Origin: Streptomyces orinoci
Lineage (GTDB): Bacteria; Actinomycetota; Actinomycetes; Streptomycetales; Streptomycetaceae
Length of the DNA: 64,000 nucleotides
Direction of reading: 5' to 3'
Assembly (NCBI RefSeq): GCF_003121295.1
Contig: NZ_PHNC01000029.1
Coordinates: 1,178,001-1,242,000, forward strand
Below the pieces are notes generated by a model that saw nothing but the letters and a program-made list of their open reading frames with translations, searched no databases and was not told the DNA's origin. Positions within the stretch are counted from its first letter, which is position 1; each line of letters opens with the position of its first letter. The position numbers and the translations under genes are program-made. Of this stretch, positions 1-64,000 are shown piece after piece.

Positions 1-1
1 G

Positions 2-616
2 CGCCGGGTCACCGACGCCTGGGCCATAGCCCTGACAGCTGCCGGAGCGGTCGGCTCCATCGCGCTGAACGTCGCCGGGGTCAACGGCACGGGCAACGCC
101 GCCACCGTCCCGTTCCTCGACTACGTGGTCGCCGCGGTTCCCCCGACCGCCGCGATGCTGGCCTTCGGCGTGCTGATGCGCCAGATCCACCAGCTCATCG
201 ATCAACCTGCCGACCGCCCGGAACCAGGCTCCACGCAGGTGCCGGAACCACCGGTCACCACATCCGCCCAGCCCGCCGAACCACCGGCCGAACCCGTCCA
301 GGCTGCGGAGCCGCCGGCCGAGTCCGTCCGGCCCACGGGGCCACCAGCCGCCGTATCCGACCGGTTGGCGGAACCACCGTCCGAGGTTGCGGAGAGCAAG
401 CCGCGCGGTGGCCGACCGGCGAGCGCGTCGATCGAGGAACTCGTAGAGATCGGCCGAATCGCCGCCGCTGAGCACGGCAAACTCACCCGGGACCTTCTCC
501 GGAAAGCCGTTAAGGACAAGGGCCTGACGATCGCCAGCGAGCGGGTGACCGACGTGATGAACATCCTCAAGCCCGAACTCGAAGCGAAGGCGGGCACCGC
601 TTCGGCCAGCGGCTGA
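2..616 (+). CDS. SpdB/DUF2637-like transfer protein, 5' end outside window
   Basis: The reading frame is open from the first bases, so the true start lies upstream of the window. Two hydrophobic segments are visible: one encoded by about bases 20-85, and a second beginning LDYVVAAVPPTAAMLAFG. A Pro/Glu-rich linker with repeated PAEPP-like units follows. The C-terminal 60 residues are a charged helical region that looks DNA-binding. This layout matches DUF2637/SpdB proteins of actinomycete conjugative plasmids and integrative elements, which help plasmid spread between mycelial compartments. The mobC-relaxase pair directly downstream supports this. Family assignment is from layout and residue pattern only. 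Confidence 0.65.
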   Translation, partial: RRVTDAWAIALTAAGAVGSIALNVAGVNGTGNAATVPFLDYVVAAVPPTAAMLAFGVLMRQIHQLIDQPADRPEPGSTQVPEPPVTTSAQPAEPPAEPVQAAEPPAESVRPTGPPAAVSDRLAEPPSEVAESKPRGGRPASASIEELVEIGRIAAAEHGKLTRDLLRKAVKDKGLTIASERVTDVMNILKPELEAKAGTASASG

Positions 617-627
617 CCGTCCGCCCT

Positions 628-662
628 GCCGGGTGACCGGAAACCTTTTCCGGTCACCCGGC
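628..662 (+). terminator. Strong stem-loop after the SpdB-like gene
   Basis: A perfect 15-bp inverted repeat (629-643 with 647-661) plus one more G-C pair closes on a 3-base loop, 12 bases after the stop codon. The 3' arm begins with a T run. It separates the SpdB-like gene from mobC and probably ends its transcript. Confidence 0.7.
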
Positions 663-790
663 CCGCCGACCACCGGCCCGCCCGGCATCCGCCTATCCCC
701 ACCTGTGGACAAGGCGACGCCACCCTCACACTCCGCCAGACCTTCCGCCGTCCGCCCGCCCTCTGTCCTTCCCTTCCCGGAGAACCACCT

Positions 791-1525
791 GTGATGCACG
801 ACTCGCACCATCCCGACGATGGCCGCGACGAGCCGACGCCGCTAACGAAGTCGCCTACGCTGATAGGGCGTTTGCGGCGTGCGTTCGGACGGGCTGCCCC
901 TGGCGGAGCCAGTAGTACCCCGAGTCCGACTCAAGGCCGGACTTCGGGGGTCCCCGCCCCGGGGGTGGCGGAGACGGCCCAGCGCCAGGGGGCGCAGGAC
1001 CAGGAGGCCGGGGCCGAGGGCGGCCCCGACCCGGACACCCTCCACGCCGCCCAGCAAGCCGTCCTCCGCCCCGTACGCTCCGCCGAGACCGCAGCCGGCG
1101 AGCCCACCGTGAAGAGCGTCCAGCCCACGATCCGCCGTTTCACCGGCACCAAGCGCACCGTCCGCGTCGGCCCCATGCTCTTCACCGATGACGAGGACAG
1201 CCGCCTCCAAGAGGCGGCCACCGAGCACGGCTACAAGGGCAAGTCCGGCTTTGCCGCCGACGTCGTCCTCGCCTTCATCACCGGCCGGTTCACCGCCAAC
1301 CTGCCCCTGTCCGAGGACCGCCGCCGCACCCACATCTTCCGCGCCCAGGTCCTGCGCCAGCTCAACCGCATCGGCGTCAACGTCAACCAGATCGCCCGCG
1401 CCCTCAACAGCGACCACACCCCACCCGACCTCCGCCAGCACCTTGACGAACTCCACCAGCTGCTCACCGTGATCGCCGAAGCCCTGCGCCAGCCCGCCGA
1501 CCCAACGGAGGACCTGGCCGCATGA
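791..1525 (+). CDS. MobC-like relaxosome accessory protein
   Basis: 244 residues. The first 110 are low-complexity and polar. The C-terminal half (about 115-235) has an MTRF-like segment (RVGPMLFTDDED) followed by helices ending in the signature QLNRIGVNVNQIARALN, typical of MobC/MbeC relaxosome proteins that open oriT and assist the relaxase. A GGAG at 779-782 favours the GTG at 791 over the ATG at 794. The stop overlaps the relaxase start by 4 bases, so the two are translationally coupled. No oriT was recognised with confidence, though the 617-790 gap is a reasonable place for one. Confidence 0.8.
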   Translation: MMHDSHHPDDGRDEPTPLTKSPTLIGRLRRAFGRAAPGGASSTPSPTQGRTSGVPAPGVAETAQRQGAQDQEAGAEGGPDPDTLHAAQQAVLRPVRSAETAAGEPTVKSVQPTIRRFTGTKRTVRVGPMLFTDDEDSRLQEAATEHGYKGKSGFAADVVLAFITGRFTANLPLSEDRRRTHIFRAQVLRQLNRIGVNVNQIARALNSDHTPPDLRQHLDELHQLLTVIAEALRQPADPTEDLAA

Positions 1526-3258
1526 TCGCCGCCATAAAATCGCCCGGCTCCAACACCCGTGGCCTCCTGGCCTACCTCTACAGCCCCGGGCGCCAGGACG
1601 AACACCTCGACCCGCACATCGTGGCGGGATTCGCGATGCTCGGCATGCCCGACCCCGGCCGCGACGAGAACGCCACCCTCACCGAACTCGCCCGCTACCT
1701 CGACGAACCCGTCCACCTGCGCAACAGCGAGTTCGGCAAGAAGATCACCGACCACGTCTGGCACTGCCCCGTCCGCGCCGCACCCGAAGACCGCTACCTC
1801 TCCGACACCGAATGGGGCGAGATCGCCCAGCGCATCGTCCAAGCCGCCGGCATCGCCCCCACCGGTGACGACCTCGCCTGCCGCTGGATCGCCGTACGCC
1901 ACGCCGACGACCACATCCACATCCTCGCCACCACCGTCCGCGAAGACGGCCGCCGACCCAAACTCCACGACAGCGGCATCCGCGTCGGCGACGAATGCCG
2001 CCAGATCGAAAAGGACTACGGCCTGCGCCGCCTGAAAAAGGGCGACCGCACCGGCACCCGCCGCCCCACCCAGGCCGAGATGCACAAGGCCAAGCGCATG
2101 GGCTGGGAACAGACCAGCCAGCAGTGGCTCGAAGACCGCATCCGCGCCGCCATCCCCCACACCGGCACCGCCGAGGAACTCCTCGCCTACCTCGAAGCCG
2201 ACGGCATCGAAGTCAAGCCCAAGCGCGGCCCCTCCGGAGACCTTCTCGGCTACGCCGTCGGCCGCCCCGGCGACCTCAACGAAGACGGCGAACAGATCTA
2301 CTACCCCGGCGGGAAGATCGCCCCCGACCTCTCCCTGCCCAAACTCAAAGCCCGCCTGGAAACCAGCGCACCCGAGGAACACCCCACCGCACGCCGCAAC
2401 CGGCCCAGCACCCCTTGGCAACGGGCCACCGAGGCCCTCGACACCCTCCACACCGAGATCACCGACACCACAACCGGCGACGGTGGTGACGCGCGGACCC
2501 AGGCACACATCACCGCCCTCGGCGAACTGATCGAAGCCACCGCCCAGAAAGCCCCCACCGACCTGCGCGCCCAACTACATGCAGCCAGCAGGGAATTCGC
2601 CCGCGCTCAGCGATCCCAGATCCGGGCAGAAGACCGAGCCGCCCACACCCTGCGCACCGCAGCACGCGACATCGTCAACACCGCAACCGGCCCCGACGGC
2701 AGCGCGCTTGCCACCCTCGTCGCCGCCCTGGTCTGGGCCGCCATCCTCGCCGCACGCTGGCACGAGGCCAAGGGCCACGCCCATCAGGCCGATGCAGCCC
2801 GCCGAGCCGTCCATCACCTTCAGGCAGCGGCCGACGCTGCCATCATCCCCACGCTCATCGAACTCGAAGCCCGTCGCCCCAACGAGGAAACCAGCCGCAC
2901 CCTGGCCAGCGACGTACGCGCCGCCATCCCCGAACACGCCAACCGGATCCTCACCGACCCCAGTTGGCCCGCCCTCGCCACCGTCCTCGCCGACGCCGAA
3001 GCCGGCGGCCACAAACCCCACCAGCTCCTCAAGGAAGCCGCCACCCAACGTGAACTGACCACCGCCCGCCAACCAGCCCGCGTCCTGATCACCCGCATCC
3101 AGCACACGGCCCGTAACCCCGTGCCCAACCGCCGCGCCGAAGCAGCCCGCCGACGCTCAACCACCACGGCCACGACATCCGCTCAGCAGACCCGAACGGA
3201 CCAACTCCCAGTCACACTCCTGGCGCCCACCGAACTGCAGCACCGTCAACGCCGATAG
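1522..3258 (+). CDS. Relaxase/mobilization nuclease
   Basis: 578 residues. The N-terminal 250 form a relaxase domain. The metal-binding histidine motif is RHADDHIHI near residue 130, and an upstream HVWHCPV segment forms part of the active site. The N-terminal tyrosines (AYLYSPG, residues 17-23) are candidates for the nucleophile. The second half is Ala/Arg-rich and helical with one hydrophobic stretch (LATLVAALVWAAILAARW). It would nick oriT and pilot the strand in conjugative mobilization. It is coupled to mobC through an ATGA overlap. The element appears mobilizable; whether a TraB/FtsK translocase exists upstream cannot be seen. Confidence 0.88.
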   Translation: MIAAIKSPGSNTRGLLAYLYSPGRQDEHLDPHIVAGFAMLGMPDPGRDENATLTELARYLDEPVHLRNSEFGKKITDHVWHCPVRAAPEDRYLSDTEWGEIAQRIVQAAGIAPTGDDLACRWIAVRHADDHIHILATTVREDGRRPKLHDSGIRVGDECRQIEKDYGLRRLKKGDRTGTRRPTQAEMHKAKRMGWEQTSQQWLEDRIRAAIPHTGTAEELLAYLEADGIEVKPKRGPSGDLLGYAVGRPGDLNEDGEQIYYPGGKIAPDLSLPKLKARLETSAPEEHPTARRNRPSTPWQRATEALDTLHTEITDTTTGDGGDARTQAHITALGELIEATAQKAPTDLRAQLHAASREFARAQRSQIRAEDRAAHTLRTAARDIVNTATGPDGSALATLVAALVWAAILAARWHEAKGHAHQADAARRAVHHLQAAADAAIIPTLIELEARRPNEETSRTLASDVRAAIPEHANRILTDPSWPALATVLADAEAGGHKPHQLLKEAATQRELTTARQPARVLITRIQHTARNPVPNRRAEAARRRSTTTATTSAQQTRTDQLPVTLLAPTELQHRQRR

Positions 3259-3289
3259 ACGCCCGGGCGCGGCACCCCGTGCACCCTGC

Positions 3290-3324
3290 TGATGGCCTCC
3301 CCCATTTCCAGGGCGAGGCCATCA
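3290..3324. terminator. Bidirectional stem-loop between convergent genes
   Basis: Ten-base perfect inverted repeat TGATGGCCTC/GAGGCCATCA with a 15-base loop. It lies between the relaxase stop and the stop of the minus-strand operon, which suits termination from both sides. Confidence 0.55.
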
Positions 3325-3328
3325 GTGG

Positions 3329-4093
3329 TTACGAAGCGCCATCTGGCTCGGGGATGGAATGGGCATCGAGAAGCGCTTCAGCCTTGGCAGCATGCTCCGG
3401 CCGCCCTGCACGAAGCATGCTCGCGGCCAAGAGACCGTAGAGCATGCGCTTTTGGGCAAGGTCGGGAAATGTATCGAGGAATTCCCTGACCACCTCGACC
3501 GCTTCAAACTCGACAGCCCTGCCATGCCTCGGCCGAAATTTACTGAGCGCCTCGGCAAACGCCTTGACCTTCTCGACGCTCGGAGGGTTGTTCCAATCAA
3601 CTGCGTCTTGCTCAGTCCAGCGCACCAGTACAGCAGCTGGATCGGCCAGCTCCTCGGCCAAAGCCTTGGTTCGCTGTAGCCGCACTGCATCGGCAACGGC
3701 CTGCCGACGCTGTGCTGCAAGCACTGCAGCAACGGCCATTTGATCGTCGGGAAGCAGGCTCAGGGTGACCTTGGCATGAAACTCGATTCGGGGTGTAGTT
3801 GGCAGGAAGCGGACCTGACGCAGATGGTCTTCGCAGATGTCAGCGGCCGTGGCGAGATCGGCCGGATCACAGTCTTTGGCGATGTCGCAGGCCGCTTGTC
3901 TCAAGACCGAACGGATCCTGCTGGTGACCTCGGCGACGCTTATTGGGTACGGCGGCTCCGTCATGACGGTTGCCGCGATCCGTGCGGTGAAGCCAATGCC
4001 AGGGTGGGCGCTGGGCAACCGAATTTCGATGCGGGCCAGGCCGCGCCGCAACGCCCATCGTGCTCGGCGCCGCGACCATCGTGTGGAAAGCAC
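3329..4093 (-). CDS. Hypothetical protein, third gene of NTPase operon
   Basis: 254 residues from a GTG that lies 3 bases after the stop of the NTPase gene. An internal Met (MTEPPYPISV) is an alternative start. The first 40 residues contain an Arg-rich stretch and RLPSAHPGIGFTARIAATV, a beta-rich stretch resembling the start of SPFH/band-7-type domains. The middle is alternating helix with Ala/Arg-rich character (AAVLAAQRRQAVADAVRLQRT), and the C terminus is helical. No catalytic motif is recognised. Spacing makes it part of one transcript with the NTPase and the small motif protein, so a joint function is likely, but none can be named. Confidence 0.7.
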   Translation of the reverse strand: MLSTRWSRRRARWALRRGLARIEIRLPSAHPGIGFTARIAATVMTEPPYPISVAEVTSRIRSVLRQAACDIAKDCDPADLATAADICEDHLRQVRFLPTTPRIEFHAKVTLSLLPDDQMAVAAVLAAQRRQAVADAVRLQRTKALAEELADPAAVLVRWTEQDAVDWNNPPSVEKVKAFAEALSKFRPRHGRAVEFEAVEVVREFLDTFPDLAQKRMLYGLLAASMLRAGRPEHAAKAEALLDAHSIPEPDGAS

Positions 4094-4096
4094 GGG

Positions 4097-6178
4097 TCAC
4101 TTCTCCCGTGGCGGCTCGCCGATCGGTGAGATCGCCAGGCCCATGCCCATTTGTAGTTCTTTGCGCAGATCGATCACGGCCTCGTCGTAGGCAACTCCTG
4201 GCTCACCGGCCACGAGTGCGGCAATCGGCGTGGTGAGCATGTGGCGCGCTACGACTTGCTTGAGGATATCTGTTATCAGATCCCGAGGCACCGTTCCGTC
4301 TGCACGGGCATGTGCCCAGGCCGTCAGCAGCGCCTTAGATTCGGCATTCACGCGGGGATCCACAAGGGCCGCGTTCCAACCGCTGATCAGAGCGTCCTTG
4401 ACATCCGACTTTTGCTCCGCGGCCGCCATCAGGACCTGGAGTACAAACGGGTCCACCTGCGGGTCGAGGAGAGAGAGAAACGCGCGGTGTCCCGCCAAGT
4501 GGTGGTGCTCAGTGGCCCATTTGATGACCGTCGCCCACACACGGGGCAGCTGACCCTCACGGGCAGCAATGCTGCGCAACGCTCCTTCTGCTGTCTCCAC
4601 GGCGAGGTCTCGATTGGTGCGATCGAGGATGTGACGAAGGCGTACAAGTGCCTGCCGTGGGAAGTGGTCGGCAAACTCACCCCGACACACGAGCGCCACG
4701 ACGGTCGCGACCGATGTACTGCGATCTTGTGCCCAGTCCAGAAGCCGCGCACGAACTGCCGGCCCCAGCGCGTCTGCTTTGGCTGCGGTGGTGAGCACGC
4801 GGGCAATCAAATCGCGGTGCTCATTGCGGTCGTTGCCATTATCGACCCACGCCTGAATCTGTTCGACGACCCGTATGTCGTTCTCGGCCATGGCCAGTTG
4901 GACCAGGAGCTCGCTTATCGGCCCCAGCCGGGCTGCCCCTGGTTGTCCGGACGCCGTGATTGCATCGAGCCAGGTCAGCAAGTGGGTGTGGATGTCGGGA
5001 CGCTGGTGCCATAGGTGGAGCAAGATCGCTCGTGCGTATCCCGGTCGATGGTCCAATGTGACCTGGCGTCCGGCTATTTTGGCACCGACGCCTTCAAAAC
5101 GTGTGGTGAGGTCCGGGCCAGTCAGGATGGCCCTTACCTTCCGGTCTTGAGGTTCGTTCAAGAGCATCCGGGCAGCACGTTGAATGTTGAGTGCGTCTTC
5201 TCCGCTGAGGAAGAGTGACGCGATGAGCAGGGCGCGGTCGTCCGCGTTGTCCTCAGTATTTTTGAATACGTCGGTGACCTGCTTTTTCCACTGCTGGAAC
5301 CTGGCCTTGGCGGTCTCGAGTCCCTCTCGTGATTCGTCGACCGACGCGAGAATGGAGGCCAAGCGGGCAGCATCCGCAGGGCTGCTGCTTTCAGTCAGTA
5401 GGCGGCTGGCCTCGCCGATGCCACCGGCTGAGCTCGGTGTGGTGTTGAGCCAGTGTTCGCGTTCCGGCTTGCGATGAATATGACGCAGGTGAGCCTGCGC
5501 CACGCCGTGAGGAGATGGCTTGACCTTTGCACTGACGACTACGCGCGACAGACTGCTGGATTCGCTCTCCGGCCACTCGTGCTCATCGACGATGACAACG
5601 AGGTATGAGCCCCTGTTCCGTAGTTTCTCTGCGTGACTCACCAATGAATTGGCTGCACGGTCCCGATTCGTCCATGAACCGATCTCTGATGCAACGTCCA
5701 GGAGGTAGCCGGTTCCCGGGTTGTCAGGCAGCGTGGAGATGTCCGGAGCACTCGGGTCGACCCAGTCCGGCTGGATCTCTTTCAGTTCCAGCGACTTATC
5801 GCTGGTCCGCTCCGCCCTGGCCACCTCCCACAAGGCTCTGATGCCAGCAGTGCGCTTGCCGTATCCAGCTGGCCCGGTGATGACCGCAAGAGCGGGTCCA
5901 GTGTTGGTGAGCAGGTGCACCGCATCGGTGGCTGTGGGGACTGTTTCGTCGTGCGGGCCGACACGCACCCATGCCAGTCGCACGACATCGAGTTCCGCCT
6001 TGGGAATGTCGGTGACGGTGAGCAGTTGCTTCCCCGTCATGGTTACCGGGCCCGCGGCGATGATGATCTGGGAGCGGTCGTTGTGCTGGACGCTGACCTT
6101 CATCTCGCCTGCCTGTGGGGGTGCGGGTGGGGCAGGAGGGGGAGGCGGTGTAGGTGCGGGAGGCAGTTCCTCGCTCAC
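4097..6178 (-). CDS. P-loop NTPase with N-terminal partner motif
   Basis: 693 residues from a GTG start that overlaps the previous stop (GTGA). Residues 6-21 are almost pure Pro/Ala. Residues 30-47 carry VQHNDRSQIIIAAGPVTM, which matches the C-terminal tail of the upstream gene product. A Walker A (GPAGYGKRT, 102-110) and a Walker B (VVIVDE, 194-199) follow. The remaining 450 residues are helical and repeat-like, suggesting HEAT/TPR-type sensing repeats. This is the layout of a STAND/NLR-type receptor: short adaptor motif, NTPase, superstructure-forming repeats. No nucleic-acid-binding or protease motif was seen. Function as an immune or stress sensor is inferred. Confidence 0.75.
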   Translation of the reverse strand: MSEELPPAPTPPPPPAPPAPPQAGEMKVSVQHNDRSQIIIAAGPVTMTGKQLLTVTDIPKAELDVVRLAWVRVGPHDETVPTATDAVHLLTNTGPALAVITGPAGYGKRTAGIRALWEVARAERTSDKSLELKEIQPDWVDPSAPDISTLPDNPGTGYLLDVASEIGSWTNRDRAANSLVSHAEKLRNRGSYLVVIVDEHEWPESESSSLSRVVVSAKVKPSPHGVAQAHLRHIHRKPEREHWLNTTPSSAGGIGEASRLLTESSSPADAARLASILASVDESREGLETAKARFQQWKKQVTDVFKNTEDNADDRALLIASLFLSGEDALNIQRAARMLLNEPQDRKVRAILTGPDLTTRFEGVGAKIAGRQVTLDHRPGYARAILLHLWHQRPDIHTHLLTWLDAITASGQPGAARLGPISELLVQLAMAENDIRVVEQIQAWVDNGNDRNEHRDLIARVLTTAAKADALGPAVRARLLDWAQDRSTSVATVVALVCRGEFADHFPRQALVRLRHILDRTNRDLAVETAEGALRSIAAREGQLPRVWATVIKWATEHHHLAGHRAFLSLLDPQVDPFVLQVLMAAAEQKSDVKDALISGWNAALVDPRVNAESKALLTAWAHARADGTVPRDLITDILKQVVARHMLTTPIAALVAGEPGVAYDEAVIDLRKELQMGMGLAISPIGEPPREK

Positions 6179-6612
6179 TTCTCGCTCCGCGGGGGCTGGT
6201 AGGTGAAGCTGCCCCCAGAGATGGAGCCACCGGAAATTACCACCTGGCTGTTGGTGTTGTGGTGCGCGTTGATGCTCGCTCTACCATCACCAGACTGTTC
6301 CGCTTGGTCAATCAGGGCCTGCAAGTCGGCCGCGCCATCAGGATGCTTCTGGAGGAAGGCTGCCAGCTGGATCGTCAGTTGCTGCTGCAGCGATTCCACA
6401 ATGGACGCCCGCTCGCTCTCCGCGGTGCTGGTAAGCCGCGCCTGGGCGGCATCAAGCAGTCGTAGCTCTTGTTCGGCGACCTCGTCGCCGCCTCGCTGGA
6501 AGAAGCGGACCATGGTGCTACGAACCAGCTCCCACCCACTTTTGACCATCTCCGCGACGAGCACTCCAGCGCCGCCCGTAGCCACCTGCATGATGTCGAG
6601 CGCTTCCCCCAT
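6175..6612 (-). CDS. Small helical protein with C-terminal partner motif
   Basis: 145 residues. The ATG at 6612 is chosen because a strong ribosome site (GGGGGAGG) lies 5 bases upstream; the frame stays open to 6744 but that extension looks non-coding. The N-terminal 100 residues are helical: ATGGAGVLVAEM (11-22), FFQRGGD near 37-43 and AAFLQKHPD (84-92). The tail, residues 116-135, is AHHNTNSQVVISGGS-like and matches the N terminus of the downstream NTPase. The 134-residue protein at 19727 shares the same helical core (TGAASGVL, IFRRAG, SAFLDTHP). It is probably the effector or adaptor partner of the NTPase; that role is inference. Confidence 0.72.
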   Translation of the reverse strand: MGEALDIMQVATGGAGVLVAEMVKSGWELVRSTMVRFFQRGGDEVAEQELRLLDAAQARLTSTAESERASIVESLQQQLTIQLAAFLQKHPDGAADLQALIDQAEQSGDGRASINAHHNTNSQVVISGGSISGGSFTYQPPRSEK

Positions 6613-6901
6613 GTTCCTCCCCCTGCCTTGCAGAGCCAGCGGCATATTCGCCAGCCCAGGGTGGGTTGATCGCCTGCCTGCGGCAACCGAATCCACTTCG
6701 GTCGTCCGAAAGCATCTGGTCTCACAGCGAGCAGATTGAGACACAGCCTCGCAGCGATGGACAGGAGGAGAGGCGACGGACCAGGGAGCACAGTGAGCCG
6801 CAGAACGTCGTTCCGTCGATCGGGTAGTGCTTTCGGCCAGTGCGAGGCTTCGATGGGTTGGCCGGAACTACCCGTCCGCCGCGAAGCCGGTGCGGTATCC
6901 G

Positions 6902-7945
6902 TCAGCCGAAGACCAACCCCCGGAAGGCGTTGCGGATGCTGGTCAGGGGCTCGCGGTCACGTGTGTAGTAGAGCTTGTTGGTCAACAGGACGGCCCAGGT
7001 GCCCTGTTTAGGGGAGATCCACATACCGGTGCCGGTGAAGCCGTAATGGACGTACGTGCGGTCTGCTGGATCCGTGCCGGGGGCAGGGTGCCAGAACAGG
7101 CCGCGGACGGGTTCCAGGGTGCCGGTCTGGACGGTCAGGGACTCCTCGACCCAGTTCGGCCCGAACCCGGGTGACGCCGGGGCGGTGGCGGGGTCGAGCA
7201 TGTACCGCAAAAAGCGGGCGAGGTCGTCGAGGACGGAGAAGGCGCCGGCGATGCCGCAGACGCCGCCGAGGAGGCGGGCGGAGAAGTCGTGGGCGGTGCC
7301 TTTGAGGTGGCGGCCGGTGTCCTGGTCGAGCTCGGTGGGGGCACAGCGGGCGGCCAGCTCGGTCGGCAGCGGCCCGAAGCGGGTGTGGGTCATGCCCAGG
7401 GGCTGCCAGATTCGGGTGTGGGCGAGCTGGTCGAGGGGCTGGCCGGAGAGGTGCTCGGCGAGGTAGCCGAGGATGAGGGCGGCCCGGTCGGTGTACTCGA
7501 CGGCTTCGCCGGGCGGCCGGTGCAGGGCCTCGTGAAGGACGCCTGCACGGATGGTGGCGGGCTCGGTGCCGTAGAGGTTCTTGAGCTGGGCCCGCAGCGG
7601 TACGCCGGCGGTGTGGGTCAGCAGCTGCCGGGCGGTCACCTGGCCGAGGGGGTGCCCGCTGACCTCGGTCCAGAAGGTGCCGAGGGGGTCGTCGAGCGGG
7701 AAGGCGTCGTCTTCCCACAGGGCACCGATGGTGGACCAGACGGCGAGGATCTTGGTGAGGCTGGCGACGTCGAAGACCGTGCCGGGCCGCATCGAGGTGT
7801 CCGGCTCGGCGGGATCGAGGAGGCCGGCGGTTCCTCCGGCCTTTATGCCCGCGGCGTCTCCCATGGCCCACACCGCGCCGGGGTAGACCTGGTCGCGGAC
7901 GCCGTCCGCCACGAGCTGCTTGATCCGGTCGGTGCTGTCTGCCAT
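6902..7945 (-). CDS. Serine hydrolase, class C beta-lactamase family
   Basis: 347 residues with no signal peptide, so probably cytoplasmic. The family's nucleophile motif SxxK is SLTK (about residue 62), within DVASLTKILA. A YTD triad (EYTDRAALILG) occupies the YxN position, and HYGFTGT near residue 302 occupies the HxG/KTG position. This matches the beta-lactamase/transpeptidase-like esterases and peptidases rather than true resistance enzymes. It lies 85 bp downstream of the glycosyltransferase on the same strand and could be the last gene of that operon or a separate unit. Confidence 0.85.
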   Translation of the reverse strand: MADSTDRIKQLVADGVRDQVYPGAVWAMGDAAGIKAGGTAGLLDPAEPDTSMRPGTVFDVASLTKILAVWSTIGALWEDDAFPLDDPLGTFWTEVSGHPLGQVTARQLLTHTAGVPLRAQLKNLYGTEPATIRAGVLHEALHRPPGEAVEYTDRAALILGYLAEHLSGQPLDQLAHTRIWQPLGMTHTRFGPLPTELAARCAPTELDQDTGRHLKGTAHDFSARLLGGVCGIAGAFSVLDDLARFLRYMLDPATAPASPGFGPNWVEESLTVQTGTLEPVRGLFWHPAPGTDPADRTYVHYGFTGTGMWISPKQGTWAVLLTNKLYYTRDREPLTSIRNAFRGLVFG

Positions 7946-8030
7946 GGAGCATCTCCGATGTCGCGGTGCGGGCCCGGCTCGTCAGCGTAGTGACCGTGCC
8001 GGGCCCGGGCGGGGAACTGCGGCGGGATGG

Positions 8031-9137
8031 TCAGCTGATCCGGTGGCCGAGTTCGGTCAGGGCCTTGGCGGTGGCGCTGAGCGGGTAGCGGGCCGCGTTG
8101 GCCTGTCCGGCCTGGCGCAGGGCCGCCAGCAGGCCGGGGGTGGTGCGGAGGCGGTCGATGTCGCGGGCGAGGGCGGCGGGGCGGGTGAAGTCGGTGCTGG
8201 TGCCGGAGGCGGCGAGGGCGTCCACCAGGCCGGGGACGGGCTGGTAGAGCACGGGCAGGCCGCAGGCTTGGGCTTCGAGGGCGACCAGGCCCATGGCTTC
8301 GAGGGTGGTGGAGGGCATGACGAGCAGGTCATGGTCGGCGAAGGTCCGCCACAGCTGTGGCCGACGGAGCCAGCCGAGGTAGCGGACCTTGGCCCCGGAC
8401 TGCCGTATGGCGCGGGTGAGGGTGTGGAACTGGTCTTGCGGGGCGGCGATGCTCAGCTCGACACCGGTGACGGCTGCCAGGGCCCGCAGCAGGTTCTCCG
8501 CTCCCTTCTCCGGGGTGAGCCGCCCGGCGTACAGCAGCCGGAACGGGCCGCCGGACGGCCGGGACGGTCTGCGTGGCGGGTGGGTCAGGAGCTGGTCGGG
8601 GATGCCCCAGGGGATGTGGGTGATCTTCGTGCGGTCGGTGGTGGGCGCGATGCGCAGGAGCCGGTCAGCCATGGCTGCCGTGGGCACGACGATGGCGTCG
8701 GCGAGATGGACGGTGTCGGTGAGGACCTTGTGCTGGTCGCGGTGGGCTTCAGCGAATAGCAGGTCGGTGCCGTGGACGAGCGCGATCCGCGGGCAGTCGG
8801 GCAGGGCCCTCATCAGCGCGGGGGTGGCGCCGAAGGCGAGGTGCTGAAGGTGCAGGAGGCCGACCTGAGCCGGGTCAACGGCTTCGGCCAGGGCCCGGTG
8901 GAGAGCGGCGACGTAGCGGTGGAAGGCCGGGCCGTCCAGGCACTTGCCGACGACCGGCAGCAGGCCGAGCCCGGTGGGACGGCGGGGGCGGCGGCCGGTG
9001 GGAGCGAGCATGAAGGGCCGGGCGGGGATCAGCGGGCGAGGGCCGGTGTAGAGGTCGAGGAAAAGTTCGACGCTGCCGCCGGGGCTGCCGGCGGGCAGGT
9101 CGAGGGCGGTGGCGACCAGGGGGCCGGTGGTGGTCAT
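8031..9137 (-). CDS. Glycosyltransferase family 4 (GT-B)
   Basis: 368 residues. The C-terminal half shows the family hallmarks: YAGRLTPEKGAENLLRAL (phosphate-binding loop) and an EX7E-type motif, LEAMGLVALEAQACGLPV, that contacts the nucleotide sugar. The N-terminal half has an acceptor domain with HLQHLAFGATPAL and LVHGTDLLF. It should move a sugar from an NDP-sugar to an acceptor that cannot be deduced. The start overlaps the upstream Dcd-like stop by 4 bases, so it belongs to the coupled MurA/phosphoesterase/Dcd operon. Confidence 0.88.
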   Translation of the reverse strand: MTTTGPLVATALDLPAGSPGGSVELFLDLYTGPRPLIPARPFMLAPTGRRPRRPTGLGLLPVVGKCLDGPAFHRYVAALHRALAEAVDPAQVGLLHLQHLAFGATPALMRALPDCPRIALVHGTDLLFAEAHRDQHKVLTDTVHLADAIVVPTAAMADRLLRIAPTTDRTKITHIPWGIPDQLLTHPPRRPSRPSGGPFRLLYAGRLTPEKGAENLLRALAAVTGVELSIAAPQDQFHTLTRAIRQSGAKVRYLGWLRRPQLWRTFADHDLLVMPSTTLEAMGLVALEAQACGLPVLYQPVPGLVDALAASGTSTDFTRPAALARDIDRLRTTPGLLAALRQAGQANAARYPLSATAKALTELGHRIS

Positions 9138-9670
9138 CGCGGGCCTCCGGCGATCTCGGTGTAAAGGCGGGAGATGTCGATGCCCTCGGTGGCCGCGTAC
9201 TTCGCCCCAGGCCGCTGGTAGCTGGCGCGTTCGCCCGCGGTGGCGAGGAAGACGAGCTTGCCGAAGGTCATCCGCGGGTAGATGCGCACCCGTTTGGCGG
9301 CGCGGATCTCCAGGGTCCAGCGGATGGCGTGCCCGACGTGCCCCAACGGTGCGGAGACGTGCACCCAGATGCCCAGCGAGCCGGTGGTGCGGTCGCCGTT
9401 GAGCATCTGCGCGTACGTCTCCGAGCCGGTCCGCTCGTAGGTGACGCCCAGGTAGAGCACGCCGGGTTCAAGGACGGTCCCGGCGGCAGGGATCACGGTT
9501 TCGGTGAAGGCGGTGGGGCGGGCAGCGTCGAGGTCGCCGTCGCAGATCCGTAAGGTCTCCCCCAGCCGCCAGTCGTAGGCGTTCGGGGAGAGCCGGTTGG
9601 CCTCAAAGGGCTCGATGCTGATCTCGCCTGCCGCGACGGCGGCGGCGATGGCCGGGCCAGTGAGGATCAC
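9134..9670 (-). CDS. dCTP deaminase/dUTPase-fold protein, copy 2
   Basis: 178 residues from a GTG that overlaps the stop of copy 1 (GTGA). It begins VILTGPAIAAAV like copy 1, followed by NRLSPNAYDWRLGE and LYLGVTYERTGS. The segment RWTLEIRAAKRVRIYPRMTFGKLVF corresponds to the Dcd core, and the Glu of WTLEI (about residue 120) sits where the catalytic Glu138 of E. coli dCTP deaminase lies. This copy therefore keeps the acid needed for cytosine deamination. The C-terminal tail KYAATEGIDISRLY resembles the flexible lid of Dcd enzymes. It probably acts on a cytidine nucleotide in the operon pathway. Confidence 0.82.
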   Translation of the reverse strand: MILTGPAIAAAVAAGEISIEPFEANRLSPNAYDWRLGETLRICDGDLDAARPTAFTETVIPAAGTVLEPGVLYLGVTYERTGSETYAQMLNGDRTTGSLGIWVHVSAPLGHVGHAIRWTLEIRAAKRVRIYPRMTFGKLVFLATAGERASYQRPGAKYAATEGIDISRLYTEIAGGPR

Positions 9671-10206
9671 GAGGCCGCCGCCTGGGCCGAGATGAGGTCC
9701 TGCCAGGCCCGGGAGGGCTGGGGGCCGAGGGAGCCCTGGTACTTGCCCGTGTAGAGGTCCACGGCTCCGGTGGCCACGAAGAACATGACCTGTCCGATCT
9801 CCATGCCCGGATACACGCGCAGGGGGCGGACGGGGGTGAGCATCAGGGTCCACTGGCCGTGGAATCCAATGTCGCCGATCGGGGCGGTGATCTCGACGAA
9901 TAAACCGAGGCGGCCGACGCTGGAGCGGCCGAACAGCAGCGGCACGAAGTGGTCGGAGCCAATCTGTTCGAAGGTGTGGCCGAGGTAGAGCTCGCCGGGC
10001 TGGAGGACGTAGCCGTCGCCGCCGATGGTGATCACCGTGGTGGGGTTGGGGCGGTGGGCGTCGATGACGGGGGCGGTGTAGGTGGCCAGGGTGGTGCCGA
10101 GGCGGACGTTGTAGCTGTTGGGGTTGACCTGGTCCGCGTCGAAAGGGTCGATCCGCAGCCGCCCGTCCAGGGCGGCGGCGGTGATCTCGGGTCCGGTCAG
10201 GATCAC
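9667..10206 (-). CDS. dCTP deaminase-like protein, copy 1, catalytic Glu replaced
   Basis: 179 residues, ATG start that overlaps the phosphoesterase stop (ATGA). The dCTP deaminase/dUTPase trimeric fold is clear: ILTGPEITAAAL, DQVNPNSYNVRLG, LQPGELYLGHTFEQIG, and VYPGMEIGQVMFF, the last closely matching the Dcd PGM-IGQL core. At the position of the catalytic Glu the sequence reads WTLML, so Met replaces Glu. It may be inactive as a deaminase, act as a dUTPase-type enzyme, or form mixed trimers with copy 2. Its N-terminal half aligns with copy 2, indicating tandem duplication. Confidence 0.82.
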   Translation of the reverse strand: MILTGPEITAAALDGRLRIDPFDADQVNPNSYNVRLGTTLATYTAPVIDAHRPNPTTVITIGGDGYVLQPGELYLGHTFEQIGSDHFVPLLFGRSSVGRLGLFVEITAPIGDIGFHGQWTLMLTPVRPLRVYPGMEIGQVMFFVATGAVDLYTGKYQGSLGPQPSRAWQDLISAQAAAS

Positions 10207-11441
10207 GGCAGGGACCTCTCGTGTGCGGTAGTAGGGGCGCCGGTCAGGACGTGGCGGACGGCCTGGCCGAGGGACATCCCGGCCCGGCGGGTGCGGTTGC
10301 CGAGGAAGTTGCCTGCCAGGAAGTCGGTGGTCAGCACGGTGCGAAGCCCGGGCGGCAGCGGGTTGGGGGCCGTGACGAGCGGGCCGACCCGCTCGGTCAG
10401 GTAGGCGGTCAGGCCGCCAGGGTTGTGGAGGTAGGCGTCGGGGATACGCGCGTAGGCGAGCTGGTTGGCGAACGGCTCGATGGCCAGCAGGTCCCCGAAG
10501 GTCAGCACCGTGCCCAGCCTCTGGGGCCGCAGCACGGTGTCGTTGAGGACCACAGCGTCAGCCCCCAGTCCGCTGTGGAGCCGCAGGGCGACCTCAGCCA
10601 GGACCTGGTGCCGGTCGGGCACCGTGCCGCGGTAGGACTCGGCGATGAGCCCCAGCGGGGCGGCCAGCTTCTCCCGCACGACGCTCATCTGCCGGACGAC
10701 GCAGGCCAGATCGTGCGGCACCGCGGCCGTGCCGGTGGGGAAAGTGCAGGTGTGGGCGGCCCAGACAGCGCCGACCGGTTCGGCCAGTGCATATCCGGCG
10801 CCAAGTTCGCCGCCCTTGACCACGAGTGTGTCGCCAACCGGCTCGGGCGCGTAGTGGTCGCTGTGGCAGTGCCCGGCGAAGATGACGTCCAGGAACGGGC
10901 ACTCGGCGGCCAGTGCCAGGTCCTGCTCGAAGCCGGAGTGCGACAGCAGCATCCACGCGTCGGCCTCGTGGTGGTGAGCCAGCATCAGCTCCCGCAAGGT
11001 CCGCACCGGGTCTGTGACGCGTTGGCCCTGGCGCTGGTGGGCGGGGATGTCCAAGAAAGCGTCCGGGCCGATGACGGCGGTGACGGCCACGCGCCGGCCG
11101 CCGATGAGGAAGGTCCGCAGGCGGCGGAAGAGCGGCTGTCCACTGATGTCGTCGATGGCATTCGCACAGACCGTCAGTGGGCGGAGGCCGGGCTCGAAGT
11201 GGTGGGGCCAGCCGTGATTACCGGGGGCGAGCACGTCATAGAGCCCAGTCAGGACGGCCCGTTCGATGGCGCCACCCGCGAGCCGGTAGTAGCCGCTGCC
11301 CTCGAAGAAGTCGCCGCAGTCCGCGATCAACGAGGTGGGCCGGGCCTTCTGGAGGTGGGTCAGCATGCCGTCAGCCGTGGCGAAGGCGGAGTGGAAGTCG
11401 GTGGTCGCCACGATCCGCTCCAGCACCCGGGCGGCGGTCAC
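10203..11441 (-). CDS. Metallophosphoesterase, 5'-nucleotidase-like
   Basis: 412 residues. The GTG start at 11441 overlaps the murA-like stop (GTGA); the frame stays open further upstream inside that gene but this is a shadow. Calcineurin-type metal motifs occur in order: TTDFHSA (DxH), DCGDFFEGSG (GDxxxG), APGNHGW (GNH), LLSHSGFEQD and FAGHCHSD (GHxH, about residue 190). The C-terminal 180 residues resemble a 5'-nucleotidase substrate domain (GADAVVLNDTVLRP, TFGDLLAIEPFANQL). Expected role: dephosphorylate a nucleotide or related phosphate in the pathway of this operon. No signal peptide, so cytoplasmic. Confidence 0.85.
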   Translation of the reverse strand: MTAARVLERIVATTDFHSAFATADGMLTHLQKARPTSLIADCGDFFEGSGYYRLAGGAIERAVLTGLYDVLAPGNHGWPHHFEPGLRPLTVCANAIDDISGQPLFRRLRTFLIGGRRVAVTAVIGPDAFLDIPAHQRQGQRVTDPVRTLRELMLAHHHEADAWMLLSHSGFEQDLALAAECPFLDVIFAGHCHSDHYAPEPVGDTLVVKGGELGAGYALAEPVGAVWAAHTCTFPTGTAAVPHDLACVVRQMSVVREKLAAPLGLIAESYRGTVPDRHQVLAEVALRLHSGLGADAVVLNDTVLRPQRLGTVLTFGDLLAIEPFANQLAYARIPDAYLHNPGGLTAYLTERVGPLVTAPNPLPPGLRTVLTTDFLAGNFLGNRTRRAGMSLGQAVRHVLTGAPTTAHERSLP

Positions 11442-12775
11442 CAGGTCACCGGTGTGATGTCGGCGCCGAGGGTGCGGAGCTTGCCGGGCAGGTCCGCGTG
11501 GCCGCGCCGCAGCTGGTCGAGCCCGGTCAGCATGGTGACGCCCCGGGCCATGAGGGCGGCGATCAGCAGCGCGGAGCCGGTGCGGATGTCGGTGGCCTCC
11601 ACCATGGCGCCTGTCAGCCGCTGTGGGCCCGCCAAACGACACTGGGTCGGCGACAGCTCGTCGATCCGGGCGCCGAGCCGGGCCAGCTGCGGCAGCAGGT
11701 TGCCGTGGCGGCCGGGGTTGATCGAGTCCCCGAACAGATGGGTGCCGGGCAGGCCCAACGCGAGGGCCATCAGGGCGGGTTCGAAGTCGGCATCCAGGCC
11801 GTTCGGGGCGAGGGACGCCATCGCCCGCACCGGACGGCCGGTCAGCTGACCGGCCGGGTGCACGGTGATCGCATCGGCGGTGACGGTGACCGGGATCCCG
11901 GCCTGGGTGAGTAAGTCGGCCGGCAGCCGGACGTCCGGACCGCGCAGGCCCTCGATCCGCCCGGCGCCGCCGGTGGCCGCGAGTGCACAGGCCAGGATGC
12001 CCGCCTCGATCTTGTCCCCGGGCACCCACCAGTTGAGGCTGCCGCGCGTGCTGTCAGCGGGCGGTCCAAGGGCGATCGTCTCCTCGCCGGCGGCCACGTC
12101 CCAGCCCGATTCCTGCAAGGCGGCCAGGAGGGTGGTCGTCTCGGGCGACAGGTTCGGGTTGCCCACCACGAGGCGGCAGCCAGCGACGACGGCCCGCAGC
12201 ACGGCGGCGACGGTCGCCCCGCGCGAGCGGAACGGCAGGTCGAGACGGACTGGGCCGGGCCTGCGGCTGGAGGCCGTGACGGTGTAGTGGTGGTCCTCGG
12301 CCTGCACCACGTCGCCGAAGGCTTCGTACACCCTGAAGTGCTCGTCCATGCCCCGCTCGCCGATCCGGCAGCCCCCGGGCCACGGCAGCCGCGCGGTGCC
12401 GTGCGTGGCCAGCAGAGCGGGCACCAGGTAGTAGGAGCCCCGGATGCGGGCGGCATCGGCCAGGTCCGGGGCGGTGGGGCCGAAGGCGCCGGGCCACAGG
12501 ATCAGGCTCCCGGGCTCTCCCACGGGATAGGAGAGGCGAAAGCCCGTCCGCTCCAGCAGACGCAGCATCAGCTGCACGTCCGCGCTGGCCGGCACGTTGC
12601 TGAGCTTGACGTGGCGCCGGGTGGCTGCGGCGGCGGCCAGCAGGGGCAGGCAGGCGTTCTTCGAGCCGTCGACCGCGACGGCGCCGGTCAGCGGCTGACC
12701 GGGGCGGACGGTGAGCGTGCGGGGGACGACCGTGGCAGGCACGGTTGCGGGCAGGGGTGTCACCAGGGCCTCCAT
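11438..12775 (-). CDS. MurA-like enolpyruvyl transferase
   Basis: 445 residues. The EPSP synthase/MurA fold is shown by LTGAVAVDGSKNACLPLLAA (MurA SGxKNA motif) and by WPGGCRIGERGMDEH, where the Cys is equivalent to the PEP-binding Cys115 of E. coli MurA. It transfers enolpyruvate from PEP to a nucleotide-linked acceptor. Because it heads an operon of nucleotide-acting genes instead of cell-wall genes, a specialised acceptor is likely. A precedent is the UMP-enolpyruvyl transferases of the nikkomycin/polyoxin pathways. True UDP-GlcNAc activity cannot be excluded. It is separated by 165 bp from the ATPase gene upstream on the same strand. Confidence 0.87.
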   Translation of the reverse strand: MEALVTPLPATVPATVVPRTLTVRPGQPLTGAVAVDGSKNACLPLLAAAAATRRHVKLSNVPASADVQLMLRLLERTGFRLSYPVGEPGSLILWPGAFGPTAPDLADAARIRGSYYLVPALLATHGTARLPWPGGCRIGERGMDEHFRVYEAFGDVVQAEDHHYTVTASSRRPGPVRLDLPFRSRGATVAAVLRAVVAGCRLVVGNPNLSPETTTLLAALQESGWDVAAGEETIALGPPADSTRGSLNWWVPGDKIEAGILACALAATGGAGRIEGLRGPDVRLPADLLTQAGIPVTVTADAITVHPAGQLTGRPVRAMASLAPNGLDADFEPALMALALGLPGTHLFGDSINPGRHGNLLPQLARLGARIDELSPTQCRLAGPQRLTGAMVEATDIRTGSALLIAALMARGVTMLTGLDQLRRGHADLPGKLRTLGADITPVTW

Positions 12776-12940
12776 AGGGGATGCCGGTCTAGTCCGTGGG
12801 GCGGGCCCGGCCGGGGGCCGGGCCCGCCGAGGGCGCCAGGGGTGTCATGGCGCCTGCCGCACCACCGGGTGGGGAGGATGGGCGTGCGGCTCGGCGGGCG
12901 GCGACGCCTCGGCGGGAACATGCCGCCGCCCGCCGACGTG

Positions 12941-13420
12941 CTAGTGCAGCGGCAGCAGGACCAAGACGGTCTTGCCGCCGCCGTCCTCGTCCCGGGGGAT
13001 GCTGGTTCTGCCGCCCGCCTCCGCGGCCAGGGCTTCGACCAGACGCAGCCCCCACCCCCCGCTGCCGTCGAGGTGCGGAGCGTGGAGTCGGCGGGGCATG
13101 CGCGGGTCGCGGTCGTGGACCGCGACCATCAGGTGCCGGGGGTCCATGCCGAGGTGGACGTCCGCCTGGGCGGAGACTGCGGCGGCATGGCGGACGGTGT
13201 TGGTGACCAGCTCGCTGACGGCAAGCACGGCGGTCTCCACCACGGCGGCCCCCGGCTGCAGCCCCCACAGGCCGAGCTGGGCCGCGACTTCCCGCCGGGC
13301 GGCCGGCACGGCCGCCGGGGTGGCCGGGACGGAGAAGCGCAGCGAGCGGTCTATCACTGCCGCATCGTCGTCGGCTTCGTCCTTCGGTCGTTCGCACCGT
13401 TGGCCTGGCACCACGTGCAT
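12941..13420 (-). CDS. Anti-sigma-factor-type ATP-binding protein (HATPase_c)
   Basis: 159 residues. The GHKL fold is visible: AVLAVSELVTNTVRHA (N box, Asn for Mg), VAVHDRDPRMPRR (D of the G1 box) and GSGGWGLRLVEALA (G2 box). This is the RsbW/SpoIIAB-like group that is abundant in Streptomyces, often orphan, and acts on sigma or anti-anti-sigma factors. A good ribosome site (AAGGAG) precedes the ATG. It may regulate the downstream murA-like operon. A short 3' remnant of a paralogue is found near 21434 on the minus strand. Confidence 0.85.
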   Translation of the reverse strand: MHVVPGQRCERPKDEADDDAAVIDRSLRFSVPATPAAVPAARREVAAQLGLWGLQPGAAVVETAVLAVSELVTNTVRHAAAVSAQADVHLGMDPRHLMVAVHDRDPRMPRRLHAPHLDGSGGWGLRLVEALAAEAGGRTSIPRDEDGGGKTVLVLLPLH

Positions 13421-13532
13421 GGCCGGGCTCCTTCCGTCCGAGGCGGCATCCGCGCACGCCAGCCACCGACGATCAGCGACGGGTGGGCTACGGATCGTGA
13501 AGCGCCCTCAGAATGACCCCGTGCACTTCTCT

Positions 13533-13640
13533 CACGCAAGTGCGTGGAACAAGTGGGCATATGCCTGCCGCTCAGGCTGCTATCTGGCATCAAACGCCAG
13601 TCCAGCGGTAGGAGTTGGCTGCGCTAGGGCACACTTGCGT
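13533..13640. promoter_or_regulatory. Divergent promoter region with palindromic operator-like sites
   Basis: Between the divergent ATPase and regulator genes lies a 14-bp palindrome, CACGCAAGTGCGTG (13533-13546). Its core ACGCAAGTG recurs in reverse orientation at 13632-13640, about 40 bp before the regulator start. Repeated inverted copies in a divergent intergenic region suggest binding sites for the adjacent helix-turn-helix protein. Confidence 0.4.
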
Positions 13641-13680
13641 ACGGCAACCGCCGTTCGCGGAGGTGCTTCAAGGAGGGGTG

Positions 13681-14544
13681 ATGGCCACGGCCAGCGGACC
13701 GACCGTACGCAAGCGTCAGCTTGGAGCCGAGTTGCGGAGGCTGCGCGAGAGCGCGGGCAAGAAGATCGAGGACGTCGCCGAGCACCTGGAGTGCTCGATG
13801 TCGAAGATCAGCAGGGTGGAGACCGGACAGGCCCCGATCAAGGCCCGGGATGTGCGCGAACTACTCGCCTGGTTCGGCGTCGAGGACCCCCTTCAGGTGG
13901 AGGCCGTGATGCAGATCCACAAGGACGCCCAGCAGCAGGGCTGGTGGGCCCACTACGAGGAGGTACTGCCGTCCGGCATGGCCACCTACGCCGGGCTGGA
14001 GTCAGACGCGGTCGCCCTTCGCGCCTACGAGCCAATATTCGTACACGGACTGCTGCAGACCGAGGACTACGCCAGAGCCGTGATCGCGGCGGTGCGGCCG
14101 GGCGAGCCCGAGGAGGTCGAGCGCCTGGTCCGCTTCCGCGTGCAACGGCAGGACCTGCTCTCCCGCCGCCCCGATCCGCTGGAGCTCTGGGTGGTCGTCG
14201 AGGAAGCCGCCCTGCGACGTCCGGTCGGCGGGAAGGAGGTGATGGCGGCCCAGATCAAGCACCTCATCCATGCCGCCGCCCTGCCGAACGTCACCATCCA
14301 GGTCATGCCGACCGCCAAGGGCGCCCACGCCGCCATGGCCGGGACCTTCGCACTCATGGAGTTCGGCACCAAGGCGCCCACCATCGTCTACGTCGATTCA
14401 ATCGCCGGAAACGTGTACCTGGAGAAGGAACGCGATGTCCGCAAGTTCATCCAGACCTTCGACCTCGTACGAGCCGCGGGGCCCGATCCGCAGGACACCC
14501 CCGCCATCCTGGAGAACATCGCAAGGGAGATGCACCAGATATGA
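13681..14544 (+). CDS. XRE-family regulator with DUF5753 domain
   Basis: 287 residues. The ATG at 13681 follows AAGGAGGGG. Residues 12-70 form a helix-turn-helix (LRRLRESAGKKIEDVAEHLE followed by MSKISRVETGQ). Residues 95-280 are a DUF5753 sensor domain (QQGWWAHYEEVLP, FVHGLLQTEDYAR, LPNVTIQVMP). These WhiJ-like regulators normally work with the small DUF397 protein encoded just downstream, which here overlaps by 4 bases. It probably controls its own operon through the palindrome upstream. A truncated paralogue with nearly the same C-terminal sequence lies at 21459-21829. Confidence 0.9.
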   Translation: MATASGPTVRKRQLGAELRRLRESAGKKIEDVAEHLECSMSKISRVETGQAPIKARDVRELLAWFGVEDPLQVEAVMQIHKDAQQQGWWAHYEEVLPSGMATYAGLESDAVALRAYEPIFVHGLLQTEDYARAVIAAVRPGEPEEVERLVRFRVQRQDLLSRRPDPLELWVVVEEAALRRPVGGKEVMAAQIKHLIHAAALPNVTIQVMPTAKGAHAAMAGTFALMEFGTKAPTIVYVDSIAGNVYLEKERDVRKFIQTFDLVRAAGPDPQDTPAILENIAREMHQI

Positions 14545-14771
14545 ACACCCACTACGGCCGGACTGCCCGTGAGGCAGACCTGAGCGGCGCCCGCTGGCGC
14601 AAGAGCAGCCACAGCTCCGGCAACGGAGCGTGCGTCGAAGTCGCCGAGACCGGCGGCATCGTCGCCGTCCGGGACTCCAAGGACCGCAGCGGCCCCGTCC
14701 TGCGGTTCTACGCTGCCCAATGGGCCTATTTCATCAGCACTGCGGCCGAGGAAGCAGCCACCGGGAGCTGA
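14541..14771 (+). CDS. DUF397 protein, partner of the upstream regulator
   Basis: 76 residues with the family signature: ARWRKSSHSSGNGACVEVA, then GIVAVRDSKDRSGPVLRF and WAYFISTA. DUF397 proteins are small cytoplasmic partners or modulators of the DUF5753 regulators. The ATG overlaps the regulator stop (ATGA), giving tight coupling. A close homologue lies at 21826. Confidence 0.9.
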   Translation: MNTHYGRTAREADLSGARWRKSSHSSGNGACVEVAETGGIVAVRDSKDRSGPVLRFYAAQWAYFISTAAEEAATGS

Positions 14772-14952
14772 GCCTGCGAGACGAAGCCGGTCCGAACGAA
14801 GCGCGGTCGCTCGGGCCGGCAACAAGTGACGCCTCTAGCCCTCGCGACCGACGACATTTCGACCGGAATGGCCGGATCCCCCGTTCCACTCTTGCCCCAC
14901 CAACAGCAGGCTGACCCACGTCCATCCGGTAATCCCAGTGGGGGGAGCTCCT

Positions 14953-16425
14953 GTGAGGACCAGAACCAACAAGCGGGGGGCGGCGGTCTTACCCGCCGCA
15001 GTTATTGTCGCGGTCCTTCCCTTGATCGCTGCCACACCATCGGCTGGTGCGGCGGCACCCGACCAGCGCAGCACAGTGAAGAAAGGCTCGCCTGCCGCTC
15101 ATCAGGCCACGGACCCGCGCCTGATCGCAATCCAGAAGAAGCAGCAGGTGCTCGACCAGATCGCCGGAGACATCACGGAAGGTCTCTCCGAGTTCGATCG
15201 CGCCAAGATCTCCGGATTCACCGAGGTCGAGGTCGATCCGAACCACAACCACCTGAGCCTCCATTGGAAGGGCACGCCCCCAGAGCGGGTACGGCGCATC
15301 CTCACCCACCTGCCCAGCGGGGTGACGGCCGATGTCCTGCCGGCCCGCTATTCCAAGGCTGATCTCCATGAGGCCCGAACCAAACTGCTCCATGCCGGGA
15401 AGCCGATCGCCCTACACCCCTCGTCCACAACGGACCCGATCCGGATCACCAGCATCGCGGGCGCCAATGACGGTAGCGGTCTGGAAATCACCTACGACGA
15501 AGACCGAGGCGTGGGTCACCGGGACCGGAAGGACCCACTGGCCCGTGACGAGCGCAACACCAGATCCAGCAGGATTAAGGCGCTCACCGATCGACTGACC
15601 GGTATCAATACCATTGCCGTCTATAAGCCGTTGAGCGAGGACCCGGTCGCCAGCAACGGTAATCCGCAGCCGCACCTGACCAACGGGGTAGCCGCAAGCA
15701 AGGCGATGCGCAAACACGATGCACCACCGTGGTACGGCGGCGCGGCCCTGAGGAATCCTTCCGGCGGTATTTGCTCCAGTGGCTTCGCCGTTACGGACAG
15801 CCACGGCAACAACATGCTCACGACCGCCAAGCATTGCGACGGCAAGGACGGCTACTGGCACACCTGGGAGGGCGGTGACGACGTCGGTGTGAGCGACCAC
15901 CTGCAGAGCAACGCCCACGTGGACACCGTGGGCATAGCCCTGCACGACCCGGCCGATGGGTATCTGTACGACGGGGAGGCGAACAGGACCGACGGCTACG
16001 CCAAGCCCGTCACCGGATACGGGCACAACAACGTCGGAGACTACGTGTGTACCGACGGCGCCAACGGCGGCGTGCACTGCAACGTCGTCCTGAGCAAGGT
16101 GGACGTCGGCGTCACCGGGGCGGACGGCGGATACCGCCCCGTCACCGACCTCGGCTACGCAACCGACTGGCCCTCCCACGGCGTTGCAGCGGTCAACGGC
16201 GACAGCGGAGGACCGGTGTTCGTCGGTGCCAACAACTGGACCACCGATGAGGCACGCGGCACGATCACCGCACTCGACAGAACAGTCGCCTGCCCCTCGG
16301 AGCTGAACCCTGACACCGTCCTCGACGGGCACCAGCGGAAACCATGGTGCCTGGCCGGCGTGTACTACGTGCCCATCTACCAGACCCTGCACGACCTGAA
16401 GTGGACACTCAACACCGCAGGGTGA
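14953..16425 (+). CDS. Secreted trypsin-like serine protease, copy 1
   Basis: 490 residues from the GTG at 14953, which is preceded by GGGGGAGCTCCT. A twin-basic N region and hydrophobic stretch (AAVLPAAVIVAVLPLIA) ending at an AGAAA-type cleavage site mark a Sec signal peptide. A charged pro-region of about 200 residues follows. The S1-type catalytic residues are His in TTAKHC (about 291), Asp in VDTVGIAL (about 322) and Ser in GDSGGPVF (about 417). Several Cys could form disulfides. A same-length paralogue is at 27167. It is paired with a single-pass membrane protein downstream in both copies, so substrate or activation may be linked to that partner. Confidence 0.88.
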   Translation: MRTRTNKRGAAVLPAAVIVAVLPLIAATPSAGAAAPDQRSTVKKGSPAAHQATDPRLIAIQKKQQVLDQIAGDITEGLSEFDRAKISGFTEVEVDPNHNHLSLHWKGTPPERVRRILTHLPSGVTADVLPARYSKADLHEARTKLLHAGKPIALHPSSTTDPIRITSIAGANDGSGLEITYDEDRGVGHRDRKDPLARDERNTRSSRIKALTDRLTGINTIAVYKPLSEDPVASNGNPQPHLTNGVAASKAMRKHDAPPWYGGAALRNPSGGICSSGFAVTDSHGNNMLTTAKHCDGKDGYWHTWEGGDDVGVSDHLQSNAHVDTVGIALHDPADGYLYDGEANRTDGYAKPVTGYGHNNVGDYVCTDGANGGVHCNVVLSKVDVGVTGADGGYRPVTDLGYATDWPSHGVAAVNGDSGGPVFVGANNWTTDEARGTITALDRTVACPSELNPDTVLDGHQRKPWCLAGVYYVPIYQTLHDLKWTLNTAG

Positions 16426-16543
16426 CCAAGACCGGACACTGGGCCGACACACTCAACAGGGCGTCGGCCCACCGGCTTTGCCCAGCACTCACCCTGATGT
16501 CAGGCTCGGGCTCGACCGTCACCGTAAATCGTGGAGCATCACC

Positions 16544-17308
16544 GTGGACCCACGACAGCTGAAACGAAGGACCGGCGCCATGTGGCTAACCGGCGCCATA
16601 GCCATCCTCGTTACCGTCGCAGCAGCATGGCAGTTCGGGGAGCGGCACAACAGGAATCACCGCGACGATGCGGCGGTGCTCGGTAATGTGCTGGCGAGCC
16701 GGGACGGCCGCACCCTCACCACAACTGCCAGATGGACGCCGTGTCAAGCACCGCGCCCTCAACTTCAGGCGCATGAAACCCCTGGTGCGATAACGCTCGT
16801 TCTCAGGGAGGGCACCGCCGACCTCCGGCACCAGTGCGACAGCAAGGACCAACAGGTCACAGCAACTATCGAATCGTCTTTGGGCTCACGGCGGCTGATC
16901 GACGGCGAAACCGGCACAACGATCGTCCCCGTAGACGGCGCGAAGCTGGCAACTCCCCACTACCTCCCGGCCGGTTACGAGGAAACCGAAGACCTCTACG
17001 ACGAACCCCCAGGGGAACGTTGCCTCCCGGCACCCTTCGAGAGGGCAGCAAGCGCCTCGTGGTCACGGTTCTACCGCAAAGGCTCCGCACGTCCCTCACT
17101 CGCCATAGCGCAGACCATGAAGGAGACGCCGGATGATCCTCGCGGCGCTATAGCCGCTGTGGATGGACACCCCGTCCACCTGCAAGAACACCCCAAGTCC
17201 CGCTGCCTGACCTGGTCCAGCAACAAGAACACCTATGCCATAGCCGCTCAGAGCGCACAACTCACCACCGACGAACTGCTGCGAATCGCCAAGCGGCTCA
17301 GTCGATAA
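16544..17308 (+). CDS. Membrane-anchored hypothetical protein, copy 1
   Basis: 254 residues from a GTG (VDPRQLKR). The start is chosen because the paralogue at 28754 begins MDPRQLKR with exactly the same length. One N-terminal membrane segment (about 15-33, MWLTGAIAILVTVAAAW) is followed by an extracellular domain with four or more conserved Cys, DEPPGERCLPAPFERA and SASWSRFYRKG. No known family was recognised. It follows a secreted protease in both copies. Confidence 0.75.
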   Translation: MDPRQLKRRTGAMWLTGAIAILVTVAAAWQFGERHNRNHRDDAAVLGNVLASRDGRTLTTTARWTPCQAPRPQLQAHETPGAITLVLREGTADLRHQCDSKDQQVTATIESSLGSRRLIDGETGTTIVPVDGAKLATPHYLPAGYEETEDLYDEPPGERCLPAPFERAASASWSRFYRKGSARPSLAIAQTMKETPDDPRGAIAAVDGHPVHLQEHPKSRCLTWSSNKNTYAIAAQSAQLTTDELLRIAKRLSR

Positions 17309-17377
17309 CTATGGGCAGCATCGTTCCGCTGCAGCGGAGGCAAGGCGCTTCACGCATAGAAGGAGAGACACAGCCAG

Positions 17378-19567
17378 ATGAAGCGGCGGAGAAGGGCACG
17401 GAGGATCGGGTACCTCCTGGTGCACGGCATTGGCAATCAGCACACGCAGGCCGGCACGCGCAAGTCCGTACTGAGGCATATGGGGCAGGGGATACTCAGC
17501 CCGATCATACGGGCCTACGGTGCGTCGGCCGTGGACTGGCGTGAGACGCCGGAGGACCGGACGTCAAGCGATGAGGCGGCCTATGGGCGTCCCGCACACG
17601 CGGTGGCCAGGATCCGTATTCCTGGCAAGCCGACGGGTGAGGTGCTGATGGTGGAAGCGGTCTGGTCCGACCAGTTCCGCCGACCTCGATGGTGGCTGCG
17701 CTGGCTGGTGTCCTTGGGCTACCTTGCCCGGTCTCTGCCGATGGTGTTGCTGCTGATCGGGCCCGACCGACGGGACCGCAGCATCCTTCTCGGCGACACC
17801 CACAACGGCCGTGGCTTCGGGGCATACTCACGCAACTCTGCGGGCTCCGGCTTCTTCCTGCCCTCGGAGTACCGACACATAGCCCGCGTCGGCTGGCGCC
17901 TACTCACACTCCTGGTCTGTTTGTTCGGTCTCAGGGCGCTGACCGCCGCACACCCGTGGGTCGCACTTGGCGCAGGCATCTGCATCCTTGCCCTGTTGTG
18001 CAGCCGACTCAATCTTGGCGACCACGTGATCACGGCTGCTGCGCGCGATCACGAGCGCGAGGAACTACTCGACTACCTCGAAGAGCGCCTTCGCTGGCTG
18101 GAGGCACGGTGCGACGACATTGTGATCGTTGCCCACTCCCAGGGCGGATATCTGACCCATCAGCTTCTATCCCGGGACGGCGGCCGTAACCAGGAGAAGG
18201 TCATCCGCTTCGTCGGTGTCGGATCCGGCCTCAAGCCGATCTGGCTTCTGCGGCAGACCAGGCATCCGGTCGTACGGCTGGTCGCTTGGCTGCTTCCAAT
18301 CGCATCGGTCCTCATGGCCTGGGGTACCGCTCCGTTCGTGGATCCGGGACTGTCCGCGAGCGCCTTGGCACTGACGAGATCGGCCACGGCCGGAATGGCG
18401 TTGCTTACGCTGCCCCTCTCCGCCATCACACCCGAAAGCGTCTCCTCTGCCATGGCGTCCATGTCCGCCTCATGGCAGCAATTGCTGAGCAGCGCATTCC
18501 CGATGGGTGGTATGACGATGGTGCGTTGGGCGGCCGTCGCCGCCAGCGCAGGTGTCAGCATTCTGTGCGGGTTCCTCCTAAAGCGCTATGCCCGTCCGTA
18601 CCATCGTGATCCCCTCGAGCTGTCTCGCCCCGTCCAGCGAAGCCAGCGGAGGCAGCCTCTGGTCTGGCAGGAGTTCAGCAGTCAGCACGACATGGTGGGA
18701 CGTATGCTCCTGCCCACTCTTCCCAAGGGGGTTGAGCAGGAGGCCACTTGTGTTCTCGGTCATCCGCTGCGTGACCACACTCGGTATTTCGACCGGGAGG
18801 GAATGCTGACTCGGCGCCTTGCAGGATCGCTGCTGGGCGATCTGGAACAAACCACGTGCAGGCGTTTCGGTGCTGATGCATGGAACGCGCGTGTCGGCCG
18901 CTACGAGATCGCCCTGCGCAAACAGCACGACCGTCGTCGACTCTTCCATGCTCTGATCATGCTCTGGGTGACACTCTTCTTCCTCGTACCCAAAGTGGCC
19001 AGGGGATCCGACTGGTTCCAGGCCGCCATGGACCAGTGGAAGTACCTTGCCGTCGCCATGGTCACCCTCAGCTGTCTGTTCACCTGGCACAGCCGCAGGA
19101 ACCACCAAGCGGTGGTCCGTGCGCTCGACGCCGAACTTCGGAGCATGCCAGAGGACAAACCCTTGGCCCGGATCCTTCCTCCCGCCCAGAGGATGACCCC
19201 GTTCGTGTGCTTGGTGTTCGCCGCGATGCTCTCGTTCTACGGAGCACTGGGGTTGTTCATCCTCGGACGGCATCATCCCACCTGGGCGGTTCCTGCCCCC
19301 GGGGCGATGCTGCTCGCGGCCATGGTCTTGGCTGTCCTGGCGGCAGCCGTTGCCTCCGGCTACAAGATCAAGCGTCGCTGGCTCGCTGCAACGACCGTCC
19401 TGGCCAGCGTGCCAGTCGTCACTGCGAACACACCGTCTGCCCCCGGCTTGCCGGCCTGGGCCACCACACCTGGCGTCTTCGTCCTTGCCACTGTGGTGAC
19501 TGCTGTCGTCATAGCGATCGCCGCTCTGACACGATCTACGCCGATTCCCCTCCCAGCACAGAATTGA
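17378..19567 (+). CDS. Multi-pass membrane protein with alpha/beta hydrolase domain
   Basis: 729 residues. The N terminus reads IGYLLVHGIGNQHTQ, the oxyanion-hole strand of lipase-like alpha/beta hydrolases. The nucleophile elbow is VIVAHSQGGYLTHQ (Ser about 253). Several hydrophobic segments lie between and after these (WRLLTLLVCLFGL, VRLVAWLLPIASVLMAW, LIMLWVTLFFLV, FVCLVFAAMLSFYGALGLF and two near the C terminus), so the hydrolase is membrane-bound. It may be a lipase or esterase. A GGAGAGA site precedes the ATG. It lies between the protease/membrane pair and the two motif-bearing genes on the same strand, hence possibly part of one functional island. Confidence 0.8.
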   Translation: MKRRRRARRIGYLLVHGIGNQHTQAGTRKSVLRHMGQGILSPIIRAYGASAVDWRETPEDRTSSDEAAYGRPAHAVARIRIPGKPTGEVLMVEAVWSDQFRRPRWWLRWLVSLGYLARSLPMVLLLIGPDRRDRSILLGDTHNGRGFGAYSRNSAGSGFFLPSEYRHIARVGWRLLTLLVCLFGLRALTAAHPWVALGAGICILALLCSRLNLGDHVITAAARDHEREELLDYLEERLRWLEARCDDIVIVAHSQGGYLTHQLLSRDGGRNQEKVIRFVGVGSGLKPIWLLRQTRHPVVRLVAWLLPIASVLMAWGTAPFVDPGLSASALALTRSATAGMALLTLPLSAITPESVSSAMASMSASWQQLLSSAFPMGGMTMVRWAAVAASAGVSILCGFLLKRYARPYHRDPLELSRPVQRSQRRQPLVWQEFSSQHDMVGRMLLPTLPKGVEQEATCVLGHPLRDHTRYFDREGMLTRRLAGSLLGDLEQTTCRRFGADAWNARVGRYEIALRKQHDRRRLFHALIMLWVTLFFLVPKVARGSDWFQAAMDQWKYLAVAMVTLSCLFTWHSRRNHQAVVRALDAELRSMPEDKPLARILPPAQRMTPFVCLVFAAMLSFYGALGLFILGRHHPTWAVPAPGAMLLAAMVLAVLAAAVASGYKIKRRWLAATTVLASVPVVTANTPSAPGLPAWATTPGVFVLATVVTAVVIAIAALTRSTPIPLPAQN

Positions 19568-19726
19568 GGTTTCCCCCCTCCTGGGAGCCAACCCGGCGGA
19601 CGCAGCAAAGTCGCCTTCAGCGGCGGGTTCTGGTCAACGCCCCGCATTGCCCGACCCGTGCCGTGCCATGGCCGGTACGGTCGATCAGTTCTAGCGTGCG
19701 AAACGGCCCGAAGGGGGAACCGTCCC

Positions 19727-20131
19727 ATGTACGAAGAAGCAGTCATGGCCGTGAGCACAGGAGCTGCCAGCGGTGTCCTCTCCTATCTGCTCCAGGACCA
19801 GGCCGACGCTTTGCGCGCCCGGATCTCGGCCATTTTCCGTCGTGCCGGCAGCCCGCAGGAGGAGGCCACCGCCCTGCAGGTACTGGACGAGCAGGCGACA
19901 GCCCTGGCCCGCCACAAAATCACTCAGCGCACCGTCATCGACACCTGGACCGAGCTGCTCTCAGCCTTCCTCGACACTCACCCCAGCGCCCGATCCGACA
20001 TCGAGGAGCTCAAGACGACGGCCCCGACAAAGACAGTCAACATCGGCTCCCAGCACAACCACGGCTCCGGGGCCTTTATCGGCAACGACCACTACGGCGA
20101 CATCAACATCAACACCCGGGACGACCGGTGA
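19727..20131 (+). CDS. Small helical protein with C-terminal Asn/Gly motif
   Basis: 134 residues. The ATG follows AAGGGGGAAC. The helical core of about 100 residues (STGAASGVLSYLL, AIFRRAG, SAFLDTHPSARSDIEEL) is homologous to the small protein at 6175-6612. The tail, residues 109-129, contains QHNHGSGAFIGNDHYGDI and matches the N terminus of the next gene product (NNYGGAFVGRDQYGDI). The GTGA overlap couples the two genes. A short matching motif at the end of one protein and the start of its neighbour suggests homotypic assembly; an effector or sensor role is inference. Confidence 0.72.
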   Translation: MYEEAVMAVSTGAASGVLSYLLQDQADALRARISAIFRRAGSPQEEATALQVLDEQATALARHKITQRTVIDTWTELLSAFLDTHPSARSDIEELKTTAPTKTVNIGSQHNHGSGAFIGNDHYGDININTRDDR

Positions 20132-20871
20132 CCACCGACGACCCGGCGCCTACGGAGCAGCACACTGTCCAGAACAACTACGGTGGCGCCTTTGTCGGCC
20201 GTGACCAGTACGGCGACATCAACATCCATCATGAGATCGACCCGCAAACCAAGGCCACACTCGCGAAGCTGGGGAAGTCCGCGCCCGCTCTGTCGCAGAT
20301 GCTCGAAGGTGCTCTGCGAGACGGTGTTATCTCGCCTGACACGGTCAGCCAGCTCTCCTTGGCCACCCGGAGCATCAACGAGGACGTTGCCGACCAGATC
20401 TCGCGCGCCTCCCACCGGATCAACGAGGACGTCGCCGGCCTTCTCACGCACGCAAGCCACAGCATCAACGAGCACGTCGCTGAGCAGCTGACCTACGCCG
20501 CTGACCGACTGTCCACAGTCTCCTCGAAGCTGGACTTTGACGCGCTTGACCTTCTCGTCAGACGCTTGGAGGAAGTTCTCGGCCATCACGACGGCAGCGA
20601 TCTCAACGGGCTCGCCACCCGGCTGCAGAACAGCCTGAAAGATCTGAGTGCGGCGACACACCGGGTAGGCGATCTGCAGGGTGACAGCACTCAGACGGTC
20701 AGGCTCGAGCAGGTGACGAGGTCGCTCATGGACATCGCGAAGCGAGTCGAGGCAAGGGTGACCCCGCCCCCGCCGGTGATACTCCCTGACTGGGAGGGAC
20801 GATTGCGATGGTTCGGCGCCGGCGTTCTACTCGGCATCCTTATATCTGTCTTGTACGCGGCCTACTCGTAG
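20128..20871 (+). CDS. Tail-anchored coiled-coil protein with N-terminal Asn/Gly motif
   Basis: 247 residues from a GTG. Residues 15-34 hold VQNNYGGAFVGRDQYGDI, the counterpart of the upstream protein tail. Residues 82-126 are three 15-residue repeats, each starting SINE, RINE or SINE and ending ASH, ASH or AAD. Long amphipathic helices follow (LDLLVRRLEEVLGHH, LEQVTRSLMDIAKRVEARV). Residues 226-245 are a C-terminal membrane helix (WFGAGVLLGILISVLY) with almost nothing after it. Topology: soluble motif and coiled coil in the cytoplasm, anchored by the tail. This fits a membrane-acting partner triggered through the motif. Confidence 0.75.
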   Translation: MTTDDPAPTEQHTVQNNYGGAFVGRDQYGDINIHHEIDPQTKATLAKLGKSAPALSQMLEGALRDGVISPDTVSQLSLATRSINEDVADQISRASHRINEDVAGLLTHASHSINEHVAEQLTYAADRLSTVSSKLDFDALDLLVRRLEEVLGHHDGSDLNGLATRLQNSLKDLSAATHRVGDLQGDSTQTVRLEQVTRSLMDIAKRVEARVTPPPPVILPDWEGRLRWFGAGVLLGILISVLYAAYS

Positions 20872-20950
20872 CCGTAGACGACGGGCTCCGTGCGTGCGCG
20901 ATGCGTGAGCGGACGGTCCGGCACGAGGTGTCATGAGCGGGATGGGGTGC

Positions 20951-20995
20951 GCTGCCGCAGGGCCCTGATCAGGCAAAACAGCACCCTGCGGCAGC
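20951..20995. terminator. Stem-loop downstream of the tail-anchored protein gene
   Basis: Twelve-base perfect inverted repeat GCTGCCGCAGGG/CCCTGCGGCAGC with a 21-base loop, 80 bp after the stop. A similar but imperfect hairpin occupies the same position in the related repeat near 24094-24133. Confidence 0.55.
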
Positions 20996-21007
20996 GCCGA
21001 GCACCAC

Positions 21008-21070
21008 CCGGCAAGGATTCGATCCCACTCCTAAAGCGGGTGTCGGCAGTTCGAATCTGCCCGGGGGCAC
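21008..21070 (+). other. 3' end of tRNA-Arg(CCU): probable integration-site remnant
   Basis: The anticodon loop CTCCTAA, the 3' anticodon strand AGCGG, the variable loop, a perfect T arm (GGCAG-TTCGAAT-CTGCC) and the acceptor strand CGGGGGC-A are present. The 5' half cannot be formed: the bases before the loop do not pair with AGCGG. This is a tRNA 3' segment as left by tyrosine-integrase recombination, and an integrase remnant begins 90 bp away. A related degenerate copy is at 24151. Confidence 0.7.
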
Positions 21071-21077
21071 ATGACGA

Positions 21078-21116
21078 AGGGCCAGTTCGGAGGCTTGATC
21101 CTCTCGTACTGGCCCT
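21078..21116. terminator. Stem-loop between tRNA end and integrase remnant
   Basis: AGGGCCAGT (21078-21086) pairs with ACTGGCCCT (21108-21116), loop of 21 bases. It would serve as terminator for the tRNA on one strand and the integrase remnant on the other. Confidence 0.5.
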
Positions 21117-21159
21117 CTCGCGTGATCACGGCCGTGCCACATGCGTGCCACAAGGCCCG

Positions 21160-21389
21160 CTACGAGTCCGCATCACCCCGTTCCTTGCGAATCATCGAAC
21201 CGAGCCGATCAGCGATCTCGCGGTCACGGCCGTTGACCATGTGCTGATAGATCAACGCGGCGCGCGGTGTGCTGTGCCCCATCCTGGTCATGAGCTCACG
21301 CAAGCTCGCGCCGGCGAGGGTGTTCCCTGTGTGCCGAAGATCGTGGAAATGCACGTCTGCCGTGATGCCCGCCTCTTTCCGCGCCCGGA
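21160..21389 (-). pseudogene. Tyrosine integrase, C-terminal remnant
   Basis: About 75 residues survive. FHDLRHTGNTLAGASLRELM and MGHSTPRAALIYQHM are the HxLRHT, GH and catalytic Tyr motifs of phage-type integrases, followed by a normal C terminus and stop. The N-terminal and central domains, with the first catalytic Arg, are missing. The sequence switches at about 21389 into a region homologous to the anti-sigma ATPase 3' end. It lies next to the tRNA-Arg 3' segment, the usual int/att arrangement. Confidence 0.85.
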
Positions 21390-21458
21390 CGGCGACGCCT
21401 CGGCGGGAATATGCCGCCGCCCGTCGGCGTGCTCTACAACGGCAGCAGGACCATGACC

Positions 21459-21829
21459 GTCCGCTGGAGCTGTGGTTGGTCGTCGAGGAGGCCGCCCTGC
21501 GGCGGCCGGTCGGCGGGAATGAATTGATGGCGGCCCAGATCAAGTACCTGATCCATGCCGCCGCCCTGCCGAACGTCACCATCCAAGTCATGCCGACCGC
21601 CAAGGGCCCTCACGCGGCCATGGCCGGGACGTTCGCCCTGATGGAGTTCGGCACCAAGGCGCCCACCGTGGTCTACGTCGATTCGATCGCCGGAAACGTG
21701 TACTTGGAGAAGGAACGCGATGTCCGCAAGTTCATCCAGACCTTCGACCTCGTACGAGCCGCGGGGCCCGATCCGCAGGAGACCCCCGCCGTCCTGGAGA
21801 ACATCGCAAGGGAGATGCACCAGACATGA
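21459..21829 (+). pseudogene. DUF5753 regulator, C-terminal fragment
   Basis: The frame encodes PLELWLVVEEAALRRPVGGN, then LPNVTIQVMPTAKGP and MAGTFALMEFG, to a natural C terminus. This is nearly identical to residues 165-287 of the regulator at 13681. The helix-turn-helix and first half of the sensor domain are gone. An open frame continues upstream through ATPase-derived sequence, so a chimeric product could be made, but it would lack DNA binding. Confidence 0.85.
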
Positions 21830-22056
21830 ACACCCACCACAGTCGGTCTGTCCATGTGGCCGGCCTGAGCGGCGTCCGCTGGCGCAAGAGCAGTTACAGC
21901 TCCGGAAACGGAGCGTGCGTCGAAGTCGCCGAAACCGGCGGCATCGTCGCCGTCCGGGACTCCAAAGATCCCGGCGGGCCTATTCTGCGGGTCCGCCCAG
22001 CCCAATGGGCCTGTTTCGTCAGCAGCGCGGCCGAGGAAGCAGCCGCTGGCAGTTGA
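21826..22056 (+). CDS. DUF397 protein, second copy
   Basis: 76 residues, intact: VRWRKSSYSSGNGACVEVA, GIVAVRDSKDPGGPILR and WACFVSSAAEEAAAGS. Same length as the copy at 14541. The ATG overlaps the stop of the truncated regulator, so translation would depend on that remnant or on a promoter within it. With its regulator broken, it may act with another regulator or be decaying. Confidence 0.82.
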   Translation: MNTHHSRSVHVAGLSGVRWRKSSYSSGNGACVEVAETGGIVAVRDSKDPGGPILRVRPAQWACFVSSAAEEAAAGS

Positions 22057-22292
22057 TCTGGGAACACGTTGCCAGTGAGGACAAAGCCGGTCCGAACGCA
22101 GCGCAGTGGCTCGGGCCGGCCGCAACCCACGTATCTGGCCCTCGTGGCTGAGCTTGACTCCGGGTCGGCCTTTGGCCCTTCCGCCCTCGTTCGGATGAAC
22201 CCTGCTCGCCAGTGGTCTGCATGCGAAGACGCCGGGCACCTTGGGGTGAAGGGGACGACGAACCCCTTCAGGACAGCTAAGGGGAGGAAGCT

Positions 22293-22628
22293 GTGCATCC
22301 GTTTGGGAAGATCGGCAGAGCGGCCCTCGCGGTAGGCGGGGCCCTTGCGCTGACAACAGGACTGGCCACCAGCGCTCAAGCCGCCACAGGAACCTTCAGC
22401 TATGTCCGAGCAGACACCCACGGGGTTGTCAGGTTCGACAACCCGTCCGACGGGTTCTGCTTCGCCCTCAGCGGGCAGGCACTGAGCGTAACCAACAACA
22501 CGAACTCCACGGCCCTCCTCTTCGCGGACGCGGGCTGCGACCCGAACGCCTTCATCGACGCCGCGCAACCAGGGCAGACGCGCGACTCTGGAGCTAATCT
22601 GCCGACGAGCGTGCGGTTCGGGGGCTAA
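22293..22628 (+). CDS. Small secreted protein, YV/two-Cys domain
   Basis: 111 residues from a GTG preceded by GGGGAGGAAG. The signal peptide runs through RAALAVGGALALTTGLATSAQA. The mature 80 residues begin ATGTFSYV and contain PSDGFC, NNTNSTALLFADAGC and SVRFGG. The N-terminal domain of the protein at 23096 has the same spacing (ASGTYTYV, PSDTC, NDTTDTAFLYGSASC, GVRFG), so the two share an unnamed extracellular domain with one likely disulfide. Confidence 0.75.
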   Translation: MHPFGKIGRAALAVGGALALTTGLATSAQAATGTFSYVRADTHGVVRFDNPSDGFCFALSGQALSVTNNTNSTALLFADAGCDPNAFIDAAQPGQTRDSGANLPTSVRFGG

Positions 22629-22691
22629 GGCCGCGCCGGGGCAGCTCGCACGGTCTGCTGATATGACCTATTTCCTTCAGGGATAGCCCAT

Positions 22692-23063
22692 TTGGCGATG
22701 GGCAGCCTGAACGACATGCTGATCCTTCGTAGAGCCGTAGCAGCTCTCTTCGCCGCAGGCATCGCCCTCGGAGTGCCCGCCACGGCAACCGCCGACGCCA
22801 GCGCCGCCCCGGCCCCAGCACGGGTGGTGGCCGCGCGGCACTGCTTCACCAAGGAGCAGGCCCCACTCGAGCTCGCCCGCCAGGCCGCGGCCGTCAAGCC
22901 CGGTCACAAGACCCACCTGATGGTGCCGGTCTGCCAGTCCACCGGCACCTCCCGCTGCGATGCTCCGAGCCACACCCTGATGTGCGGGCAGTTCTGTCAG
23001 GACTGTGACGGCATGGTCTGCTCGCAGCCGTGGTTCTCCGAGTTCCCGTGCGGAAGCTGCTAA
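22692..23063 (+). CDS. Small secreted Cys-rich protein
   Basis: 123 residues if the TTG at 22692 is used, which has an AGGGA site 8 bases upstream. ATGs at 22698 and 22716 are alternatives. The signal peptide (AVAALFAAGIALGVPATATADA) is clear. The exported part has nine Cys, seven of them in the last 45 residues (RCDAP, LMCGQFCQDCDGMVC, FPCGSC). This density suggests a disulfide-knotted or metal-binding peptide. No family recognised. It lies between two proteins that share an extracellular domain. Confidence 0.65.
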   Translation: MAMGSLNDMLILRRAVAALFAAGIALGVPATATADASAAPAPARVVAARHCFTKEQAPLELARQAAAVKPGHKTHLMVPVCQSTGTSRCDAPSHTLMCGQFCQDCDGMVCSQPWFSEFPCGSC

Positions 23064-23095
23064 CCCAACACCAGAAAAGGGAAGAGGGGGGATCG

Positions 23096-23932
23096 TTGAG
23101 AGCGCAACGAGTACTGCGCCGCATCACCAGAACCGTCGTTGCCGTCACCGCACTCGCGATGGCCGCGCTGCCGACCGGGGCGCAGGCCGCATCCGGTACC
23201 TACACCTACGTCACACCGTCCGGGCAGAGCATCCAGGGCCAGGACCCGCCCAGCGACACCTGCATCCCGCTCACCGGGGGCGCGGTGCACTTCTCCAATG
23301 ACACCACCGATACCGCCTTCCTCTACGGCAGCGCATCCTGCAGCGGACAATGGGGCGAGCTCGTCGGTACCGGCGCCACATGGGACGCACCCACGGGCGC
23401 CCAGGCGCTGGGCGTCCGGTTCGGCTCCGCCCCCGGCGCCGCTGCTCCGCCGCAGCAGGGAGCCCAGCCGCCGACGCAGGGGACCCAGCCACCGCCATCG
23501 CAGGGAACCCAGCCGCCGGTCGGCAACCAGCCACCACAGGCAAGCAAGAACCCCGTCGCCAGCAACGCCATGCACTCCGGCGCCGCCCGCGAAATCCGGC
23601 CCGGAGCCACCACCGCGACTGCCTACAAGTGGTGGACCTGGCCCGACCTGAAGGTCGGCGACTGCCACCAAACCGGCGGCTACCTGCGCCTCTACGCCGA
23701 CGGCAAGCTCACCTTCAGCGCACGCACCTGGACCGACCACACCTTCAGCGGCGACATCTGGCACGCACGCTTCCAGCTGAAGAACTCCGGCGGCCAGACC
23801 CTGTTCACCACCGGCACCTTCGACAGCCCCACGATGTGGGCGAGCAAACAAGTCGACTGGACAGCCAACGGCACCTTCGAACCCAGCGTCTACGCCGCCA
23901 CCGCGACAGTGACGCAATGGGCTTCATGCTGA
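23096..23932 (+). CDS. Secreted two-domain protein with Pro/Gln linker
   Basis: 278 residues from a TTG at 23096, chosen because GAAGAGGGGGGA precedes it and because it gives a proper signal peptide (TRTVVAVTALAMAALPTGAQA). Domain 1 (about 30-115) matches the small secreted protein at 22293. A linker of repeated TQPPxxQG units (about 120-155) follows. Domain 2 (about 170-278) contains WWTWPDLKVGDCHQTGGYL, FSARTWTDHTFSGDIWHARF and LFTTGTFDSPTMW, resembling small secreted Streptomyces domains of unknown function (possibly DUF6294). Likely extracellular, role unknown. Confidence 0.75.
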   Translation: MRAQRVLRRITRTVVAVTALAMAALPTGAQAASGTYTYVTPSGQSIQGQDPPSDTCIPLTGGAVHFSNDTTDTAFLYGSASCSGQWGELVGTGATWDAPTGAQALGVRFGSAPGAAAPPQQGAQPPTQGTQPPPSQGTQPPVGNQPPQASKNPVASNAMHSGAAREIRPGATTATAYKWWTWPDLKVGDCHQTGGYLRLYADGKLTFSARTWTDHTFSGDIWHARFQLKNSGGQTLFTTGTFDSPTMWASKQVDWTANGTFEPSVYAATATVTQWASC

Positions 23933-24045
23933 GCTGGACCATACGATGCGGCCGCCCTCCAAGCATGCGGTAGAGGCCCAGCAAATGGCCCCTACTGGCA
24001 CGCGAGAGAAGCTGCCATTCAGACGGCATGCAGTGCGTGAGCCTT

Positions 24046-24210
24046 GCGTGAGCGGACGGCTCAACACCCGCCATCACAAGCACGATCAAGAACCATGCCG
24101 GGTGCCGCTGACCTGCACGGACAGCAGCACCCGGCACGAACGAACACCCGCCGGCAAGGATTCGATCCCACTCCTGAAGCGCGTGTCGGCAGTTCGAATC
24201 CGCCCGGGGT
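24046..24210 (+). repeat. Second tRNA-Arg-like repeat (related to 20903-21070)
   Basis: GCGTGAGCGGACGG (24046-24059) is followed by an imperfect hairpin and then, from 24151, CCGGCAAGGATTCGATCCCA and a tRNA 3'-like segment with loop CTCCTGA and T arm GGCAG-TTCGAAT-CCGCC. The same three elements in the same order occur at 20903-21070. Here the T stem has a mismatch and the acceptor strand is altered, so this copy is degenerate. The two repeats bound about 3.1 kb. Confidence 0.65.
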
Positions 24211-24242
24211 ACCTCGCGAAAGTGCTGGCCACAGCACATGCA

Positions 24243-24281
24243 GGCACTGCCCGCCCCACTTCCTTCGGGGCGGGCAGTGCC
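24243..24281. terminator. Strong stem-loop after the second tRNA-like repeat
   Basis: Perfect 15-bp stem GGCACTGCCCGCCCC/GGGGCGGGCAGTGCC with a 9-base loop. It sits 33 bp after the tRNA-like segment, where a tRNA terminator would be. The rest of 23933-24553 holds the tRNA-like repeat and no supported gene; a possible decayed minus-strand frame ends at 24298. Confidence 0.7.
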
Positions 24282-24553
24282 CATTGGCACACATGGCTCA
24301 GGCGGCCTGTGCCGCTTCCATGGCCTCGATCCGCGCCGGCTCCGGAGTGAACCCCCGTACTTCCGGCACCTTCGATCAGCGCCTGGAGGTCGTTCCCGAT
24401 GTCCGCGACGCCCGGCTCCACACTGCGCCGAAGCTCAGGGGGGCAGGGGGCACCCCCTGGCCGTGAACCAAGCGGGGGGTGCATGACGAACATCGATGGA
24501 ATGCCCATTCGAAACCGGACCGAGAGGCGTCCACCAAGGCGTACGTTCAGTGC

Positions 24554-25768
24554 ATGGCGAACGAGCACCTGGGTGACCGCCTGTTCAGGCTTCGCAGGTT
24601 GGCTGACCTGACACAGGAGGGGCTGGCGGAGCGGTCGGGCGTATCGGCTGATGTGGTACGGAAGTTGGAGCAGAAGCGGAAGCACTCCGCTCGGCTGCCG
24701 ACGCTCCATGCGTTGGCCAAAGGGTTGGGCGTGGAGGTCACCACATTGCTGGGGGACCCGCCTGGGGTGCCCTCGACCGGGGAGGCCGACCCGCCCGCCT
24801 TGGTCGCCGTGCGCCGGGCCATCATGCCGCCGCTGTTCGCACCACCGCCGGAGCCATCGGGGGTGGAAAAGCTGTCCCTGCCCTTGCTGCGTTCCGAGAT
24901 CTCAGAGGCATGGACCCTCTATCACGCTGCTGAATTCGGCCGTGTCATGGAGGCGCTGCCCGGCATCATCGCTGACGCGCGTCTGTCGGCCGCTGTCGGC
25001 ACGGGAGATCAACGCGCCGCCGGCCAGGGCGCCTTGGCCAAGGCTCTGCAACTGGGCGGGCATCTGGCCATCCGGCTGGGCAAGACCGACCTCGCACTCT
25101 CCGCGCTGGAGCGGGCTCTCGCGGCGGCCGAGGCAGCGGGCGATCCTCTGCTCCCCGCGATGGTCTGCAACTCCGCGGCATGGGCCTATCAGCGACAAAA
25201 CCGCCTCGACGACGCCGCACATCTCGCTGTCCATGCCGCCGACGGCATCGAACGGGACCATGTACACAACGCGGAGGGCGTACGCGTCTGGGGCGGGCTG
25301 CTGATGTCGGCCGCTACCAGCTCGGCCCGTTCCGGCGACTACGACATGGCCAACGAGATGATGCGCACCGCCGAGCGGGCCGCCGGCCGTCTGGCCACGA
25401 TGCCCCCGCCTGCCAACGGCAAGCTGGTGAGCATCTTCAGCAAGTCCTCCGTGCGCATTGAGCGAGTCCGCCTGGCCGTGCAGCACGCTCGCCCTGAGGA
25501 AGCGCTCCAACTTGCCCGTGGGATGCGGTTGAGCGCCGACACCCCGCCGTCGTGGCGAACGTGGCTCCTGCTGGACGTCGCCCGCGCCTACACCGACGTC
25601 GGTGACGCCGAGGGCGCCGTGCTGACCCTGGAGAAACTGCACCGTCTGGCGCCCGCCTGGATACGCCATCACACCCTGGCCGTCGCCATCGTCAGCGACC
25701 TGTGGGCCGGGCCCGCTCGGCCCCCCGGTCTCCGCAAGCTGGCCGAGTTTCTGGGCGTTGCCAACTAG
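24554..25768 (+). CDS. XRE-family regulator with helical C-terminal domain
   Basis: 404 residues from the ATG at 24554; an in-frame ATG at 24479 is an alternative but adds an unlikely N terminus. Residues 5-65 form a helix-turn-helix: LGDRLFRLRRLADLTQEGLA, then SGVSADVVRKLEQKRKHS. A Pro-rich linker follows. Residues 115-400 form TPR-like helices (LALSALERALAAAEAAGDPL, AVLTLEKLHRLAPAWIRH). This is a common Streptomyces regulator type with no known ligand. The 60-bp gap to the next gene on the same strand may make them a unit. Confidence 0.85.
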   Translation: MANEHLGDRLFRLRRLADLTQEGLAERSGVSADVVRKLEQKRKHSARLPTLHALAKGLGVEVTTLLGDPPGVPSTGEADPPALVAVRRAIMPPLFAPPPEPSGVEKLSLPLLRSEISEAWTLYHAAEFGRVMEALPGIIADARLSAAVGTGDQRAAGQGALAKALQLGGHLAIRLGKTDLALSALERALAAAEAAGDPLLPAMVCNSAAWAYQRQNRLDDAAHLAVHAADGIERDHVHNAEGVRVWGGLLMSAATSSARSGDYDMANEMMRTAERAAGRLATMPPPANGKLVSIFSKSSVRIERVRLAVQHARPEEALQLARGMRLSADTPPSWRTWLLLDVARAYTDVGDAEGAVLTLEKLHRLAPAWIRHHTLAVAIVSDLWAGPARPPGLRKLAEFLGVAN

Positions 25769-25829
25769 CGCTGAAAACTGGGACGTTGCGTCCCTGGGGC
25801 CGCAGAGCCAGTGACGGCAGTCTTCCGGC

Positions 25830-26054
25830 ATGGCAGACGGCAACCGGTGGACGGCACCGGAAACACCACTCATGACCCTGCGCGTCAGCAGGGACGGGGG
25901 ACGGACCTTTGAGCCCGCGCGAGCGGTGTATGTGAGCGACCCGGTAAGTGTCCCGGTGAACCCGGGCGCATTCCCTCCATGCGAGTGCCCGCGCTGTGCG
26001 CCGTCGAGGAAGAGGGAGCAGGAGAGGTTCGCCCGGTCCCTGTCCGGCCAGTAA
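25830..26054 (+). CDS. Small hypothetical protein with CxCxxC motif
   Basis: 74 residues: RVSRDGGRTFEPARAVYV followed by PPCECPRCAPSRKRE. The three closely spaced Cys may bind metal. The ribosome site is weak. The same strand and close spacing after the regulator support it being real. Function unknown. Confidence 0.5.
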   Translation: MADGNRWTAPETPLMTLRVSRDGGRTFEPARAVYVSDPVSVPVNPGAFPPCECPRCAPSRKREQERFARSLSGQ

Positions 26055-26263
26055 CCGCTCGCTTCGGCCGTCGTCCCACCCATTCCCGGGTCGGCGGCCG
26101 GAGTGGGCTACGTCCGAGCATCATCCGGCAGAGGAGGCAAGGCATGACAAACGTCGGCGAACGACCGCCAGTTGCTCGGCCGGCCGGACCTCAACCCGGA
26201 CGCCCCCGGCCCCTCCCCTGGAATGACACGCACCCGCCCACCCGGGCGCGCAAGACTGACCAG

Positions 26264-27064
26264 ATGTCCTCCTACATCCCACACGAGCTGTTCGCCTCCA
26301 CCGCCCCCTACTACGCCCGTTACCGGCCCGGTTACGAACCGGCCCTCTACGACTTACTGGCTGCCCGCTTCTCCCTCGACGGCACCCAGCGCCTCCTGGA
26401 CCTCGGCACCGGCACCGGCGTGCTGGCCCTGCCGCTGGCCAAGCTCGTCGGCCACGTCACTGCCGTCGATCCAGAACCCGGCATGCTCGACCAGGCTCGT
26501 AGGCTCGCCGCCGAGCAGGGCATAACCAACATCGACTGGCGACTCGGTGACTCAACCACCCTGTCCCGCATGGGTTTGGAGCCGGTGCTGCTGACCGTTA
26601 TGGGCTCAGCCTTCCACTGGATGGACCGCGACCAGACCCTGCGCGACCTCGGCCAGCTCATCACACCCGAGGGGGCCGTCATCATCGCCTCCGGAGGCGC
26701 CCCCGATGACCTGGAGCCCGCACCCTGGCTGGACCTGATCGCCGAAGTCCGCACCCGCTACCTCGGCCCCGAACGCCGGGCTGGGTCGGGCACCTACACC
26801 CACCCCAAGGAACACCACCAAGAAGTACTGGCCCGCTCCCCATTCGCGAACGTCGAGACCATCCGCTGGGACCGCACTCTCACCCGCACCCTGGACGAGG
26901 TCATCGGCCTGCAGTTCTCCTACAGCTACTCCAGCCCCGCCCAACTCGGCGCCCACAAAGACGCCTTCGAACGCGACCTACGGCAGGCACTCACCGAGTT
27001 CAACCCCACCGGCACCTTTGACGAAGTCGTCCGCACCGAAGCCATCATCGCCACCCGCCCCTGA
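26264..27064 (+). CDS. Class I SAM-dependent methyltransferase
   Basis: 266 residues from the ATG at 26264; the longer open frame upstream looks non-coding. SAM-binding motif I is LLDLGTGTGVLALPLAKL (about 45-62), motif II the acidic AVDPEPGML and motif III LLTVMGSAFHWMD. The fold resembles UbiE/Coq5-type methyltransferases with small-molecule substrates. There is no biosynthetic neighbour that identifies the substrate. It ends just before the second copy of the long direct repeat. Confidence 0.87.
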   Translation: MSSYIPHELFASTAPYYARYRPGYEPALYDLLAARFSLDGTQRLLDLGTGTGVLALPLAKLVGHVTAVDPEPGMLDQARRLAAEQGITNIDWRLGDSTTLSRMGLEPVLLTVMGSAFHWMDRDQTLRDLGQLITPEGAVIIASGGAPDDLEPAPWLDLIAEVRTRYLGPERRAGSGTYTHPKEHHQEVLARSPFANVETIRWDRTLTRTLDEVIGLQFSYSYSSPAQLGAHKDAFERDLRQALTEFNPTGTFDEVVRTEAIIATRP

Positions 27065-27166
27065 CGGCTTTTCGACCGGAATGGCCGGATCCCCCCGTTC
27101 CACGCTGGCCCCACCAATAGCAAGCTGCCCCACGTCCATCCAGTAATCCCAGTGGGGGGAGCTCCT

Positions 27167-28639
27167 GTGAGGACCAGAACCAAGAAACGGGGGGCGGCGG
27201 CCTTACCGGCCGCAGTCATCGTCGCTGTCCTGCCGTTGGTCGTTGCCGCGCCATCGGCTGGTGCGGCGGCACACGACCGGAGCGGTGCGGTGAAGAAGGC
27301 ACCGTCTGCCAGCCATCAGGCCATGGACCCGCGCCTGATCGCAATCCAGAAGAAGCAGCAAGTACTCGACAAGATCGCCGGAGACATCACCGAAGGTCTC
27401 TCCGAGCACGACCGCGCCAAGGTCCCCGGCTTCACCGAGATCGAACTCGACCTGAACCACAACCACCTGCGCCTCCATTGGAAGGGCACGCCCCCGCAGC
27501 GGGTACGGCGCATCCTCGCCCACCTGCCCAATGGGGTGACGGCCGAGGTCCGGCCGGCCCGCTACTCCAAGGCTGATCTCCACAAGGCCCGCAACAAACT
27601 GCTTCGTGCCGGGAGGCCGATCGCCCTGCGTCCCTCGTCCACAACGGACCCGATCCGGATCACCAGCCTCGCGGGCGCCAATGACGGAAGCGGCCTGGAG
27701 ATCACCTACGACGAAGACCGGGGCGCAGGCTACCGGGACCGGAAGGACCCGCTGGCACGCGACGAACGCAACACCCGGTCCAGCAAGGTCAAGGCGCTCA
27801 CCGACCGGCTGACAGGCATCAACACTACCGCGACTTATAAGCCGTTGAGTGACGATGCCATATCCAGCGGTGGCAGCGCTCAGCCTCACCTGACGAACGG
27901 AGCAGCCGCAAGTGGGGCGATGCGGAAGCATGACGCACCCCCGTGGTACGGCGGTGCTGCCCTGAGGAACCCCTCCGGTGGCATCTGCTCCAGCGGCTTC
28001 GCCGTCACGGACAGCCACGGCAACAACATGCTCACGACCGCCAAGCATTGCGACGGCAAGGACGGCTACTGGCACACCTGGGAGGGCGGTGACGACGTCG
28101 GTGTGAGCGACCACCTGCAGAGCAACGCCCTCGTGGACACCGTGGGCATAGCCCTGCACGACCCGGCCGACGGGTACCTGTACGACGGGGAGGCGAACAG
28201 GACCGACGGCTACGCCAAGCCCGTCACCGGATACGGGCACAACAACGTCGGGGACTACGTGTGTACCGACGGCGCCAACGGCGGCGTGCACTGCAACGTC
28301 GTCCTGAGCAAGGTGGACGTCGGCGTCACCGGGGCGGACGGCGGATACCGCCCCGTCACCGACCTCGGCTACGCAACCGACTGGCCCTCCCACGGCGTTG
28401 CAGCGGTCAACGGCGACAGCGGAGGACCGGTGTTCGTCGGCGCCAACAACTGGACCACCGATGAGGCACGCGGCACGATCACCGCACTCGACAAGACAGT
28501 CACCTGCCCGTCAGAGCTCAATGCGGACACCGTCCTCGACGGGCACCAGAGAAAGCCCTGGTGCCTGGCCGGCGTGTATTACGTCCCCATCTATGAGACC
28601 CTGCACGACCTGAAGTGGACACTCAACACCGCCGGGTGA
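27167..28639 (+). CDS. Secreted trypsin-like serine protease, copy 2
   Basis: 490 residues, same length and GTG start context as the copy at 14953. The signal peptide (AAALPAAVIVAVLPLVVAAP), pro-region and catalytic residues (TTAKHC, VDTVGIAL, GDSGGPVF) are all kept. From about residue 255 to near the end the two proteins differ at only a handful of positions, and the DNA is almost unchanged there. Substitutions concentrate in the pro-region. This pattern fits recent duplication or gene conversion of the catalytic part. Confidence 0.88.
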   Translation: MRTRTKKRGAAALPAAVIVAVLPLVVAAPSAGAAAHDRSGAVKKAPSASHQAMDPRLIAIQKKQQVLDKIAGDITEGLSEHDRAKVPGFTEIELDLNHNHLRLHWKGTPPQRVRRILAHLPNGVTAEVRPARYSKADLHKARNKLLRAGRPIALRPSSTTDPIRITSLAGANDGSGLEITYDEDRGAGYRDRKDPLARDERNTRSSKVKALTDRLTGINTTATYKPLSDDAISSGGSAQPHLTNGAAASGAMRKHDAPPWYGGAALRNPSGGICSSGFAVTDSHGNNMLTTAKHCDGKDGYWHTWEGGDDVGVSDHLQSNALVDTVGIALHDPADGYLYDGEANRTDGYAKPVTGYGHNNVGDYVCTDGANGGVHCNVVLSKVDVGVTGADGGYRPVTDLGYATDWPSHGVAAVNGDSGGPVFVGANNWTTDEARGTITALDKTVTCPSELNADTVLDGHQRKPWCLAGVYYVPIYETLHDLKWTLNTAG

Positions 28640-28753
28640 CCCAGCCGATGTGGTGGGCCGACGTCATCAGCGTGGTGCCGGCCCGCCCTCTTCCGCCCAA
28701 CCCCAGTCGATATCAGGATGGGGCCGCCTTCGTCGTCAACGTGGAGCATGTCC

Positions 28754-29518
28754 ATGGACCCGCGACAGCTGAAGCGATGGATACGCGCCCTGTGGCTCAC
28801 CGGCGCCGCAGCGGTCCTGGCCACCGCCGCAGCAGCCTGGTGGCTCGGGGATCAGCACACGCGAAACCACCGTGACAATGGGCCTGTATTCGGCGACGTA
28901 TTGGTGAGCGGGGACGGCCGCACCATCACTACCACCGCCATGTGGACACCATGCCATGCCCAGCGTCCCCAGCTTCGGGCACACGAATCCCCGGAGATGG
29001 TCACGCTGGTGATCAGGGAAAGTACCGCCAATCTTCAGCAACAGTGCGACAGCGCAGACCAACAGATCACGACCACTATCGCGTCACCTTTGGGCTCACG
29101 GCCCTTGATAGACGCAAGCACCGGCAGAACCATCACACCCTTCGATGGCTCGGAGCTCGCAACACCCCGCTATCTTCCAGTGGGTTACGAGCCGAGCGAA
29201 GAAATCTATGACGAACCTCCGGATGAGCGCTGTCTTCCGTCACCGTTCGAAAGAGCAGAGAGCGCCTCCTGGTCACGGTTTTACCGCAAAGGCTTCGGAC
29301 ATCCCTCGCTGGCCGTAGCGCAGATCGCGAAGGAAACACCGGATGATCCTCGCGGCGCCATTGCCTCCGTGGATGGGCATACCGCGCACCTGCAAGAGCA
29401 CTCCGCTTCCCGCTGCTTGACCTGGTCCAGCGACACGTACACCTATGTCGTGGCCACTCGGAGCGCACAACTCACCACCGATGAACTACTGCGAATCGCC
29501 AAGCGGCTCAGCCGATAG
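28754..29518 (+). CDS. Membrane-anchored hypothetical protein, copy 2
   Basis: 254 residues starting MDPRQLKR, with one N-terminal membrane helix (ALWLTGAAAVLATAAAAWWL). The extracellular Cys positions and motifs (DEPPDERCLPSPFERA, SASWSRFYRKG, SRCLTWSS) match the copy at 16544. It is less similar to its paralogue than the protease pair is. Function unknown. Confidence 0.75.
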   Translation: MDPRQLKRWIRALWLTGAAAVLATAAAAWWLGDQHTRNHRDNGPVFGDVLVSGDGRTITTTAMWTPCHAQRPQLRAHESPEMVTLVIRESTANLQQQCDSADQQITTTIASPLGSRPLIDASTGRTITPFDGSELATPRYLPVGYEPSEEIYDEPPDERCLPSPFERAESASWSRFYRKGFGHPSLAVAQIAKETPDDPRGAIASVDGHTAHLQEHSASRCLTWSSDTYTYVVATRSAQLTTDELLRIAKRLSR

Positions 29519-29615
29519 CTGCAGGCAGCATCGTTCCGCTGCGCGGAGGCGGGGTGCCTCACGCGCAAAAGGAGAGATACACGGCATCAGCAATCACGTA
29601 GGCGATGGGAGATGA

Positions 29616-29939
29616 TCAGGCGCACCCCTGCCGCAGGTGGCGGGAGGCGGCGAGACAGGAGGACAACCATGTCGCCTCTTCGCGGTTGATGATCAGGCCG
29701 GCGACAGTGATCATCCCGTCGATCGGGCCGTCGAGCCGAATCGAGTGGTCACCGACAAGGAACATCTCCCAGTCGGCGTCGCTGTGCCAGAGCCGGGCGG
29801 TCTTCTCACCCCGGCGCTGGGCGAACACGAGTTCCTCTCCACACTCATTCACGAAGTATCCGGCGTAATCCTTGTCGGTGATCTCACCGCCGCACAGGCG
29901 GGCCAGGAGCGGTTCGATCGCCGTCGGCGCGTCAGTCAT
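29616..29939 (-). CDS. Hypothetical protein coupled to Shedu-like nuclease
   Basis: 107 residues; the ATG overlaps the nuclease stop (ATGA). It is acidic and mixed alpha/beta: LCGGEITDKDYAGYFVNE, then LVFAQRRGEKTARLWHSDAD and GPIDGMITVAGLIINREE. No family recognised. Its tight coupling suggests a partner, inhibitor or immunity role for the nuclease. Confidence 0.7.
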   Translation of the reverse strand: MTDAPTAIEPLLARLCGGEITDKDYAGYFVNECGEELVFAQRRGEKTARLWHSDADWEMFLVGDHSIRLDGPIDGMITVAGLIINREEATWLSSCLAASRHLRQGCA

Positions 29940-31147
29940 GCGACAGGCTCCTCGTCCGGGTCAGCGTCCTGTCGTGCCGATGACAGGGCCAGCATGCGGG
30001 AGGCTGAGCTCAGCAGGGTCTCGTAAGTGATCACTTCTATGCGTGTCTGGTGCGCGTTGTAGGTGCGCAGCGTCTCCGCGATCTCCTGGGAGGTCACGCC
30101 CCCGGTCACGTACTGCGGGTGTCCGATCACGACCGTCGCCGAGGCTCGGCGAGTGTCGACTCCATGGTCAGTCAGGATGTCCGGACGGTTCTCGTCCATG
30201 GCCCGGAGGTAGTTCTGCGCCTGGGAGACCGCGCGGTGCGCCGCAGCACCCAGCATGAGGTGGCCGGAGCGCCGTATGACCAGGTCTTTGATGTTGGCGC
30301 GCTTGAGCTCCACCACGTGCAGAGAGCCGTCACCGCGCAGGAGCGGGATGTCGAGGATGGCTTCCGGGGTGTACTGCCGACGTGCCAATTCGGCCACGTA
30401 AGCCCCGCCGAAGATCCATTCCTGGTTCTTCAGGCAGGCGTGGAGGGCGCTCTCGGGACTGTCCGGGTCCTCCACCACGGTACGCAGGGCCGCCAGGCCG
30501 GCCTGTCTGGCCCTCAGTTCGAGCAACTGTGCCAGCACGCCTGCATCGACATCGGCCAGGACGTCGTTCATCATCCGTGCGGCTTCAGCGGAGGCGGGCC
30601 GAGGCAGGTTGCGGAGAACTATCTCCATGTGCCCGTACTGTTGAAGTCGCCTCAGCTCCCGGGTTGAAAGCCGAACCCCGCCATCGCCATCCCCAATGCT
30701 CAGGTACTCGGCGGACCGGGCAATGCCGCGGAAGAGGTCACGAGCGTCTGCTGCGGTCGCGTCGGGTCGCTCGCTGCACAGAACCTCCAGGGCAGCGACC
30801 GCCATGTCAGCACCCATGGCAGTCATCCTCCGCATGTGTTCCTCGCTGCGCTGCCGGGCTTCGTCGTCGTAGTAGTTCTCCAGGATTTCAAGGAACAGGT
30901 CGCCTCCGGCATAGGCGGCGAAGCGCTGAAAGCGCTGAGCGAACGCGAAGTCCCCGTGGAGGATCGCCTCTTGGGCCACATCCTCCAAGGCATCCACCAG
31001 GGGCCTGCCCTTGCCGTACGTCCCACCGGGACCGCCCATGATGTGCAACACCTTGTCGACGCGCTCGCGGACGCGCTCATCCGCGGTGAGTTCGCGTGCC
31101 GTCCGTACCATCTGCCAGAGTGTGAAGCCGGATCGAAATGTCGTCAC
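29936..31147 (-). CDS. Shedu-like (DUF4263) nuclease-fold defence protein
   Basis: 403 residues. The N-terminal 230 are helical. Residues 236-345 match the DUF4263/SduA nuclease core: CLKNQEWIFGG, then ILDIPLL (Asp266), HVVELKR (Glu280 and Lys282) and a downstream AVSQAQNYL helix containing Gln. This is the PD-(D/E)xK arrangement of Shedu, an anti-phage system described by Doron and colleagues in 2018. It is encoded with a small second gene downstream, unlike the basic single-gene Shedu. Assignment rests on motif spacing; activity is inferred. Confidence 0.72.
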   Translation of the reverse strand: MTTFRSGFTLWQMVRTARELTADERVRERVDKVLHIMGGPGGTYGKGRPLVDALEDVAQEAILHGDFAFAQRFQRFAAYAGGDLFLEILENYYDDEARQRSEEHMRRMTAMGADMAVAALEVLCSERPDATAADARDLFRGIARSAEYLSIGDGDGGVRLSTRELRRLQQYGHMEIVLRNLPRPASAEAARMMNDVLADVDAGVLAQLLELRARQAGLAALRTVVEDPDSPESALHACLKNQEWIFGGAYVAELARRQYTPEAILDIPLLRGDGSLHVVELKRANIKDLVIRRSGHLMLGAAAHRAVSQAQNYLRAMDENRPDILTDHGVDTRRASATVVIGHPQYVTGGVTSQEIAETLRTYNAHQTRIEVITYETLLSSASRMLALSSARQDADPDEEPVA

Positions 31148-31886
31148 GTGGGCACTCTAGGGCCGGGCACTGACAACGACGCTTGGCGGGAGTTTCGGCT
31201 GGTCCCTGGCGACGGGGACCAGCGGATGGTGCCACATTCTTGCGCCGTCGCGGACGTTGCCGCGGCCTTTGGCACACTGACGTGCGCCGTCGATCTGGAC
31301 CTCTTCGAGGGCACAGGGGTCCAAGCAGAATTGCCGCAATCACACCTTCGCCAACCGGTCGATCGCTGTGGATGTGTGCCGGTCGGCGTGTCGGTGACGC
31401 CCGGCGCGTAGGTCCACTTGTCGCTCGTACACAACCAGTTGGCGTAGAAAGACGTCGTGCAGGTGATACTTGAGGTCACACCGGCCACGCTGTTCCGAGT
31501 GTGAGCGCATCACTCGAGGTGGCCGTGCCACCGGGGCCGTCGGAGTGCACACGAAGTCACTGAACGCTCAGGCGCACGTTCTCGCTTGGCTCGATAACCT
31601 TCCTTTCAGGCTGGCCAGTTGCACCCATGTCCAGAGTGGCATCGTTGACAGCGCGGAACTGCACATGGAGTTCTGGTCGTAGGTACGCGAACTCTGCCGG
31701 CAGGCCCACCGGGCTTGGTGGAAACCCTGGCGCCAGCCTGGACGGCCGGCCGAAGAATCGCCGGGAACGTTCCAGTCGGTAGTGCTCCCCGAAAGCCGGC
31801 CCCTGGCCGAGCAACAAGACCGCAGCAGCGGGGCCGCCGCACACCCGCGGAAGGCGAGCGCCCGCCAAGACGACCACCCCCCGCCC
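31148..31886. other. 739-bp stretch without a supported gene
   Basis: Short frames exist on both strands, but none has a convincing start, ribosome site or recognisable domain. The stretch separates the accessory region from the type III PKS locus and contains the Shedu promoter at its left end. Decayed coding sequence is possible. Confidence 0.5.
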
Positions 31887-33014
31887 TCACCACCGAATCA
31901 GAACGAGCTCGATGGCAAACCCCGGCCCCATGGCGGCGATGAGGCCGGGGGCGCCTGTGGGGGCGGGGGAGTTCATGGTGGTGGACAGTACGTGCAGGAC
32001 GGAGGCGGAGGAGAGGTTGCCCTTGTCGGCCAGGGACTTTCGGGTCTGTGCCAGGGCGTGCGGGGGAAGGGAACACGCCTGCTCGAAGGCGGACATGACC
32101 TTTGGGCCGCCGCCGTGGACGATCCAGGTGGCGATCTCGCCGGGCGTGAGCGCGTGTCGGCCGAGCAGGTCGTAGACGGCTTTGGGGAGGTGTTCCGCGG
32201 TGAGCGCGGGCACCTCGGGCGCCAGGAGGATCCGCAGGCCGTGGGAGCCGATGTCCCAGCCGAGGACCTCTTCGGTGTCGGGTACCAAGTAGCTGTGGGA
32301 GTCGAGCAGTTCGGGGCCGCTGGCGTCATGGGACCGCTCGGCGCCGACGGCCACCACGGCCGCCGCGCCGTCCCCGAAGAGGCTTCCGGCGACGATGTTC
32401 GCCATCGAGGTGTCCTGCAACTGATAGGCGAGCGAGCACAGTTCGACCGACAGCAGCACCGCGGTGTGGTCTGGGTGGCCCAGCAGGTACTCGCGCAGCC
32501 GGGCCAGCCCGGCCGCGCCGCCGGCGCAGCCATTGCCGAAGAGCGGGATCCGCCGTACATCGGGCCGCAGGCCGACCCGGTGCGCCAGCCGGGCCTCGAT
32601 CGACGGTACGGCCAGGCCGGTGACCGTGGTACTGATCACCGCGTCGATGTCCTCGGGGCGCGCCCCGGCCTGCGCCAGCGCCTCGGTGAGGGTTTGTTCA
32701 CCGAGCTCCAGGGCGGTGTCCAGCCAGGCCCGGTTGGCGTCGGTGAAGTCGGTGAGCGCGCGCAGTTCCTCCAGGGGACGGGCGAAGTGACGTGCGTCCA
32801 CCCCCGCGTTCGACTGGATCTTGCGGAGCATCACCGCGCCGGTCGCGGACCGCCCCAGCGTCGTGCCCGCCAGGAAGTTCATGATCTCTTCCTGGGCGAA
32901 CCGATGGGGCGGGACGGCGGTCGCGATGGCCGTCACCCGTGGCCCGGGTGTGCCGGGTCCCCAGCCTCCTTGCCCCGGCGTCGCCTGCGGCGCCGTCGTC
33001 CGGTTTGTTGACAC
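31887..33014 (-). CDS. Type III polyketide synthase (chalcone synthase family)
   Basis: 375 residues from a GTG with AAGGGG upstream. The Cys-His-Asn catalytic triad is visible: Cys in PLFGNGCAGGAAG (about 165), His in ATWIVHGGGP (about 297) and Asn in KGNLSSASV (about 331). It condenses malonyl-CoA onto a starter acyl group to give a pyrone, resorcinol or similar ring. The genes upstream on the same strand (ketosynthase, ACP, desaturase) point to a fatty acyl starter, so an alkyl pyrone or alkylresorcinol is the best guess. It is the last gene of that operon, 66 bp after the ketosynthase. Confidence 0.92.
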   Translation of the reverse strand: MSTNRTTAPQATPGQGGWGPGTPGPRVTAIATAVPPHRFAQEEIMNFLAGTTLGRSATGAVMLRKIQSNAGVDARHFARPLEELRALTDFTDANRAWLDTALELGEQTLTEALAQAGARPEDIDAVISTTVTGLAVPSIEARLAHRVGLRPDVRRIPLFGNGCAGGAAGLARLREYLLGHPDHTAVLLSVELCSLAYQLQDTSMANIVAGSLFGDGAAAVVAVGAERSHDASGPELLDSHSYLVPDTEEVLGWDIGSHGLRILLAPEVPALTAEHLPKAVYDLLGRHALTPGEIATWIVHGGGPKVMSAFEQACSLPPHALAQTRKSLADKGNLSSASVLHVLSTTMNSPAPTGAPGLIAAMGPGFAIELVLIRW

Positions 33015-33080
33015 CGGCCTGTTGCCCCTTCCGAGTTGTGCTGTCTGATGTGGTGTGCGGTGCGGCGGTTCGGGGAGTGG

Positions 33081-34304
33081 TTATCCGGGGGTGAGCAGCA
33101 GGACCGCGTTCTGTCCGCCGAAGCCGAAGGAACAGCTGATGGCCGCCTTTCCGGCCGCCGGACGGGGCCGCCCGGTGACGATGTCCAGCTTGTGATCACC
33201 GTCCTGGCCGCCGAAGTTGGCGACCGGCGGGACGGCGCCATGGCGCAGGGCGAGGACCGTGTACGCCGCCTGGATCGCCCCGGCCGCCCCCAGCGCATGA
33301 CCGATGACGCCCTTGGACGCGGTGACCGGCGGAACCTCGTCGCCGAAGACCCGTACCAGAGCCGCCGCCTCCGCCGCGTCGCCCAGCGGAGTGGAGGTGC
33401 CATGCGCATTGACCTGCCCGATGTCCCCGGGCCGGCAATCCGCGTCCGCCAGGGCGGCCGCGATGGCCCGGGCGGCGCCCTCGCCCCGCGGGTGCGGGGC
33501 CACGGGGTGGTGGGCATCGGAGCCGGCGCCGTAGCCGCGCAGCATGGCCAGCACCGGAGCCCGGCGGGCGCGGGCGTCTTCCGCCCGTTCCAGGACGAGG
33601 ACGGCGGCGCCCTCGCCGAGGACCAGCCCATCGCGTCGGGCGTCGAACGGCCTGCTGGCCAGGGCGGGTTGGTCGCGGCGCCGGGACAGCGCCCGCATCC
33701 TGGTGAAGCAGGTGACCGCCATCCGGGACCGGCCCGATTCGCTGCCGCCCGCCAGCACAAGGTCACAGGTGCCGGACCGCAGCAGATCACGTGCCACACC
33801 GAGCGCGGTCGCGCCCGAGGCGCAGGCGCTGGCGGTGGTGAAGTTGGGTCCCTGCGCACCGAGGTCGATGGCGACCTCGCCGGCGGCCATGCTGGGCACA
33901 CTCCGTGGCAGCGCCAGCGGCGAGACCCGCTCCGGCCGGCCCGCGCCGAGATGCCCGAACTCGGTGACATAGCTGCTCAGGCAGTTGGATCCGACGCCGA
34001 GGACGACCCCGGCCCGCTCGCCCAGCGGGCCGCCGGTGGCCAGGCCGGCGTCGGCGACGGCCCGCCGGGCGGCGACGACGGCGAACTGGATGAACGGGTC
34101 CACCCGCCGGGCCAGCGGCCCGCCGAGTTCGGCGGCGGCGTCGAAGCCGTTCACCCGGCAGCAGAAATCGACCGGCAGCCCGGCGAGTTCGGGATCAGGA
34201 GCGGCGAGCGAGCGTGCCTCGCACAGGGCCGTCCAGTTGTCCTCGGGCGTGTGCCCGGCCGGAGTGACCAGGCCCAGCCCGGTGATGGCGACCTCAGCGG
34301 GCAT
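33081..34304 (-). CDS. Beta-ketoacyl-ACP synthase, KAS II/FabF type
   Basis: 407 residues from the ATG at 34304, which overlaps the ACP gene by 11 bases; the frame extends further upstream but inside the ACP. The active-site triad is complete: Cys in TTASACASGATALG, His in VNAHGTSTPLGD and His in KGVIGHALGAAG. It extends acyl chains by condensation with malonyl-ACP. Position next to a dedicated ACP and desaturase indicates a pathway-specific enzyme that shapes the starter chain for the type III PKS. Confidence 0.92.
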   Translation of the reverse strand: MPAEVAITGLGLVTPAGHTPEDNWTALCEARSLAAPDPELAGLPVDFCCRVNGFDAAAELGGPLARRVDPFIQFAVVAARRAVADAGLATGGPLGERAGVVLGVGSNCLSSYVTEFGHLGAGRPERVSPLALPRSVPSMAAGEVAIDLGAQGPNFTTASACASGATALGVARDLLRSGTCDLVLAGGSESGRSRMAVTCFTRMRALSRRRDQPALASRPFDARRDGLVLGEGAAVLVLERAEDARARRAPVLAMLRGYGAGSDAHHPVAPHPRGEGAARAIAAALADADCRPGDIGQVNAHGTSTPLGDAAEAAALVRVFGDEVPPVTASKGVIGHALGAAGAIQAAYTVLALRHGAVPPVANFGGQDGDHKLDIVTGRPRPAAGKAAISCSFGFGGQNAVLLLTPG

Positions 34305-34551
34305 CGGCGAAGGCAAGGGCCGCGTCGGCGAGGGTGGCGGACGGGGCGAGGTCCAGCGCCTCCTCGGGCAGCACGATCCCAAACCTCTCCTCGGCCGCCA
34401 CCACCAGCTCCATCAGGGCCAGCGAGTCCATGCCGAGACTCTCGAAGGTGGCCGACGGAGTGAGGCTTCCGGGGGCCGCCTCGGCCGGCAGGCGCTCGGT
34501 GAGCAGGGCCAGGAGCGGCTCGGGCAACGCGTCCGGTTCCGTCTGGGGCAT
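34294..34551 (-). CDS. Acyl carrier protein
   Basis: 85 residues. The phosphopantetheine attachment site is the Ser of LGMDSLALMEL (about 42), in a four-helix acidic protein. Start ATG at 34551; the longer frame upstream runs through the 25-bp tandem repeat and is not coding. It overlaps the ketosynthase and probably carries the acyl chain used by the ketosynthase and desaturase. Confidence 0.9.
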   Translation of the reverse strand: MPQTEPDALPEPLLALLTERLPAEAAPGSLTPSATFESLGMDSLALMELVVAAEERFGIVLPEEALDLAPSATLADAALAFADAR

Positions 34552-34620
34552 ACGAGTGTCTCCTGGGTGTCTCGGTATGTGGGGGGTGGGTGGGTGAGTG
34601 GCTGGGTCCGGGGGTGAGTG

Positions 34621-34740
34621 CGGCGTCCACGGGCGTTGGCAAGCGCGGTGTCCACGGGCGTTGGTGGGCGCGGTGTCCACGGGCGTTGGTGGGCGCGGCG
34701 TCCAGGGGTGTTGGTGGGCGCGGCGTCCAGGGCCGTTCAC
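34621..34740. repeat. 25-bp tandem repeat, about 4.8 units
   Basis: Units start at 34621, 34646, 34671, 34696 and 34721, each beginning CGGYGTCCA and containing a GGGYGTTGGTGGG core. The period is exactly 25 bp with few substitutions. It fills most of the 185-bp gap between the desaturase stop and the ACP start. The period is not a multiple of three, so it is non-coding. Confidence 0.85.
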
Positions 34741-35675
34741 GCGGTCGCCAGGGTCCCGGCCTTCATCCGCTCGAACAGCTCCCGGGCCCTGGCCGCCCGG
34801 GAGGTGAGCCGTTCAAGGTGGGCACCCAGCCGTTCCTGGGCCCGTTGGCCGGCCGGCCCCAGCCCGGACGCCGACAGCACCTTCAGCGTGCGCAGCAGCG
34901 GAGCCACTACATGCTCCAGGTGGACATCCAGGTTGTAGATGCCGGAGGCGGCGATGCGCGCGGCCCGGGCCCGGAAGCCGGGGATCGCGGCGCCGGGCAT
35001 CGCAAAGCCGTCCAGCACATCCGCCAGGGCGGTCAGCGCCGCGTCGGGGAAAAGGGCGAGCGCATCGTCGAACAGCCCCCGGTAGAAGAGCATATGGAGG
35101 TTCTCGTCCGCGGCGATCCGCGCCATCAGCCGCTCGCCGGCCGGGTCCCCGCAGGCGGCCCCTACGTTGCGGTGCGCCTGCCGGGTGGCCAGCTCCTGGA
35201 CGGTGACATAGGCCAGCGTGTGCAGGGGAGTCGGCAGACCCGTGTGGTAGCCGGTGGCGACATGTCCCATCCGCAGCTCTTCCAGCGCCACGGGGTCCAC
35301 GGCCCGACGGGCGTGGACATAGGCCCGCAGGGCGGAGGCGTGGCGGTCCTCCTCGGCGGTCCACCGGTGCACCCAGGTGCCCCAGGCCCCGTCCCGGCCG
35401 AACCGGGTGGCGATCTCGAAGTGGTAGCTGGGCAGGTTGTCCTCGGTCAGCAGGTTGACGACCAGGGCGTCCTGGACGGCGCGGGGCAGCCGCGACTGGT
35501 CCGGGGTCCAGGCCGTGCCCTCCAGCGGACCGTCGAAGTCCTGGCCCGCGCTCCATGGCACGTACTGGTGGGGGAGCCAGTCCCGGGCGGCGGCCAGATG
35601 CCGTTCCAGCAGCCGGGCCACCGATGGCTCCAGCTCTCGCAGAACACGCTCCGCTTCGGCGGCGGCCTCAGCCAT
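34737..35675 (-). CDS. Acyl-ACP desaturase (di-iron)
   Basis: 312 residues from the ATG at 35675, with GGGGGGAAC upstream. The di-iron ligands are present: LTEDNLPSYH, then AEEDRHASAL (ExxH of the first site) and DENLHMLFY (ExxH of the second). This is the soluble stearoyl-ACP Delta9-desaturase/DesA family, which introduces a cis double bond into ACP-bound chains. It is the first gene of the minus-strand operon, so the chain is likely desaturated while on the local ACP before transfer to the type III PKS. Double-bond position cannot be read from sequence. Confidence 0.9.
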   Translation of the reverse strand: MAEAAAEAERVLRELEPSVARLLERHLAAARDWLPHQYVPWSAGQDFDGPLEGTAWTPDQSRLPRAVQDALVVNLLTEDNLPSYHFEIATRFGRDGAWGTWVHRWTAEEDRHASALRAYVHARRAVDPVALEELRMGHVATGYHTGLPTPLHTLAYVTVQELATRQAHRNVGAACGDPAGERLMARIAADENLHMLFYRGLFDDALALFPDAALTALADVLDGFAMPGAAIPGFRARAARIAASGIYNLDVHLEHVVAPLLRTLKVLSASGLGPAGQRAQERLGAHLERLTSRAARARELFERMKAGTLATA

Positions 35676-36015
35676 GCACCCGTTCCCCCCATCACCTGTT
35701 CGCGGCATATCGGTGCGACGTTCTGCAAACGCGGGCCAGGGGAGGCCGGGAACGGTATTTCACTCGTTTCAGCGCGTGATGCGTATCAAACTCCTGGCCG
35801 GGTCGCCCAGTTGAAGGACATCGACACCCCGGCGCCGGTCACGGGTCCGGCCCGGCCGGGAGCGTCCGAGCCGGAGGAACGATCCGGTGGCGTCAATTCA
35901 TGGACCCCGACATGCGGCGTTCGCGGGATGGTGCCCGCTGGGCCGCGCGCCTGCCGGTAGTTCTTGTCGGGTGATCACCTCAGCCGCTTGCGGACCCCGG
36001 GCAGCCCGCCGCCCC

Positions 36016-36099
36016 AAGTCTCATGCCCCCGACCCAAATCTCACGCCCCCCGGCTCAGACCTCACGCCCCCCGCCCCAGCTCTCGCGCCCGCCGACCGG
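36016..36099 (+). repeat. 21-bp degenerate tandem repeat, four units
   Basis: Units start at 36016, 36037, 36058 and 36079, sharing the core TCTCACGCCCCCCG. Read in the frame of the downstream transporter they encode PPTQISR, PPAQTSR and PPPQLSR heptapeptides. The rest of the 35676-36112 divergent gap holds promoter sequence for both directions and no other gene. Confidence 0.75.
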
Positions 36100-36112
36100 A
36101 AACTTATGGCCG

Positions 36113-37702
36113 ATGACCGCTACTGACGATTCCCGGGCCGTCAGGGACGAGCGCGGTGGCATGGGCGGTACGACGACGCCTCAAGGCGTGCTGTTCTCCA
36201 TGTGCCTGGCGGTGGCCCTGGTCACCGCCTCCATGGCCGCCCTCAACCTGGCCCTGCCCGATCTGGCCGCCGGCCTGTCCGCCTCCGTCACCTCGCTCAC
36301 CTGGATCGTTGACGCCTACGTACTGGCGCTGGCCGGACTCGTCCTTCCGCTGGGTGCCCTCGGTGACCGCATCGGCCGCCGAGCCGTTCTGCTCGCCGGT
36401 ACGGTCGTGTTCGGGGCCGCGTCCCTGGCGGCCTCGTATGCGTCCGGCACCACCGCTCTGATCGCCTGGCGGGCGGTGATCGGGGTCGGCGCGGCCATGA
36501 TCATGCCGGGCACGCTGTCCACCATCACGGCCGTACTCCCAACCGCGCAGCGGGCCAAGGGCGTTGCCCTCTGGGCCGCCTGCTCGGCGGCCGGCGTCAT
36601 TCTGGGGATGCTGGTCACAGGTGTGCTGCTGCGGTGGTTCAGCTGGCGGTCGGTCTTTGTGGCCGGCGCGGTGGGTGCGCTGGGTGCCGCGCTGGCGGCC
36701 GTCCTCCTGGCCCCCGAGACCAGGGACCTCCACCGGCGCCGGTTCGACGCCCGGGGCGCGGTGTGTGCCGCACTCGCGCCCGGGGCGCTGGTGTACGCGC
36801 TGATCGAGGGCAATGAGGACGGCTGGGCGCGGCCACGGGTCCTGGCGGCGCTGGCCGCCACGGTGCTGGCCGCCGTCGCCTACGCGGTCCTCGGGCTGCG
36901 CACCGAGCAACCGCTCCTCGATCCGCGGCTCTTCCGGCGCCAGGGCTTTCGCGCCGGAGCGGTGACCATTGTTGTGCAGTTCATGGCGGTGTTCGGCTTC
37001 TACTTCGTCGGGCTGCAGTATCTGCAACTCATCCTGGGTTACAGCGCGTTGAAGTCGGCACTGGCCCTGGTGCCGGTGGCCCTGGTCATCGTCCTGGTCT
37101 CGGAGGCGACTCCCCGGCTGGCCGTCCGCCTCGGCGAGCGCGCGGTGATGATCTGCGGGCTGCTGCTGCTCGGTTGCGGGCTGGCCGTCCTGGCCCTGCT
37201 CGACGCCGGTTCCGGCTATCCGCCCTTCCTCGGCGGCCTGGTCCTGGCCGGATTGGGGATCGGCATGACGGGCGTGGTCGGCACCTCGGCGATCACCAAC
37301 TCCCTCACCCACGACCAGCAAGGTGTCGCCTCGGCGATGAACGACGTCACCCGCGAGGTGGGCGCGGCCATCGGCATCGCCCTGATGGGCTCGGTGTTCG
37401 GCAGTCGCTACCGCCTCGCGCTGCCCGACGTCTCCCGGCTCCCGCCGGCCGCCGCCGATGCGGTACGGCACTCACCGGTCGGCGGCCTCTATGTCGCCGA
37501 CCGCCTGGGGCCCGGGGGCGCGGCCCTCGCCGCGGCGGTCAAGGACGCGTTTATGAACGGTATGTCCGCGGCACTGGGCACGGTCGCGGTCGTCATCGCC
37601 CTCGCGGTCTGCTGCCTCGTACGCGTCAGGAGTCCATGGCGGCCACGCGTTGCGAGGAAGCGGAAGCAGGTCCGGCCGGCGGAGTCCGCGCCATCCGAAT
37701 GA
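36113..37702 (+). CDS. MFS drug exporter, DHA2 family (14 TM)
   Basis: 529 residues from the ATG at 36113. Hydrophobic helices occur throughout. The family signatures are WIVDAYVLALAGLVLPLGALGDRIGRR (motif A in loop 2-3, GDRIGRR) and the TM4/TM5 region RAVIGVGAAMIMPGTLS. DHA2 transporters export hydrophobic compounds using the proton gradient. It is divergent from the desaturase/ACP/KS/PKS operon, so export of that product or self-resistance is likely. An N-terminal extension from 36023 through the 21-bp repeat is possible but has no clear ribosome site. Confidence 0.9.
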   Translation: MTATDDSRAVRDERGGMGGTTTPQGVLFSMCLAVALVTASMAALNLALPDLAAGLSASVTSLTWIVDAYVLALAGLVLPLGALGDRIGRRAVLLAGTVVFGAASLAASYASGTTALIAWRAVIGVGAAMIMPGTLSTITAVLPTAQRAKGVALWAACSAAGVILGMLVTGVLLRWFSWRSVFVAGAVGALGAALAAVLLAPETRDLHRRRFDARGAVCAALAPGALVYALIEGNEDGWARPRVLAALAATVLAAVAYAVLGLRTEQPLLDPRLFRRQGFRAGAVTIVVQFMAVFGFYFVGLQYLQLILGYSALKSALALVPVALVIVLVSEATPRLAVRLGERAVMICGLLLLGCGLAVLALLDAGSGYPPFLGGLVLAGLGIGMTGVVGTSAITNSLTHDQQGVASAMNDVTREVGAAIGIALMGSVFGSRYRLALPDVSRLPPAAADAVRHSPVGGLYVADRLGPGGAALAAAVKDAFMNGMSAALGTVAVVIALAVCCLVRVRSPWRPRVARKRKQVRPAESAPSE

Positions 37703-37837
37703 GGCGCACCACGAGGCGTACCCATGGGCCGCGCTCCGCCGTTTGCCCAGTGCTTCTTGCCTCTTGCCCTTTGCCGCACCTGAGGCACGCCGGACATCCC
37801 CGGCAGCACATCGGAAAGCAGGAAGGAAGAACCCACC

Positions 37838-38374
37838 GTGGCCCATCCCAGCACCGTCGGCCTGCCCCTCGGGCTGACTCTTCTCATGGCGGCCATCACC
37901 GCCGAGCGGCTGTTTGAACTCGTGGTGGCCAGGCGGCACGCACGCTGGGCCGCCGCCCGTGGCGGCGTGGAGTACGGGCGCGGCCATTACCCGGTGATGG
38001 TCGCGCTCCACATCGGGCTCATCGTCGGCACCCTCGCCGAAGTCGCCCTCGGACACCGCGCGTTCGTACCCATGGTGGGCTGGCCCGCCCTGGCCGGGGT
38101 GGTGCTGGCCAATGCCGCCCGCTGGTGGTGCATCCGCTCGCTCGGCCCCCAGTGGAACACCCGCGTCATCATCGTTCCCGGCCTGCCCCTGGTGAGCAGT
38201 GGCCCCTACCGCTGGGTGCGCCACCCCAACTATGTCGTGGTGATCGCGGAAGGGCTGGCGCTGCCGCTGGTTTACGGTGCCTGGCTGACAGCGCTCCTCT
38301 TCACCCTCGCCAACGCGGCCCTGCTCATGGTGCGCACCCGGGTGGAGAACAAGGCGCTGGAACTGGTCGCTTGA
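37838..38374 (+). CDS. Isoprenylcysteine methyltransferase-like membrane methyltransferase
   Basis: 178 residues from a GTG with AGGAAGGAAG upstream. Several membrane helices are followed by the family C-terminal signature: GPYRWVRHPNYVVVIAEGLALPL and RTRVENKAL, the RHPxY and E-N cofactor-binding region of ICMT/PEMT proteins. Membrane O-methyltransferases of this family (Bacillus BpsB/YpbQ) sit beside type III PKS genes and methylate alkyl pyrones. By that precedent this enzyme probably methylates the product of the local type III PKS. Confidence 0.83.
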   Translation: MAHPSTVGLPLGLTLLMAAITAERLFELVVARRHARWAAARGGVEYGRGHYPVMVALHIGLIVGTLAEVALGHRAFVPMVGWPALAGVVLANAARWWCIRSLGPQWNTRVIIVPGLPLVSSGPYRWVRHPNYVVVIAEGLALPLVYGAWLTALLFTLANAALLMVRTRVENKALELVA

Positions 38375-38411
38375 GGAGGACGTCGGGTGGTCCCTCTCCC
38401 GCCGGGGACAC

Positions 38412-38966
38412 TCACCCCGCCAGCCCCTCAAGCACCTCCACTCCTGGCAGTCGGCTCAACTCACGTCCGGGGACGATCAGTTTGCCCCGGCGTGCCCCGC
38501 TGCCGATCAGGACATGCGGCAGATCGGCCACCGCGCGGTCGATCAGCAGGGGCCAGCCGGCCGGGAGGCCGATGGGGGTGATGCCGCCGTATTCCATGCC
38601 GGTCTCGGCGACGGCGGTGGCCATGGGGGCAAAGGACGCCTTCCGGGCGCCCAGATGTTTGCGGACCGTGGCGTTGACATCGATGCGCATATCGGCACGG
38701 GCCAGGCAGGCGGCCAGGGTGACCGCGCCGCCCCGCTTGGCGGCGATGACCACACAGTTCGCGGACGCTTCCAGCGGAACACCATAGGTCTCGGCGAAGA
38801 CGGCGGTGTCGGCGTGGGCGGGGTCGCTGTCGGCGTAGAGGACGGAATCCGCCGCGTCCCAGCCCTTGAGTGCCCCGGCCACCGGGGCGGGCAGGCGGTC
38901 GAGCACCGCCAGGGCGGGGTGGACGTCGGTGAAGTGGCCGAAGGGGGGCCGCACTTGATCGCTCAT
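38412..38966 (-). CDS. YbaK/EbsC-type aminoacyl-tRNA editing protein
   Basis: 184 residues from the ATG at 38966. Characteristic elements: ANCVVIAAKRGG (the conserved Lys in the strand that binds the substrate), LAACLARADMRID and GGITPIGLPAGWPLLID, the YbaK GxTxPxG region. These trans-editing deacylases clear mischarged tRNA such as Cys-tRNA-Pro. The gene is converging with the methyltransferase and is probably unrelated to it. Confidence 0.88.
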   Translation of the reverse strand: MSDQVRPPFGHFTDVHPALAVLDRLPAPVAGALKGWDAADSVLYADSDPAHADTAVFAETYGVPLEASANCVVIAAKRGGAVTLAACLARADMRIDVNATVRKHLGARKASFAPMATAVAETGMEYGGITPIGLPAGWPLLIDRAVADLPHVLIGSGARRGKLIVPGRELSRLPGVEVLEGLAG

Positions 38967-39146
38967 GGGAGCGAGGGTAGCCGTGGGCGGCCCATGGGGC
39001 AGGGCGCCGCCATTGGTCCGGACTTGACCGGACTGGTGGCGGATGTCACCGCCCCTGTGATCGGCCCACGTTGACGGTGTGTGCACTCGTCCCCTTAGGC
39101 TGACGGCCGTCCTCCAGTTCGACCCACGCCTCCCGGGGGCCTGTTG

Positions 39147-40496
39147 ATGATGCCGACCACGGAGGCCGTGCTCACGGGACTGCTCGTGGGCGCGGTCTTC
39201 GCCGCCGCGATCAGCGTGCCGCTGCGCTCGCGTAACCGGCGGCAGCTGGACCATATGCGCTCCCAGCGGGACGCCGCCGTCGCCGAGCGGGAGAAGGCGA
39301 CGGCCCGTCAGCGGGCGCTGGAAGAGGAAGTGGAGCGGGTCGCGGCAGCGCTGCGGGCCCAGCAGGATCGTTCCGACGCCGCCGAGGCCGCGTTCCTGGT
39401 CATGGCGGACCGTATCCAGGTGATGGCGCTCGCCCAGCAGCAGGGCCTGGACGTGCTGGAACAGAGCGTGGAGGACCCGGTGCTGATGACCGGGCTGATG
39501 CGCGCCGACCATGCCGCCGCCCAGCTCGCCCGACAGGCCCAGACCATGAAGGTGATCTGCGGCGCCTGGCCGGGACGGCAGTGGCCGCAGGCGGTGTCGC
39601 TGCTGGATGTGGTGCGCGGGGCGCAGTCCCGGATCCTGGAGTACCAGCGCGTCCAGGTGCGGGGCTCCCGGGAGGCGATGGTGGAGCCGCGGGCGGTGGA
39701 GGCGCTGATCCATGCCGTCGCCGAACTGCTGGACAACGCCACCCGTTACTCGCCGCCCACGGTCACCGTGCTGGTGGCCATCCGGCCGGTGCACAGCGGC
39801 GCGGTCATCGAGATCGACGACGGCGGCCTGGGCATGACCGAGGGCGCGCTGGCCGAGGCCGAGCAGCGGCTGGGTGGTGACGAGGCCGCCGAGGGACGGG
39901 GCCTGGGCGCCAACCCCCAGCTGGGCCTGGCCGCGGTGGGCCGGCTGGCCCGGCGGTACGGGTTCTCGGTGAAGCTGGACTCGCCCTCGGCCTATGGCGG
40001 GGTACGGGCGGTGGTGCTGGTGCCGTCCGCGCTGCTGTCCACGGCCGCGTACGCCCCCGCCACCCCGGCCCCGCCGCGCGCCCCCGAACTGCCGGTACGC
40101 AAACCCGCGCAGCGGCAGGACCCGGAGCGCCGGGATTCGCAGCGCAGGGATCCGGAGCGCCAGGGTCTGGAGCGCCGGGATCCGGAACGCCCGTCCGGGC
40201 GCGAAGCGGCCGCCCCGCAAACGGCCGCCCCGGCAGAGGCCGCCCCCGCGGTCACCGCCGGCGGCCTGCCCAAGCGGCGCAGCCGCCGCGCCACCGCGAC
40301 CCCGCCGCCGGCCGCGCCCGCGCCCGGCGCCGAGTCGCCCAACGCCCGCTCCGCGCAGCGCGCCGCGGCCTTTATGAGCAGCCTGCAGGCCGGTACCCGG
40401 GTGGGCCGGGCCGAGGCCACGGGGGCACCGGCGGCCCGGGAGGTCCGGCCGACCACGGACCGGGGCCGCGACCACAGTGAAGGGGAAACACCTTGA
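39147..40496 (+). CDS. cvnA: Conservon sensor kinase-like protein CvnA
   Basis: 449 residues from the ATG at 39147 (TTG 39144 and ATG 39150 adjacent). One N-terminal membrane helix (VLTGLLVGAVFAAAISVPL), a coiled coil (REKATARQRALEEEVERVAA), then a GHKL ATPase domain: AVAELLDNATRYSPP (N box) and IDDGGLGMTEG (G box). The C-terminal 140 residues are Pro/Ala/Arg-rich with several RRDPERQ-like units. In conservons CvnA forms a membrane complex with CvnB, C and D resembling a G-protein-coupled sensor. The stop overlaps cvnB (TTGA). Confidence 0.9.
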   Translation: MMPTTEAVLTGLLVGAVFAAAISVPLRSRNRRQLDHMRSQRDAAVAEREKATARQRALEEEVERVAAALRAQQDRSDAAEAAFLVMADRIQVMALAQQQGLDVLEQSVEDPVLMTGLMRADHAAAQLARQAQTMKVICGAWPGRQWPQAVSLLDVVRGAQSRILEYQRVQVRGSREAMVEPRAVEALIHAVAELLDNATRYSPPTVTVLVAIRPVHSGAVIEIDDGGLGMTEGALAEAEQRLGGDEAAEGRGLGANPQLGLAAVGRLARRYGFSVKLDSPSAYGGVRAVVLVPSALLSTAAYAPATPAPPRAPELPVRKPAQRQDPERRDSQRRDPERQGLERRDPERPSGREAAAPQTAAPAEAAPAVTAGGLPKRRSRRATATPPPAAPAPGAESPNARSAQRAAAFMSSLQAGTRVGRAEATGAPAAREVRPTTDRGRDHSEGETP

Positions 40497-40891
40497 GTAC
40501 GCACGGCAATCTGGAGTGGCTGCTGGCGGACGTCCTGCGGGTACCCGCGGTACGGCACGCGCTGGTGGTGTCCCGGGACGGACTCCGGCTGGCCTGCTCA
40601 CCGGACCTGGCCATCGATGACGCCGACCGGCTGGCGGCGATCTGCTCCGGTCTGTTCTCCCTGGGCCATGAGGTCGCGGCCCAGCTCGCGGACGGGCCCA
40701 GCGTCACCCGGCAGGTGATGGTGGAGTACGACGGCGGCTTCCTGTTCCTGGTGGCCGCCGGACCCGGCGCCGCGCTGGCCGTCTCCAGCACCGCCGAGGT
40801 GGACGCCGGGCTGGTGGCCCGGGAGATGCAGCACCTGGTGGTGCGGATCGGCGAGCACCTGAGCAGCCCGCCGCGCGCCGTCACCCCGTGA
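40493..40891 (+). CDS. cvnB: Conservon roadblock/LC7 protein CvnB
   Basis: 132 residues from a TTG that overlaps the cvnA stop. Roadblock/LC7 fold: NLEWLLADVLRVPAVRHALV, then VSRDGLRLA and GGFLFLVAAGPGAALAVSST. Roadblock proteins regulate small GTPases, here CvnD. Coupled to cvnC by a GTGA overlap. Confidence 0.92.
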   Translation: MSTHGNLEWLLADVLRVPAVRHALVVSRDGLRLACSPDLAIDDADRLAAICSGLFSLGHEVAAQLADGPSVTRQVMVEYDGGFLFLVAAGPGAALAVSSTAEVDAGLVAREMQHLVVRIGEHLSSPPRAVTP

Positions 40892-41241
40892 CCGGCTCCT
40901 CGGGGGCGGGCCCGGTACGCCCGTATGTGATCACCGGCGGCCGGGCCGCGCCCACCCGGGACAGCCTGGCGCTGGAGACCCTGGTGGTGGCCGAGGGCGG
41001 CGCCGAGGACGAGATCTCGCTCTCCCCGGAGTGCGGTGAAATCCTGGCGCTGTGCGGGCAGTTGCTCTCGGTGGCCGAGGTGGCCGCGCATCTGAGCCAG
41101 CCGGTCGCGGTGATCAAGGTGCTGCTGGGCGACCTGATCGACGCCGGTCTGGTCACCGCCCGTCCCCCCGTCACCGCGGAAGCCGCCCAGCACGACCCGG
41201 CCCTGCTGAAAGAGGTACTCGATGGCCTCCGCCAACTCTGA
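40888..41241 (+). CDS. cvnC: Conservon DUF742 protein CvnC
   Basis: 117 residues. DUF742 signature: VRPYVITGGRAAPTR near the N terminus and a winged-helix-like C-terminal half (ALCGQLLSVAEVAAHLSQPV, IKVLLGDLIDAGLV). It is the adaptor of the conservon. GTG start in the cvnB stop; its 3' end overlaps cvnD by 20 bases. Confidence 0.92.
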   Translation: MTGSSGAGPVRPYVITGGRAAPTRDSLALETLVVAEGGAEDEISLSPECGEILALCGQLLSVAEVAAHLSQPVAVIKVLLGDLIDAGLVTARPPVTAEAAQHDPALLKEVLDGLRQL

Positions 41242-41857
41242 ACACCATGGCGGCCGTTATCTGCCGTCCACCGTGCGCACCTCGGTGAAGATAGTGATCG
41301 CCGGGCCGCTGGGCGTGGGCAAGACCACGCTGATCGGTTCGCTCAGCGAGATCCCGCCACTGCGCACCGAGGAGACCATGACCCAGGCCGGCCAGGGCGT
41401 GGACGAGGTGCTGCCCGGCAAGGCCACCACCACGGTGGCCATGGACTTCGGCCGGATCACCCTCAACAGCCGCCGGGTGCTGTATCTGTTCGGGACCCCG
41501 GGGCAGCCCCGGTTCTTCCCGCTGTGGCGCCATCTGACCCATGGCGCGCTGGGAGCGCTGGCCCTGGTGGACACCCGCCGGCTGGAGGCCGGTTTCGATG
41601 TCCTGGGGCATCTGGAGGACCTGGGGGTGCCGTTCGCGGTGGCCGCCAACGCCTTTCCGGACGCGCCCCTTTATCCCCCCGAGGAGCTGCGGGAGGCGCT
41701 GGACCTGCTGCCGGACACCCCGGTGGTGGTCTGTGACGCCCGGGACCGGTCCTCCAGCGCCCAGGCTCTGGTGACCCTGGTGGACCACCTCTACACCGCC
41801 GCCGCACCGCACTCCGCATCACTCACCGCCCCGCTCCCCCAGGAGACCTCCGCGTGA
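41222..41857 (+). CDS. cvnD: Conservon GTPase CvnD
   Basis: 211 residues. Ras-like GTPase: P-loop GPLGVGKTTLIGS, switch II region FGTPGQPRFF and base-recognition region VAANAFPD (variant of NKxD, as usual in this family). It acts as the GTP switch of the conservon. The ATG lies within cvnC; its stop overlaps the following P450 (GTGA). Confidence 0.92.
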   Translation: MASANSEHHGGRYLPSTVRTSVKIVIAGPLGVGKTTLIGSLSEIPPLRTEETMTQAGQGVDEVLPGKATTTVAMDFGRITLNSRRVLYLFGTPGQPRFFPLWRHLTHGALGALALVDTRRLEAGFDVLGHLEDLGVPFAVAANAFPDAPLYPPEELREALDLLPDTPVVVCDARDRSSSAQALVTLVDHLYTAAAPHSASLTAPLPQETSA

Positions 41858-43107
41858 CCGACACCGCCTCCGGCTGCCCTGCCCACGCCGGGTCCCGTCC
41901 GGCCGCCGCCGCGCTGTACGGACAGGTGCTGACCGGCGACACCCGGGAGCTGTACGAGCAACTGCGCGCCGAGCACGGCCCGGTGGCGCCGGTGGAACTG
42001 GAACCGGGCGTACCGGCCTGGCTGGTGCTCGGCTACCGCGAGCTGCTGGAGGTCACCCGCAACGAGGAGTGCTTCTCCCATGACTCGCGCCGCTGGCGGG
42101 CGCTGAACGAGGGCCTGGTGCGCCCCGATTCACCGCTGCTGCCGATGATGGGCTACCGGCCGACCCTGCTGTTCGCCGACGGCGCCGCGCACCGGCGGCT
42201 GTCCCGGGCGGTGGGCGATGGCTTCGCCCGGCTCGACCAGCACCAACTGCGCCGCAGTGTGGCACAGTTGGCGGACATGCTGCTGGACGCGGTGGCCGGC
42301 ACCGGGCGGGCGGAGCTGGTGCAGGACTACGCCATGCGGCTGCCGCTGTGGGTCGCCTCCCGGATGGTGGGCCTCTCCGACCAGCTCGCGCCGCGGCTGA
42401 TCGCCGCCGTCAACGGCCTGGTGGACAGCGGCGATCAGGCCCGCGCCGCCAACCAGACGCTGCAACAAATCCTCACCGAGCTGGTACGGCAGAAGACGGC
42501 CACCCCGGGCGAGGACCTCACCTCCTGGCTGCTGGCCCATCCCGCCGGGCTGTCGGCCGAGGAGGTGCTGCACCATCTGGTGGTGATCATTGTGGCGGGC
42601 AATGGTCCGGCCGCCAACTGGATCACCAATACGGTGCGGTTGCTGCTGACCGACACCCGGTTCCGCTCCCATGTCACCGGCGGGCGGCTGACCGTGGACG
42701 CGGCGCTGGACGAGGTGCTGTGGCGGGACCCGCCCACCCAGAACTTCCCCGGCCGCTACGCCACCCGCGATGTCCGCCTGGGCAATCAGGACATCCGGGC
42801 GGGCGACGCCCTGATCCTGGGCCTGGCCGCCGCCAACCGCGATCCCGCGGTCCAGCCGCCGGACGGTCGGATCGTCCCCGGCAACCGCTCCCACCTGGCC
42901 TTCAGTGCGGGGCCGCACACCTGCCCGGCCCGGGACCCGGCCCGGCTGATCGCCCACACCGCGGTGGACACCCTGATCCACCGCCTGCCCGGACTCCGCC
43001 TGGCCGTCCCCCCGGAAGACCTCACCTACCGCCCGTCCCCCTGGGCCCGAGCCCTCACCGCCCTCCCGGTCCACTTCACCCCGACCCGGACGGGGGGCGC
43101 GCCGTAG
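41854..43107 (+). CDS. cvnE: Cytochrome P450, CYP157-like conservon member (CvnE)
   Basis: 417 residues from a GTG. The heme-binding loop is HLAFSAGPHTCPAR (FxxGxxxC). The K-helix, normally ExxR, reads DEVLWRDPP, so the Arg is replaced by Trp. The I-helix reads VAGNGPAANW and lacks the usual acid-Thr pair. CYP157 enzymes of Streptomyces conservons are known for loss of ExxR (CYP157C1 has EQSLW), and this fits that group. Whether it oxidises a substrate or serves as a sensor in the conservon is open. Confidence 0.88.
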   Translation: MTDTASGCPAHAGSRPAAAALYGQVLTGDTRELYEQLRAEHGPVAPVELEPGVPAWLVLGYRELLEVTRNEECFSHDSRRWRALNEGLVRPDSPLLPMMGYRPTLLFADGAAHRRLSRAVGDGFARLDQHQLRRSVAQLADMLLDAVAGTGRAELVQDYAMRLPLWVASRMVGLSDQLAPRLIAAVNGLVDSGDQARAANQTLQQILTELVRQKTATPGEDLTSWLLAHPAGLSAEEVLHHLVVIIVAGNGPAANWITNTVRLLLTDTRFRSHVTGGRLTVDAALDEVLWRDPPTQNFPGRYATRDVRLGNQDIRAGDALILGLAAANRDPAVQPPDGRIVPGNRSHLAFSAGPHTCPARDPARLIAHTAVDTLIHRLPGLRLAVPPEDLTYRPSPWARALTALPVHFTPTRTGGAP

Positions 43108-43133
43108 GGGGCGCCCCGTCAGGGGGCGCCCCC
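43107..43133 (+). terminator. Stem-loop between the two P450 genes
   Basis: An 11-bp perfect inverted repeat (GGGGGCGCCCC/GGGGCGCCCCC) starts at the last base of the cvnE stop codon. It probably ends or attenuates conservon transcription before the second P450. Confidence 0.6.
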
Positions 43134-43340
43134 GTAGGGGCGCGGGGAACTGCGCGAGCAACCACCCACAACCCGCACCCGAGCGGCAACGGTCCTCGGC
43201 AGACGCCGTTTCGTCGCCGGGCACGATGCGCCCCCTCAGGGGCGCGGGGCGTTGCTCGATATGCGGCTCCGCCGCGTGGGCGCGACCGGCCCAGACGAAC
43301 CCGCACCCGAACGGCAACCGGAGAACGACGCTCCCACCCC
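43134..43340. repeat. Dispersed Streptomyces intergenic repeat, copy A
   Basis: Contains GGGGCGCGGGGAACTGCGCG, then GCGGCAACGGTCCTCGG and a second GGGGCGCGGGG unit. The same words occur in inverted orientation at 60060-60440. Such elements recur between Streptomyces genes. No coding potential seen. Confidence 0.7.
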
Positions 43341-43361
43341 AACCCATTGGAGGGCCACCCC

Positions 43362-44609
43362 ATGGACACCCCCGAAACCCCCGCACCCCCACCCGTCCCC
43401 CTGGACGTCACCGCAACCGACCTGCACGGAGAGATCCGACGACTGCGCGCCCAAGGTGCCATCGTCCGGGTCGCCCTCCCCGGCGACCTCCCCGCCTGGG
43501 TGGTCACCCGGCACTCACTGCTCCAGGACCTGCTCGCCGACGAGCGCATCGCCAAGGACCCCCGCCACTGGTCAGCACTGACCGAACGCACCGTGCCCGA
43601 CGGCTGGCCGCTGATCGACTTCGTCCGTAACCCGGGTATGACCACCGCCGACGGCGAGGACCACCGCCGCCTGCGCACCCTGGTCACCCAGTCCTTCACC
43701 CCCCGCCGGGTGGCCGCCATGCGCCCCCGCGTGGAAGCCGACGTCCACACCCTCCTGGACGAACTGGACGGACTCGGCACCCCACGGTCCCGACCAGTCG
43801 ATCTGCGCCGCCACTTCGCCTACCCCCTGGCCATGCGCTCCATCGGCGGCCTGCTGGGCGTCCCCGCCGAGCGCTACGACACCTTCCGTACCCTCTCCGC
43901 CAGCCTGGTCAGCAGCACCACCGGCCCCGAGGAGGTGCTGGCCACCCGCCGCGCCATGCAGACCCTCCTCGGCGAGCTGGTGAACGCCAAGCGCGAGCGG
44001 CCCGGCGAGGACATCATCAGCGATCTGATAGCGGCCGGGGACCGCCTCTCCCCGGCCGAACTCATCGGCACCCTGGTGCTGATGCTGGTCGCCGGGCATG
44101 GCACCACCATGAACCTGATCACCAACGCGGTACGCGCCCTGCTGACCCACCCCGACCAACTGGCCGCGGTCCGGGCCGGATCGGTGCCCTGGACCGCCGT
44201 GGTGGAGGAGACCCTGCGCTGGGACTCCCCCGTGGCCCATTTCCCGCTGCGCTATGCCACCGAGGACATTCCGCTGGCCGGTACGGTGATCCGCCGGGGC
44301 GAGGCGATTCTCGCCTCGTACGCCGCCGCGGGCCGGGACCCGGACCAACACGGTCCGGGCGCCGATGAGTTCGACGCCAACCGGGCCCCCACCCGGCACC
44401 TCGCCTTCGGGCATGGCCCGCACTACTGCCTGGGCGCCGCCATGGCCCGCCAGGAGGCGGAGGTGGCCCTGCCCGCACTCTTCCAGCGTTTCCCGGGGCT
44501 GGAGTTGGCCGTGACGCCGGAGGAACTGGTGCCACTGCCCTCCTTCATCAGCAACAGCGTCCTGGAACTCCCCGTGCGCCTGGGCCAGGGGGCACCGGCC
44601 GCCCCTTGA
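43362..44609 (+). CDS. Cytochrome P450, CYP154-like conservon partner
   Basis: 415 residues from the ATG at 43362, with GGAGG 9 bases upstream. All catalytic motifs are canonical: [10 protein letters not shown] in the I helix, EETLRWDSP (ExxR) and [10 protein letters not shown] for heme binding. CYP154-type P450s follow CYP157-type ones in several Streptomyces conservons. This member is likely the active oxidase of the pair. Separated from cvnE by 254 bp containing a hairpin and a dispersed repeat, so it may have its own promoter. Confidence 0.9.
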
Positions 44610-44735
44610 GGATCCGGCGAACCCTGAACCCCCGTCAGCCGACTAAAGTTGTCACCGCTGGTCAGTGAGCGTCAGCGAGCCAGCAGCAAGCGGTTCCGGG
44701 ACGGCAGGGTCTCGGGGGGAGGGCAGGAATCCGCC

Positions 44736-46769
44736 ATGACTCGTCGCTCCGGTGGACTGATAGGCATCTGGGCGGAGGCCCAGCGGCAGCAGCAGCGCCA
44801 GCAGGAGCTGCGCGAGCGGGAGCGCGTCCGGCAGGAGCGGGAGTTCCAGCGGCAGCAGCGGGCCCTGGACCGGGAGCAGAAGGCGGCCTACCGGCAGGCA
44901 CGCGAGGCCGAGGCGCGGCGGCGTACCGAGGAGATCGAGCAGCGGGTCGCCGCGCTCCAGGGACTGCTGCGCACCGGCTGCCGGGCCGAGCCGTTCAGCA
45001 GCCGGCGGCTGGGCCGTCCGGAGGTGGTGGAGCCCTTCGAGCCGGGTCACCTGGGGCTGCCGGTGCCGATGCCGGACCGGGGCAGATATGGCTTCGGCAG
45101 CCGCTCGCAGTACGAGCTCGACCTGCGCACCGCCCAGGAGGCCGAGGACCGCCGGCTGCGTCAACTCGACGCCTACCGGCGGCAGTACGAGCAGTGGGCG
45201 GCCGCCCGGCTCCAGGAGATCCGGCAGCACAACGCGGGCATGGCGGAGCTCACCGCCGCCCTGCGCGAGGGCGATCCGGACGCGGTGGTGGAGTACTTCT
45301 CGGCGGCGCTGTACGCCTCCGCCGCCTGGCCGGAGGAGTTCCCGCACCAGGTGAGCGCGGCCTATGACCCGGGGGCCAGGCAGCTGGTCATGGACTGGGA
45401 GCTGCCGGGGGCCGAGGTGGTGCCCGAGGTGAAGTCGGTGCGCTATCTGCCGTCCCTGGACGAGGAGAAGGAGACGGCCCGGCCGGTCACCCAGCGGCGG
45501 GCGCTGTACCGGGAGGTGCTGGCGCAGTGCATGCTGCTGGCGCTGCGGGAGCTGTTCGCGGCCGATGAGTTCGGGGCGCTGGAGTCGGTGGCGCTCAATG
45601 GGTTCACCGATGACCGGGACCCGGCCACCGGGCAGCGGGCCCGGCTGTTCCTGGCGACGGTCACGGCGGACCGCACCACCTTCGGGCGGCTGCACCTGGA
45701 GCAGGTGAGCGCACCGGAGTGCCTGGTGGACGGGCTGGGCGGCACCCTGTCGGCCCGTCCCGACCAGCGATCCGTGGTGCGGCCGGGGCGGACGCCGGAC
45801 GAGGTCGGCCGCGGCGTGGTCTCGCACGGCGGCGCGGCGGACGACGACGATCCGGATCTCTTCACCATGGACCCGGTGGCCTTTGAGGCGCTGGTGGCCG
45901 AGTTGTTCCGGGCGCGCGGCATGCGGGCGGTGATGACCAGCCGGTCCAATGACGGCGGGGTGGACGTAGAGGCGCTGGACCCGGACCCGATCAGCGGCGG
46001 CCGGATCATTGTGCAGGTCAAGCGGTATCGCAAAACGGTGCCCCCGACGGCGGTCCGGGATCTGTTCGGAACGGTGCAGGGGGCCGGGGCCAATAAGGGC
46101 GTACTGGTGACGACCTCGGGGTTCGGGCCGGGTTCCTATGCCTTCGCCAATGGCAAGCCGCTGACCCTGGTCTCCGGCGAGGAGCTGCTGGGGCTGCTGA
46201 GGCAGCACGGGCTGCGCGGACGCCTGGGGCCGGGGCCGGCCGCCGCCCGTACCGCGGCCCCCGAGCCGGGGCACCCCGAGCACCCCGGGTACAACGTGCT
46301 GGGCATGAGCTGGTCCGGCGGCGTGGCCCTGGATGTATGCGCCCTGGTGTGTGCCGGGTCACGGGTGCTGAGCGACGACCACTTCGTCTTCTATAACAAT
46401 CCGGGCACTCCGGATGGGACGGTACGGGCCCAGGAACCGTCCGCCGGGGACCGGGCCGCGCTGCGGGTGGCCTTTGACGCCCTGCCCGCGGCCGCCGACC
46501 GCCTGGTGCTGGCCGCCGCGATCGACCCCGAGGTCAACCCGGAGGCGGACCTGTCCCGGTTCACCGAGGCCCGGATCCGGCTGTCCGACGCCTCGGGGGC
46601 CGAGCTGGGGCAGTTGGAGGTTTCCGACGGCCGGCCGGGCGAGACCGCGCTGGTGCTGGGCTCCTTCCGGCGCCGGGCCAATGGCGACTGGGACTTTGTG
46701 GTGGGCGGCAAGGGCTACCCCGGCGGCCTGGAAGCACTGGTGCGGGAGTATGGCATCGAGGTGGCGTAG
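44736..46769 (+). CDS. Mrr-type restriction endonuclease fused to TerD domain
   Basis: 677 residues from the ATG at 44736. Residues about 10-95 are a Gln/Arg/Glu-rich coiled coil. A central region of about 300 residues is uncharacterised. Residues about 380-465 are an Mrr_cat nuclease domain: AFEALVAELFRARGM, SNDGGVDVEAL (Asp about 409), IIVQVKRYR (QxK) and VLVTTSGFGPG. Residues about 525-677 are a TerD-like domain: DDHFVFYNNPGTPDGTVRA, RRRANGDWDFVVGGKGYPGG. TerD proteins bind calcium in membrane-linked stress systems. The fusion suggests a nuclease controlled by a Ter module, a theme noted for Ter-linked conflict systems. Confidence 0.85.
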   Translation: MTRRSGGLIGIWAEAQRQQQRQQELRERERVRQEREFQRQQRALDREQKAAYRQAREAEARRRTEEIEQRVAALQGLLRTGCRAEPFSSRRLGRPEVVEPFEPGHLGLPVPMPDRGRYGFGSRSQYELDLRTAQEAEDRRLRQLDAYRRQYEQWAAARLQEIRQHNAGMAELTAALREGDPDAVVEYFSAALYASAAWPEEFPHQVSAAYDPGARQLVMDWELPGAEVVPEVKSVRYLPSLDEEKETARPVTQRRALYREVLAQCMLLALRELFAADEFGALESVALNGFTDDRDPATGQRARLFLATVTADRTTFGRLHLEQVSAPECLVDGLGGTLSARPDQRSVVRPGRTPDEVGRGVVSHGGAADDDDPDLFTMDPVAFEALVAELFRARGMRAVMTSRSNDGGVDVEALDPDPISGGRIIVQVKRYRKTVPPTAVRDLFGTVQGAGANKGVLVTTSGFGPGSYAFANGKPLTLVSGEELLGLLRQHGLRGRLGPGPAAARTAAPEPGHPEHPGYNVLGMSWSGGVALDVCALVCAGSRVLSDDHFVFYNNPGTPDGTVRAQEPSAGDRAALRVAFDALPAAADRLVLAAAIDPEVNPEADLSRFTEARIRLSDASGAELGQLEVSDGRPGETALVLGSFRRRANGDWDFVVGGKGYPGGLEALVREYGIEVA

Positions 46770-46855
46770 ACACCCGTGGGTGACCGGGTTGTCCACAGCC
46801 CCCGGCTTGTCCACATCGCCCAATCGCCCCCGCCCGGTCCTCGTACACTGCCCAG

Positions 46856-48724
<1,869 letters not shown>

Positions 48725-49587
48725 CGCTCGGTCAGCGCGGGGCCGAGCGGGGTTCCGCGCCGGCCTGACGGCATGGGTACGGGAAGTTCGGGCACGCTGA
48801 CCCAGTCCTGGCGGTGCCCGGTGAGATGGGCATAGGCCACCACATTGCCCAGATAGGCGTTGATCTCCTGGGAGAAGCCCCCGCCACAGGTGATCAGCCG
48901 CAACTCCGGCCGTCCGGAGGCCCCGTAGACCTTGCGGGAGGGGAAGTCCTTGCGGTCGTAGACCTCTATGGCGTCAATGGTGAACAGGGCGGTACGGCCG
49001 TCCGCCCGCTGTATCTCCACCGCGTGCCCGCGTTTGAGGGCGCCCAGGTTGTAGAAGACGGCGGGGCCGCCTGCGGTGTCCACATGCCCGGCCATCACGG
49101 CGGTGCCCATCTCGCCCGGGGCGGTGCCGTCCTGGTACCAGCCGGCCAGGTTGTTGTCGTCCTCCGGCGGGGTGGCCAGCGAGCCGTCCGGCATCAGTCC
49201 CAGCCCCTTCACCGGGGCGTCCACCCTTATCTCGGGTATGCGGATCCGGGTGGGCACCGACCGGGGCAGTGCGGGGACGCGCGGCTGGGGGCGGCGCGGC
49301 CCCATGGTTGGCCGGGCCGGAAAGGCCTCGGCCTTGGAGGGCTGCGGGGGCGGGCCGGGCGTCCTGGCGCCGTCGTCGATCAGCCAGGTCCCGGTGAACA
49401 GCGCGGCCGCGAGCAGCGTGGCCGTCAGGGTGCGGCGGGTGAGGGGCGTTGACGGCATCGGGTCCTCTCCACGGGCGTACTGGGCTGCACGCCGCGAGCC
49501 GGCCCGGTGCCCGGCCCACCCGTCCAGGGAAGGGCCGGGCGGGCCGGGGAACCGGGGCATGCGACCAGCCGGCGACTTCGGCGCCGG

Positions 49588-50154
49588 TCAGAGCCGCCCG
49601 CTGCCCATCCGGCGGCGCAGGACGAAGGTGCCGCCGACCGCCGCGGTGGCCAGCACCGCCGCTCCCGCCACGATCTCCGCGGTGCCGGAGTCGTCGCTGG
49701 TACCACCCACACCGGTCTTCATCCCGCCCTTGGGCGGCATGGCCTTGCCGGGACCGGCCGGCATCTCCTTGGCGGGCGAACCGGACGGCGCCGGCGAGGA
49801 GCCGTTGTTGACCATCAGGTCGCCGGTGGCCTCCTTGCCGTTCTTGCACCGCACCCCGATGCCATAGGTGCCGTTCTTGGCGGTGTCGGGCACCTTGAAC
49901 TGGCCGGTCACCAGCTCCTCATGGGTGCTCGCCTTGAGGTCGAAGGAGGCGGGCCCGCCGACGGCGCTGGCATCACCGTTGCCCATGCCCTTCTTGCCGC
50001 AGGCGAGGGTACTCACCGTGACCGTCGCACCGGGCTGGACACCGGACGGTGAGATCTCCAGCTTGTCGAAGTCCCCGGCGAACGCGGGGCCACCGGCGAG
50101 CCCAAAGGCAGCTATGGCCAGGCCGGCCCCGGTCAGCACTCGTGCAGTACGCAT
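49588..50154 (-). CDS. Secreted, C-terminally anchored surface protein
   Basis: 188 residues from the ATG at 50154 (MRTARVLTGA). Signal peptide ending GGPAFA. The exported domain of about 100 residues is immunoglobulin-like (LEISPSGVQPGATVTVSTLAC, GTYGIGVRCKNG) with two Cys. A Pro/Gly/Ser-rich stalk precedes a C-terminal membrane helix (AEIVAGAAVLATAAVGGTFVL) and RRRMGSGRL tail. There is no LPxTG. It is directly upstream of the sortase in the same direction and may be its partner or target. Confidence 0.8.
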   Translation of the reverse strand: MRTARVLTGAGLAIAAFGLAGGPAFAGDFDKLEISPSGVQPGATVTVSTLACGKKGMGNGDASAVGGPASFDLKASTHEELVTGQFKVPDTAKNGTYGIGVRCKNGKEATGDLMVNNGSSPAPSGSPAKEMPAGPGKAMPPKGGMKTGVGGTSDDSGTAEIVAGAAVLATAAVGGTFVLRRRMGSGRL

Positions 50155-50284
50155 GCTCGTTCCTCCGCTGCGCGGACGCGGCACACCGATGTACCGCAGC
50201 AGGTGGGGGTTCCGCGCACCTTAGAGCCAAGCCGCGTTTGCCCCGCCCCGCACTCCGCGCGAGGACGAACGGGTGAGCGCCCGG

Positions 50285-52147
50285 CTACCGGGCGAGATCG
50301 TCCGGGCAGCCGGTGCCGCGCGGCAGCTTGTACGGGGCGCCGATGCGGTAGGTGCCCGGATGCGGCGCGTGCAGCACCGTCCAGTCGTCCTCCGGCTGGT
50401 CGTCCGCCGGCTCCTGCACCTGCTTGGTCAGACAGCCGTTGACATTGACCGGCGGCTCACCGCCCGGCCCGGTCTTCGGCGGCGCCACCGGCTTGCCGGA
50501 GTCGTCCAGCAGGCCCAGCCAGGGCGAGTAGGGCAGCCGGATCAGCACCTGGCCCGCCGACGGCACGCTGATGGTCAGCTCGTCCGCGTCCGCGCGCAGC
50601 ACCGTGGCCGGCGGCGCGGCCAGCGGGGTGGGGTCCTTGACCTCGTACAGCCGCCAGTTGGCGTCCGACCAGATCTCCCGCAGATAGGGCTGGCCCTGAT
50701 CGACCAGCTTGGCCTCCTTGACCGCCGCGTGGTCCGGCTCGCCCTTGGGCAGCACCACATAGTGCACCGCCCAGCGGTGCAGCCAGATGTGATAGCTGTC
50801 CGGGGTGAGCTCGCTGTCCTGGTAGAAGACCGGGTTCCGCTTGAGGTCGGCCTGCCGGTTCCAGCCGCGCGCCAGATTGACGTACGGGGCCAGCGCGGAC
50901 GCCTCCCGGTGGCTGCGCGCCGGGACCACCTCAACCCGGCCCCGGCCGGCGTCCACCCGCTGCAACTGGTGGACCAGCGGCGCCAGTTGCCGGGCCCAGG
51001 AAGCGGTGGGCGTGGTGTGCAGGATGTCGGCGACCGAGTTGGTGGTCTGCCATATGGTCACCGTCAGCGTGGCCAGCATCGCCGCGGTCCACCCGCGGCC
51101 CGCCTTCAGCAGCTGGTCCCTGGCCGGAACCTTCATCTCCAGCAGGGCGGCCAGCAGCACCACACCTCCGAAGACCATGCCGAGCCGGGCGATGTTCGTC
51201 CCGATCTGCGAGGGGATCAGCCAGACCAGCAGCACCCCCAGCACATAGAGCGCGGAGACCATCCGCACCGTGCGCCAGGACTTGGGGGTGAACACCATCC
51301 CGAAGATCCCGCTGAGCAGCGGCAGGATGGTGGAGAGAAACTCCATCGGCTGCTGCCCGGAGAAGGGGAACAGCCAGGCCGACAGGCCCACCACCGCCAC
51401 CGGCGTCAGCCCCAGGGCATAGGCGGCCATCCGCCGCCTGTTCAGCCATAGCGCGGCCGCCACAATGCCCACATACAGGCCCGCCACCGGGCTGGAGGCG
51501 GTGGCCAGCGCGGCCATCAGCGCGGCCAGCGCCGCCCGGGGCCAGCGATAGCGGCCACCGGCCCGCCAGCGGGCCGGCCAGGCGAAGATCACGGCCAGCG
51601 CCGCCAGGCCGAACATGGACCCCAGCCCAAAGGTCACCCGGCCCGAGGTGGCATTGCAGGTCAGCGCGAAGGCCCCGTACAGCGCGGGCCACAGCGGACG
51701 CTTGACCGCCCGGCTGCGCACCAGCAGCAGCGCGATCAGCCCGGCGGAGACGGTGCCCGCCACCATCATGGTGGTGCGCACCCCCAGCACGGCCATCAGA
51801 TACGGCGAGATGGCGCTGTAGGACACCGGGTGCATCCCGCCGTACCAGGCGAGGTTGTAGGCCGAGGCCGGGTGCTGGAGCGCGAACTCCGCCCAGGCGT
51901 CCTGGGCGGCCAGATCGCCGCCGCTGTTGGCGAAGCAGAAGAACCACAGCACATGCAGCACCGCGGCCACCAGCAAGGTGAACGGCACCGGCTGCCGGAG
52001 CGTCCGGCTCAGCCAGGGCCGCCATTCGCCCCGCCCCGGCAGACTGCCGGCTCTGGCGGCCCGGGCCCATGAAGGGACTCGTCGGCCGCCGGACGTGCCC
52101 GGCTGCTCCTCCGGTTTCCCGGTCCGTGTCGGCCCCACGGTGGTCAC
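50285..52147 (-). CDS. Large polytopic membrane protein, GT-C-like
   Basis: 620 residues. A soluble N-terminal 50 residues is followed by about 12 hydrophobic helices (PFTLLVAAVLHVLWFFCF, MMVAGTVSAGLIALLLV and others). The first extracytoplasmic loop holds GGDLAAQDAWAEFAL, similar in placement to acidic loop motifs of GT-C glycosyltransferases. A C-terminal extracytoplasmic domain of about 200 residues follows (TPDSYHIWLHRWAVHYVVL). Probably acts in cell-envelope assembly, but substrate and activity cannot be given. Confidence 0.75.
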   Translation of the reverse strand: MTTVGPTRTGKPEEQPGTSGGRRVPSWARAARAGSLPGRGEWRPWLSRTLRQPVPFTLLVAAVLHVLWFFCFANSGGDLAAQDAWAEFALQHPASAYNLAWYGGMHPVSYSAISPYLMAVLGVRTTMMVAGTVSAGLIALLLVRSRAVKRPLWPALYGAFALTCNATSGRVTFGLGSMFGLAALAVIFAWPARWRAGGRYRWPRAALAALMAALATASSPVAGLYVGIVAAALWLNRRRMAAYALGLTPVAVVGLSAWLFPFSGQQPMEFLSTILPLLSGIFGMVFTPKSWRTVRMVSALYVLGVLLVWLIPSQIGTNIARLGMVFGGVVLLAALLEMKVPARDQLLKAGRGWTAAMLATLTVTIWQTTNSVADILHTTPTASWARQLAPLVHQLQRVDAGRGRVEVVPARSHREASALAPYVNLARGWNRQADLKRNPVFYQDSELTPDSYHIWLHRWAVHYVVLPKGEPDHAAVKEAKLVDQGQPYLREIWSDANWRLYEVKDPTPLAAPPATVLRADADELTISVPSAGQVLIRLPYSPWLGLLDDSGKPVAPPKTGPGGEPPVNVNGCLTKQVQEPADDQPEDDWTVLHAPHPGTYRIGAPYKLPRGTGCPDDLAR

Positions 52148-52250
52148 TGCTGCTCTCCCCGTCTTCCCCCGAGGTCTCCCCCATCTTCACGCATCGGTGC
52201 GCAAAACTCTCGCGACGCTAGCACGAGCCTGCGATAAGGCTCCGGACGTC

Positions 52251-52293
52251 ATACGGCTCCCGGCCCGTGCCGGGCACGGGCCGGGAGCCGTAT
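52251..52293. terminator. Very long perfect hairpin after the carboxypeptidase gene
   Basis: A 43-bp palindrome with 21-base arms (ATACGGCTCCCGGCCCGTGCC and its complement) around a single central base. It lies 3 bases beyond the carboxypeptidase stop on the minus strand and is a strong terminator. Confidence 0.8.
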
Positions 52294-52296
52294 CGC

Positions 52297-54903
52297 TCAG
52301 CCCAGCCGGGTCAGCTTGGCGCCGAAACCGGGCTCGGTCGCCGCCTTCTGCAGCGCGACGGGGACCTTCACCGCGTCCTCACCGGTGCCGATCTCCAGCT
52401 CGCCGACGACCGTACCGGCCTTGGCCGAGTGCGGCAGCGCCTTGCCCTTGATCGCGTGCAGGCTAAACCTGGCCTTCATGCCGCCCCAGCCGACCGCCTT
52501 GACCTCCTTGGTGGCCACCACCGGGACCTTGCCGCCGAGCTGGTCGTCGAGGTAGCCGACGACCTGGCCCTGCTTGACGACGGTGGCCTGCTCCAAGGCG
52601 TTCTGGACGGCAGTCATCTGCGGGTAGCTGACGTCCTTGACCTTCTTCAGGCTGTTGAGGGCGTCCGGGTCCAGACCCTTGAAGTGCTGGGCCATGGTGG
52701 CACCGACGATCAGCACCTCCTGGTCACCGAACCGCTTACGGGCCACCCACATCAGGGTGCCGCCTGCCGCGGACGAGGAGCCGGTCTTGATGCCCAGCAC
52801 GCCCGTGTGCTTCAGCAGCAGGTCGGAGATGCTGTTCTCCAGCCTGATGTCACCGATCTGAGCGTTGGGCTTGGTGGTGATGGTGCGGATGACCGGGTTC
52901 TTGATCAGGGGCTCGGCCAGCCGTACCTGGTCGGCGGCGGTGCTGACGGTGGTCTTGTTCAGACCGCTGGGGTCGGTGTAGTTGGTGTTCTTCATCCCCA
53001 GTTCCTTGGCGGCGGCGTTCATCTTCTGGGCGAACGCGTCCTCGGACTGGGCGTCCCAACGGGCCAGCAGCCGGGCGATGTTGTTGCCGGAGGGGATCAG
53101 CAGCATCTGGAGCATGTCGTACTCCGAGTACTTCTGCCCCGCTTTGACGTGCACCGTGGACTCGCCCTCGGCCTTGCCCTCCTGCTCCGCCTTCGCGTCA
53201 ACGGAAATCATCTCGCCCGGCTCGGGGGCATCCTGGCCGTTGGCCTTCTTCATCTTCAGCGGATGGTCCCGGAGGATCACATAGGCCGTCATTGCCTTGG
53301 CCATGCTGGCCGTGGGCGTCGGCGTCTGGTCGCCGAAGGTGCCGAGGCTGCCGACACCCACCACCTTGGCGGCGGACTGGCCCTCCTCCGGCCACTTCAT
53401 CTGGAACTTCTCGCCGCCAAAGGTGAATTCAGCCGCCTTGTCCAGCTTCAGCCGCGCATCCGGCAGCGGGCGGAACGCCTGCACCACACAGAAGACGATC
53501 GCCAGCAGCGCCGCTATCGGCGTCCAGATCTTCACCCGGCGCACCACCGTGCGCACCGGAGTCTCCGGCGGCGGCGGGGTGTTGGTCAGCTGCGCCAGCA
53601 GGTCCAGGGGGGCCGGCCGCTCACCGTTCGGACCGGCCGCGGGCGGGGCGGCGGGGGCGGGCGGCGCGACCGACACCGGCACGGCCGGCTTGGCGGCGGA
53701 CCCGGCGTCCGTCCCGCCGGCGGGCTTCGGCGCGGCCGGCTTGGCGAGCGAGGGCTTGGCCGGAGCTGCGGGCTTCGCCGGGGCGTCATCGGTCTTCAGC
53801 GGTACGAACTGGCTCTTGCGCTCCGGCTCCACCACCGGCGCCTTGATCAGCTCGGTGGGCTGGTCGGCGGAGGCGGTGCCCTTGCCGGCAGCCTGGCCGG
53901 CACCCTTGCCCGCCGCGTCCTTGGCGGCGTCCACCTCGGCCTTGCCGATCACCGCGGTCGGCTGGTCGGCACCGGCGGCAGCCGGCTTCTCCGCGGACGC
54001 CGCCCAGCGCGGCTTGCCCGCCTCCGGCTCGTCCGCACCCGGCTTGTCAGCCACGGACTTCGCCGTGCCGAAACCGGCCTTGCCGGAACCATTCGCCGCC
54101 ACCGCGCCGAAGACGGCCGTCGGCCGGTCCGCCGCCTTGGGGGCGGCCGCGTTCCCGGAACTCCCGGCATCGGCGCCGTCCTTCGCCGCCGGCTTCACCG
54201 GCGCCGCGAACACCGCGGTCGGCTGGTCACCGGACCCGGCGGCACCATCGTCCGCGGCCCGCTGCGGCTTGGCCGCCGGGCGGTCACCGGACGCCGCACG
54301 GTCACCGGACTCCCCGGCACCGGAAGACGAACGCGCACCGGAGGACGAACCCTCATCCCCCGCCGGAGCCTCCTCCTCCGCGCTGGCGACCCACGCCGCC
54401 ACCGCGGCCTTCAGCCGCGCATCCCCGCCGGCGGGCACCCCGGCCTTGCCGGACGGCGCGCCACCGGAACCCCGCTCATCCTTCGCGGAGTTTGCACCCG
54501 CATCGGCATCCGCAGCCGCGCCCGCGTCCTTGCCGGAGACATCAGCAGCGGCACCGGCGCCGGAGGCGTCACCCGCGCCATCGACATCATCCGCACCGCT
54601 TGCGCCGTCCGTGTCCGCACCGCGCGTGGCGACCGCAGTACGCGCCTCGCCTGCCGAACCGGCGGAACCGGCCGAACCGGCCTTCCCGGCCGCCGTCGTG
54701 CCCTGATCGTTACGCGGGCCGTCCACCCCGGTCTCCCGGAAGACCCCCAGCCTGGGGTCGCGCTCGCCGCCAGCCGCCTCCCCCGACGACTTACGCTGCT
54801 CCGACTTGTCGGGGGACTCGCCCGCCACCGATGCCTCCTCGATACCCGCGTCATACGACGGGACGGGGCGCATATCGCGCCCCGGCGTCCCGAACGTTCT
54901 CAT
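52297..54903 (-). CDS. D-alanyl-D-alanine carboxypeptidase with long N-terminal extension
   Basis: 868 residues. The first 480 are Ala/Gly/Lys/Asp-rich and cytoplasmic, with repeated DQPTA[VE] units (ADQPTAVIGK, GDQPTAVFAA, ADRPTAVFGA, ADQPTELIKA) and ERDPRLGVFRE near the start. One membrane helix (IWTPIAALLAIVFCVVQAF) precedes the penicillin-binding domain: SMAKAMTAY (SxxK), SGNNIARLLA (SxN) and GIKTGSSSAAGG (KTG). It trims peptidoglycan pentapeptides outside the membrane. The unusual cytoplasmic tail with Thr-containing repeats may be a kinase target or scaffold; that is inference. Confidence 0.9.
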   Translation of the reverse strand: MRTFGTPGRDMRPVPSYDAGIEEASVAGESPDKSEQRKSSGEAAGGERDPRLGVFRETGVDGPRNDQGTTAAGKAGSAGSAGSAGEARTAVATRGADTDGASGADDVDGAGDASGAGAAADVSGKDAGAAADADAGANSAKDERGSGGAPSGKAGVPAGGDARLKAAVAAWVASAEEEAPAGDEGSSSGARSSSGAGESGDRAASGDRPAAKPQRAADDGAAGSGDQPTAVFAAPVKPAAKDGADAGSSGNAAAPKAADRPTAVFGAVAANGSGKAGFGTAKSVADKPGADEPEAGKPRWAASAEKPAAAGADQPTAVIGKAEVDAAKDAAGKGAGQAAGKGTASADQPTELIKAPVVEPERKSQFVPLKTDDAPAKPAAPAKPSLAKPAAPKPAGGTDAGSAAKPAVPVSVAPPAPAAPPAAGPNGERPAPLDLLAQLTNTPPPPETPVRTVVRRVKIWTPIAALLAIVFCVVQAFRPLPDARLKLDKAAEFTFGGEKFQMKWPEEGQSAAKVVGVGSLGTFGDQTPTPTASMAKAMTAYVILRDHPLKMKKANGQDAPEPGEMISVDAKAEQEGKAEGESTVHVKAGQKYSEYDMLQMLLIPSGNNIARLLARWDAQSEDAFAQKMNAAAKELGMKNTNYTDPSGLNKTTVSTAADQVRLAEPLIKNPVIRTITTKPNAQIGDIRLENSISDLLLKHTGVLGIKTGSSSAAGGTLMWVARKRFGDQEVLIVGATMAQHFKGLDPDALNSLKKVKDVSYPQMTAVQNALEQATVVKQGQVVGYLDDQLGGKVPVVATKEVKAVGWGGMKARFSLHAIKGKALPHSAKAGTVVGELEIGTGEDAVKVPVALQKAATEPGFGAKLTRLG

Positions 54904-55089
54904 CGTCTACCAGTGTCCTCTGCCGCCGGCTCACCCGCGCGCCCCCGTGCGTAAGAGGCTTTGCCTGGCTTCACCCATGTGCAAGACGATGCGACATACC
55001 TACCGGTTCCCACCCGAAGCCCCCACGCACCCTCGACAGACCAATGTGAGAGGGGTCACCCTGTCACTCATCCACGCGGGGAGGCATGG

Positions 55090-55851
55090 ATGGGCAGGAG
55101 CCGCAGAACAATTCCGGAGGAGCTTCTGCTGCTCGCCCTGGACCCGGCCACGGGTACCACGGCGCAGCCGCAGTCGCTTGACCTCGGTCTTGCCGGAGCA
55201 CAGCTAGTGGAGCTGGCGCTGGCCGGACGGATAGCCCCAGACGGGGATCGTATCGCCGTGGTGATGCCACGGCCGACAGGAGATCCGACCCTGGACACCG
55301 CACTGGAGTTGCTGCGCCGCCGCGGCAGCCCGGTACGGGCCGTGCACTGGATCGGCGGACCCCGGCTGGGGCTGCGCCAGACCTACCTGACACACCTGGA
55401 GCGCTGCGGCATGGTGCATGCCGTGGCGGGCCAGATGTGCGGGGTGCTGCCGACCACCCGGTACCAGGCGACGGACACGGCCATCAGCCGGGAGATCAGG
55501 GCCCGGCTGGACAGCGCGATCCGCACCGGAGTGCCACCGGACCCGCGGACCGCCGCTCTGGCCGCGCTGGCCCACGCGGTGGGACTCGGCAAGCACCTCT
55601 ATCCCGGCAATGAGGGGCGGTCCTCACGGTCCCGGCTGCGGGATCTGATCCGGCATGACCCGATGGGCGGTCTGGTCGCCCACGCGGTACTGGATGTGCA
55701 GAACGGCGTGGCTGCCCAGCCCCGGCGGACCCCCGCCGTGGCCTCCGGCGCCCCCGGCCGCCGGACGGCGGGCGTCCGTGGCGCCGTGGCACCTGCCGAA
55801 ACCGTTCCGCACCGCACCGGAGGTGTAATGGCCCGCGCCGGCGCCTCGTGA
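55090..55851 (+). CDS. GPP34 family phosphoprotein (GOLPH3-like)
   Basis: 253 residues from the ATG at 55090. GPP34 pattern: IPEELLLLALDPATG, LDLGLAGAQLVELALAGRI, GLRQTYLTHLERCGMV and RTAALAALAHAVGLGKHLY. In eukaryotes the family binds phosphoinositide at the Golgi. In Streptomyces it is common with unknown function, possibly membrane-lipid binding. The C-terminal 50 residues are low-complexity. Confidence 0.85.
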   Translation: MGRSRRTIPEELLLLALDPATGTTAQPQSLDLGLAGAQLVELALAGRIAPDGDRIAVVMPRPTGDPTLDTALELLRRRGSPVRAVHWIGGPRLGLRQTYLTHLERCGMVHAVAGQMCGVLPTTRYQATDTAISREIRARLDSAIRTGVPPDPRTAALAALAHAVGLGKHLYPGNEGRSSRSRLRDLIRHDPMGGLVAHAVLDVQNGVAAQPRRTPAVASGAPGRRTAGVRGAVAPAETVPHRTGGVMARAGAS

Positions 55852-55882
55852 GCCGGTACGGCCCGAGGACGGCACCCGGGTC

Positions 55883-55952
55883 TCCGTAAGACGCAAGACC
55901 GGTAAAGGCGCGAGATCCGTAAGCCGCAGGATCCGCAGTAAGGCGCAGGACA
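55883..55952. repeat. Degenerate 17-18-bp tandem repeat
   Basis: Four units resembling CGTAAGRCGCARGAYC fill the stretch between GPP34 and the regulator: CCGTAAGACGCAAGACC, GGTAAAGGCGCGAGATC, CGTAAGCCGCAGGATCC and GCAGTAAGGCGCAGGAC. The remainder of 55852-56105 is probable promoter. Confidence 0.5.
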
Positions 55953-56105
55953 CGCGGGGCGGTGGTCCCGGACCGCCAGGGATGGCGGTACGGACCGCCG
56001 CCCCGTACGCGTGTGCGCACCCCGCTGGGGGAACGGGCCCGGTGTGACCATTTCCCAGCGCCGCCCCGGCCGGTGGTGGCAGGCTGCGGGAGCAGGAGAA
56101 GCAGC

Positions 56106-57011
56106 ATGACGGAGCCGGAGGTGCGTCCCGTGGCGTCCAGTGTCAACCCCACCGTTAGGCGGCGCCGATTGGGGCAGGAGCTGCGCAAGCTCCGTGAGCT
56201 CAAAGGCATGACGGCCGAAGAGGTCGCGGAACGGCTACTGGTGTCCCAGTCGAAGATCAGCAGGCTGGAGAACGGCCGCCGCAGCATCAGCCAGCGCGAT
56301 GTCCGCGATCTGTGCGGGGTATACGGAGTCGAGGATCATCGGATCGTGGATTCGCTGATGCAGATGGCGAAGGAGTCGCGCCAGCAAGGCTGGTGGCACG
56401 CCTTCGGCGACATTCCCTACAGCGTCTATATCGGCCTGGAGACCGACGCCTCCTCGCTGCGCATCTATGAAGCCTCCCTGGTGCCGGGGCTGTTGCAGAC
56501 CCAGGGCTATGCCGGCGCGGTCACCGAGGGCTCCTGGCCGGAGGCCACCGCGGCGGAGGTGGAGCGGCGGGTTCAGGTGCGGATGCGCCGCCAGGAGCGG
56601 ATCACCGACCCGGACAACCCGCTGCGGCTGTGGGCCGTGATCGACGAGTCGGCGCTGCGCCGGATCGTGGGAAACCGTTCCATCATGTGCGAACAGCTGG
56701 AGCACCTGGTGGAGTTCAGCCTGCGGCCGCACATCACGGTGCAGGTGCTGCCCTATGACGTGGGCGCGCATCCGGGGATGTACGGCAAGTTCTGCATCCT
56801 GGAGTTCCAGGATCCGCAGGACGCCAGCACGGTCTATCTGGAGGGGATCACCAGCGACCTCTACCTGGAGAAACCCAATGACGTCCAGGCGTACAGCGTG
56901 ATGTACGAGCATCTGCGAATGCAGGCCCTCAACGCCGAGCACTCACGGCAGTTCATGCTCCGGATCGCCGACGAGTACCGCCGGTCCGATCCCAACGCCA
57001 GCGCCCGCTAG
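56106..57011 (+). CDS. XRE-family regulator with DUF5753 domain
   Basis: 301 residues from the ATG at 56106, preceded by AGCAGGAGAAGC. Helix-turn-helix about 18-75 (LRKLRELKGMTAEEVAERLL, SQSKISRLENGRRS). DUF5753 domain about 95-290 (SRQQGWWHAFGDIPYSVYIG, LVPGLLQTQGYA, LRPHITVQVLP). Same family as the regulator at 13681 but clearly divergent, and followed by its own DUF397 gene. Probably a developmental or antibiotic-linked regulator, as family members such as WhiJ are. Confidence 0.92.
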   Translation: MTEPEVRPVASSVNPTVRRRRLGQELRKLRELKGMTAEEVAERLLVSQSKISRLENGRRSISQRDVRDLCGVYGVEDHRIVDSLMQMAKESRQQGWWHAFGDIPYSVYIGLETDASSLRIYEASLVPGLLQTQGYAGAVTEGSWPEATAAEVERRVQVRMRRQERITDPDNPLRLWAVIDESALRRIVGNRSIMCEQLEHLVEFSLRPHITVQVLPYDVGAHPGMYGKFCILEFQDPQDASTVYLEGITSDLYLEKPNDVQAYSVMYEHLRMQALNAEHSRQFMLRIADEYRRSDPNASAR

Positions 57012-57227
57012 GCAAGTTGTCCCGACTGTCACGGTTGTCCCGGTCCGCTGATCGCGGAGGCGGAACGGTACACCTCATGCCCCGCCCGGGGAAGAGAGTG
57101 ACCGGTCAAGCCATCCGGTCGGGTGAACGGCCGCTTCATGCCGCGATGTTGGCGCGTAACGTCAATCGCACTTCGGGAAACCGGCGTTGTGAATCTGACA
57201 GACAGCACTACAGGCATCGGAGCGATC

Positions 57228-57431
57228 ATGGCCATTCAGCAGGGCAACACCTCCTGGCGGAAGTCCTCTTACTCCCTCGCGCACGGCGACTGCGTGGAGG
57301 TGGCCTCCCCCCTTCCGCGGGCCATCGCCGTCCGCGACTCCAAGGCCCCGCAGGGGAACGCCCTTGCCTTCTCCCCCGCGGCCTGGACTTCCTTCGTGAC
57401 CACCGTGGCGGGCGAGGACCGCACCCGCTGA
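57228..57431 (+). CDS. DUF397 protein
   Basis: 67 residues from the ATG at 57228; a GTG at 57189 would add 13 residues. Signature: [36 protein letters not shown] and WTSFVTTVA. Partner of the DUF5753 regulator 216 bp upstream, here not overlapping, so it may have a separate promoter. Confidence 0.88.
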
Positions 57432-57510
57432 CCATCCCCTGACGACTGGCACCACGGGAACCACCCCTTTGGTTTTGCCGGACGATTCCCTACCGAGCCG
57501 CCCCCCACCG

Positions 57511-57541
57511 CAAGCCCCCTCGCCCCGGGCGAGGGGGCTTG
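57511..57541. terminator. Strong bidirectional terminator
   Basis: Twelve-base perfect arms CAAGCCCCCTCG/CGAGGGGGCTTG around a 7-base loop that can pair further. It sits between the convergent DUF397 and ADP-ribosylglycohydrolase genes. Confidence 0.8.
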
Positions 57542-57569
57542 CGCTTCGGGAACCCTCGGACGACAGGGT

Positions 57570-58712
57570 TCAGCCTCTCGGATAGCGCGCCAGCCAGGCC
57601 GCCGAGGTGTCCAAGGGGCCATGCAGATACGGCCCCTGGGACAGCTCCATCGCGAAGTCGTCGGCCAGCTCCAGAATGGTGGCCCGTCCCTCCAGCTCCG
57701 CCAGCCAGCCCGCCGGCAGCGCCGTCTCCCCGTGCAGCGCGCCCAGCAGATTGCCGCAGAGCGAACCGGTGGAGTCGGAGTCCCCGCCGTGGTTGACCGC
57801 CAGCAGCAGCCCATGCCGGACGTCTTCGGCCACCAGCGCGCAGTAGACGGCCATCGCCAGGGCCTCCTCGGCCACCCAGCCCTGGCCCAGCGACTCCACC
57901 CGTTCCGGGGTGGGCAGGCCCTGCCGTACGGTGGCCAGCGCCTGGCGCAGCGCCTCGGTGGTCTCCTCGTGCCCGGCCCGGGTGGCCAGCAGGGCCATCG
58001 CCTCACGCACCGCGGACTGCGGGTCCTGGCCGTGCACCAGATGGTGCACCACGGCGGCGAAGGCCCCGGCCGACAGGGCGCCGGTGGGGTGGCCATGGGT
58101 CAGCACCGCGCATTCCACGGCGAGTTGGAAGACCTGCTCGGTGTCCCAGCCGGCCAGCAGGCCGAAGGGGGCGGAGCGCATCACCGCCCCACAGCCCTTG
58201 GAGTGCGGGTTCTTGGGCTCCCGGAGGGTGCCCATCCGCTCGTCCGCCAGCCCGGACAGACATGCCTGGCCGGGTGCCCGCTGGGAGTACAGCCACTCCT
58301 CACGGGCCAGCCAGCCGCTGTCCGGCTCCCGCTCGTCCGGGCCCCAGTCCCGCTGGGTGGCGGCCCAGCGCAGATAGGCCCGGTGCACCTCGGCCACCGG
58401 ATGCCCGGCAGCGGACGGATCCCGGCCCTCCGGCCCCCGGCACACCTGGGCCCGTATCAGTCCCTCGGCGGTGAACAGGGTGAGCTGGGTGTCATCGGTG
58501 ACCGCGCCACGCCGGCCATAGGCGCGTACATAGTCGTGTACGCCCTCCGGTCCGTGCTGGGAGCGGATCGCGGACAGGGACTCGAACTCGATGCCCGCGC
58601 CCAGCGCGTCACCGATCGCCCCGCCGAGCAGACAGCCGCGCACCCGGGCGCGGAATTCCTGTTGTTCGGCGCGGCCCCGGAGATGGGACCCCGTACCGGC
58701 GGTGGTGGTCAC
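57570..58712 (-). CDS. ADP-ribosylglycohydrolase (DraG/ARH family)
   Basis: 380 residues. Family motifs: RGCLLGGAIGDALGAGIEF, RRGAVTDDTQLTLFTAEGL (metal-binding TDDT) and NHGGDSDSTGSLCGNLLGAL (second metal cluster, D-S-DS-T). It removes ADP-ribose from modified proteins or nucleic acids using two magnesium ions. The target is not evident from neighbours. Confidence 0.92.
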   Translation of the reverse strand: MTTTAGTGSHLRGRAEQQEFRARVRGCLLGGAIGDALGAGIEFESLSAIRSQHGPEGVHDYVRAYGRRGAVTDDTQLTLFTAEGLIRAQVCRGPEGRDPSAAGHPVAEVHRAYLRWAATQRDWGPDEREPDSGWLAREEWLYSQRAPGQACLSGLADERMGTLREPKNPHSKGCGAVMRSAPFGLLAGWDTEQVFQLAVECAVLTHGHPTGALSAGAFAAVVHHLVHGQDPQSAVREAMALLATRAGHEETTEALRQALATVRQGLPTPERVESLGQGWVAEEALAMAVYCALVAEDVRHGLLLAVNHGGDSDSTGSLCGNLLGALHGETALPAGWLAELEGRATILELADDFAMELSQGPYLHGPLDTSAAWLARYPRG

Positions 58713-58789
58713 GTTCCAGCCTCCCGGCTTCCGACTTCATTCGGCTATCGGTCGGCTCAGCACTGTAATCGACCGCACTTGAGCGGTAA

Positions 58790-59998
58790 TCAGTTCTTGG
58801 CCGGGCGCACCGTGTTCATGATCTCATCGATCTTCGCCTCGGGGAGGGCGTTGGGCACCCCCTGGTCGGCATAGAGCACCCAGCCATGGAAGGTGCCGTC
58901 GGGCAGCTTCTGCGCGATGGTCTTCACAATGGCGGTGGGCGGTACGCACTGGCTGGCCCGGTGGGTGACGGTGACCTTGGCGGTGGCGGTGTAGCCGTCG
59001 ATGCCATTGTGCTTCCAGGGAGTTGCCTGGCTGACCTCGATCTTGGGCTTGGTGGCGCCGAGACCGCCGTAGGCCATGACGCCCCAGTTGCCCGCCCAGT
59101 TACGGGCGTTGCTCTGCAGGGTGCCGTCCCGGCCGCCGCCGGTGAGCCCCACGGTGGCCAGCTGGCCCTTGCCCGCCTCGCCGAAGGCCTGCGGGTTGGG
59201 CGAGGAAGAGCAGCCGCCCTCGCGGTAGTTGGCGGTACCGCGCATGGCGACCACGGGCTTGCCGTTCTCGGTGTACGAGATCATCGTGTCGGCCGGAAAG
59301 ACCTGCCACTTCTCGGCCTTGCCGGGCACGGCGTAGCCGAACCCGTGGTCGGCGTTGCTCTGCGGCTGCCAGCCGGCGGGTATCGCGACGCGCGGCTTCT
59401 CCTGGGTGTTGTCCTGCGACTGCTTGTCCTGCTGCTTGTCCTGTCGCGGCTGGGCGCCGGCCGAGGCGCTGCTCTTGGCGTCGGCCTTCTTGTCGTCCCC
59501 GCCGCCCTTGAGCGCGTAGGCCACTCCGCCGCCGATCACGGCCAGCGCCACGACGCCGCCGACGGCGGCCAGCCAGGTCCGGCTCTTGGGCCGCGCCGAC
59601 CCGCCGCCGTCCCCGCCGGACGGCATCCCGGGCGCGGGCGCCATCCCGGGCCCGGGCGGCGGTACGGCCCCCTGCGGCATCCCGGGCCCCGGCGGCGGTA
59701 CGGCCGCCCCCTGCGGCATCCCGCCCACCATGGTCGGAGCCGCCGCCATACCGGCAGCACCCTGCGGCCCGGGCGGGGGCGGCGGCACCGGTGCACCGGC
59801 GGGCGCACCCGGCGCCCCCGGCGGCGGCACCGGCGCACCCGGACCGCCGACGGATCCCGCAGCCGGCACGGACGGCGCGAATACGGTCGGCTGGGAGTGA
59901 CCCGAGCCGTCCGGCCCCCACGTCGGCGGGGGCCCGAAACCGCCCTGCGGCTGCTGGTTCGGCTGCTGGGGCTGCGAGGGGTTCTGCGGCGAAGACAT
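58790..59998 (-). CDS. Proline-rich single-pass membrane protein
   Basis: 402 residues from the ATG at 59998 (MSSPQNPSQP). Residues 1-165 are Pro/Gly/Gln-rich with repeated PPPGPGMPQG units. A membrane helix (WLAAVGGVVALAVIGGGVAYAL) follows. The extracellular part has a charged linker and a beta-rich domain with two Cys (NYREGGCSSSP, RASQCVPPTA). No enzyme motif. The plan (cytoplasmic Pro-rich arm, one helix, outer domain) is common in Streptomyces; function unknown. Confidence 0.8.
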   Translation of the reverse strand: MSSPQNPSQPQQPNQQPQGGFGPPPTWGPDGSGHSQPTVFAPSVPAAGSVGGPGAPVPPPGAPGAPAGAPVPPPPPGPQGAAGMAAAPTMVGGMPQGAAVPPPGPGMPQGAVPPPGPGMAPAPGMPSGGDGGGSARPKSRTWLAAVGGVVALAVIGGGVAYALKGGGDDKKADAKSSASAGAQPRQDKQQDKQSQDNTQEKPRVAIPAGWQPQSNADHGFGYAVPGKAEKWQVFPADTMISYTENGKPVVAMRGTANYREGGCSSSPNPQAFGEAGKGQLATVGLTGGGRDGTLQSNARNWAGNWGVMAYGGLGATKPKIEVSQATPWKHNGIDGYTATAKVTVTHRASQCVPPTAIVKTIAQKLPDGTFHGWVLYADQGVPNALPEAKIDEIMNTVRPAKN

Positions 59999-60445
59999 GC
60001 GGGACACCTTATGCAGTGTCTGTCGCTGTCCCATCGGCGGTCCGCGACAGCTCCGCAACAGAGCCCGCCCCTCCAGGGGCGCGGGGAACTGCGCGAGCAA
60101 CCCACGACGGCCCGCACCCGCCCACCAAGCGGGGGGCTCCCTGGGGGCGACAGCCCCCGGAGAAACGGTGAAAGGGCGGGTCCGGGGCCCCCTCCGCTAC
60201 AGCCACCCCCACCGGGCGGCACCCGACGACGAAACGGCGTCTACCGTTGCCGCTCAGCCGCAGACCGTGCGTGGCTGGTCGCGCAGTTCCCCGCGCCCCT
60301 AGAAGCCGCACCCGGCGAAGACAGGGCGGCTGCCGACGACCGTTGCCGCTCGGCCGCAGACCGTGCGTGGCTGGTCGCGCCCGCGCGGCGGAGCCGCAAA
60401 TCGGATAGCGCCCCGCGCCCCTGAGGGGGCGCCCCTCCACCGCCC
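59999..60445. repeat. Intergenic stretch filled with dispersed repeats, copy B
   Basis: Between the proline-rich protein and fbiC lie at least three units of the element also seen at 43134: GGGGCGCGGGGAACTGCGCG near 60070 and, inverted, CGCGCAGTTCCCCGCGCCCC near 60278. GCCGCAGACCGTGCGTGGCTGG occurs twice (about 60250 and 60353). No gene is supported. It also contains the promoter region for the proline-rich protein gene. Confidence 0.7.
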
Positions 60446-63043
60446 CTACGGGGCCTCGACAACCGGCAGCAACTTCGGCAACCGCCCATCCGAGGCGAGC
60501 GCCGCCTCAAGACGCTCAGCCGGCACCGGACCGTACCCCGTGGTCCGGGGACGCGCCGGACGGCCCGCCGCCTCCGCGATGGCCTCCAGGTCCCGGATGG
60601 ACCGATAGGAGCCATAGGAGGAGCCCGCCATCCGCGAGATGGTCTCCTCCATCAGGGTCCCGCCCAGATCGTTGGCCCCGGAGCGCAGCATCTCCGCCGC
60701 CCCCTCCGCACCCAACTTCACCCAGCTTGTCTGGATATTGGTGATATGCGGATGCAGCAACAGCCGGGCCATCGCCGTCACCGCCCGGTTGTCCCGCATG
60801 GTCGGCCCGGGCCGGGCGATCCCCGCCAGATAGACCGGGGCATTGGTGTGCACAAACGGCAAGGTGACGAACTCCGTGAAACCGCCCGTCTCCCGCTGGA
60901 TCTCCGCCAGCGTCCGCAAATGCCCCAGCCAGTGCCGGGGCTGGTCCACATGCCCGTACATCATCGTGGACGAGGACCGGATCCCCAGCCGGTGCGCGGT
61001 CTTGATGACCTCCACCCAAGTGGCGGCCGGCAGCTTCCCCTTGGTCAGCACCCACCGCACCTCGTCGTCCAGGATCTCCGCCGCCGTGCCCGGAATGGAG
61101 TCAAGCCCCGCCTCCTTGGCGGCGGCCAGCCACTCCTCCAGGGAAAGCCCGGTCCTGGTGGCCCCATTGACCACCTCCATCGGCGAGAAGGCGTGCACAT
61201 GCATCCCCGGCACCCGCTCCTTCACCGCCCGCGCGATATCGAAGTAGGCCGTACCCGGCAGATCCGGATGAATGCCACCCTGCATACACACCTCCACCGC
61301 GCCCACCTCCCAGGCCTGTTGAGCCCGGTCGGCGACCTGCGACAAGGACAGGGTGTACGCATCCGCATCGGTGCGCCGCTGGGCGAACGCACAGAAACGG
61401 CAGCCGGTGTAGCAGACATTGGTGAAGTTGATGTTCCGGGTGACGATATAGGTGACGTCCTCCCCCACCACCGCCCGCCGCAGCTCATCCGCGATCCCGC
61501 ACAGCGCGTCCAGCGCCGGACCGTCCGCGTGCAGCAGCGCCAGCGCCTGCGCGTCCGTCAGCCTGGTGGGGTCATCCGCCGCCTGCGACAGGGCACTTCG
61601 CACATCGCCGTCGATCCGCTCCGGCGCCATCCCCGGCGCCGCCGCCTCCCGCAGGGCCTCCCAGTCCCCGTAGACCTCGTCGAAGTCCGCGCGCCGGTCG
61701 GCCGTGCGGCCCTCGCTGTCAATGGTGCGGTGCAGCTCGGTACGGCCCGAGGCGGTGAACACCTCCTCCGGCTCCTGCCAGGGCAGCCCCCGTACCTCGG
61801 CGTCCTCCCGGGCCAGCCCGGTGGCCGGATCGGCCAGCGCCGTGACATGCGGCAGCAGCCTCGGGTCCAGCCAGGGCTCACCACGCCGGACGAACTCCGG
61901 GTAGACCGCCAGCCGTTCACGCAGTACGAACCCGGCCGCCGCCGAGTGCTCGGCCAGCTTCTCGATCTGCGGCCAGGGCCGCTCGGGGTTGACATGGTCC
62001 GGGGTGACCGGTGAGACCCCGCCCCAGTCGTCGATCCCGGCGCCGATCAGCCGCCCGTACTCCCCGTCCACCAGGTTGGGCGGCGCCTGGATACAGGCCG
62101 AGGGACCCAGGATGTGCCGGGCCACCGCCACCGTGGCCACCAGCTCGTCCAGCTCCGCGTCCGGCATCCCGCGCATCGCGGTATCCGGCTTGGCACGGAA
62201 GTTCTGCATGATGACTTCCTGGATGCCGTGGTACGCCCGGGACACCCGGCGCAGCGCGAACAGCGACTCGGCGCGCTCCTCCGCCGTCTCCCCGATGCCG
62301 ATCAACAGCCCGCTGGTGAACGGCACCGAGCTGCGCCCGGCATCCTCCAGCACCCGCAGCCGGACGGCCGGTTCCTTGTCGGGCGAGCCGTAGTGCGGGC
62401 CGCCCGGCTCGCTCCACAGCCGCTCGGCGGTGGTCTCCAGCATCATCCCCATCGACGGGGCCACCGGCTTCAGCCGCTGGAAGTCCGTCCAGGACATCGC
62501 CCCCGGGTTGAGGTGGGGCAGCAGCCCGGTCTCCTCCAGGATGCGGATGGCCATCGCCCTCACATAGGCGATGGTGTCGTCATAACCGGCCGCCTCCAGC
62601 CACTCCCGTGCCTCGGGCCACCGGTCCTCCGGCCGGTCCCCGAGCGTGATCAGGGCTTCCTTGCAGCCCAGTTCGGCCCCGCGCCGGGCAATGGCCAGCA
62701 CCTCGTCGGGGGACATAAACATCCCGTGCCCGGCCCGGCGCAGCTTGCCGGGCACGGTGGCGAAGGTGCAGTAGTGACACTTGTCGCGGCAGAGCCGGGT
62801 GAGCGGGATAAAGACGCTGCGCGAGTAGGTGATGACCCCGGGCCGCCCGGCCGCCTCCAGCCCCGCGTCCCGCACCCGGGCCGCCGAGGCGCAGAGGTCC
62901 GTCAGATCGTCACCGCGCGCCTGGAGCAGGACGGCCGCCTCGGCGACGTCCAACGCGACGCCGTCCCGGGCCCGTTTGAGGGCCCGGCGCATGGCGTTCG
63001 CAGTGGGTGCGGTCGCTTCGGGTCGTTGCGAGCTCCAAGTCAT
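60446..63043 (-). CDS. fbiC: FbiC: 7,8-didemethyl-8-hydroxy-5-deazariboflavin (FO) synthase
   Basis: 865 residues, the usual size of the fused actinobacterial enzyme. Two radical-SAM domains are visible: [10 protein letters not shown] (N-terminal, CofG-like, about 83-92) and [10 protein letters not shown] (C-terminal, CofH-like, about 540-549). Together they make FO, the chromophore of coenzyme F420, from tyrosine and a flavin precursor. The N-terminal 60 residues are helical. The neighbouring F420-type oxidoreductase fits a shared cofactor. Confidence 0.95.
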
Positions 63044-63137
63044 TCCCCGAGCATACGAGCGAGTAGCTTCCGCTCAGGAGGCGCGCCCCCGTGGCCACCC
63101 TCACAGATTCAGCGGCCCCCTCACCGGGCTCAATGCC

Positions 63138-63995
63138 TCACAGGAATTCCGCGTGGGCGTCCAGCGCCCGCAGCACCTCGTCCTCCGGCCCGGTCGGCAG
63201 CCCGACCACGACCTCCTCGATGCCCAGCTCCGCGAAGTGCGCCAGCTTCCCCGCCGAGGGGTGCACCGCATACGGCACCACCTCCGGCTCACCGGGCCGC
63301 CCCGCCGCCGCCCAGACCTCCCGCAGCCGGGGCAGCTGCTCGGTCAGCCCGCTGCCGCCGATCGGCAGCCAGCCATCCGCGTACTCGGCGATCTGCGCAA
63401 ACAGCCCGGGCCCGGCCGAACCGCCGATCAGGGTGCGCGGGCCGGTGAGCGGCTCAACACCCTTGCGCTCCCTGGGCCGCTGCACCGGCTTGGGGTGTGC
63501 CCAGCTCGCCGCCACCGACCCGAACTCCCCGGTATACGCCGTGGGTTCGTCATTCCAGAGCGCCCGCATCAACGCCATCCGGTCCCGTACCAGGCGCCGT
63601 CTGACGGGCCAGTCCACCCCATGGTCGGCGGCCTCCTCCACATTCCACCCATAGCCGATGCCAAAGGTGAACCGTCCACCGCTCAGCAAGTCCAGCGAGG
63701 CCACCTGCTTGGCGAGCACGATCGGATCGTGCTGGGCCACCAGCGCCACCCCCGTCCCCAGGGTGATCCGGTGGGTGACCGCCGCCGCCTGGGCCAGGGC
63801 CACAAAGGGGTCCAGCGCCCGCCCGTACTCCCGGGGCAGCGGCTCGCCCATCGGCGCCGGGGTGTCCCGGCTGACCGGAATATGCGTGTGCTGCGGCAGA
63901 TAGAGCCCGGCATAGCCGCGCTGTTCGAGTTCGCGCGCCAGCCGTACCGGGGAGATGGTCTCGTCGGTGAGGAAGGTCGTGGTGGCGATGCGCAT
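63138..63995 (-). CDS. Luciferase-like (LLM class) F420-dependent oxidoreductase
   Basis: 285 residues from the ATG at 63995, near the window end. TIM-barrel signatures: RGYAGLYLPQHTHIPVS, ITLGTGVALVAQHDPIVLAK and LLSGGRFTFGIGYGWNVEE. The GIGxGWxxEE pattern and size match the F420-dependent subfamily. It lies 94 bp downstream of nothing else on this strand except the window edge and just before fbiC; substrate unknown. A longer upstream start is possible but outside view. Confidence 0.9.
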   Translation of the reverse strand: MRIATTTFLTDETISPVRLARELEQRGYAGLYLPQHTHIPVSRDTPAPMGEPLPREYGRALDPFVALAQAAAVTHRITLGTGVALVAQHDPIVLAKQVASLDLLSGGRFTFGIGYGWNVEEAADHGVDWPVRRRLVRDRMALMRALWNDEPTAYTGEFGSVAASWAHPKPVQRPRERKGVEPLTGPRTLIGGSAGPGLFAQIAEYADGWLPIGGSGLTEQLPRLREVWAAAGRPGEPEVVPYAVHPSAGKLAHFAELGIEEVVVGLPTGPEDEVLRALDAHAEFL

Positions 63996-64000
63996 ATGCG

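Follow-up and report, generated by a model that had tools for sequence, protein, structure and literature searches.

Operon layout and its mobile setting

The window, the whole 64,000-nucleotide stretch of Streptomyces orinoci DNA analysed here, contains a minus-strand operon within an integrative element. The features are as follows, in window coordinates.

965..1525, plus strand: MobC of the integrative element
1522..3258, plus strand: MobA/VirD2-like relaxase of the element
6902..7945, minus strand: beta-lactamase-fold serine hydrolase, sixth member of the operon (Pfam, 4.7e-45)
8031..9137, minus strand: GT4-family glycosyltransferase, 368 aa (Pfam Glycos_transf_1, 1.3e-20)
9134..9670, minus strand: Dcd2, referred to here as alpha (Pfam DCD, 1.6e-22; residue columns)
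9667..10206, minus strand: Dcd1, referred to here as beta (Pfam DCD, 9.6e-42; residue columns)
10203..11441, minus strand: UshA/5'-nucleotidase-like metallophosphoesterase (MPE), 412 aa (Pfam Metallophos, 3.1e-05)
11438..12775, minus strand: MurA/EPSP-fold enolpyruvyl transferase-like protein, 445 aa (Pfam EPSP_synthase, 2e-33)
12941..13420, minus strand: HATPase_c_2 anti-sigma-type ATPase, upstream (domain searches)
13681-14544, plus strand: HTH/DUF5753 regulator, divergent (region annotation)
14541-14771, plus strand: DUF397 protein, divergent (region annotation)
21029..21071, plus strand: attR, an exact 43-bp copy of the tRNA-Arg(CCT) 3' end, at the far end of the element

The original prediction described five genes joined by four 4-bp overlaps, and the open reading frame coordinates and junctions agree with it; the junction letters, from the MurA-like gene to the glycosyltransferase gene, are GTGA, GTGA, GTGA and ATGA. 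The serine hydrolase gene lies 85 bp downstream of the GT4 gene on the same strand. It had been regarded, together with the anti-sigma-type ATPase, as flanking. Our data indicate instead that the hydrolase is the sixth member of the operon, since 66 of 80 named loci have the MurA-like, MPE, Dcd1, Dcd2, GT4 and serine hydrolase genes side by side in this order; the arrangement is therefore shared with other genomes. The ATPase does lie upstream and is frequent in relatives: among the 78 named loci in which Dcd2 was called, the ATPase was called in 67 and the hydrolase in 73. With a gene caller whose scoring gives overlaps no advantage, the -4 overlap was found in 73/75 adjacent called pairs of the named loci for MurA/MPE, 58/76 for MPE/Dcd1 (another 16 being -1), 72/75 for Dcd1/Dcd2 and 74/77 for Dcd2/GT.

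We found relatives of the MurA-like gene in 34 of 295 genomes of the genus, its own among them, and most named relatives have an HTH and flavoprotein pair where the window has HTH/DUF5753 and DUF397. The median dN/dS of the operon genes is 0.25-0.39, and on sequence comparison these genes are under purifying selection; decayed remnants were found at 2 of 35 loci (L069 and L070). Across the class, the phosphoesterase profile matched in 5 of 394 genomes, one of these matches (G206) sitting in a different cluster. The alpha profile recovered mostly housekeeping-type Dcd proteins at approximately 80-96 bits, and among the matches listed it exceeded 150 bits in 5 genomes, all of the same genus. The MPE has weak PDB matches to SoxB and 5'-nucleotidases, and its metal-ligand-like motifs (TTD.HS, DCGDF, NHGW, LSHSGF and GHCHS) are invariant or nearly so in a 32-row alignment. 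Even the closest solved structures are only distantly related to the GT4 protein (tetrahydrobiopterin glucosyltransferase, 7.6e-10). We saw no exporter or resistance gene within the operon.

An integrative element of 26.1 kb at a tRNA-Arg gene, equipped with an integrase, MobC and a relaxase, carries the operon as cargo. The integrase adjoins the tRNA-Arg(CCT) gene (G000:C22:1172907-1172980), which is the source of the attR repeat, and att repeats flank the element. Repeats of tRNA 3' ends bracket the set in 5 of 10 other loci tested, with no tRNA att evidence in 5 of the 10. A relaxase lies within the fetched flank (up to 9 kb) in 40 of 80 named loci, and one copy of the set is on a plasmid. 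The six-gene set is thus almost certainly horizontally moving cargo of tRNA-site integrative elements. Like other Streptomyces integrative (mobilizable or conjugative) elements, this one has a phage-type integrase by a tRNA gene, with direct att repeats as well as MobC and a relaxase. Its cargo is a conserved, mostly intact multi-gene set, whereas in one population surveyed AICE cargo was often pseudogenised (PMC9513070). The mobile element, the sixth gene and the reciprocal Dcd losses described below had all been missed by the original prediction.

Because the set is carried by elements at several tRNA sites and by a plasmid, and encodes enzymes directed at nucleotides, it could also serve in conflict, against phages or between elements, by depleting or poisoning nucleotide pools, for instance with a chain-terminating 3'-modified nucleotide. 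We consider this highly improbable given that none of nine proteins matched PADLOC, a search that covers known defence systems only, and that other clusters with a Dcd pair have biosynthetic-looking ATP-grasp, aaRS-like and MFS partners. A phage origin was likewise set aside, as no Dcd2 match at 1e-15 was found among 50,697 phage records. Counting against this dismissal, the MurA-like protein matches phrog_25097 in PHROGs (function unannotated, 1.1e-63), and Dcd1 and Dcd2 match the PHROGs phage dCTP deaminase family (1.8e-43 and 8.7e-19), so that a distant phage link may exist.

The MurA-like protein

The MurA-like protein scores 229.5 bits against the NCBIfam murA equivalog, below the cut-off of 392.7. 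It retains the catalytic Lys, Asn, Cys, Arg and Asp of MurA, and in type A, the kind to which this operon belongs, the Cys, Lys, Arg and Asp vary little or not at all. The acceptor motifs of the host's own MurA, RPIDFHF and SVGAT, are replaced by RGMxxHF and SRGA; RPIDFHF and SVGA presumably bind UDP-GlcNAc. In a tree with three usable housekeeping rows from other genomes (six were tried; a truncated row from L258 was left out), the MurA-like proteins form their own clade (support 99/100) apart from housekeeping MurA, as the original prediction would have it. Tree and motifs together rule out a housekeeping MurA identity. The protein has in common with MurA its fold and catalytic residues, while differing in its clade, its changed acceptor-site motifs and its equivalog score. 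Further EPSP-family and DCD-family genes are present elsewhere in the host genome.

The predicted structure (pLDDT 87) matches MurA at Z of approximately 41-43 and 24-28% identity, and NikO (4fqd) at Z 38 and 28-30% identity. Since these values are similar, the protein is by structure comparison about equally far from NikO and MurA.

We considered whether the operon serves to modify or recycle a cell-wall precursor or UDP-amino sugars, with the MurA-like protein using UDP-GlcNAc, the GT4 protein moving an amino sugar and the serine hydrolase acting on a muramyl-like product. The MurA-like catalytic set and best fold match (MurA, Z ~43) are consistent with this, as is a second Streptomyces cluster that has a MurA paralogue, a GlmU-like hexapeptide protein and a serine hydrolase related to that of the operon; at L255 this cluster also includes MurB. 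However, the operon itself is without MurB, its acceptor motifs are the replaced ones, and such a pathway gives the two Dcd-like proteins and the 5'-nucleotidase-like enzyme no role; we regard it as unlikely. That the MurA-like protein hands enolpyruvate to a nucleotide, and not to UDP-GlcNAc, is put forward tentatively, as a possibility that we would not yet bet on; UDP-GlcNAc may still be its acceptor.

Reciprocal residue losses in the two Dcd-like proteins

Our main finding is that, judged from the aligned residues, neither Dcd-like protein has a complete active site. Dcd1 (beta) keeps the Ser-Ser/Arg of motif II, the motif III Asp and the C-terminal lid, with Met replacing the deaminase Glu, while Dcd2 (alpha) keeps the deaminase Glu and has lost the motif II Ser/Arg and the motif III Asp. 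We take the Asp of this DCD column to be the same as the motif III Asp of dUTPases. In type A, whose rows were assigned to alpha or beta by profile independently of these columns, alpha has Glu in 109/109 rows, His for the motif III Asp in 109/109 and a lost motif II Arg in 109/109. Type A beta has Met in 106/108 (one Gln, one gap), Asp in 107/108 (one gap) and Ser/Ser/Arg in 108/108.

The split of Glu and Asp was also found in 20/20 pairs from six other cluster kinds (one kind seen once) and in all 6 plasmid pairs read, one of them in Rhizobium. Outside type A the alpha/beta assignment used the Glu column, which leaves Asp, lid and motif II as the only independent columns. Every kind keeps Asp and the lid in beta and Glu in alpha. 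Loss of the motif II Ser or Arg from alpha is confined to kinds A, E and G. The alpha proteins of the other four kinds (B, C, D and F) retain motif II, so reciprocity there rests on motif III and the lid. An unpaired Paenibacillus Dcd has both Glu and Asp, and all five columns are intact in eight housekeeping-type rows, three of which were labelled using Glu and Asp themselves. Alpha forms a single clade (99/94) and beta does not: kind C beta lies beside housekeeping rows (90/92). Against the TIGR02274 cut-off of 92.8 bits, Dcd1 passes (104.7) and Dcd2 falls below (58.5). Tree and residue columns rule out a housekeeping Dcd identity. The AlphaFold monomer of Dcd2 (pLDDT 54) was unusable.

These data suggest that Dcd1 and Dcd2 probably form one heteromeric enzyme. 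In trimeric dUTPases the site is built from motif III of one subunit and motifs I, II and IV of the adjacent one, and the monomeric viral enzymes contain a duplication in which a single site survives (PMC12524310). The pair would thus resemble the monomeric herpesvirus-type dUTPase in being a duplicated fold that keeps one possible site, but there the copies are fused and here they are separate, overlapping bacterial genes. It shares its DCD domains with the dCTP deaminase, DCD-DUT and trimeric dUTPase superfamily, Dcd1 but not Dcd2 passing TIGR02274, and departs from it as a gene pair with reciprocal active-site losses. Cytosine deamination, as originally predicted, cannot be assumed for either protein alone, given the incomplete sites. 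Among the open-licence papers listed, no title names a pair of this sort or a Dcd pair in a biosynthetic cluster.

Alternatively, Dcd1 could be a catalytically inactive partner that serves in regulation, perhaps as a dNTP sensor, beside a free-standing Dcd2 enzyme, or the DCD-DUT reactions could be divided, the Glu site deaminating and the Asp site hydrolysing phosphate. In dUTPases the motif III Asp has a catalytic role (PMC4827122, PMC5519681), and this would suit a beta with Asp and lid and an alpha with Glu in all kinds, as would the presence of motif II in alpha of kinds B, C, D and F. Against this, a free alpha of kind A, E or G would be without motif II Ser or Arg residues that E. coli DCD requires. 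We judge these alternatives improbable and favour the heteromer. An alpha/beta pair cannot rebuild a fully canonical site, as the Glu-bearing half is without the motif III Asp.

A proposed nucleoside-type pathway

We propose that alpha and beta would assemble into a heteromeric DCD-fold enzyme, in whose working site alpha would supply the Glu-bearing motif III and beta the C-terminal lid and the Ser/Arg motif II; the opposite interface would be dead. The enzyme would act on a pyrimidine nucleotide and, in the simplest case, deaminate a cytosine ribonucleotide or a sugar-modified one, a substrate suggested by the loss of the motif III Asp from the active half. The MurA-like protein would transfer enolpyruvate from PEP to a nucleotide hydroxyl, by NikO-like chemistry with an altered acceptor pocket; the 5'-nucleotidase-like enzyme would take off phosphate, the GT4 protein would attach a sugar, and the serine hydrolase would process or acylate the product. 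The order of these steps is a guess.

NikO and PolA produce 3'-enolpyruvyl-UMP, which PolJ then dephosphorylates, as excerpted from PMC5365060. The operon is similar in placing an EPSP-fold enolpyruvyl transferase alongside a phosphatase, and differs in its two Dcd-like proteins, its GT4 protein and the low identity to NikO given above. In line with the original prediction, no radical-SAM partner was found among the 7 operon-region and 9 nearby proteins scanned. The nucleoside or nucleotide-sugar product envisaged there fits the parts and the related clusters, whereas the specific NikO/PolA link is unproven. The other Dcd pairs have biosynthetic-looking neighbours (P450, aaRS-like, TauD, PIG-L, ATP-grasp, MFS and methyltransferase proteins).

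We lean towards a nucleoside-type product, and by a slightly narrower measure towards the whole reading, a compact mobile operon for a nucleoside-type small molecule with a heteromeric DCD-fold enzyme. A broader scheme is rather doubtful: that this enzyme, arising from one duplication with reciprocal residue loss, is the core of a class of nucleoside pathways on mobile elements from Actinobacteria to Rhizobium, with the operon in the window as the smallest mobile form, making a glycosylated O-enolpyruvyl nucleoside.

If our reading is true, a bacterial dUTPase-superfamily enzyme has been split into two obligate subunits, and Streptomyces integrative elements carry a small-molecule pathway that has stayed intact. 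Furthermore, two linked Dcd genes, one whose protein has the Glu and one whose protein has the Asp and the lid, would be a signature for finding uncharacterised nucleoside-type clusters; the pairing recurs across several other uncharacterised gene clusters.

Gene order and conservation of the six-gene set

The five open reading frames of the original prediction and their four 4-bp overlaps were confirmed at the predicted positions, and in gene order they belong to the families EPSP_synthase, Metallophos, DCD, DCD and GT4. A serine hydrolase gene on the same strand, 85 bp downstream, belongs to the conserved set.

Six-gene set in the window
11438-12775, minus strand, MurA-like protein
10203-11441, minus strand, phosphoesterase
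9667-10206, minus strand, Dcd1 (beta)
9134-9670, minus strand, Dcd2 (alpha)
8031-9137, minus strand, GT4 glycosyltransferase
6902-7945, minus strand, serine hydrolase

At E <= 1e-40, a protein search with the MurA-like protein had matches in 34 of 295 same-genus genomes, one of which is that of the window. We fetched 35 same-genus neighbourhoods, and in 26 of them the six genes are contiguous, ordered and without obvious fragments, as read by eye from a listing of calls by our own simple gene caller in which many loci are close relatives of one another. The nine exceptions (L-numbers denote fetched loci) are two loci truncated at contig ends (L067, L068), five with one gene uncalled, split, shortened or set apart by an extra ORF (L037, L047, L052, L056, L066) and two with MurA pieces alone (L069, L070). 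Conservation of gene order elsewhere, proposed originally as a check, was also borne out, since contiguous six-gene order was found in 66 of 80 named loci (the best 80 of 120 Dcd2 relatives found in named genomes), a count that is not independent of the same-genus one because some genomes occur in both sets. Kitasatospora, Streptacidiphilus and Promicromonospora are represented among these loci. L220, from Paractinoplanes, has no called Dcd2 gene. The overlap junctions are likewise kept in relatives. Median pairwise dN/dS of the six genes is 0.25 to 0.39 (largest single pair, 0.61), values that are rough because synonymous sites are partly saturated.

The element carrying the operon

We found that the operon lies inside 26.1 kb bracketed by tRNA-Arg(CCT) and a 43-base repeat of its end. 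Between the tRNA gene and MobC, upstream of the window, lie genes for a tyrosine (phage-type) integrase and for proteins with DUF3631 and DUF2637.

Features of the element (G000:C22, the window's own chromosome)
G000:C22:1172907-1172980, tRNA-Arg(CCT), upstream of the window
Window 965-3258, MobC and relaxase, after the integrase, DUF3631 and DUF2637 genes
Window 21029-21071, exact copy of the last 43 bases of tRNA-Arg(CCT) (attR)

Among ten other loci picked on large contigs (60 kb each), five have the 3' end of a tRNA gene repeated exactly on the operon's far side: Arg(CCT) 43 bp, Thr(TGT) 45 bp, Lys(TTT) 48 bp, Gly(CCC) 42 bp and, in one locus, four Gly(CCC) copies of 32-43 bp. Such bracketing therefore occurs in 6 of 11 loci, the window's own included, at four kinds of tRNA gene; no tRNA was found within the 60 kb tested in the remaining five. 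Relatives of the window's relaxase occur in 9/10 of these other loci and of its integrase in 3/10. In 40 of the 80 named loci (best 80 of 120) the flank that was fetched includes a called relaxase gene, and a Streptomyces plasmid carries one operon copy. One study describes Streptomyces AICE cargo as often pseudogenised in the one population studied (PMC9513070), and for this reason the conserved six-gene cargo is notable.

A second att-sequence copy (window 24172-24210, 92% identical), 3 kb beyond attR, suggests a tandem (accreted) element or a remnant. The ARAGORN tRNA-Phe(aaa) call at 21005-21068, overlapping attR, is probably a pseudo-tRNA created by the att repeat. An element protein at 15076-16425 contains, by eye, the kind of GDSGGP stretch that S1 proteases typically have; Pfam gave no match for this protein at 0.001.

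Active-site residues of the Dcd pair

Active-site columns were positioned on the M. tuberculosis chain; residues are numbered, and Ser111, Arg115 and Glu138 are assigned their roles, as in the E. coli enzyme. Rows from window-type operons (type A) pool the same-genus and named sets, overlapping genomes included. In Dcd1 (beta), the Glu column holds Met in 106 of 108 rows (one Gln, one gap), Asp is kept in 107/108 and Ser/Ser/Arg in 108/108. In Dcd2 (alpha), all 109 rows have Glu, replace Asp by His and lose Arg. Family genomes supplied a further 16 alpha and 15 beta type-A rows, assigned via the Glu column, and these agree in their Asp, Ser and Arg states. Eight housekeeping-type rows retain Ser, Ser, Arg, Asp and Glu, a limited control because three were labelled via Glu/Asp and four picked via motif II letters.

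Of 200 family genomes, 34 match the Dcd2 profile, spread over 7 of the 17 genera, with all cluster kinds pooled. Reading neighbourhoods, we found six further cluster kinds whose Dcd pair is adjacent or linked (L097-L114, L131, L132).

Further cluster kinds with a Dcd pair (Pfam scans, one representative per gene)
Kind B, 4 loci: methyltransferase-like, phosphoesterase, TauD, pair, PIG-L, WbqC, GT4, aaRS-like
Kind C, 4 loci: P450, pair, aaRS-like, methyltransferase, AAA_33 P-loop protein
Kind D, 6 loci: P-loop kinase-like k12, pair, cytidine-deaminase-like (marginally below the Pfam cut-off), nucleotidyltransferase, GT, HAD
Kind E, 3 loci: Dcd carrying fused PPDK and PEP-utiliser domains, its alpha partner lying about 8 to 10 kb from it
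Kind F, 1 locus: k12 and pair
Kind G, 2 loci: pair, related GT, HIT, MFS, methyltransferase, ATP-grasp proteins

The kinase-like label of k12 is our reading of its sequence letters; the one member scanned had no Pfam match. Judged by their domains, several of these six kinds resemble uncharacterised biosynthetic clusters (P450, aaRS-like, TauD, PIG-L, ATP-grasp, MFS). The Dcd-PPDK_N-PEP-utilizers fusion lies at L110:12602-15100, likewise in L111 and L112, with DUF6001 and DUF6031 proteins in the cluster.

In all 20 pairs of kinds B-G, Glu occurs without Asp in one protein, and its partner has Asp and the lid, with Gln or Met. Six plasmid pairs, one from Rhizobium etli, obey the same split (7 of 14 plasmid records read), and an unpaired Paenibacillus Dcd retains both Glu and Asp. 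The R. etli plasmid, from outside Actinobacteria, has a methyltransferase and a NUDIX protein near its pair (L284:9001-10030). In a 66-row Dcd tree, alpha rows form one clade (99/94); beta rows are not monophyletic, and kind C beta stands beside housekeeping rows at 90/92. The simplest reading is one duplication, with beta nearer to the ancestor.

We infer from sequence, as for all our other readings of the operon, a composite site built from alpha and beta, with neither subunit predicted to be active alone. In kinds A, E and G, whose alpha is without motif II, Glu and Ser/Arg would meet solely at the alpha motif III/beta motif II interface. Such a site would still be without the motif III Asp, and it may therefore use a substrate or catalyse a reaction other than that of dCTP deamination; our guess for the substrate is a ribonucleotide or a sugar-modified one.

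The MurA-like protein and related clusters

The MurA-like protein scores under the NCBIfam murA equivalog cut-off. The originally proposed phylogeny against housekeeping MurA placed it in a separate clade (99/100), distinct both from a third group and from four housekeeping-type MurA, in a 15-row tree that includes two very long branches. Its catalytic positions are conserved (Lys-Asn, Cys, Arg, Asp and a C-terminal Arg), but its acceptor motifs have changed; the residue roles are taken from MurA structures. Its predicted model (pLDDT 87) compares with MurA entries at Z about 41-43 (identity 24-28%; one pseudo-atomic MurA model, Z 36), with NikO 4fqd at Z 38 (29%) and with AroA entries at Z about 32-33 (16-20%). 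The protein is thus an EPSP-fold transferase whose acceptor probably differs from that of MurA. With the phosphoesterase it is reminiscent of NikO/PolA and PolJ: NikO/PolA form 3'-enolpyruvyl-UMP and PolJ dephosphorylates it (PMC5365060). The MurA-like protein also has a 216.7-bit match to phrog_25097, a phage protein family whose function is unknown.

A second small cluster (L255-L258), with one copy in the window's own genome, encodes a GlmU-like hexapeptide protein, a MurA paralogue with Asp instead of the catalytic Cys, and a related serine hydrolase; MurB is present in L255 and, by eye, a similar ORF in L258. A phosphoesterase relative lies in a different cluster (L096:4874-12501) with sugar-isomerase-like, DegT aminotransferase, radical SAM, nucleoside phosphorylase, thymidylate-kinase-like and GT2 proteins.
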